Shown piece after piece: positions 1 to 24,794 of a stretch of 24,794 nucleotides of DNA (position 1 is its first letter; each line of letters opens with the position of its first letter). The stretch comes from a virus. The notes beneath the pieces are model-generated. The model saw nothing but the letters and a program-made list of their open reading frames with translations. It did not search any database and was not told where the DNA came from. Both the position numbers and the translations under genes were made by a program. Location: IMG/VR virus record IMGVR_UViG_3300012954_000071, positions 1 through 24,794 of that record; one strand, written 5' to 3'.

Positions 1-387
1 AATGTCTGAATCAAGTTCACTATCTGTAAATTCGTGCATTCCAACTGTACCTGAGGATTCATATCCTAAAGGCCTGTTAGTAATACTTTCTGATGCTGCT
101 GATTCTATTTGTTTAGCAGTGTAAGTAGTAACTGTAGAACTTGCACCATCTGTTGGGTGTGTTCCTACCGCGTCATCTCTTTTGGTATCTGTAGCAGTAC
201 CAATAGTAGTTCCTGAACCACCAATGTTTATTTCTCCTGTACCGGAGCCATCAGTATTATCTGCAAAGTCTTTTGTTAATATTGCTGCGTAATACTGTTC
301 AATCTCTGCATCCGTCATTTCTTGTAACCCTTGAATGTTACTAGAATCTATCGGATATGCTGATGCTTTAATTCTAAGTGGTCTCAT
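1..387 (-). CDS. Virion structural protein of T4-like marine phages, C-terminus off the left edge (partial)
   Basis: An open frame of 129 codons starts at ATG 387 and reaches the first base of the window without a stop, so the C-terminus is missing. An AGGAAA ribosome binding site lies 8 nt upstream of the ATG. The N-terminus (MRPLRIKASAYPIDSSNIQG) followed by GLQEMTDAEIEQYYAAILTK resembles the start of conserved structural proteins found beside fibre genes in marine T4-like phages. After about residue 45 it becomes rich in Gly, Ser, Thr and Asp, as in fibre or neck-type virion proteins. It is the last gene of the minus-strand structural cassette in this window, 11 nt after the fibre-like gene. 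The exact role is unknown; a fibre, neck or whisker component are all possible. Confidence 0.6.
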   Translation of the reverse strand, partial: MRPLRIKASAYPIDSSNIQGLQEMTDAEIEQYYAAILTKDFADNTDGSGTGEINIGGSGTTIGTATDTKRDDAVGTHPTDGASSTVTTYTAKQIESAASESITNRPLGYESSGTVGMHEFTDSELDSDI

Positions 388-398
388 TTATTCGTTTC

Positions 399-929
399 CT
401 AGTTTACTCTTGTTCCTGATGAGTTGTAAATGATAACAGGGCTTAACCTATTCCATTTTGTTGCGCTTACTCCTACCAATTTCAATGAATGTCCTGGTGC
501 TAAATCTACTGCTGCGTTTGCTGAGCCACCATCGATGGCTTCACCTGTTGCAGGATAGATTTTAACATTTACGGATGTATCATTTAACAAAAATGCTTCC
601 AAGCCTGTTGCACAATCAGGAAGTTTAACTCCTGAATTTGCAGAACCCGAAGTAATAATGTTATATGACTTAGTTAATGCTGTAGCTCCCGCTTGATCTG
701 TTCCCGCTCCCGCTGTTGTAGCAGATGTACTAAGTGTTGAAGTACCTCCTACACTTAATGCTCCTGTTGTAGTAACACTGGTAACAGATACCGTCGTACC
801 AGAAATTGTACCTAAAGATACATTGTTTCCTGATTCGTACTTGTCGGTATTAAGATTGGTAAAGTTAGCGTCAACCTCATTATTTGTAAGAGGACTACCT
901 TTTGCTGATCTTAATGTTAAAGTTGCCAT
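399..929 (-). CDS. Short tail-fibre-like virion protein (176 aa)
   Basis: The N-terminus carries the motif LRSAKGSPLTNNEVDANFTN, a signature (LT-NxEVDxNFxNLN) that I associate with the start of fibre and structural proteins of T4-like cyanophages. Residues about 35-75 are almost only Gly, Ser, Thr, Val and Ala, as expected of a beta-rich fibrous shaft. Residues 95-165 form a more varied domain ending in a Trp-containing segment (VSATKWNRLSPVIIYN). The protein lacks Cys-rich or enzymatic motifs. An AGGAAG ribosome binding site precedes ATG 929. It follows the 77-aa coiled-coil gene by 8 nt. A role as a small fibre or decoration attached near the baseplate is inferred; the receptor is unknown. 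Confidence 0.6.
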   Translation of the reverse strand: MATLTLRSAKGSPLTNNEVDANFTNLNTDKYESGNNVSLGTISGTTVSVTSVTTTGALSVGGTSTLSTSATTAGAGTDQAGATALTKSYNIITSGSANSGVKLPDCATGLEAFLLNDTSVNVKIYPATGEAIDGGSANAAVDLAPGHSLKLVGVSATKWNRLSPVIIYNSSGTRVN

Positions 930-937
930 TTATCTTC

Positions 938-1171
938 CTATTTAATTTTGTTGACTAAAACTTCTAATGTTTTCCTTATCTCAACAATTTCTGTCTTTAA
1001 TGTATTTATATCATTTTCATACTCTATAATCTTAATATTTGCATTTCTTTTGATTTTATATGCTTTAAGACTCTCATTGTTTGTGTTGAGTAAGGCCTTG
1101 GAATTACGATCCCTAACTAAGTCTCGCTCTCCCTCTATATTTATAATGCCAGTAGGTATATTATTTCTCAT
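938..1171 (-). CDS. Small conserved coiled-coil protein (77 aa), function unknown
   Basis: The N-terminal half carries a motif (residues 14-35, with ERDLVRDRNSKALLNTNNES) that resembles small proteins found among structural genes of T4-like cyanophages. Residues 40-77 form a strongly heptad-like charged/hydrophobic helix (IIEYENDINTLKTEIVEIRK) predicted to be a coiled coil. There is no signal peptide or membrane segment. It begins 1 nt beyond the stop of the giant 2153-aa gene, so it is probably translationally coupled to it, and it ends 8 nt before the fibre-like gene. The layout suggests a chaperone or trimerisation partner for the large fibre or wedge proteins beside it, but that is inference. 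An overlapping frame on the plus strand (948-1199) is judged to be a shadow. Confidence 0.6.
   Translation of the reverse strand: MRNNIPTGIINIEGERDLVRDRNSKALLNTNNESLKAYKIKRNANIKIIEYENDINTLKTEIVEIRKTLEVLVNKIK
1003..1010 (-). promoter_or_regulatory. Possible late promoter of the fibre-like gene
   Basis: An exact TATAAATA followed by CATTA lies within the 77-aa gene, about 75 bases upstream of ATG 929 in the sense direction. The AGGAAG ribosome binding site would lie inside the resulting leader. The spacing is plausible for a late promoter, but chance cannot be excluded. Confidence 0.35.
1138..1145 (-). promoter_or_regulatory. TATAAATA inside the 77-aa gene, weak promoter candidate
   Basis: An exact late box lies in the sense direction about 25 bases inside the 77-aa gene. 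It codes for part of the GIINIEGE segment and would transcribe the fibre-like gene downstream. It may be a chance match. Confidence 0.25.
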
Positions 1172-1172
1172 G

Positions 1173-4100
1173 TTATGCCTGCAACGCTATAGCTCTTAAG
1201 TCCTTAAAGAAAGGAACTTTAGATGTTGTTGAACTTAATGGAACAACCTTAACTGCAAAAGTTTTAAAACCTTTATGTGTAGTTGTACCTACTGTTGGCG
1301 TACCTGCACCATTAGAACCACCGCCTCCGGTGATTGTAACAGTTGGTGTTGATGTATATTCCCTGCCTGGATTTGTAACTGTTATGGCTGATATTTGACC
1401 ACTACCATTAATTGATGCTGTGGCTGTAGCTCCATAACCTCCACCGCCTGTAATTGTAACAGTTGGAACACTTGAATATCCCGAACCTGCGTTACCTACA
1501 GCAATGCTTGCTACTTGTTTTACATCATACTCAAATACACTACTATTTAGGCCTGCTGCGTTAGAGCCTTTAGCTGGTATTTTAAATTTGTATTCTGCAA
1601 AATCTTCAGTTGATTCGAATGGGTTTGTTACTGATGATAATTCTACCCAGGACAAATCATCTTGGAAGTCTCCTTCGTCTGCGGAATTCATCATTTTTCC
1701 GTAAACTCTTAAACTTCCTTCTGTTGGAATGGCAGCATCTAAATAAACTTCTAGATCTTCTGCATCTTGTCCGTCTTCCAACACTACCCTTCTTGTAATA
1801 TACCGAGAAGAAGCGTTTCCTTGATACCTTGTATCTTCATTAGCAGCGTCATTGTTTACGCTGTTAGCGATACATAATAGATCCATTTGATCCATCATTA
1901 CAACGGGACTTACATTGGCCTGTTGCGTGGTAAAATCTAATTTTAGTAATGCTGTTTTATTATTAGCATAACCTCCAGAAGCTGTTGCCTCTAGTTCTAC
2001 TGATCTACTGTAGATCGTATGTTCTTTTTCTAATTTTTTAGTAATATTGAAATCTATATCCATATATGTTTCTGAAACACCAGACTTACCTACTGCGTTG
2101 GCTGCTCCTGTTTCATTTATAGCTACACTTGCCATTAGAGATGTTGTATTTGCTGGAACAATATTACTTGCGTTCAATGCCACTTCGTTAATTACTTTAT
2201 TTGTAAATGAACCAATTGTAGCATAACCATCTGTATTACCTATTACATCTCCTACTTGGAATGGCGCTATGTCTGCTTGCCTATCTACAGTTAATTGTTC
2301 GTCTAAACTATTATAACCTGTTATAAGCCCTCTCTTATATTGTAATGTGGCTGCTGCTCCTGAGCCACCTGCGCCACTAAATGAAAGTGTTGGTGCCTTA
2401 GTATATCCAGATCCAGGATTTGTAATTGTTAAACTTGCTAATGTTTGTGTTGAACCTGATCCTGCCATAACAGCTGTTACTGCTAATCCTGTTCCGTTTG
2501 TTCCTGTATTATTTACTGTAACTGTTGGTGCTCCAGTATAATTAGATCCTGCTGTAATAGAAGTTGTATGGAAACCATGTATGAATTTACCTGGTTGCCA
2601 ATCTATAGCAGCACCTGTACTTGTAGAACTAAAATTAATCCAATCTAAATTATTATTAGATAATGTACCAGTTGTTTTTCCTAGTTTAAAGTTAGCTCTT
2701 GCTATTCTAAACATTATGTCTTGATTCTGTTGTGCAGACCATGTTCTGTCATTAGCAGAACTAAACATCATGCCTCCATGAGGCTGTTTAGTAATTCTTT
2801 CTGTTGTTCCTATTTGGTTTTGTCCTAGTTCAGATATATAAATGTCATATCCTTCTTCATCATTGTCCGGTTTAGGAACAAAACAGTACTCTGTATCGTT
2901 TTGTAAATATACAGGATTGTCAAATAAGAACTTAGTAGGTACAAATGATGTCGTGCCTCCTGATTCTGCCGATGTATTAATATGTCCTCTTAACATTCTT
3001 TTAGCACCATTAGGTAGAATACGAGGTCCAGGCACACCGTTAATAACTTCTCTTATTTCTAATGTTACGCCGTTAGCTCCAGATGATGGTTTGTTCTTAA
3101 AGTATAAATCTATATCTGTAATAAAGACGCCTCCAGGCATACCACTAACTGTGAATGTCTGTGCTAATGGGTCTCTACCAAACCTACCAATACCTCTTGC
3201 CAATCTTCCTCTATTCCAAGCAAAGTTTTCACCAAAGTCTAATTCAGGAGTCTCCCAATCTTCTACAATTGGTTCTGGTTCTGGTGGTGGTATAACTGGT
3301 GGATTTGCAATAATTGGATTAATAATGTTCATCACATTAGCTCCAATGTCTACAACAAAGCTAGGCCATCCGCCTGTTCCTACTGCTTGAATACCGAATG
3401 GGAAAGCTGGGTCCCAGACTGAAACCTCTCCATCTGGCGCTTGTGCAACAACCGGTGGTTCTGGTACAGGTTCTGGTTCTGCTGGAACAGGAATTGGTGT
3501 TGGTGTCACCGTTGTAATTGTAGGTGTACTTGTTACCGTCGTTGTTGCCGTCGTTGTTGCCGTCGTTGTAGTAATCGTCGTTGTAGTTAAAGACGAAGTT
3601 GGAGGCCAAGGACTAGGCAAGTCTGGTGCAGGTCCTGGCACTATAATTATCTCTGGTACTGGTACAGGATTTGGAACAATAGTTACAATCTCAACCGGTG
3701 GGTTATTAATAATAACCGGTGCTGGTGCTGGAGGTAAAGGTGCTCCTGTTCCTATTGTGTAATTAATACTCTCATCTGTAATTGTTCTACTATCTGTAAA
3801 TGCTGTAGAAGATAAGTTGGCAGTTTTAAAACTTAAAATAGTATCTTGTTTCTGTTGTATGAAACCTGCCGATTCAAATACAGCATTAGCAGTTGTCTTA
3901 GCTAATTTGTCTTGATTGTTTGAACTGTCTGTAAGTTTGAATACTCTTTGTCCTGTTTTAAATCTTCCTGTTGGTAGTGTAAACTGAACTAATATAGATC
4001 CGTTTATGTCTGTTGTTAAAGTAGTTGTTCCATCTACTAATGTACAATTTGCTGATACATCTTCACCATCAAAGAAAGGATAAACTCTTGTTTCTGGTTT

Positions 4101-7100
4101 CATTCTACTTGCTTCAACAAGTATTAATTGGCTTCTCATAAATGGAGCAAAAGCCATGTCTACTACTTTTTCTCCTAAAGATTGTTCTTCAGTTGCTGGA
4201 GAAATATCAATACCTATACCCTGTCTTACCTGTGTTTGTTCTGTTGTAGTGGTTGTAAATGTAGCAAGTGCACCACTTCCTGCTCCTGTGCCGAAACCTT
4301 GTATTGCTTCTGTTGAAGTAGTTACATTTGCAACACCCGAATCTTCCCAAGAGCCCCATTGTGTGCCCCAAGCATTTGACATGTTTTCCCATGCATCATA
4401 GTTTCCATCAAAGTTTCTATTAACTGCTGGTTGAACCGATGTGTCAACAAAGTTATCTACATCAGGTGTAAGTTTCATGTCTCCATTCCAATGGAATGTT
4501 AATTCTTTAACTAGATTCTCAGTCTGCGAAGCCTGTTGTTGTTCTGTTAAAATCATTGTATTGTAAGGTGCTGAAACTGTTGTACCTGTTAACCTTAAAT
4601 CTGTACCTGTAATTGCTGCTGTTCTACTAATATTTTTCCACATTGTATTAGCAGGAATATTTTCTAATACAAAGAAAGGCCTAGCATGTTTCTTTTTAGG
4701 ATCAATGGATATTTTATAATTAGGATCTAATACAGAACCTACATTGTGTCCTGTAAACGGATCTACTAATATACCATTTTTAAATCTATCTGTTCCAGTA
4801 GAGTTTACAATAGTTTGATCTTTAGCAAATGTTTCTAATAAGTTTAATGAGGCATAGTATTCTAAGTTTTTAATTCTTTGTTCTAATCCACCTATCTCTT
4901 TCATTGTGAATCGTTTCTGAGATATGTTTTTAATAGACGCTGTATAATCTAATCTACCTGCTAGTTTACCTGATTGAGGTGATAAACTAGGATACGGTGG
5001 TAAGTCTATCAATGCCATTGTCATTGCTTTAGAAGGTTCTGCTGGCATTTGTGGATCTTCTGAATACACACCTTCTACTACTCTATACTCTCCATCAAAG
5101 TCTAATACAAGTCTAAGTTTTTTACCTAAGTAATATTTTAAATCTGTTGAAAATGTTTTAGTAGGTTTAGGATTTGTTAAACCTTGTCCAGGCCTATTAA
5201 TAACTTTATCATTTGTTGGATTAGTTGTAGCACTTCCTATTGTTCCTGTAAGTGTTGCTGTATTAGTTACATAAGGACGGAAGTCTACACAGTCTCTTAA
5301 ATTAAAGTCTCCGTATTTTTGTGAGTTATATAAAGGAACATTTTCTGTTCTAATTGTATTTGCTGCTGGACTTGAAGTATCATCTACAGGATAACTATCT
5401 AGACAAGCAAATGATGGTCCTGCAATAGTTGAAGTAAATACTGAATACTTAATTAATAAGTGATCATAAGTTGAAAGATTTAAAGTACTACTACCTTTTT
5501 TAAATATTTTTGCTTGTCCGTAAAAACTATCCTGTTGGCCATTAACACTTCTAAAATCTGATGTTACATCAATACCATCTGTGTCTGATGTTAGCGCTGA
5601 TGTATGAGCTCTTATACTTTCTATTTTATATAAATCAACTACACCTAAATTATATTCTCCTGTTGTGCCGGCTGGGTGGGTACTTGTATCTATTTTAATG
5701 TACTGACTTGTTTGTAAAGCCTTGGCGATTGGTGTGGCGTCAGCCACTTGTACAGGTACATACACTCTTACAGTACCGGTGCCTGTAATAGCGCCACCCG
5801 TGTCTATTGTAATTGATGTTGAACTGTTAACTGTTACACTTGCATTACTATTTGCTGATGTTAAATCTATAAATCCGCCTGCTGCAACAGTAGCAGAGTT
5901 TTGTGTGAAACCTGCTTTTGCTATAACTATGAAATCTCTTTTCTGTGTATCTGTTAGTGTACCTGAATATGGGAATGTCTCAGTACCTGTAACTGTTAAT
6001 GTTGCATTTCCATTTGTACCATCTAACTCTACATTAAATTCTTTCTGATATTGGAAGGAATAATCGTATGTGTTTCCTGATTCTGCTTTTAATGTTTTAA
6101 TATTTTTATAAGGAAGTCTATAAACTAATTTGTTTACTTTACTTTCTTTTAATACAGCAAGACTGCTTTCGAGAACTGTATTTGCTACACCTCCCCAAGC
6201 TTCTCCATTATTATAATCTACACTTTTAACTGCTGTGAAATCTCCACTTAGCATTTGTATATCATATAGATATAATCTATATTGTGCTGATGTAGATCCA
6301 ATAGTTCCACTTTCATATACAAGTTGCCTTACTTTGGCCTCTCCTACTTTGGAACCTGCTCCTCCAGCTCCTGCTGTGTTGTTATATAAATCTATTAAGT
6401 TGCCACCATCAACATCAAATATTCCTGTTAAGTTATCTACTAATACATAGTTACCATATGATGTTGAAATGGATTGTGATTCTTTTGTAACATCCATTGA
6501 AGGTTTCATTATAGGAATTCGTTTGGAACTTAATAATTCTCTACGATGTCCGCCTACATATGATACACCAGGATCTACTTGGATCATTAGTGCATCTCTT
6601 GAACCACCATTTGATGATGCGTAAATACCACCATTGTTATTTTCGTTTAAATGTTCTCTTAAGGAAACTGTATTTCCTCTAACCAGGTAATTACCTGATT
6701 CGTCGTATGTTCTGTTTGCTAATATTTGTCCTACACCATGTAGTGGATTATTTTTAAGCCCTACATTTTGTATTGCACCGTCTTCAAAATGTGCGTATGT
6801 GTAGAAGTTTTCTGGAAGTGTTGTAGAAGGACTAAATGCTTTTAGTGTTACTGTATATTTAAGTCTATCTGCTCCAGGTGCATTGTAGTTAAATGATCCT
6901 TGTGCAGGATCAAGTAATGTTGTATCTGTTGCTGCTTGTTCTAATGCTTCTTCTACAACAAAACCTACCTTCTTAGGTAATAGTTCGTTGTATTTGTCTA
7001 CTAAACAAGATACTTTGTCTGTTTTTATAAAAGCGCCTCTGGCAAATATAATACCTGGCTGTAATGTAACTCTGTTTGTTGCTCCGTAATATTTAGCAGT

Positions 7101-7634
7101 ATAGTTATTTCCTGTTAAACTATTAACAACAAAAGTAAACCCTGCTAAATCTGTTGCGCCTGTTCCATCACCTGTGTTAGGTGTATAAACTGTTAAAGTT
7201 TCTGAGGCATTAAAGTGAGTATGTGAAGTACTAGAATTTAAATATTTAATATAAAGTGTTTTAAGATTAGGCGCCCCACTTACTGTACCTGTTTCTGAAT
7301 CAATAATTCTTGCTTTAAGGCCTGTTGAAGAACCAATTACTTCTTTACCAACGAAGTTTACAAGCTTATCGTTATCTATTGAGGCTGCTGCTGCGTCTGT
7401 ATCGTTTACCTTAACCCAATTAACACTCTCGGTTGATTCTGCACAACCTGTTATAACAGCACCTTCTTGTATTACAAAACCAAATCCTTTGTCCATTTGA
7501 TCTTGCAATATTGTTTGTAATTGTGTTAACTCCCTTGCTTGTACGGCGACACCAGGTTTAAATAACACACGATGGAATCGTTTATCGTCTGAAAAGTCGT
7601 CGTAGTATGGTGATGTATTTAAATTTAATGCCAT
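1173..7634 (-). CDS. Giant baseplate/fibre structural protein, DUF4815-type N-terminus (2153 aa)
   Basis: The N-terminus ([20 protein letters not shown], then [21 protein letters not shown]) matches the DUF4815-type virion proteins of marine T4-like phages. This region extends to roughly residue 1150. Residues about 1288-1450 are a Pro/Val/Thr-rich linker. It is followed by a domain starting [15 protein letters not shown] with [12 protein letters not shown], a pattern seen in other phage fibre/wedge proteins. GSGY-type repeats occur near residues 1690-1765 and again at 2040-2115, close to the C-terminus. It follows gp8 directly, the position of gp9/gp10 in T4, so a role at the outer baseplate or fibre attachment site is inferred. 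It is far larger than T4 gp10 (about 600 aa). No Shine-Dalgarno is obvious before ATG 7634, which lies 3 nt after the gp8 stop, suggesting coupled translation. Confidence 0.8.
1280..1510 (-). repeat. GSGY repeats near the C-terminus of the giant protein
   Basis: Two copies ([18 protein letters not shown] and [18 protein letters not shown]), each followed by a GGGG loop, are encoded at residues about 2040-2115. The two carry nearly the same string [11 protein letters not shown] or [11 protein letters not shown], so this pair looks the most recently duplicated. Confidence 0.75.
2340..2560 (-). repeat. GSGY repeats in the giant protein, central pair
   Basis: Two copies ([16 protein letters not shown] and [18 protein letters not shown]) are encoded at residues about 1690-1765. 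Confidence 0.75.
3280..3770 (-). repeat. Pro/Thr-rich linker of the giant protein
   Basis: Residues about 1288-1450 are dominated by Pro, Val, Ile and Thr ([17 protein letters not shown], then a run of more than 20 residues that is mostly Thr, then [13 protein letters not shown]). It looks like an extended rigid or semi-flexible linker between the DUF4815 part and the DPLAQTF domain. Confidence 0.75.
3538..3573. repeat. 12-nt tandem repeat inside the Thr-rich linker
   Basis: The plus strand reads GTCGTTGTTGCC twice in tandem (3538-3561) and then a degraded copy (3562-3573). The 12-nt period keeps the reading frame and encodes Thr/Ala repeats on the minus strand. It is a plausible slippage site for linker length variation. 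Confidence 0.65.
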
Positions 7635-7637
7635 GTG

Positions 7638-9224
7638 TTAAAACCTAATCAATGCCTTTATTTGTTCTACTTGGTCTGCCGATCTAATGATTGGCGATCT
7701 ATTATCTAAATAAATAACTTCGCCGGTAGCATTATCAACTTCCGGTTGTGTTAAACTATTTATACTCAAATTGCTAATGTTTTGAGTAGTATTTGTTAAA
7801 GTTGAATTAGAAGTTATTTGAGGTATTTCGGAAGTCAAGTAAATATTTTTATTTGTTGAATCTACTTGTATTACAGTAAATGAGCCTCCATCATCTGATG
7901 TAAGTACATCATCTACTGCGTATGGTGTCACACTTGCTACAGTAATAATAAAGCAAGTGGTTGCTGTGTTCGTTGTATATGTAACACCCGCTGGTGTTTT
8001 TACATTTTTAATTAGTGCAATCTGTCTAAAGTCGTTGCCTAATATTAAATCTCTGTTATCATTATCTGAGAATGATACTGTAACACCTACATTGTGTGCA
8101 AACAATTCTCTAGGTGCGTTTGAACCATGTCCACCTTGTGGTGATACAATAGCTCTTGCTACAGCTCCTGTTCCAGGTGCTGATGTATTTGTAATAACTA
8201 TATTAGCGTATGAATAACCAGAGCCTGGATTTGTTACTCTTATCTTTGTAAGAGCTCCTGTTGCTGCGTTAACATAAGCACTTGCTTCTGCTCCTGTGCC
8301 ATCTCCTTGTACATTAACTTGTACATCACTTTCTGCATAGTCCTGGCCAGGTGTTGTTACAATAACTCTGTCTAATGTTCCATTTACAGATGCTCCTTCT
8401 ACAGCACTTTGTAATGCTGGGAGTGAATCTGCATCTCCTAGATTAACTGTACCTGTTGCTCCAGAGCCTCCTCCACCAACAAAAGTTACAAAAGCAAAAC
8501 TATAACCTGAACCTGATGCTGTAATTGTTACGCCTGTTACTGCGCCACTTGATATAGTAGCTGTACCAGATGCTAAGCCATCTCCGTCTCCTTGTATTAC
8601 TACTGTAGGAACACTTGTATAACCAGAGCCTCCTGCATCTATTGTAATACTATCTACTTCTCCTGTAACATCATGTGTAGGATTACCTGTTAATTTTCTT
8701 ACAGGTATAAAGTCAGCATCTAAGAATCTATTTTGATCTGATGCTGAGATTTGGAACATAAATTTCCAATTATAATTATCAGCCAATTCAAATACAGATG
8801 TACCTGTACTTGTAGGCTTAACTGTGCTAGCTCCATTGTTATTATTACTGATACATTTATATACTTTAAATTCATCCGTCATAATAAAAAAGTTAGCATC
8901 TGCTAAATTGGAGGCACCAGAATATGATTGGTTAGTTGATGTATAAGCATCATCATACTCATCATATACGGTGCCGGTTTGCCAATTTGTTCGTTTAGCT
9001 AGTAAACAAACATCTGCCGAGTCAATTCTTTGGGTAAACATCATGCTACGCCTAAACTTAGAAACATACGAATCATTATCGATAGGAAGTTCTGGACTTG
9101 TATCATCAGTCCATGCTGTTGTTCTTCCTACGGCAAAGTGGAAATAGTCATTACTGTTACGAACATCTCTGTGGAATGTCCTTGCTAATTCTACTCTACC
9201 TAGTCTTCTAAGTACTAGCGCCAT
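7638..9224 (-). CDS. 8: Baseplate wedge subunit gp8 with inserted GSGY-repeat region
   Basis: gp8 is a dimeric wedge component that joins gp10/gp7/gp6 in the T4 baseplate. The C-terminus here (GEVIYLDNRSPIIRSADQVE followed by QIKALIRF) closely parallels the T4 gp8 ending GEMIYMENRPPIIMAMDQTE. The N-terminal half has the expected FHFAVGRTTAW and YNWKFMFQISASDQNRF segments. At 528 aa it is about 190 residues longer than T4 gp8 (334 aa). The extra length is explained by an insertion at about residues 190-360 containing several GSGYTSVPTV-type repeats. It lies between a 147-aa structural gene (9 nt upstream) and the giant DUF4815 gene (3 nt downstream). An AAGG-type ribosome binding site precedes ATG 9224. 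Confidence 0.87.
   Translation of the reverse strand: MALVLRRLGRVELARTFHRDVRNSNDYFHFAVGRTTAWTDDTSPELPIDNDSYVSKFRRSMMFTQRIDSADVCLLAKRTNWQTGTVYDEYDDAYTSTNQSYSGASNLADANFFIMTDEFKVYKCISNNNNGASTVKPTSTGTSVFELADNYNWKFMFQISASDQNRFLDADFIPVRKLTGNPTHDVTGEVDSITIDAGGSGYTSVPTVVIQGDGDGLASGTATISSGAVTGVTITASGSGYSFAFVTFVGGGGSGATGTVNLGDADSLPALQSAVEGASVNGTLDRVIVTTPGQDYAESDVQVNVQGDGTGAEASAYVNAATGALTKIRVTNPGSGYSYANIVITNTSAPGTGAVARAIVSPQGGHGSNAPRELFAHNVGVTVSFSDNDNRDLILGNDFRQIALIKNVKTPAGVTYTTNTATTCFIITVASVTPYAVDDVLTSDDGGSFTVIQVDSTNKNIYLTSEIPQITSNSTLTNTTQNISNLSINSLTQPEVDNATGEVIYLDNRSPIIRSADQVEQIKALIRF
7757..7764 (-). promoter_or_regulatory. Possible intragenic late promoter upstream of the giant gene
   Basis: An exact TATAAATA followed by GTTTA lies on the minus strand inside the 3' end of gp8, about 120 bases before ATG 7634. 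It could supply extra transcript for the 2153-aa protein, but a chance match is possible. Confidence 0.35.
8147..8657 (-). repeat. GSGY repeat insertion in gp8
   Basis: About four copies (ITIDAGGSGYTSVPTVVI, ITASGSGYSFAFVTFV, a more divergent VIVTTPGQDYAESDVQV and IRVTNPGSGYSYANIVI) fill residues about 190-360. They account for the extra length over T4 gp8. Confidence 0.8.
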
Positions 9225-9233
9225 CTATTTACC

Positions 9234-9677
9234 TTACGAAATTGTTACTGTCCAAGTAATCGTCATTGAATCTGACGCACCTTTGTTTACGACTGAAAAA
9301 ACAGTCCTACAAAGTAGAGTACCACCTGAGTTGGCATTTAAAATACCAGCTTCTGTGATAGCACCTGTACCTGTACCTGCTGCAAAAGATGCAACATAAG
9401 CAACAGCATTAGCTGTAACTGTGGTAGAAGTAAGTGCCTGTCTAGCTGCCTCTGTACCTAGAGCAGTATTCCCAGCAGCTGCTGCTGTTGATCCTGTTCC
9501 AATAGCCATATGAGACATAGCTGTGGCTGTTGTGTCCTTCATTCTGGACGCAATAAATTCTAGGCCGTCGTCAACAACAAGGTTTTTTACCTCGCGTGTT
9601 TCTACAACGACACCTTTGTCGTTTTTGATTTCAACAATAAGCTTACCTGTAGCTTTTGATTTATCATTTTTAAACAT
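9234..9677 (-). CDS. Small phage structural protein between gp7-like and gp8 (147 aa)
   Basis: The protein starts with a charged segment containing REVKNLVVDDGLEFIASRM. It continues with a pattern familiar from phage tail-tip and fibre-associated proteins: HMAIGTG, then ALGTEAARQ, then AITEAGILNANSGGTLLCRT and a final aromatic beta strand (TITWTVTIS). I do not know an assigned function for it. A strong AGGAGA ribosome binding site sits 6 nt before ATG 9677, unlike most genes here that start by overlap, so it may be made in higher amounts than its neighbours. T4 has no gene at this position between 7 and 8. A decorating or fibre-attachment protein on the wedge is a reasonable inference. Confidence 0.7.
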   Translation of the reverse strand: MFKNDKSKATGKLIVEIKNDKGVVVETREVKNLVVDDGLEFIASRMKDTTATAMSHMAIGTGSTAAAAGNTALGTEAARQALTSTTVTANAVAYVASFAAGTGTGAITEAGILNANSGGTLLCRTVFSVVNKGASDSMTITWTVTIS

Positions 9678-9701
9678 TTTATTCTCCTAATATGTTTATC
9701 G

Positions 9702-12563
9702 TTATGTAAAGTTCCAACCGGTACCTACATAGTCCTCTGACAAGTAACTAGGATCTGCATAGTCTTGCATTGAACCTATACCTGTGTCTGTAGCCCCTGC
9801 ACTATCAGCTACTGCTGGTTTGTTTAGTACATTTGCTAAGGATTCTGCCGCGCTTGGCGTTTCAGTTATTCCTTTACTTGTATTTATACTGTTTATCGCT
9901 TCCGAATTGGTTATTGTTTCGGAAACTGGTTTATTTAATGCGAATGTATCTGTATCACTTACAGTTGCAGTATCTGTTTCTGCCATCGCTACTGTAAGCA
10001 CCACTCCGTCTAAAATATCTGCTACTGCATTACTGAACCCTTTGGATACGGTTAATGCTGTGGAATCTGAATTAGATGTACTGTCGGTGTACACTAAGTT
10101 CATTCCTATAACAGCAGTATCATTTTGATTTCCTGTATCACTAAATGTTCTATTAAATGCTATTGATATTTGTGCAACTTCTGTTACAGAAATTGTATCA
10201 TCTGGATCAGGAGTACTCAAGATTCTTTCTACATTAATAGAATCTGAGGTTGTTACTGACCCTAAACTTGTTGCCACATAATATTGGTATTCACCAGTAT
10301 CTGCGGTATCGTTTGTATAGGCTCCGGAACCATTTGCTGGTGTCCAGTAAACATTTGTATAACTCTCCAAGAAGTTTTTATAGAAGTGTTTTGTCTGAGT
10401 ATCTGTATTAGATGTAGTTTCATTAAATGTTCTAACAAAACTGATATCTATAGCATCTTCTGCTACGCTACTAGAAGCTGTAAGTGCCTCTGTAAACGCT
10501 TTGGAAAATGCAATAACAAATTGTTCATCACCTATATTATAATTGTCTGCGGATACGCCATCATTGTCATCATTCCAATACCCAGCCACACAATAAGGAC
10601 TTGATCCTTGATCTGTTGCAAGTGCTGAGTCTGTTTTGTCTGCTGGGACAAAGTGTATAGCATGATTTTCTGATAGTGTTCCAGTATCTGCTTTAGCAAG
10701 ACTTAGATCAAATACTACTGTTTCAATAGTAACTGCTTCATCGTCTGCGTCAAATATATAGAATGTGTATCCTGTAGATTCAACACTAAAGTCTATGTTA
10801 AAGTTAATTTCACTCTTAACAATCAAATCTCCAAACACTTCCATACCTGAAGGGTGAACTGTATCTCGTAAAGCTCTATTCCAAGTAGGTTGTGCAATAC
10901 CCGATTTAATTACATACGAATATGGTTGGTATCTTTTGTTGTCTGCCAGTACATTAACATCGGATAATTTACCTTGGTCGTTTTTATATTTACCTTCGTA
11001 TTCGAATAGATATCCTGTTGTTAATGTAATAGTACATGTCTCTCCTGCGGGAGAAGTAATTTGTATATCTGCTGTGTCTTTTAAGAAAGTAGAACCTGGA
11101 TTAACAACAACGAATGCTGATGGAAGGCCTGCTGATGTTACTGCTGTTACCCTTATAAAGGCATCGTTTGATCCACCTATAAAAGTATAATCCTCAGCAA
11201 AATAACCTGACACAGCGTATGCTTTACCGTCATCTCCTGTTTCGTTAATTGCGTATATTTGTCCTACTTTAAATCCTGCGTTAGCTGCTGAACCTGTATA
11301 TGTTTTAAATGATACGCCTGTTAATACTCTAACAAGATAACCATATATGTCATCGTCTGAGTTACCTGCGCCGTCATCTACAACATAAGATCTAACTGGA
11401 TCTAAATTTAATTCTATTGTTGGAACATTAGTATAACCTGCTCCTTCATTGTCTATTACAACACTTGTTATTACTCCATTGGAAACAAGTGCATGTGCTG
11501 TGGCAGTTGTTGTAATGTTATCTCCGCCATTAGCAAAAATTTGTATAGGAGGTGCTCCAACATAACCTGAACCACCATTGTTTACTGTTATTCCTGTTAC
11601 TTTGCCTCCACCTACTGCTGCTGTAAATGTTGCTCCTGCTCCTGGACCATTAATTGTTGTAACTTCTTCTTCGTCAAAACCTAGTATAAGCTCAAATCTT
11701 TGTAATGTCAAACCATTTGTTTGATATGTATTCTTTTCTACTCTTTTTACTTGAGCGTTTGTATGTTTTGTAACTGTAACTGTACCTGTAGTTTCTTTAT
11801 ATCGAACATCAATATTTCTACCATCTAAATCTAATGGCTCTAAACTGCCTCCGCCATGTACTGCTTCTTGTATTTTTATAGCTCTTTCAACACTATAAAC
11901 TCCATCAGAAGGTTTTAATACATATTGATATGGATAGTTTACATCAACATTCTCATCAAACAATACTCTAAACCAGGCCTCTATAGATCTTTTACTTCCT
12001 TTTGCTTCATAAAAATCTTTAGCCCTTTTATAAAAGAATGATTTGTCTACGCTTAATAGTTTAGGAAAGTCTGATACTAATGCTCCTCTCCATTTATCTA
12101 GGAATGTCTCACTTGCATAATCAATATCAGATGTATAGTTATTAGGATCTGCATAGTTTGAATCCATAAAAGCATAATACTTTTCTAGGAATGTAACGAA
12201 TGTAGGATACTCTGTTCTTAAATATTGAGGTACTTGTTCTTTTAATTGATAACTTGTATTTCTTACTTCTAGGCTTGAATTACTTTGTGCAGCATCTAAA
12301 ACTGCTGTAGCCGTTGCCCCTGTTGCTGATGTATCACTAGCATGAGGTGTTATTGTGATTGTAGGAGCACTCGTATATCCTGTGCCTTTATTTGTAACTG
12401 TATAGCCTGTTATTACTCCACCACTTACAGACGCTGTCGCTGTAGCACCTGTTCCGTTACCGCCAGAAATAGTAACAGTAGGAACATTAAAGTACCCTGT
12501 ACCTCCGGCTGTATTCGTTATAGATGATACATATCTATAAAATGATGGAATATAATCTGCCAT
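9702..12563 (-). CDS. gp7-like baseplate wedge protein with repetitive C-terminal extension (953 aa)
   Basis: Residues about 95-235 ([20 protein letters not shown], then [20 protein letters not shown] and [17 protein letters not shown]) parallel the C-terminal part of T4 gp7, including its FYSTKGIEASYKFLF segment. A later [19 protein letters not shown] segment parallels the gp7 HPVGFGF stretch. The position directly after gp6 and before gp8 is that of gene 7 in T4. GSGY repeats occur at residues about 12-80 and 300-385. From about residue 610 to 930 the protein consists of degenerate Ser/Thr/Asp-rich repeats, ending in [20 protein letters not shown]. The T4 gp7 N-terminal region is not recognisable, so the architecture is rearranged. 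Its start codon shares one base with the gp6 stop (TAATG). The gp7 assignment rests on motif memory plus synteny. Confidence 0.7.
9881..9888 (-). promoter_or_regulatory. Possible intragenic late promoter upstream of the 147-aa gene
   Basis: An exact TATAAATA followed by CAAGT lies on the minus strand inside the 3' end of the gp7-like gene, about 200 bases before ATG 9677. It also encodes part of an Ile-Asn-Thr stretch. A match of eight A/T bases is expected several times by chance in DNA of this composition. Confidence 0.3.
11411..11666 (-). repeat. Internal GSGY repeats of the gp7-like protein
   Basis: Two further copies ([19 protein letters not shown] and [18 protein letters not shown]) lie at residues about 300-385, between the gp7-like core segments. 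Confidence 0.75.
12326..12530 (-). repeat. GSGY repeats at the N-terminus of the gp7-like protein
   Basis: Two protein repeats with the pattern [20 protein letters not shown] and [13 protein letters not shown] lie at residues about 12-80. Each pairs a Gly-Tyr turn with a short beta strand. The same module occurs in gp8 and in the giant protein. Confidence 0.75.
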
Positions 12564-14467
12564 TATATCTCTTCGACTTCTTTATTAGCTGTAATCTTTA
12601 TACCTGATACAGTATTAATTGTGGCATTCAAAACACTATCGTCTTGTATTAAAACTGTATTCCTAGAAGGTTTAGCAACGACTGCTGCTGTGCTTGTATC
12701 GGAAGTTCTAATAAGAGCTTGTGTAGTAATGTCTTTAATACTATCATGAGGTGTAACATTAATTCTTAAATTTTTCTCTGTTCCGTATAATTTTTTAATT
12801 CTTAATCCAGGAAGTGATACTGTACCTGAATCATAATCTATTGTACCCACTTCTGCTTGTAGGAAGCCATCTGTTCCCATTGCTTTAACTGTACCTGTGC
12901 CACTATATGAAGGTGCAGTTACTCCTACTCCTGGTGTGTCTTGTAATAAAACCTTATGAGTAGCTCCTGATACTTCAATATCAAAGTATGTGCTACTTAA
13001 TTCTCTTGGTTGTAATTTTTGATTAAACTTAACCGTATAATTATGATCTTTATTTAGTGTTGCTTTTTCTCTTTTTTGTAAGCCTAATCTTATATTTGTA
13101 GATATAATAGCAGGTGTTTGTGCATTAATTAAGTCATGCAATCTGCTGTAATAAAAACTTTTATTTAACTTATTAAGATAATTATTGAAGTAGTTATCTA
13201 CTTGTAATTTAACCGCTGTTTCTATTTCACCTTTTGTTAGTGATGTAACCTTGGGATCGTATGTTGTATCAATCTCAAGTTGTAAATATGTGTACTCTGG
13301 ATCTACAAATTCAGGTATAATCGCTACAGGTGTTTTGGGATCAATAATACTGTTTTTAATATTGTCTTTATCTTGTTCTGTAATAATCTGGCCTGGAACA
13401 GGATTGAGAGATATAAACACTTTACCATACATAGGAGGATCGTTTTTCTCTCCGCCCCATACTGCAACAGATTGTATATTAGAGTTGCTTTGTAATATTA
13501 ATGATTTGTAATCTTGTTCTGTAACTGCTCTATCTCTTGTGGCATTTAATCTTGGTGCGTTAAATCTAATCTCATCTACTGTTTCCTGTATGTTACCGCC
13601 CGATGCAGGACTTGATGTTGCTACAGAAACAGTTTCTCCGCCTGATGAAATTGTACCTGCTGATGTAAATGTTTTGGCACCATTAGGTGTTGCGCCTGAA
13701 CTTGCAATATAGTCTATTATTACTACATTATCAACTTCTAATTTTTGTCCTATAACACCATCTCCAAATCTTAATTGTGTAAGTCCGTCAATACCTTCTT
13801 CTACCCAATAAGCTCTAGAATCATTTTTAACATCTAATAATGTTGTATGCTTATTCCAAGTTGTAAGAGATGTGTCTGCTAAAGATGTTTGTACTCTCGC
13901 TCTTATTGTAGAAGCGTCAATACTTTCATTAGGAATAATATAAGGTCCTTGAGGATTGGCTGCTTCTACTGTAAACTGATTAGATGTTCTTGTGCCTTCT
14001 TTTAGTAGTAAGTCTGTAAAAACAAATTTTGTTACGCCATCTATAACTTGTGCTGAGGCTGTTATACTTTCTAATGGATAAAAGTTATATGACGCTCCAT
14101 TAATAGAACTTGTGAATGATGTATTTCTACTTAGCTCTAATGTTGTTGATGTAAATGATGTGGGTGGTGTAACTGTAACCGTTACTGTTGCTGTTGCTCC
14201 TAGATATGATCTCGGGGTATATCCTAGTGCCTTTGCAATAGATACTACTGATTCTCTTTTTATTGCTGTATCTATAAAGTTTTCGTTAGCAAGCATGTGT
14301 GCTAACATACCATTGTAATGTGTATTATATGCTAACATATCTACCAACACAGCAAGGCCTGAGCCTTCAAAGTTGTAGTCTGAAAATTCTGTTTGAGACT
14401 TTAGATAATTTTTTAAGTTTAGTTTTATATCTTCAAAGTCTAGTTCTGTTACATTTAATTGTGCCAT
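12563..14467 (-). CDS. 6: Baseplate wedge subunit gp6 (634 aa)
   Basis: gp6 forms the continuous ring linking the wedges of the T4 baseplate and belongs to the baseplate J-like group. The length is close to T4 gp6 (660 aa). The N-terminus ([20 protein letters not shown], then [20 protein letters not shown] and [18 protein letters not shown]) is the characteristic gp6 opening. The central region includes [20 protein letters not shown] and the [14 protein letters not shown] motif typical of J-like proteins. The gene overlaps gp25 upstream and the gp7-like gene downstream by one base each (TAATG), so the three are very probably co-translated. Nothing is truncated. Confidence 0.92.
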
Positions 14468-14871
14468 TATCGTAATCTCTCTAGTTTAACTTCTAATTCT
14501 TGAGGTTCATTTATCCCTATTACAAAAAAGTTGATTGTAACCTCATAAGTATTTCTATCGATATCAGGCTCTACATCGACGCTATTAATTTTTGCTCTTC
14601 TCTCATAATTTTCCAATAAATTTTCTATGGTTGCTCTAATAGCATCAGTAGTAAATATGTCTGCATTCTCAAACAACAAACCTCCTAATCGGGAGCCTAG
14701 GTCTGGTTGAAATGGCCTTTCCATAATATCAGTTAAGATTAAATTTTTCATAGACTGTTTTACAGCATTAACATCTAACTTTTTATTGATGTCGCCTGTT
14801 AAAGCATTCTTGCTAAAAGCAAGATCAAAGTCTGAATATATTCTTCCTAATTTCTGTCTTTGTATGGCCAT
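14467..14871 (-). CDS. 25: Baseplate wedge/sheath-initiator protein gp25 (134 aa)
   Basis: gp25 sits on the inner baseplate and starts contractile sheath polymerisation; its homologues include the TssE proteins of type VI secretion. The length matches T4 gp25 (132 aa). The family core is visible at residues 44-68 (NLILTDIMERPFQPDLGSRL followed by GGLLFE), which contains the gp25-type ERPFxP..GS..LFE signature. The N-terminal segment IYSDFDLAFSKN is also typical. There is no ribosome binding site before ATG 14871. Instead an exact late-promoter box ends 5 nt upstream, so the late transcript probably begins at the start codon itself. It overlaps gp6 by one base. Confidence 0.93.
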   Translation of the reverse strand: MAIQRQKLGRIYSDFDLAFSKNALTGDINKKLDVNAVKQSMKNLILTDIMERPFQPDLGSRLGGLLFENADIFTTDAIRATIENLLENYERRAKINSVDVEPDIDRNTYEVTINFFVIGINEPQELEVKLERLR

Positions 14872-14876
14872 AATAG

Positions 14877-14884
14877 TATTTATA
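14877..14884 (-). promoter_or_regulatory. Late promoter abutting the gp25 start
   Basis: The minus strand reads an exact TATAAATA followed by CTATT and then ATG 14871. It lies in the 15-nt gap after the 202-aa gene (stop at 14887-14889). By the T4 late rule, +1 would be the A of the gp25 start codon. No Shine-Dalgarno lies in the gap. Confidence 0.7.
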
Positions 14885-14886
14885 CG

Positions 14887-15495
14887 CTAGAAGTTAAAAG
14901 ACGGCAGTTCTATATCTAAAAAATCATCTGCTTGTTTTCTACTTACAACATTAACATCTAGATCAACAAAATCTTTATCAAATACAGGTGAGTCTGGCAG
15001 TTTACCTTTCCTTACTAATGCTACAGGGTCTATGTCAGGGAAGGTTGTAGGTATTCCTTTTACTTCTACATTGATGCCATCTGTGTTTACATTAGGAACT
15101 AACTTACATATCTCATCTATATCTAATGCTCCGCTTCTTAATAGTTGTGCTAAGTTGTCTATATCAACATCTGTGCCACTATATTTTGCTTTCATTTCAG
15201 CAAGTTTAGCTGCTATTTTTGGAGCTTGTAAGTACCCTAATGCTGTTAGTGCTGCCAACTCTTTCATTTGATCTTGTAATCCTAACTGCCCAAAAGGAAC
15301 ATCAGGTAATTTAATTGAAGGTATAGCATCATTTAATTTATCCATTACACCTTGCGCTGCTTCCTGAGCAGTTGCTGCTAAATTATCTAATTCAGCCATG
15401 CCTGGTATATTCATTATAGAGGCATCGATTGCTTCATTCAAAGCATCTACTTGTTCTGCTGCTCCCATCATTGCTTTACTTAATCCGCAACTCAT
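14887..15495 (-). CDS. Unassigned virion-cassette protein between gp5 and gp25 (202 aa)
   Basis: The N-terminal half is Ala-rich and helical (residues 1-60, for example DNLAATAQEAAQGVMDKLND), followed by a Pro-bounded segment IPSIKLPDVPFGQLGLQDQM and a helical stretch of Ala/Lys residues. The C-terminal half is acidic with short beta-like runs and ends in DDFLDIELPSFNF. There is no signal peptide, membrane helix or enzymatic motif. It has a good AGGAGA ribosome binding site 7 nt before ATG 15495 and lies 9 nt after gp5. I recognise it only as a protein that occupies this gp5-gp25 slot in marine T4-like phages. A partner or chaperone of the spike/hub is plausible from position alone. Confidence 0.65.
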   Translation of the reverse strand: MSCGLSKAMMGAAEQVDALNEAIDASIMNIPGMAELDNLAATAQEAAQGVMDKLNDAIPSIKLPDVPFGQLGLQDQMKELAALTALGYLQAPKIAAKLAEMKAKYSGTDVDIDNLAQLLRSGALDIDEICKLVPNVNTDGINVEVKGIPTTFPDIDPVALVRKGKLPDSPVFDKDFVDLDVNVVSRKQADDFLDIELPSFNF

Positions 15496-15504
15496 TTATT
15501 TCTC

Positions 15505-17082
15505 CTATGCATCTGGTACTGAGGCATCAGTTGGTGGGTTGCCTCCTGGGTTATATTTGTGTTTATGTGTCGCCAATGTAGGTGCATTACCTGCATCTGT
15601 TGATACATCTCCAACTGAATGTGTTGTACCTGTTATTGTTACATTGTTATTAATTGTTGTATGTCCTGTGGCAGTTATTGTTTGTGCTTGTGCAACTACC
15701 ATATCTTGTGCCTGTCCTACTTCTAATTTTTGATTCTTAGATGTTACAAAAGTTTGATTACCTCCTGAGGCTAGTGTCATAATACCACCTGCTTGATGTG
15801 CGTATGTTGTACCTGCTCTAAGATAACTTTGTTTTGTAACAAAAGTATTATGATTGGCATTAAATGTTTCTGTTACATTACCTACGACTGTTTCTGTTTT
15901 AAACTTACCTACAGATTCTGTTTGAGAACCTATAATTGTTTCATTATCATCTAATGCCACACGAACAGTTCTCATGCCTTTTATAGTTGTATTTTCATCT
16001 GTTATAACAGACTTAACATCATTACCATTAATTTTTGTAACTCTGTCTCCTAAAACTGTTAGGAAATAATCTCCTTCTACTTCCTCATATTTGTTTCCTG
16101 TAACTAACATTTTAGCATCACCCAATACTGTAATATTACATGAGCCTCTTATAAGAACATTTTTATCCTTTGCTACAATCTCATAGTCAGAGCCTTTTAT
16201 TCTATTTACTCTTGTTCCATCTGCTTGTACTTCCTCATAATTTCCTACAGGGTGATACCAAGCATATCTTTCGTTTCCTGCTGTGTTGTCTGTTTCTGTT
16301 GTGAAGCCTGTTTCTGTTTCTCTAACTAGATTAAAAGGATACATAGATGTATATGTACCGGGTTCTTTAGGAATTCCATCTCCTCCAGATTCCATATCTG
16401 CTTTTGCGTCCCAATACTTAGGCGTAAACTCTTCCATTTTAAATGTGTCGTAAGGACCTTTACCTCTTGCATATGGTTCTTCCCATTTTTGTCCTTCGTA
16501 GTCTATGCCTTCTTTATCATCTAATATTTCATCTGTTTGTACTGAAGGTGCTGCTGCTGTTCTTATATCTATTTCTCTTTCTGCTCTTTTTCTTTGTAAT
16601 GAGAAATGTTCCTCTGCTGCTGCGTCTCTTGCTAGTCTAGATAAATCTGGTTCGCCCACTCCTGCAAAACCTTCAGGTTTAGGTTCATCAAAACCTCCCC
16701 TAGGATATTTTTTATTAGGATCATTAAAACCATCTTCTATTGTTAAGTCTTCATTCTTTGCTGCTGGTAGTCCTGCTATAGATCCTAGTATGACAGGCAT
16801 TTGTGCTTCGTCACCATCACTAAAGAAACCTATTACTGTAGAGCCAGGCAATAAGTTAGGTGTCTCTCCTATACCAGATGTTCCTGCAGTTGTAACGCTA
16901 TTAATAACGGGTGCGTAGGGTAAATCTTTAACAGGCAAATCTTCTGTATTAGAAGTATGATAGCCAAATATTCTAACTCTATATCTTCCTGTTTTAGTTA
17001 TATCAGCTCTAGACTCTACAATACCTACCCACCAAACAAAGTCAGGTACATTTAGTTTTCCATAATTTTTCAATTTATTCAT
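15505..17082 (-). CDS. 5: Baseplate hub spike gp5, lysozyme-less, with fused tip (525 aa)
   Basis: gp5 is the trimeric needle at the centre of the baseplate. Residues about 10-110 form the N-terminal OB-fold domain (WWVGIVESRADITKTGRYRV and LPGSTVIGFFSDGDEAQMPV). In T4 a lysozyme domain follows. Here residues about 115-260 are a charged, Pro/Gly-rich stretch (HFSLQRKRAEREIDIRTAAA and further) with no visible lysozyme motif. Residues about 300-490 show the short-period pattern of the triple beta-helix (VLIRGSCNITVLGDAKMLVT, VTETFNANHN, TITATGHTTINNN). The C-terminus contains THKHKYNPGG (His506 and His508), resembling the HxH metal-binding tip of P2 gpV-type spikes, so a separate PAAR cap may not be needed. 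It overlaps the gp27-like gene by one base, consistent with the gp27-gp5 complex. Confidence 0.85.
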   Translation of the reverse strand: MNKLKNYGKLNVPDFVWWVGIVESRADITKTGRYRVRIFGYHTSNTEDLPVKDLPYAPVINSVTTAGTSGIGETPNLLPGSTVIGFFSDGDEAQMPVILGSIAGLPAAKNEDLTIEDGFNDPNKKYPRGGFDEPKPEGFAGVGEPDLSRLARDAAAEEHFSLQRKRAEREIDIRTAAAPSVQTDEILDDKEGIDYEGQKWEEPYARGKGPYDTFKMEEFTPKYWDAKADMESGGDGIPKEPGTYTSMYPFNLVRETETGFTTETDNTAGNERYAWYHPVGNYEEVQADGTRVNRIKGSDYEIVAKDKNVLIRGSCNITVLGDAKMLVTGNKYEEVEGDYFLTVLGDRVTKINGNDVKSVITDENTTIKGMRTVRVALDDNETIIGSQTESVGKFKTETVVGNVTETFNANHNTFVTKQSYLRAGTTYAHQAGGIMTLASGGNQTFVTSKNQKLEVGQAQDMVVAQAQTITATGHTTINNNVTITGTTHSVGDVSTDAGNAPTLATHKHKYNPGGNPPTDASVPDA

Positions 17083-18470
17083 TATGCTTTTTCCTCAGGA
17101 GGACCCATTGATTCTTCAAGTCCGTTTCTAACAATTTCCATTTTCATTACATGGGCAACATTATCTATTTTATGTCTTATTGCTGTTATTAAATATTTAC
17201 CTGATAACTGTTTATCATATATGTCATCAAAGGTTAAGTCTTCTGTTTTTGTTTTTGGCGAAGGATATTGTATGTATATCATCATACCCACTTCTATATC
17301 TGTTCTTCCAGGAACATCTATTTCAAATGTGTAGTCTTTAAAAGAACTAAAATAATTATCTCTATATAAAGTAGCGCCTATAATATTTTCGTTGTCTGAG
17401 TTGCCTGATTTAGAGCCTGGAATACCTGCTGTTTGTGTTAAATTATTTACACTATTTAATAATTTTAATGTTGTCATAGACTGTGGGTTTCTTTTTATAC
17501 CTTCTGGTACAGGTACACCATCCCCTGTATGAACAAATTTTTCAAAGTCTCTTCTAACATCTATATCCATCTCCACTCTTTCTTTTGTAAAAATATCATA
17601 TGCTCTAACAGACTGTGCATACTGTCCTGAATCTTGGCCGTCTAAAATGTCTATTGTTCTAGGGATTTTCATAGAATCTATTTTACACCAACCAACAGGT
17701 AGTTGTAAGCCTGTAAAATTTTCTCCAGAACTTCTTGCCTCTACTTTTGTTCCCCCTGGAGAGAATATATATTCTTCAAACGGTGCCTCCTTACCACTAG
17801 CTATTCTTTCTTGTAGTGATGTAAACCATTGTCTTTTATTAGATTCATAAAATATAAAATCCGCTCCTATATATTTGTTTCCTCTAATATATTTTGACAT
17901 ATAATCTAATGTCTGTATTGGTGTCCAGCCATTTGCAATAAAGTTTATATTAGATGCGTGAGGAGTATCTCCTATTACTATGCCTGTAGGAGAATCTTTT
18001 TCTAATGGGTGTCTTGCTTCTATTATGAAATGATCCCATATATCTTGAATTATTTCTTCGGTGTTTCCTTTATATCTTTTATGTATGTTTAAATTTTGAT
18101 CTGATATCATTTCAACAGAACAAAAGTTTAAAACATAAACTTGTTCTCTATCATTATTTAAACTTCTGTTTTTAATAGCATAAACTTGAAATGATCTACT
18201 AATAATGGCGTCTGGTGTGTCCTCAAAAGTGTTTGTTCTTATTTTTATGTTTATAATTTCGCCACCCATAATAGGTGCATTTGCCACAAAATCTGCTGCG
18301 TCTTTTATTACAATATCACCAGTCATAAATTTATTCCATATATCTTCATATATGTTTATTTCTGCGAGCATACCCTCGCTTTGTAATGAATATTCTGTTC
18401 CGTCATGTGCTACAATAGATAGTTCGTCTATTGTAACATCACCAGGTTTGATTAATGCTTCTTCAGCCAT
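17082..18470 (-). CDS. Baseplate hub protein, gp27-like (VrlC-type) (462 aa)
   Basis: In T4, gp27 forms the trimeric hub ring that holds gp5 and connects to the tail tube. This protein lies immediately before gp5 and overlaps it (TAATG), the slot annotated as VrlC in marine T4-like phages. Early residues (SEGMLAEINIYEDIWNKFMT then GDIVIKDAADFV) resemble the first tube-like domain. SVEMISDQNLNIHKRYKGNT and the following helix belong to the connecting domain. The last 100 residues (GRTDIEVGMMIYIQYPSPKT then GKYLITAIRHKIDN) correspond to the terminal hub strand pattern of gp27. It is somewhat longer than T4 gp27 (391 aa). A GGTGAG ribosome binding site precedes ATG 18470, 4 nt after gp53. Assignment as a gp27 equivalent is strong by position and moderate by sequence. 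Confidence 0.78.
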   Translation of the reverse strand: MAEEALIKPGDVTIDELSIVAHDGTEYSLQSEGMLAEINIYEDIWNKFMTGDIVIKDAADFVANAPIMGGEIINIKIRTNTFEDTPDAIISRSFQVYAIKNRSLNNDREQVYVLNFCSVEMISDQNLNIHKRYKGNTEEIIQDIWDHFIIEARHPLEKDSPTGIVIGDTPHASNINFIANGWTPIQTLDYMSKYIRGNKYIGADFIFYESNKRQWFTSLQERIASGKEAPFEEYIFSPGGTKVEARSSGENFTGLQLPVGWCKIDSMKIPRTIDILDGQDSGQYAQSVRAYDIFTKERVEMDIDVRRDFEKFVHTGDGVPVPEGIKRNPQSMTTLKLLNSVNNLTQTAGIPGSKSGNSDNENIIGATLYRDNYFSSFKDYTFEIDVPGRTDIEVGMMIYIQYPSPKTKTEDLTFDDIYDKQLSGKYLITAIRHKIDNVAHVMKMEIVRNGLEESMGPPEEKA

Positions 18471-18474
18471 AATA

Positions 18475-18993
18475 TTATCTCACCAATTTTTTGTATTGTG
18501 TTACGATGTCCTTTAGATATTTTTTGTCTAATAATGTTATTTGTTTTTTCTTATCATTGATATCGTTTTCATAATCAAAATTTGTTATCTCTTTAATAGT
18601 ACCACCTGCTAATTTTGCTGCGTCCCAATCTACAATCAATTCTGTTTTTGTAGAATCTACATAGTGGTGTACTGATGTTGCGTTGCCTGCTCCATATTTG
18701 TCATCTACATAACTTACCAAATCTCTATGGGATAGTGGCCATTCTCTTTTAGTGTCTACAATATTATTTGCTAACAATACTAACCAATGATATTGCATAG
18801 AGCCATAATAATTATATGCTACATGTTCTGGTTGATCTCCATCAGGAACCCAGAACTCAACTAACACCTGTCTATTTTTAAAAAACTTATCTAATTGTAC
18901 TCGTCTAAAAATATCTGGAACTTGTGCTGCACGAAATGTTCCGTTTTTATCCTGCCAGGGATATGCAATTTTGGGTAAAGCTTTAAAATACAT
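18475..18993 (-). CDS. 53: Baseplate wedge subunit gp53 (172 aa)
   Basis: gp53 locks adjacent wedges around the hub during T4 baseplate assembly. The segments VPDIFRRVQLDKFFKNRQVL, YNYYGSMQYHWLVLLANNI and TKREWPLSHRDLVSYVDDKY parallel the corresponding gp53 core, including the YG.xQ.HW.VLLANN pattern. The length is close to T4 gp53 (196 aa). The N-terminus MYFKALPKIAYPW is the usual opening in marine members. The gene overlaps the gp48-like gene by one base (TAATG at 18993). In T4, gene 53 likewise starts the baseplate operon opposite gene 4, which is the arrangement here with gp48 inserted first. Confidence 0.9.
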   Translation of the reverse strand: MYFKALPKIAYPWQDKNGTFRAAQVPDIFRRVQLDKFFKNRQVLVEFWVPDGDQPEHVAYNYYGSMQYHWLVLLANNIVDTKREWPLSHRDLVSYVDDKYGAGNATSVHHYVDSTKTELIVDWDAAKLAGGTIKEITNFDYENDINDKKKQITLLDKKYLKDIVTQYKKLVR

Positions 18994-20093
18994 TATAGTC
19001 CAACGCCTCCATCTTCTGCCTCTTCTCTAATTCGTTTACTTGTAAGAGTTTCTAGTTCTACAAATTGTAATTCTAAAGTTGTTTCTGTTGGCATACCACC
19101 TGAGTTTTGGAATGTATTAAACATACCATCAGGACCATATGTTATTTTACAATTTTTTAAAGCAGCTGATGATATTTTAGGTAAGTTTTTATTTCTTTTA
19201 CTAGAAGTTCCATCACTATAATGAAATTCTATTTTAAATTCTGAAGGATATATTAGCATCATACCTGCTTCTGTAACATCAGGGTGCATGTGTTCTTTAA
19301 ATAAATTACATATCTTTTGAACATCTCTTGCTTCTTGTGTATTTCTAGGTGAAAACTGATATTGAAATGAAAACTGCCTAAAGCCCATAGATTTAAATAA
19401 TTGTTCTTTGTATGGGTTACCTACTTTTTTACTTGTAGCTTCAAACACAGCATTTAAATCTAAATCTCCTATGCCGACTGCTGAAGGAATATTTGCCGCT
19501 GCTGCTATGGCTCCTCTGCCTCCTAATTCTAAAGCATCACTATTTGCTAGATCTGATAGTGCACCTGTTCCTGCGCCCACTTGGCCTCCAAAAGGTCCTA
19601 AGTCTGTTTCGTCCCAATTAGCTGTGTATGCTGATATAATAGACTGTGGTACATATAAAGAAATATGATCTTTTAATATTTGTGTTTCTTGGTTTTCATC
19701 TACAGCTGCCATAACTCCTGTTGCAACAGCACCTGTTACTACTCCTTTTCCTAGTTCCATTAGTTTTGAAACACCGTCTCCAGATGTTGCTTTACCAAGA
19801 TAATAACCACCTACAGCTCCTGCTATAGCAGATGCTCTTTTAGTAATCTTTTCATAGTTCTCAGCTTTGGATCTATTTTCATTTGCACGAGATTCTTTTT
19901 CTGTTGTAGTTAGTTCTCGAGCAGAGCCTGCTGTTTTTTGTGCAGTTATTTTTTTAGCATAAATATAGAAGTTTACCATGTTAGGAAATCTAGCATCTCC
20001 TAGTTCTTGTGGATAGTGAAACTTTCCTATACTTTTATTATTAGCAGATGAAGTGGCTCCGGGACCTCCTAATCTAGCTTCTTCCATACCCAT
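18993..20093 (-). CDS. 48: Baseplate tail-tube cap gp48-like protein (366 aa)
   Basis: gp48 caps the hub and, with gp54, starts the tail tube. The length matches T4 gp48 (364 aa). The C-terminal domain shows the tube-like pattern FQYQFSPRNTQEARDVQKIC, then PSEFKIEFHYSDG, ITYGPDGMFNTFQNSGGMPT and TTLELQFVELETLTSKRIRE, comparable with the T4 gp48 ending that reads TFTLEITMREIITLNR. The N-terminal part contains a Gly/Ala-rich hydrophobic stretch (residues about 86-125, for example SAIAGAVGGYYLGKATSGDG) as in many members. ATG 20093 has a strong GAGGG ribosome binding site at 20099-20105. It is the first gene of the minus-strand cassette and is driven by the late box at 20133-20140. A second in-frame ATG is two codons later. 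Confidence 0.82.
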   Translation of the reverse strand: MGMEEARLGGPGATSSANNKSIGKFHYPQELGDARFPNMVNFYIYAKKITAQKTAGSARELTTTEKESRANENRSKAENYEKITKRASAIAGAVGGYYLGKATSGDGVSKLMELGKGVVTGAVATGVMAAVDENQETQILKDHISLYVPQSIISAYTANWDETDLGPFGGQVGAGTGALSDLANSDALELGGRGAIAAAANIPSAVGIGDLDLNAVFEATSKKVGNPYKEQLFKSMGFRQFSFQYQFSPRNTQEARDVQKICNLFKEHMHPDVTEAGMMLIYPSEFKIEFHYSDGTSSKRNKNLPKISSAALKNCKITYGPDGMFNTFQNSGGMPTETTLELQFVELETLTSKRIREEAEDGGVGL

Positions 20094-20098
20094 TGTTT

Positions 20099-20105
20099 AC
20101 CCTCT
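20099..20105 (-). promoter_or_regulatory. Strong ribosome binding site of gp48
   Basis: The minus strand reads AGAGGGT six bases before ATG 20093, which fixes the start. It is one of the few strong Shine-Dalgarno sites in the cassette. Confidence 0.7.
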
Positions 20106-20112
20106 ATAAATA
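20105..20112 (+). promoter_or_regulatory. Late promoter for the gp4 operon
   Basis: This is an exact TATAAATA, the T4-type late promoter box recognised by the phage sigma gp55, followed by CTTAG. By the T4 rule the start site falls near 20118, giving a leader of about 22 nt to gp4. That leader has no visible Shine-Dalgarno. It faces the opposite late promoter at 20133-20140. Confidence 0.75.
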
Positions 20113-20132
20113 CTTAGTTAACATTATAGTCT

Positions 20133-20140
20133 TATTTATA
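20133..20140 (-). promoter_or_regulatory. Late promoter for the gp48-gp53-hub-baseplate operon
   Basis: The minus strand reads an exact TATAAATA here, followed by AGAC. The predicted start is near 20127, giving a leader of about 34 nt that contains the GAGGG ribosome binding site of gp48. Its first base (20140) is also the A of the gp4 start codon. This is the only clear promoter ahead of the whole minus-strand cassette. Confidence 0.75.
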
Positions 20141-20586
20141 TGGTTTATGCTAAAGAAATATATAAAGGAAAGTTTATTCCTAAAAATCCTACGAAGTATC
20201 TTGGCGACTTCAACTCTATAATCTATAGATCAAGTTATGAATTGAAGTTTATGAACTGGTGTGATCGTAGTAATTCTATTGTAGGCTGGGTATCTGAGGA
20301 AATAGCAATACCCTATCGTAACCCTTTAGATAATAAAGTACACAGATATATGGTTGATTTCTATATAGAAGTACAAGAAGAAAAGAGTATAAAGAAGTAT
20401 TTAATAGAGGTAAAACCAGAAAGATTTACAAAAGCACCACCTCCTGGCAAAAGAAAAACTAAAAGATACTTACAAGAGATAGCGCAATACGGAGTTAACG
20501 AGGCCAAATGGAAATCTGCAAAGGATTTTTGTAAAGCGCAAGGCATGGAATTTAAGATAGTTACTGAAAAAGAACTAGGTATCTAG
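20140..20586 (+). CDS. 4: Head completion protein gp4 (nuclease fold, 148 aa)
   Basis: gp4 (also called 50/65 in T4) acts after DNA packaging to prepare the filled head for tail joining. Length matches T4 gp4 (150 aa). The run IPKNPTKYLGDFNSIIYRSS, then EEIAIPYRNPLDNKVHRYMV and NEAKWKSAKDFCKAQGMEFK, aligns with T4 gp4. The TnsA-like endonuclease residues are present: Glu34, Asp73 (MVDFYIE) and Glu90-Val-Lys92 (LIEVKP), so the PD-(D/E)XK core looks intact. It opens the plus-strand operon, divergent from gp48/gp53 just as genes 4 and 53 diverge in T4. No ribosome binding site is visible before ATG 20140. Its stop TAG directly abuts the next late-promoter box. Confidence 0.92.
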   Translation: MVYAKEIYKGKFIPKNPTKYLGDFNSIIYRSSYELKFMNWCDRSNSIVGWVSEEIAIPYRNPLDNKVHRYMVDFYIEVQEEKSIKKYLIEVKPERFTKAPPPGKRKTKRYLQEIAQYGVNEAKWKSAKDFCKAQGMEFKIVTEKELGI

Positions 20587-20594
20587 TATAAATA
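20587..20594 (+). promoter_or_regulatory. Late promoter abutting the start of the 205-aa gene
   Basis: This exact TATAAATA begins on the base after the gp4 stop codon. Five bases (CTTAC) separate it from ATG 20600. T4-type late transcription starts about six bases beyond the box, so the +1 would be the A of the start codon and the mRNA would be leaderless. The minus-strand box before gp25 has the same geometry. Confidence 0.7.
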
Positions 20595-20599
20595 CTTAC

Positions 20600-21217
20600 A
20601 TGGCTACACCATTTAGAGATATTGCTAACGCAGCGGGCAACAGACACCAGGACAAATCAGTTCAATGGTATGTTCGTGCTGTTAGAAACTATGCTAGAGG
20701 TATTAATACATTTCAAGAAGCAAGACAATCTGACTTAGGTAAAGAAGCAACACAATTAGAAGTAGGTAAAATGTACTTATTTTCTTATGATCCTAAAACA
20801 AAAGCAGATTTGCCTTACTATGATACTGTACCTTTAGTTGTAATTACAGAACCTTCACCTGGTGGTTTCAGTGGTATTAACTTACATTATTTAGCCCCAA
20901 CATTTAGAGCCAATTTATTGGATAAAATAATGCCAACAGACAGGAGTGCACTTACAGATAAAAGTGTATTAAGAGCTACATGGAGTTTTTTAAAAAACTT
21001 TTCTAGATTTCCAGAAGCAAGAGGATCTGTTAAAAAATATTTAACTCCTCATATAACAGGAAAGATGATAGAAGTAGATCCTGAAAATTGGAAAGCAGCT
21101 ATATTTTTGCCGGTACAAAGTTTTGTAGGAGCATCAGATAGAACTGTATATAGAAATACAATGGATAAACCAGACAGAAAAAGAAGAATGTCAATTAGTA
21201 CATCAGGAACACGATAA
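20600..21217 (+). CDS. Conserved T4-like phage protein after gp4 (205 aa), unassigned
   Basis: The N-terminus (MATPFRDIANAAGNRHQD) is followed by a central block (GKMYLFSYDPKTKADLPYYD, then GFSGINLHYLAPTFRANLLD). I recognise that block as conserved among T4-like phages, but I cannot name a demonstrated function. The C-terminus is basic (DRKRRMSISTSGTR). In T4 the gene after 4 on this strand is 2, the DNA-end protector, so a gp2-slot protein or a tail/head completion factor are possible; this is positional inference only. There is no Shine-Dalgarno; a late promoter lies 5 nt upstream. The stop overlaps the next start by one base (TAATG at 21217). Confidence 0.75.
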   Translation: MATPFRDIANAAGNRHQDKSVQWYVRAVRNYARGINTFQEARQSDLGKEATQLEVGKMYLFSYDPKTKADLPYYDTVPLVVITEPSPGGFSGINLHYLAPTFRANLLDKIMPTDRSALTDKSVLRATWSFLKNFSRFPEARGSVKKYLTPHITGKMIEVDPENWKAAIFLPVQSFVGASDRTVYRNTMDKPDRKRRMSISTSGTR

Positions 21218-22233
21218 TGCCATCAAGTCAAAAATTAACAAATTATTTAGAAGATATTAAAAAGCGTACCTTTGCCAGAGCAGATAGGTTTGAAGTAACA
21301 TTTAATATAGGAAATCTAGGAAAAGCAATGTCTGCTAAGATTGCACCAATGGGTGGTAGTACTGAACAAACAATTCAATTATATTGTGAAGAAGTACAGA
21401 TCCCTGGTATGATATTAAGTAATAAAGAATTTAATATAGGTGCATGGACATTTTATAGAAATACAAAAGTAGGATTTTTAGGAAACGAAATAAACTTTAC
21501 ATTCCTTACAACAAACGACTGGGAGTTAAGAGGATTTTTTGAACAATGGATGAAACTTTGTGTAGATACTAACGGCCAAGAAATAGGATATCCTGAACAT
21601 GTAATGTGTACAATAGATATTAAAGCATTAGATGTACAGGACAATGTTACAAAGGGCTGGAGATTATATGAGGCTATGCCTAAAGTTCTTAACCTTGTTC
21701 CTTTATCTAGTAGTACTACAGCACCTGTGAGAAATACACTAATTGTCTCATCTGCATATTGGGAATCTACTGATTCAGAAAGAAGTAATGGACTGTCTAC
21801 ATTCCAACCACAACAAACTTCTCAATCCAATATTGCTGGAGATTATGATGATGTCTCAGGTGATAGAGATGGAACAAATGTTGGAGGAAAAATTCAAAAA
21901 TTATCAGACTTACCTTTACAACACCCAGGTGAAGCGTATAAGGTACCAGAAGAAAAATTAACTTCTAAATTAGAGCTAAAACATGACTCATCCAATAACA
22001 CTATTTCTACCGAACATGGTAAAGCAGTGGTTAGTGGTGGTGTAAATAGTTTAGCATTACAACACGACGACAATATGCTTGCTAGTGGGCCTATGCAACC
22101 TAGTAAGTCTAGAGGAGGACTAAGTATAGAATCCGATCATGGTAAAAAGGTACAATCAGACGGATTACATACTTTAGAAGAAAGATCAGAAAGAGGAAGA
22201 GGCAAAGGCCTATTCTCTTTCTTTGGTTTATAA
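21217..22233 (+). CDS. Tail-tube-fold protein, gp54/gp19-like, with duplicated C-terminal motif (338 aa)
   Basis: Residues about 18-190 fit the gp19-like tail-tube fold: ADRFEVTFNI, then CEEVQIPGMI, then INFTFLTTNDWELRGFFEQW, then a final TLIVSSAYWES strand, in the same order as T4 gp19. Total length is nearer T4 gp54 (320 aa), the baseplate tail-tube initiator, which is the better guess because gp48 is encoded nearby and the major tube is normally about 160-200 aa. The C-terminal 140 residues are polar and flexible and contain two similar motifs, STEHGKAVVSGGVNSL (about 264-279) and ESDHGKKVQSDGLHTL (about 304-319), ending in KGLFSFFGL. It overlaps the 205-aa gene by one base and precedes gp26 by 22 nt. 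Confidence 0.72.
   Translation: MPSSQKLTNYLEDIKKRTFARADRFEVTFNIGNLGKAMSAKIAPMGGSTEQTIQLYCEEVQIPGMILSNKEFNIGAWTFYRNTKVGFLGNEINFTFLTTNDWELRGFFEQWMKLCVDTNGQEIGYPEHVMCTIDIKALDVQDNVTKGWRLYEAMPKVLNLVPLSSSTTAPVRNTLIVSSAYWESTDSERSNGLSTFQPQQTSQSNIAGDYDDVSGDRDGTNVGGKIQKLSDLPLQHPGEAYKVPEEKLTSKLELKHDSSNNTISTEHGKAVVSGGVNSLALQHDDNMLASGPMQPSKSRGGLSIESDHGKKVQSDGLHTLEERSERGRGKGLFSFFGL
22000..22180 (+). repeat. Duplicated HGK-type motif in the tail of the tube-fold protein
   Basis: Two protein-level repeats of about 20 residues, with the shared pattern E(H/D)HGKxVxSxGxxxL, are encoded near 22000-22060 and 22123-22180. DNA similarity is limited to short stretches such as CATGGTAAA, so the duplication is old or under protein-level selection. 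Confidence 0.5.
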
Positions 22234-22242
22234 TATTAATAT

Positions 22243-22246
22243 GGAG
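22243..22246 (+). promoter_or_regulatory. Ribosome binding site of gp26
   Basis: GGAG lies 9 nt before ATG 22256 in the 22-nt gap after the tube-fold gene and decides the gp26 start. Confidence 0.65.
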
Positions 22247-22255
22247 AAATAAATT

Positions 22256-22942
22256 ATGTTACCTAAAGTAGATGCGCCAATATATGAAACTACTTTTATG
22301 AACGGAGAAACAGTTAAGTATAGACCGTTTCTAGTTAAAGAAGAAAAGATTCTAATGTTGGCAAGTGAAGGTGATGACTACAATGAGATGTTACAGGCAT
22401 GTGCTCAGGTAGTAGATAATTGTACATTTGGAAAACTAGATGTAGAAGGACTACCATTGTTTGCACTGCAAGACTTGTTCGTTAAAATCAGAATGGTTTC
22501 TGTTGGAGAAGAACAAGAGTTTAATCTTACTTGTGGAAATTGCGAGGGAACGATTAAATACAATCTTAACTTAGAAGATATGAAAGTTAAAGGTTTAGGA
22601 GATCTTCCAAATGGAGAAATAAAAGTTAATGATGATTTTATTATTAACATGAAATTTCCTAGTGCATTGAAAGTTGCACTAGATGATGAACAAACAGATG
22701 TAGATATTATTAAACATTGTATTAATTCAATTGTTACAGAAGAAGAGGAACAGTTGATTAAAGATGTTAAACAGGAAGAACTTATAGAATTTGTAGAGAA
22801 TCTTCCTATAGATGTTTTTGATGAGATGAGAAAGTTTATACAGGCAATGCCAGTATTACAACATAGTATAGATTACAAGTGTCCACATTGTGATGAGGAC
22901 CAAGTAGTTAATATTAATGGATACGAACATTTTTTCGCCTAA
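22256..22942 (+). CDS. 26: Baseplate hub assembly protein gp26 (228 aa)
   Basis: gp26 belongs to the T4 group of hub assembly factors and is similar in size to T4 gp26 (208 aa). The N-terminal segment YRPFLVKEEKILMLASEGDD is the family hallmark. Two CxxC pairs, Cys93/Cys96 (LTCGNCEG) and Cys209/Cys212 (KCPHCDED), are placed like a zinc ribbon split by about 110 residues. The zero-frame product ends in GYEHFFA at TAA 22940-22942. Just before the stop lies a T_TTT_TTC slippery heptamer, and the -1 frame continues as an open frame for 66 codons. This gene therefore probably also makes a longer product, like the lambda G gene. It lies immediately upstream of the presumed tape measure. Confidence 0.87.
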   Translation: MLPKVDAPIYETTFMNGETVKYRPFLVKEEKILMLASEGDDYNEMLQACAQVVDNCTFGKLDVEGLPLFALQDLFVKIRMVSVGEEQEFNLTCGNCEGTIKYNLNLEDMKVKGLGDLPNGEIKVNDDFIINMKFPSALKVALDDEQTDVDIIKHCINSIVTEEEEQLIKDVKQEELIEFVENLPIDVFDEMRKFIQAMPVLQHSIDYKCPHCDEDQVVNINGYEHFFA

Positions 22943-23136
22943 GCCTTTCTCAGGAGAGTCTTGATAATTATTACAGGACCAATTTTTTGTTAATGCAAGA
23001 ACATCATTATAGTTTAACAGAGTTAGAAAATATGATGCCCTGGGAAAGGGAAGTTTATGTAGGTATGTTAATTGTTCATCTTAAAAACAAAGCTGAAAAA
23101 GCTAAAGAGAAGGCAGGAAAACAAACTTGGAGCTAG
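22256..23136 (+). CDS. Predicted gp26 frameshift fusion with the gp51-slot ORF (293 aa)
   Basis: Reading gp26 to Phe227 and shifting -1 at 22930-22936 gives 66 further residues: FFRLSLSQESLDNYYRTN, then LLMQEHHYSLTELENMMPWE, then a Lys/Ala-rich helix ending KQTWS. The whole extension is open and looks like real protein, including the 57 bases before its first ATG (22993). The ELENMMPWEREVYV pattern resembles tail-assembly chaperone extensions that precede tape-measure genes in other long-tailed phages. T4 has gene 51 at this place after 26. The fusion would be a chaperone-like form of gp26 acting on the next gene product. The alternative is independent translation from ATG 22993 (47 aa), but its only AGGA is about 14 nt upstream. 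Confidence 0.65.
22930..22936 (+). promoter_or_regulatory. Candidate -1 programmed frameshift site (T TTT TTC)
   Basis: In the gp26 frame the codons read CAT TTT TTC GCC TAA, so the heptamer T_TTT_TTC has the canonical X_XXY_YYZ form with zero-frame codons TTT and TTC. A -1 slip bypasses the stop at 22940 and enters a frame open to 23136. An AGGAG sequence lies downstream at 22952-22956. I could not see a strong hairpin directly after the site. Confidence 0.7.
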
Positions 23137-23142
23137 AAAAAA

Positions 23143-24794
23143 ATGCCAATGGATGAAAAACATTTAAAGAAACTCATAGATGAGGTAAAAGCCGTCGGCG
23201 ATAAAGGCGAGGACATGGCTACCTCTCAAGAACTTAGAAATCTTGAAGATGCCATTAAAGCAGAAACAGAAGAACTAAAAGCAGATTCTGCTTACAATAA
23301 AAAAATAAATGATAAAAACGAAAAACTTAATTTAGCCCAAGCAGCGTTTGCTGGTATTGTTCGAATGAGGGACAAGAGAGCCCAGGACAACCAACAGAAA
23401 AGTTTGGACCAACAAGCTGCCGAACAATTAAAAAGAGATCAAGGCGGTAAAGCAGTTCGTACAATAATATTAGAACAGAACAAATTAACTTTAGAATCTC
23501 TAAATAGAATAGAAAATATATTAGGTAAAGGTGGAGGTGGTACCGGCGGTGGAGGTACTGGCGGAGGCGGTGGCCCAAGTCAAGTAGATAAAGACATAGC
23601 TCAGGCAGCAAAGAATGCTAAAGAGGCCTCAATCAAAGAAAAAGCAGACAAAACAACCATAGGCCAAGGCGGAGGAAAGGCAGGATCAGGAAGAAAATTA
23701 GATACTGAAGAAAAGCGTCGTGGTTATGGTATGTCAGACGCCGACTACGCAGCACAATATGATAGAGATCAAGCAGCTTTAAAAAGAGAAAGTCGTGTAA
23801 GAGATGTAGGCGCTCTTTCTAACCAAGTAACAACAACAGGAAAAAGTTTAAATAAAAGAAAAATATCAGCCGATGAGTTTGGTTCAGAAGGCGGACTTGG
23901 TTTTGAAGAAGATCAAGTCTTAAGAGTTGGTGGTAAAAATGTTATAAGAGCTGGAAAGTATGAAACAACAGGTACTGCTAAATTTAAAGATGCCGATACA
24001 AACAAATTTACAGCCACAGACCCTATTAAAGCACTAGCAGAAGATGTTAGAATATCACAAGGTGTTATAGGCACAACAAGAAATAGACGACAATATCAGG
24101 GATCTCAAGCAGCTGCTGTATTAAACAAAAACATAGGAGCTAATGCAAGTGAGGTACAAAAAGCATTAGACAGCAATGAAGCAGCAAGAGCAGATCTAAC
24201 CGATGTAGTTTCTGCTATAAAAACCTTACAACAAAATACAGATCCTAGTAAACAAAATGAAATGTCTGCACTCGTACAGACTAAAATAGAAAAATTAAAA
24301 ACATCTGGTGGTGAAGATTTAGCTAAAAACTTAGGCCTTCAAGAGGTACAAGACACTGCTAAAAACAAAGGTTTAGGAAATAAAGCAAGTAGTCTGTTTA
24401 AATCTTTTTCTGGAATCAACCAAGGAGCAGTATTAGATCCTGGATTGGGTGATAGAAAATTTGTTAAAGGCGAAGGAAAGATAGCAGGGTTCTTTAATAA
24501 AACACTTAATCAAGGCGTAAGAGCTACAGGTGCAGCAAAAGGCGCGTTAAGTCAAGCATTTACAATGGACCGTATATTTGGTGCAGCAGGAACAGGAAAA
24601 TTATCTAATGTAGGTGCATTACAAGGCACAAACCAATTCAAAGAAAATGCTCAAAGAGAATTGGAAATGCAAAGTCAAGTAGAAGCACAAAGTAGAATGA
24701 TGAGTGTTGACGAAGGTTTAGGTATTATAACAGACAAACAAGGTAAACCAACAACACGAGATGCGGAAGGAAAAACAATTGATCCTGTAACAGG
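23143..24794 (+). CDS. Probable tail tape-measure/hub protein in the gp29 position (partial, at least 550 aa)
   Basis: An open frame from ATG 23143 runs off the right edge after 550 codons. GGAG at 23129-23132, 10 nt upstream, supports this start over the ATG at 23149. Residues 1-125 are charged and helical (MDEKHLKKLIDEVKAVGDKG, then repeated Lys/Glu/Gln-rich runs). Residues 130-144 are a Gly/Thr linker. The remainder is Ala/Lys/Gln/Gly-rich with long helical segments, as is usual for tape measures. The position directly after the gp26/gp51-slot chaperone pair is that of the tape measure in lambda-like phages and, with 27-28 relocated, of gp29 in T4. No enzymatic motif is seen in the visible part. 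The assignment is by composition and context, not by a recognised domain. Confidence 0.6.
   Translation, partial: MPMDEKHLKKLIDEVKAVGDKGEDMATSQELRNLEDAIKAETEELKADSAYNKKINDKNEKLNLAQAAFAGIVRMRDKRAQDNQQKSLDQQAAEQLKRDQGGKAVRTIILEQNKLTLESLNRIENILGKGGGGTGGGGTGGGGGPSQVDKDIAQAAKNAKEASIKEKADKTTIGQGGGKAGSGRKLDTEEKRRGYGMSDADYAAQYDRDQAALKRESRVRDVGALSNQVTTTGKSLNKRKISADEFGSEGGLGFEEDQVLRVGGKNVIRAGKYETTGTAKFKDADTNKFTATDPIKALAEDVRISQGVIGTTRNRRQYQGSQAAAVLNKNIGANASEVQKALDSNEAARADLTDVVSAIKTLQQNTDPSKQNEMSALVQTKIEKLKTSGGEDLAKNLGLQEVQDTAKNKGLGNKASSLFKSFSGINQGAVLDPGLGDRKFVKGEGKIAGFFNKTLNQGVRATGAAKGALSQAFTMDRIFGAAGTGKLSNVGALQGTNQFKENAQRELEMQSQVEAQSRMMSVDEGLGIITDKQGKPTTRDAEGKTIDPVT
23530..23574 (+). repeat. Gly-rich linker codons in the tape-measure candidate
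   Basis: Fifteen consecutive codons encode 13 Gly and 2 Thr in the pattern GGGGTGGGGTGGGGG. The stretch is GC-rich inside AT-rich coding DNA and separates the helical N-terminus from the rest of the protein. Confidence 0.8.

Follow-up and report, generated by a model that had tools for sequence, protein, structure and literature searches.

The window analysed here comprises positions 1 to 24,794 of IMG/VR virus record IMGVR_UViG_3300012954_000071 (24,794 nt) and comes from an uncultured marine T4-like myovirus. It contains a gp26-like ORF (Table 1) that matches PF12322 (T4_baseplate, 2e-57) in a profile search and phrog_150 (baseplate hub, 2.3e-57) over profile positions 7–232 of 282. The genes preceding it are conserved neighbours, and in Pelagibacter phage Mosig gp2-like and tail-tube-initiator-like genes occupy the same place. 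The ORF that follows the gp26 region runs off the window, and its counterpart in a 98% relative (L002) has a length of 932 aa or more. It has no family match in profile searches, and its position and composition suggest that it is probably the tape measure protein. Caulobacter phage Cr30 has a gene annotated as tail tape measure protein in the corresponding position, with one small ORF in between.

Table 1. Features of the gp26 region and its surroundings in the window
Feature	Coordinates	Strand	Basis or remark
Head closure protein (gp4-like), conserved neighbour	20140..20586	+	phrog_218, 4.9e-56
DNA end protector (gp2-like), conserved neighbour	20600..21217	+	phrog_429, 3.2e-47
Tail tube / baseplate tail-tube initiator-like gene, conserved neighbour	21217..22233	+	phrog_45 tail tube, 1.5e-22
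gp26-like ORF, 228 aa	22256..22942	+	predicted short form of tail assembly chaperone (TAC-N)
Slippery heptamer T_TTT_TTC, gp26 frame	22930..22936	+	read directly; TTTTTTN kept in relatives
-1 frame extension, C-terminal gp51-like domain	22933..23136	+	phrog_634, phrog_150, pN/pS, T4 gp51 alignment
Possible downstream hairpin	22940..22963	+	predicted fold, 4 + 5 bp, one mismatch, 3 nt past the heptamer
ORF cut off by the window's end, probably the tape measure gene	23143..24794	+	position and composition

The codons of the gp26 frame at 22928–22942 are CAT TTT TTC GCC TAA, so that the heptamer T_TTT_TTC, which the initial annotation had placed near the end of this gene, is indeed present and in frame, with one sense codon between it and the gp26 stop. 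The claims that the -1 frame is open as far as 23136 and that a joined product would have 293 aa also agree with the sequence: the frame runs from the heptamer to a TAG at 23134–23136 (translation FRLSLSQESLDNYYRTNFLLMQEHHYSLTELENMMPWEREVYVGMLIVHLKNKAEKAKEKAGKQTWS), decoding past the slip would resume at CGC (22936–22938), and the residues of gp26 as far as Phe227 and the 66 codons after them add up to 293 aa. From its first residue on, the extension matches phrog_634 ('baseplate hub assembly catalyst', 1.7e-25), and it also matches phrog_150 at profile positions 232–276 (2.6e-5). Since gp26 ends at phrog_150 position 232 and the extension continues from 232 to 276, a single profile spans the change of frame. 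The C-terminal end of T4 gp51 can likewise be aligned to the extension. PF12322 and phrog_150 place gp26 in the family of T4-like tail assembly chaperones (gp26/gp51), and in the predicted long form a C-terminal gp51-like domain is joined to the gp26 part.

A single-protein scan of IMG/VR gave only two near-identical relatives, and alignments were therefore used to find others. Relatives were collected by gp26 alone, leaving the slip site unused, and reference phages were then added, giving 143 distinct loci, with the gp26 stop readable in 141. An in-frame TTTTTTN lies near that stop, mostly one codon ahead of it, in 140 of the 141 (TTTTTTC in 130, TTTTTTT in 8, TTTTTTG and TTTTTTA in 1 each), although the loci are phylogenetically related and such counts are not independent; only an Ackermannviridae phage departs from this. 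All 140 loci with the heptamer have an open -1 frame, complete extensions having 56–69 codons (five of the 140 end at contig ends). A comparison of gp26-gp51 junctions across T4-like phages, proposed in the initial annotation, thus came out in favour of the site. Heptamer and open frame are kept in Kyanoviridae, Schizotequatrovirus, Emmerichvirinae, Emdodecavirus, Pootjesviridae and Otagovirus, as well as in phage Cr30 and Stenotrophomonas phage DLP6.

The residue before the two phenylalanines varies (S, N, D, H, G or A) and its codon may be AGT, TCT, AAT, GAT, CAT, GGT or GCT, but the final T of that codon is invariant in the 140 loci. The first Phe codon at the site is always TTT, while elsewhere in these genes TTT and TTC occur 1129 and 452 times. 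In the first codons past the slip the -1 frame has a pN/pS of 0.43 over all non-redundant loci, and of 0.49 in the 20 loci whose first 14 codons are free of ATG, GTG and TTG; the other two frames there give 1.0–1.1 and 1.6–1.9 (all values are pooled pairwise ratios, not tree-corrected). The impression that the stretch before the first ATG is coding is therefore borne out by a substitution test. These results leave almost no room for a chance origin, in which a conserved FF pair and AT-rich codon usage would produce the heptamer by themselves and the downstream ORF would be unrelated. Third codon positions in these genes are rich in T, and 71% of the Phe codons are TTT, but among 108 control FF dipeptides taken from other places in the genes only 3 carry T_TTT, against all 140 at the site. 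On this control and on the constraint in the -1 frame, such an origin was rejected.

It is also very unlikely that the small gp51-like ORF yields a protein of its own, apart from gp26, by translational coupling at a start codon just past the gp26 stop. Many relatives do offer a start, with an ATG at codon 4 (61/140) or 7 (34/140) of the extension, counted from 0; some Straboviridae and Ackermannviridae have an overlapping TAATG, and GenBank annotators usually list two genes. In the window, however, the earliest start codons come 18–20 codons into the extension (first TTG at 22987, first ATG at 22993, with no ATG before codon 21), and the 20 divergent loci that are start-less over their first 14 codons are still constrained as protein there. 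Nor does restarting explain an invariant T_TTT behind variable preceding codons, or the fused gp51 of T4. Many GenBank phage records carry no annotation for the extension (as in those of loci L176 and L177) or list it as a gene in its own right, 'baseplate hub assembly catalyst'; a joined gp26-gp51 CDS was seen in none of the GenBank records opened.

In many relatives, sequences on either side of the heptamer resemble stimulators of ribosomal frameshifting. Just upstream, a match of at least four bases to AGGAGG is found in 67% of 117 non-redundant loci versus 12% of background windows; its usual form is GAGG at -14. The Glu codon at this place is GAG in 67 of 94 cases, compared with 849 of 2875 elsewhere (Fisher p 3e-16, relatedness ignored). 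Viewed across the relatives, positions -15 to -11 before the heptamer carry a Shine-Dalgarno-like GAGG or GGAG at a fixed distance. The window itself lacks the GAGG element and has AAT GGA at that place. Downstream, the 33 nt past the site fold better than synonymous randomisations in the relatives as a group (mean z -1.44 ± 0.17), in contrast to a control region 60 nt further on (z -0.04 ± 0.09). RNAalifold found no consensus structure for 60 gapless sequences, and per-sequence and synonymous-randomised tests were used in its place for that reason. In the S-SM2-like clade a stem pairs +10–14 with +19–23 (76–96% paired, several compensating pair types); support for this stem comes mainly from that clade and not from the window's own, and the hairpin predicted in the window does not stand out from shuffled sequences (z -0.10 over 60 nt).

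The same elements bear on transcriptional slippage, in which RNA polymerase rather than the ribosome would shift on the six-T run. A homopolymer run is present, and one inserted U would yield the same -1 frame. Six-base runs are, however, short for RNA polymerase slippage; the run is broken by a C at position 7 in 130 of the 140 loci, and a GAGG at a fixed -14 together with a hairpin is typical of ribosomal sites. Slippage of the polymerase thus appears highly improbable, and -1 frameshifting by the ribosome at the end of gp26 is, on sequence evidence, by far the most probable reading.

Under ribosomal frameshifting, most ribosomes would stop at 22940 and release the 228-aa short form. In a minority, the tRNA-Phe molecules in the P and A sites on T_TTT_TTC would slip back by one base to TTT TTT, and these ribosomes would read past the stop to give the 293-aa long form with its added, helical gp51-like domain. 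By analogy with gpG and gpGT of lambda, the short form would form a coat on the tape measure protein, probably the product of the neighbouring gene, the added domain would recruit tail tube subunits, and both forms would leave the finished tail. We infer the tail-chaperone function from position, T4 homologues and the literature; the slippage itself, its rate and the binding partners are likewise what we infer. Taken as a whole, we are confident that the locus encodes a tail assembly chaperone of the lambda G/GT kind, made via -1 ribosomal frameshifting. Like gpG/gpGT, it would have a short and a -1 frameshifted long form, with the shift occurring late in the first ORF and upstream of a (here probable) tape measure gene. 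It differs from gpG/gpGT in protein family, in its heptamer and in having no detectable similarity to a solved structure.

The AlphaFold2 model of gp26 is of high confidence (mean pLDDT 92.6), as is a model of a T4-type gp51 (pLDDT 90.7), whose C-terminus adds helices. A fold search of the PDB (E<=0.001) gave no match for either model, tail chaperones included, and a sequence search against solved structures gave none. In a search of BFVD the named top matches were gp26-like proteins. Matches of gp51 to entries from the Spackle paper were rejected, these being gp5 residue-range constructs. The likeness to lambda G and HK97 gp13 would accordingly be one of the way of working, common descent being unsupported by the fold and sequence searches.

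T4 itself has the same parts in a different arrangement. Its genes 26 and 51 are divergent, and both products belong to PF12322 and phrog_150; gp26 stops at phrog_150 position 235, while gp51 reaches 280 and also matches phrog_634. T4 gp51 is thus an in-frame fusion of both parts and corresponds to the long form, and T4 gp26 to the short form. The label 'gp51-slot' given to the extension in the initial annotation holds in part: here only the C-terminal domain is present, whereas T4 gp51 is the whole long form built from the same parts. The slip site is kept in neither T4 gene, gp51 lying in a single reading frame. The arrangement recurs in all 38 T4-type IMG/VR loci, where the genes for the long and the short form lie divergently on opposite strands; among those of the 38 that were listed, none has a slip site. 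At one of the 38 (L215) the gp51 ORF is split in two pieces, by a sequencing error or in reality. In RB43 (L170, 2001–3294) the gp51-like and gp26-like genes follow each other on a single strand, whereas those of T4 are divergent. In a tree with several long branches, T4-type gp26 and gp51 group together against all frameshift types (99/99), and gp51 forms a single clade (100/99). Because the T4-type paralogues form one clade, frameshifting would have been traded for duplication there, or the reverse if the root lies elsewhere. It would be a natural example of gene duplication taking the place of a recoding site.

The Ackermannviridae show another junction. In these phages (ACKERMANNVIRIDAE) the -1 extension is kept, and the junction reads [AG]TT TTC ATY TRA, in which no heptamer would let both tRNAs re-pair. 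The gp51-like extension in the -1 frame is conserved in the Ackermannviridae loci L174, L218–L231 and L235–L238. Some members have an ATG overlapping the stop (TAATG), and most of 21 IMG/VR loci have ATT. A tentative reading, which we hold to be somewhat less than even in probability, is that the T4-like superfamily has three routes to the two chaperone forms: the T_TTT_TTN site, used in many lineages with GAGG and hairpin; duplication, in the T4 clade; and a non-canonical RTT TTC ATY TRA in the Ackermannviridae, mostly with no start nearby. Were this so, what is new in it would be the stimulators and the variant of the Ackermannviridae.

A 2016 review describes the G-T frameshift as conserved 'except T4' (PMC5009743). 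According to the account in PMC10885494 of Vladimirov, Gautam & Davidson 2022 (Virology 566:9-15), some T4-like phages have a short gene and a longer fusion gene and use no frameshifting; the same study is credited with finding, in some T4-like phages, a slippery poly-T stretch close to where the short gene ends (via PMC10885494, PMC12846349). As described there, those chaperones belong to the same gene family and place as the window's gp26, the window adding an uncultured marine member whose gp26 is 35–40% identical to its best cultured matches. A further parallel is the tail assembly chaperone of the Vandenendeviridae phage Adele, with a -1 frameshift at the poly-T motif GTTTTT (PMC12846349). 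As in the window, its -1 frame is open in all genomes and needs no start of its own; the motif and the phage family differ, and the likeness is one of description (PMC12846349). The frameshift site is therefore real and strongly conserved, and both this kind of site and its two-gene substitute have been described from 2022 on. The earlier proposal that gp26 and gp51 are a lambda G/GT-like pair is well supported, though a site of this kind is not new for T4-like phages. The comparison sets gp26/gp51 as the chaperone pair of T4-like phages, in agreement with the 2022 study as cited.

The frameshift site is present in most of the related marine phages, whose GenBank entries break up what is very probably a single protein into 'gp26' and 'gp51'; the comparison supplies a clear rule by which hundreds of phage genomes could be re-annotated. 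In the record of Acinetobacter phage Stupor (L169), the depositors named gp26, gp51 and gp28 'tape measure protein assembly chaperone'.
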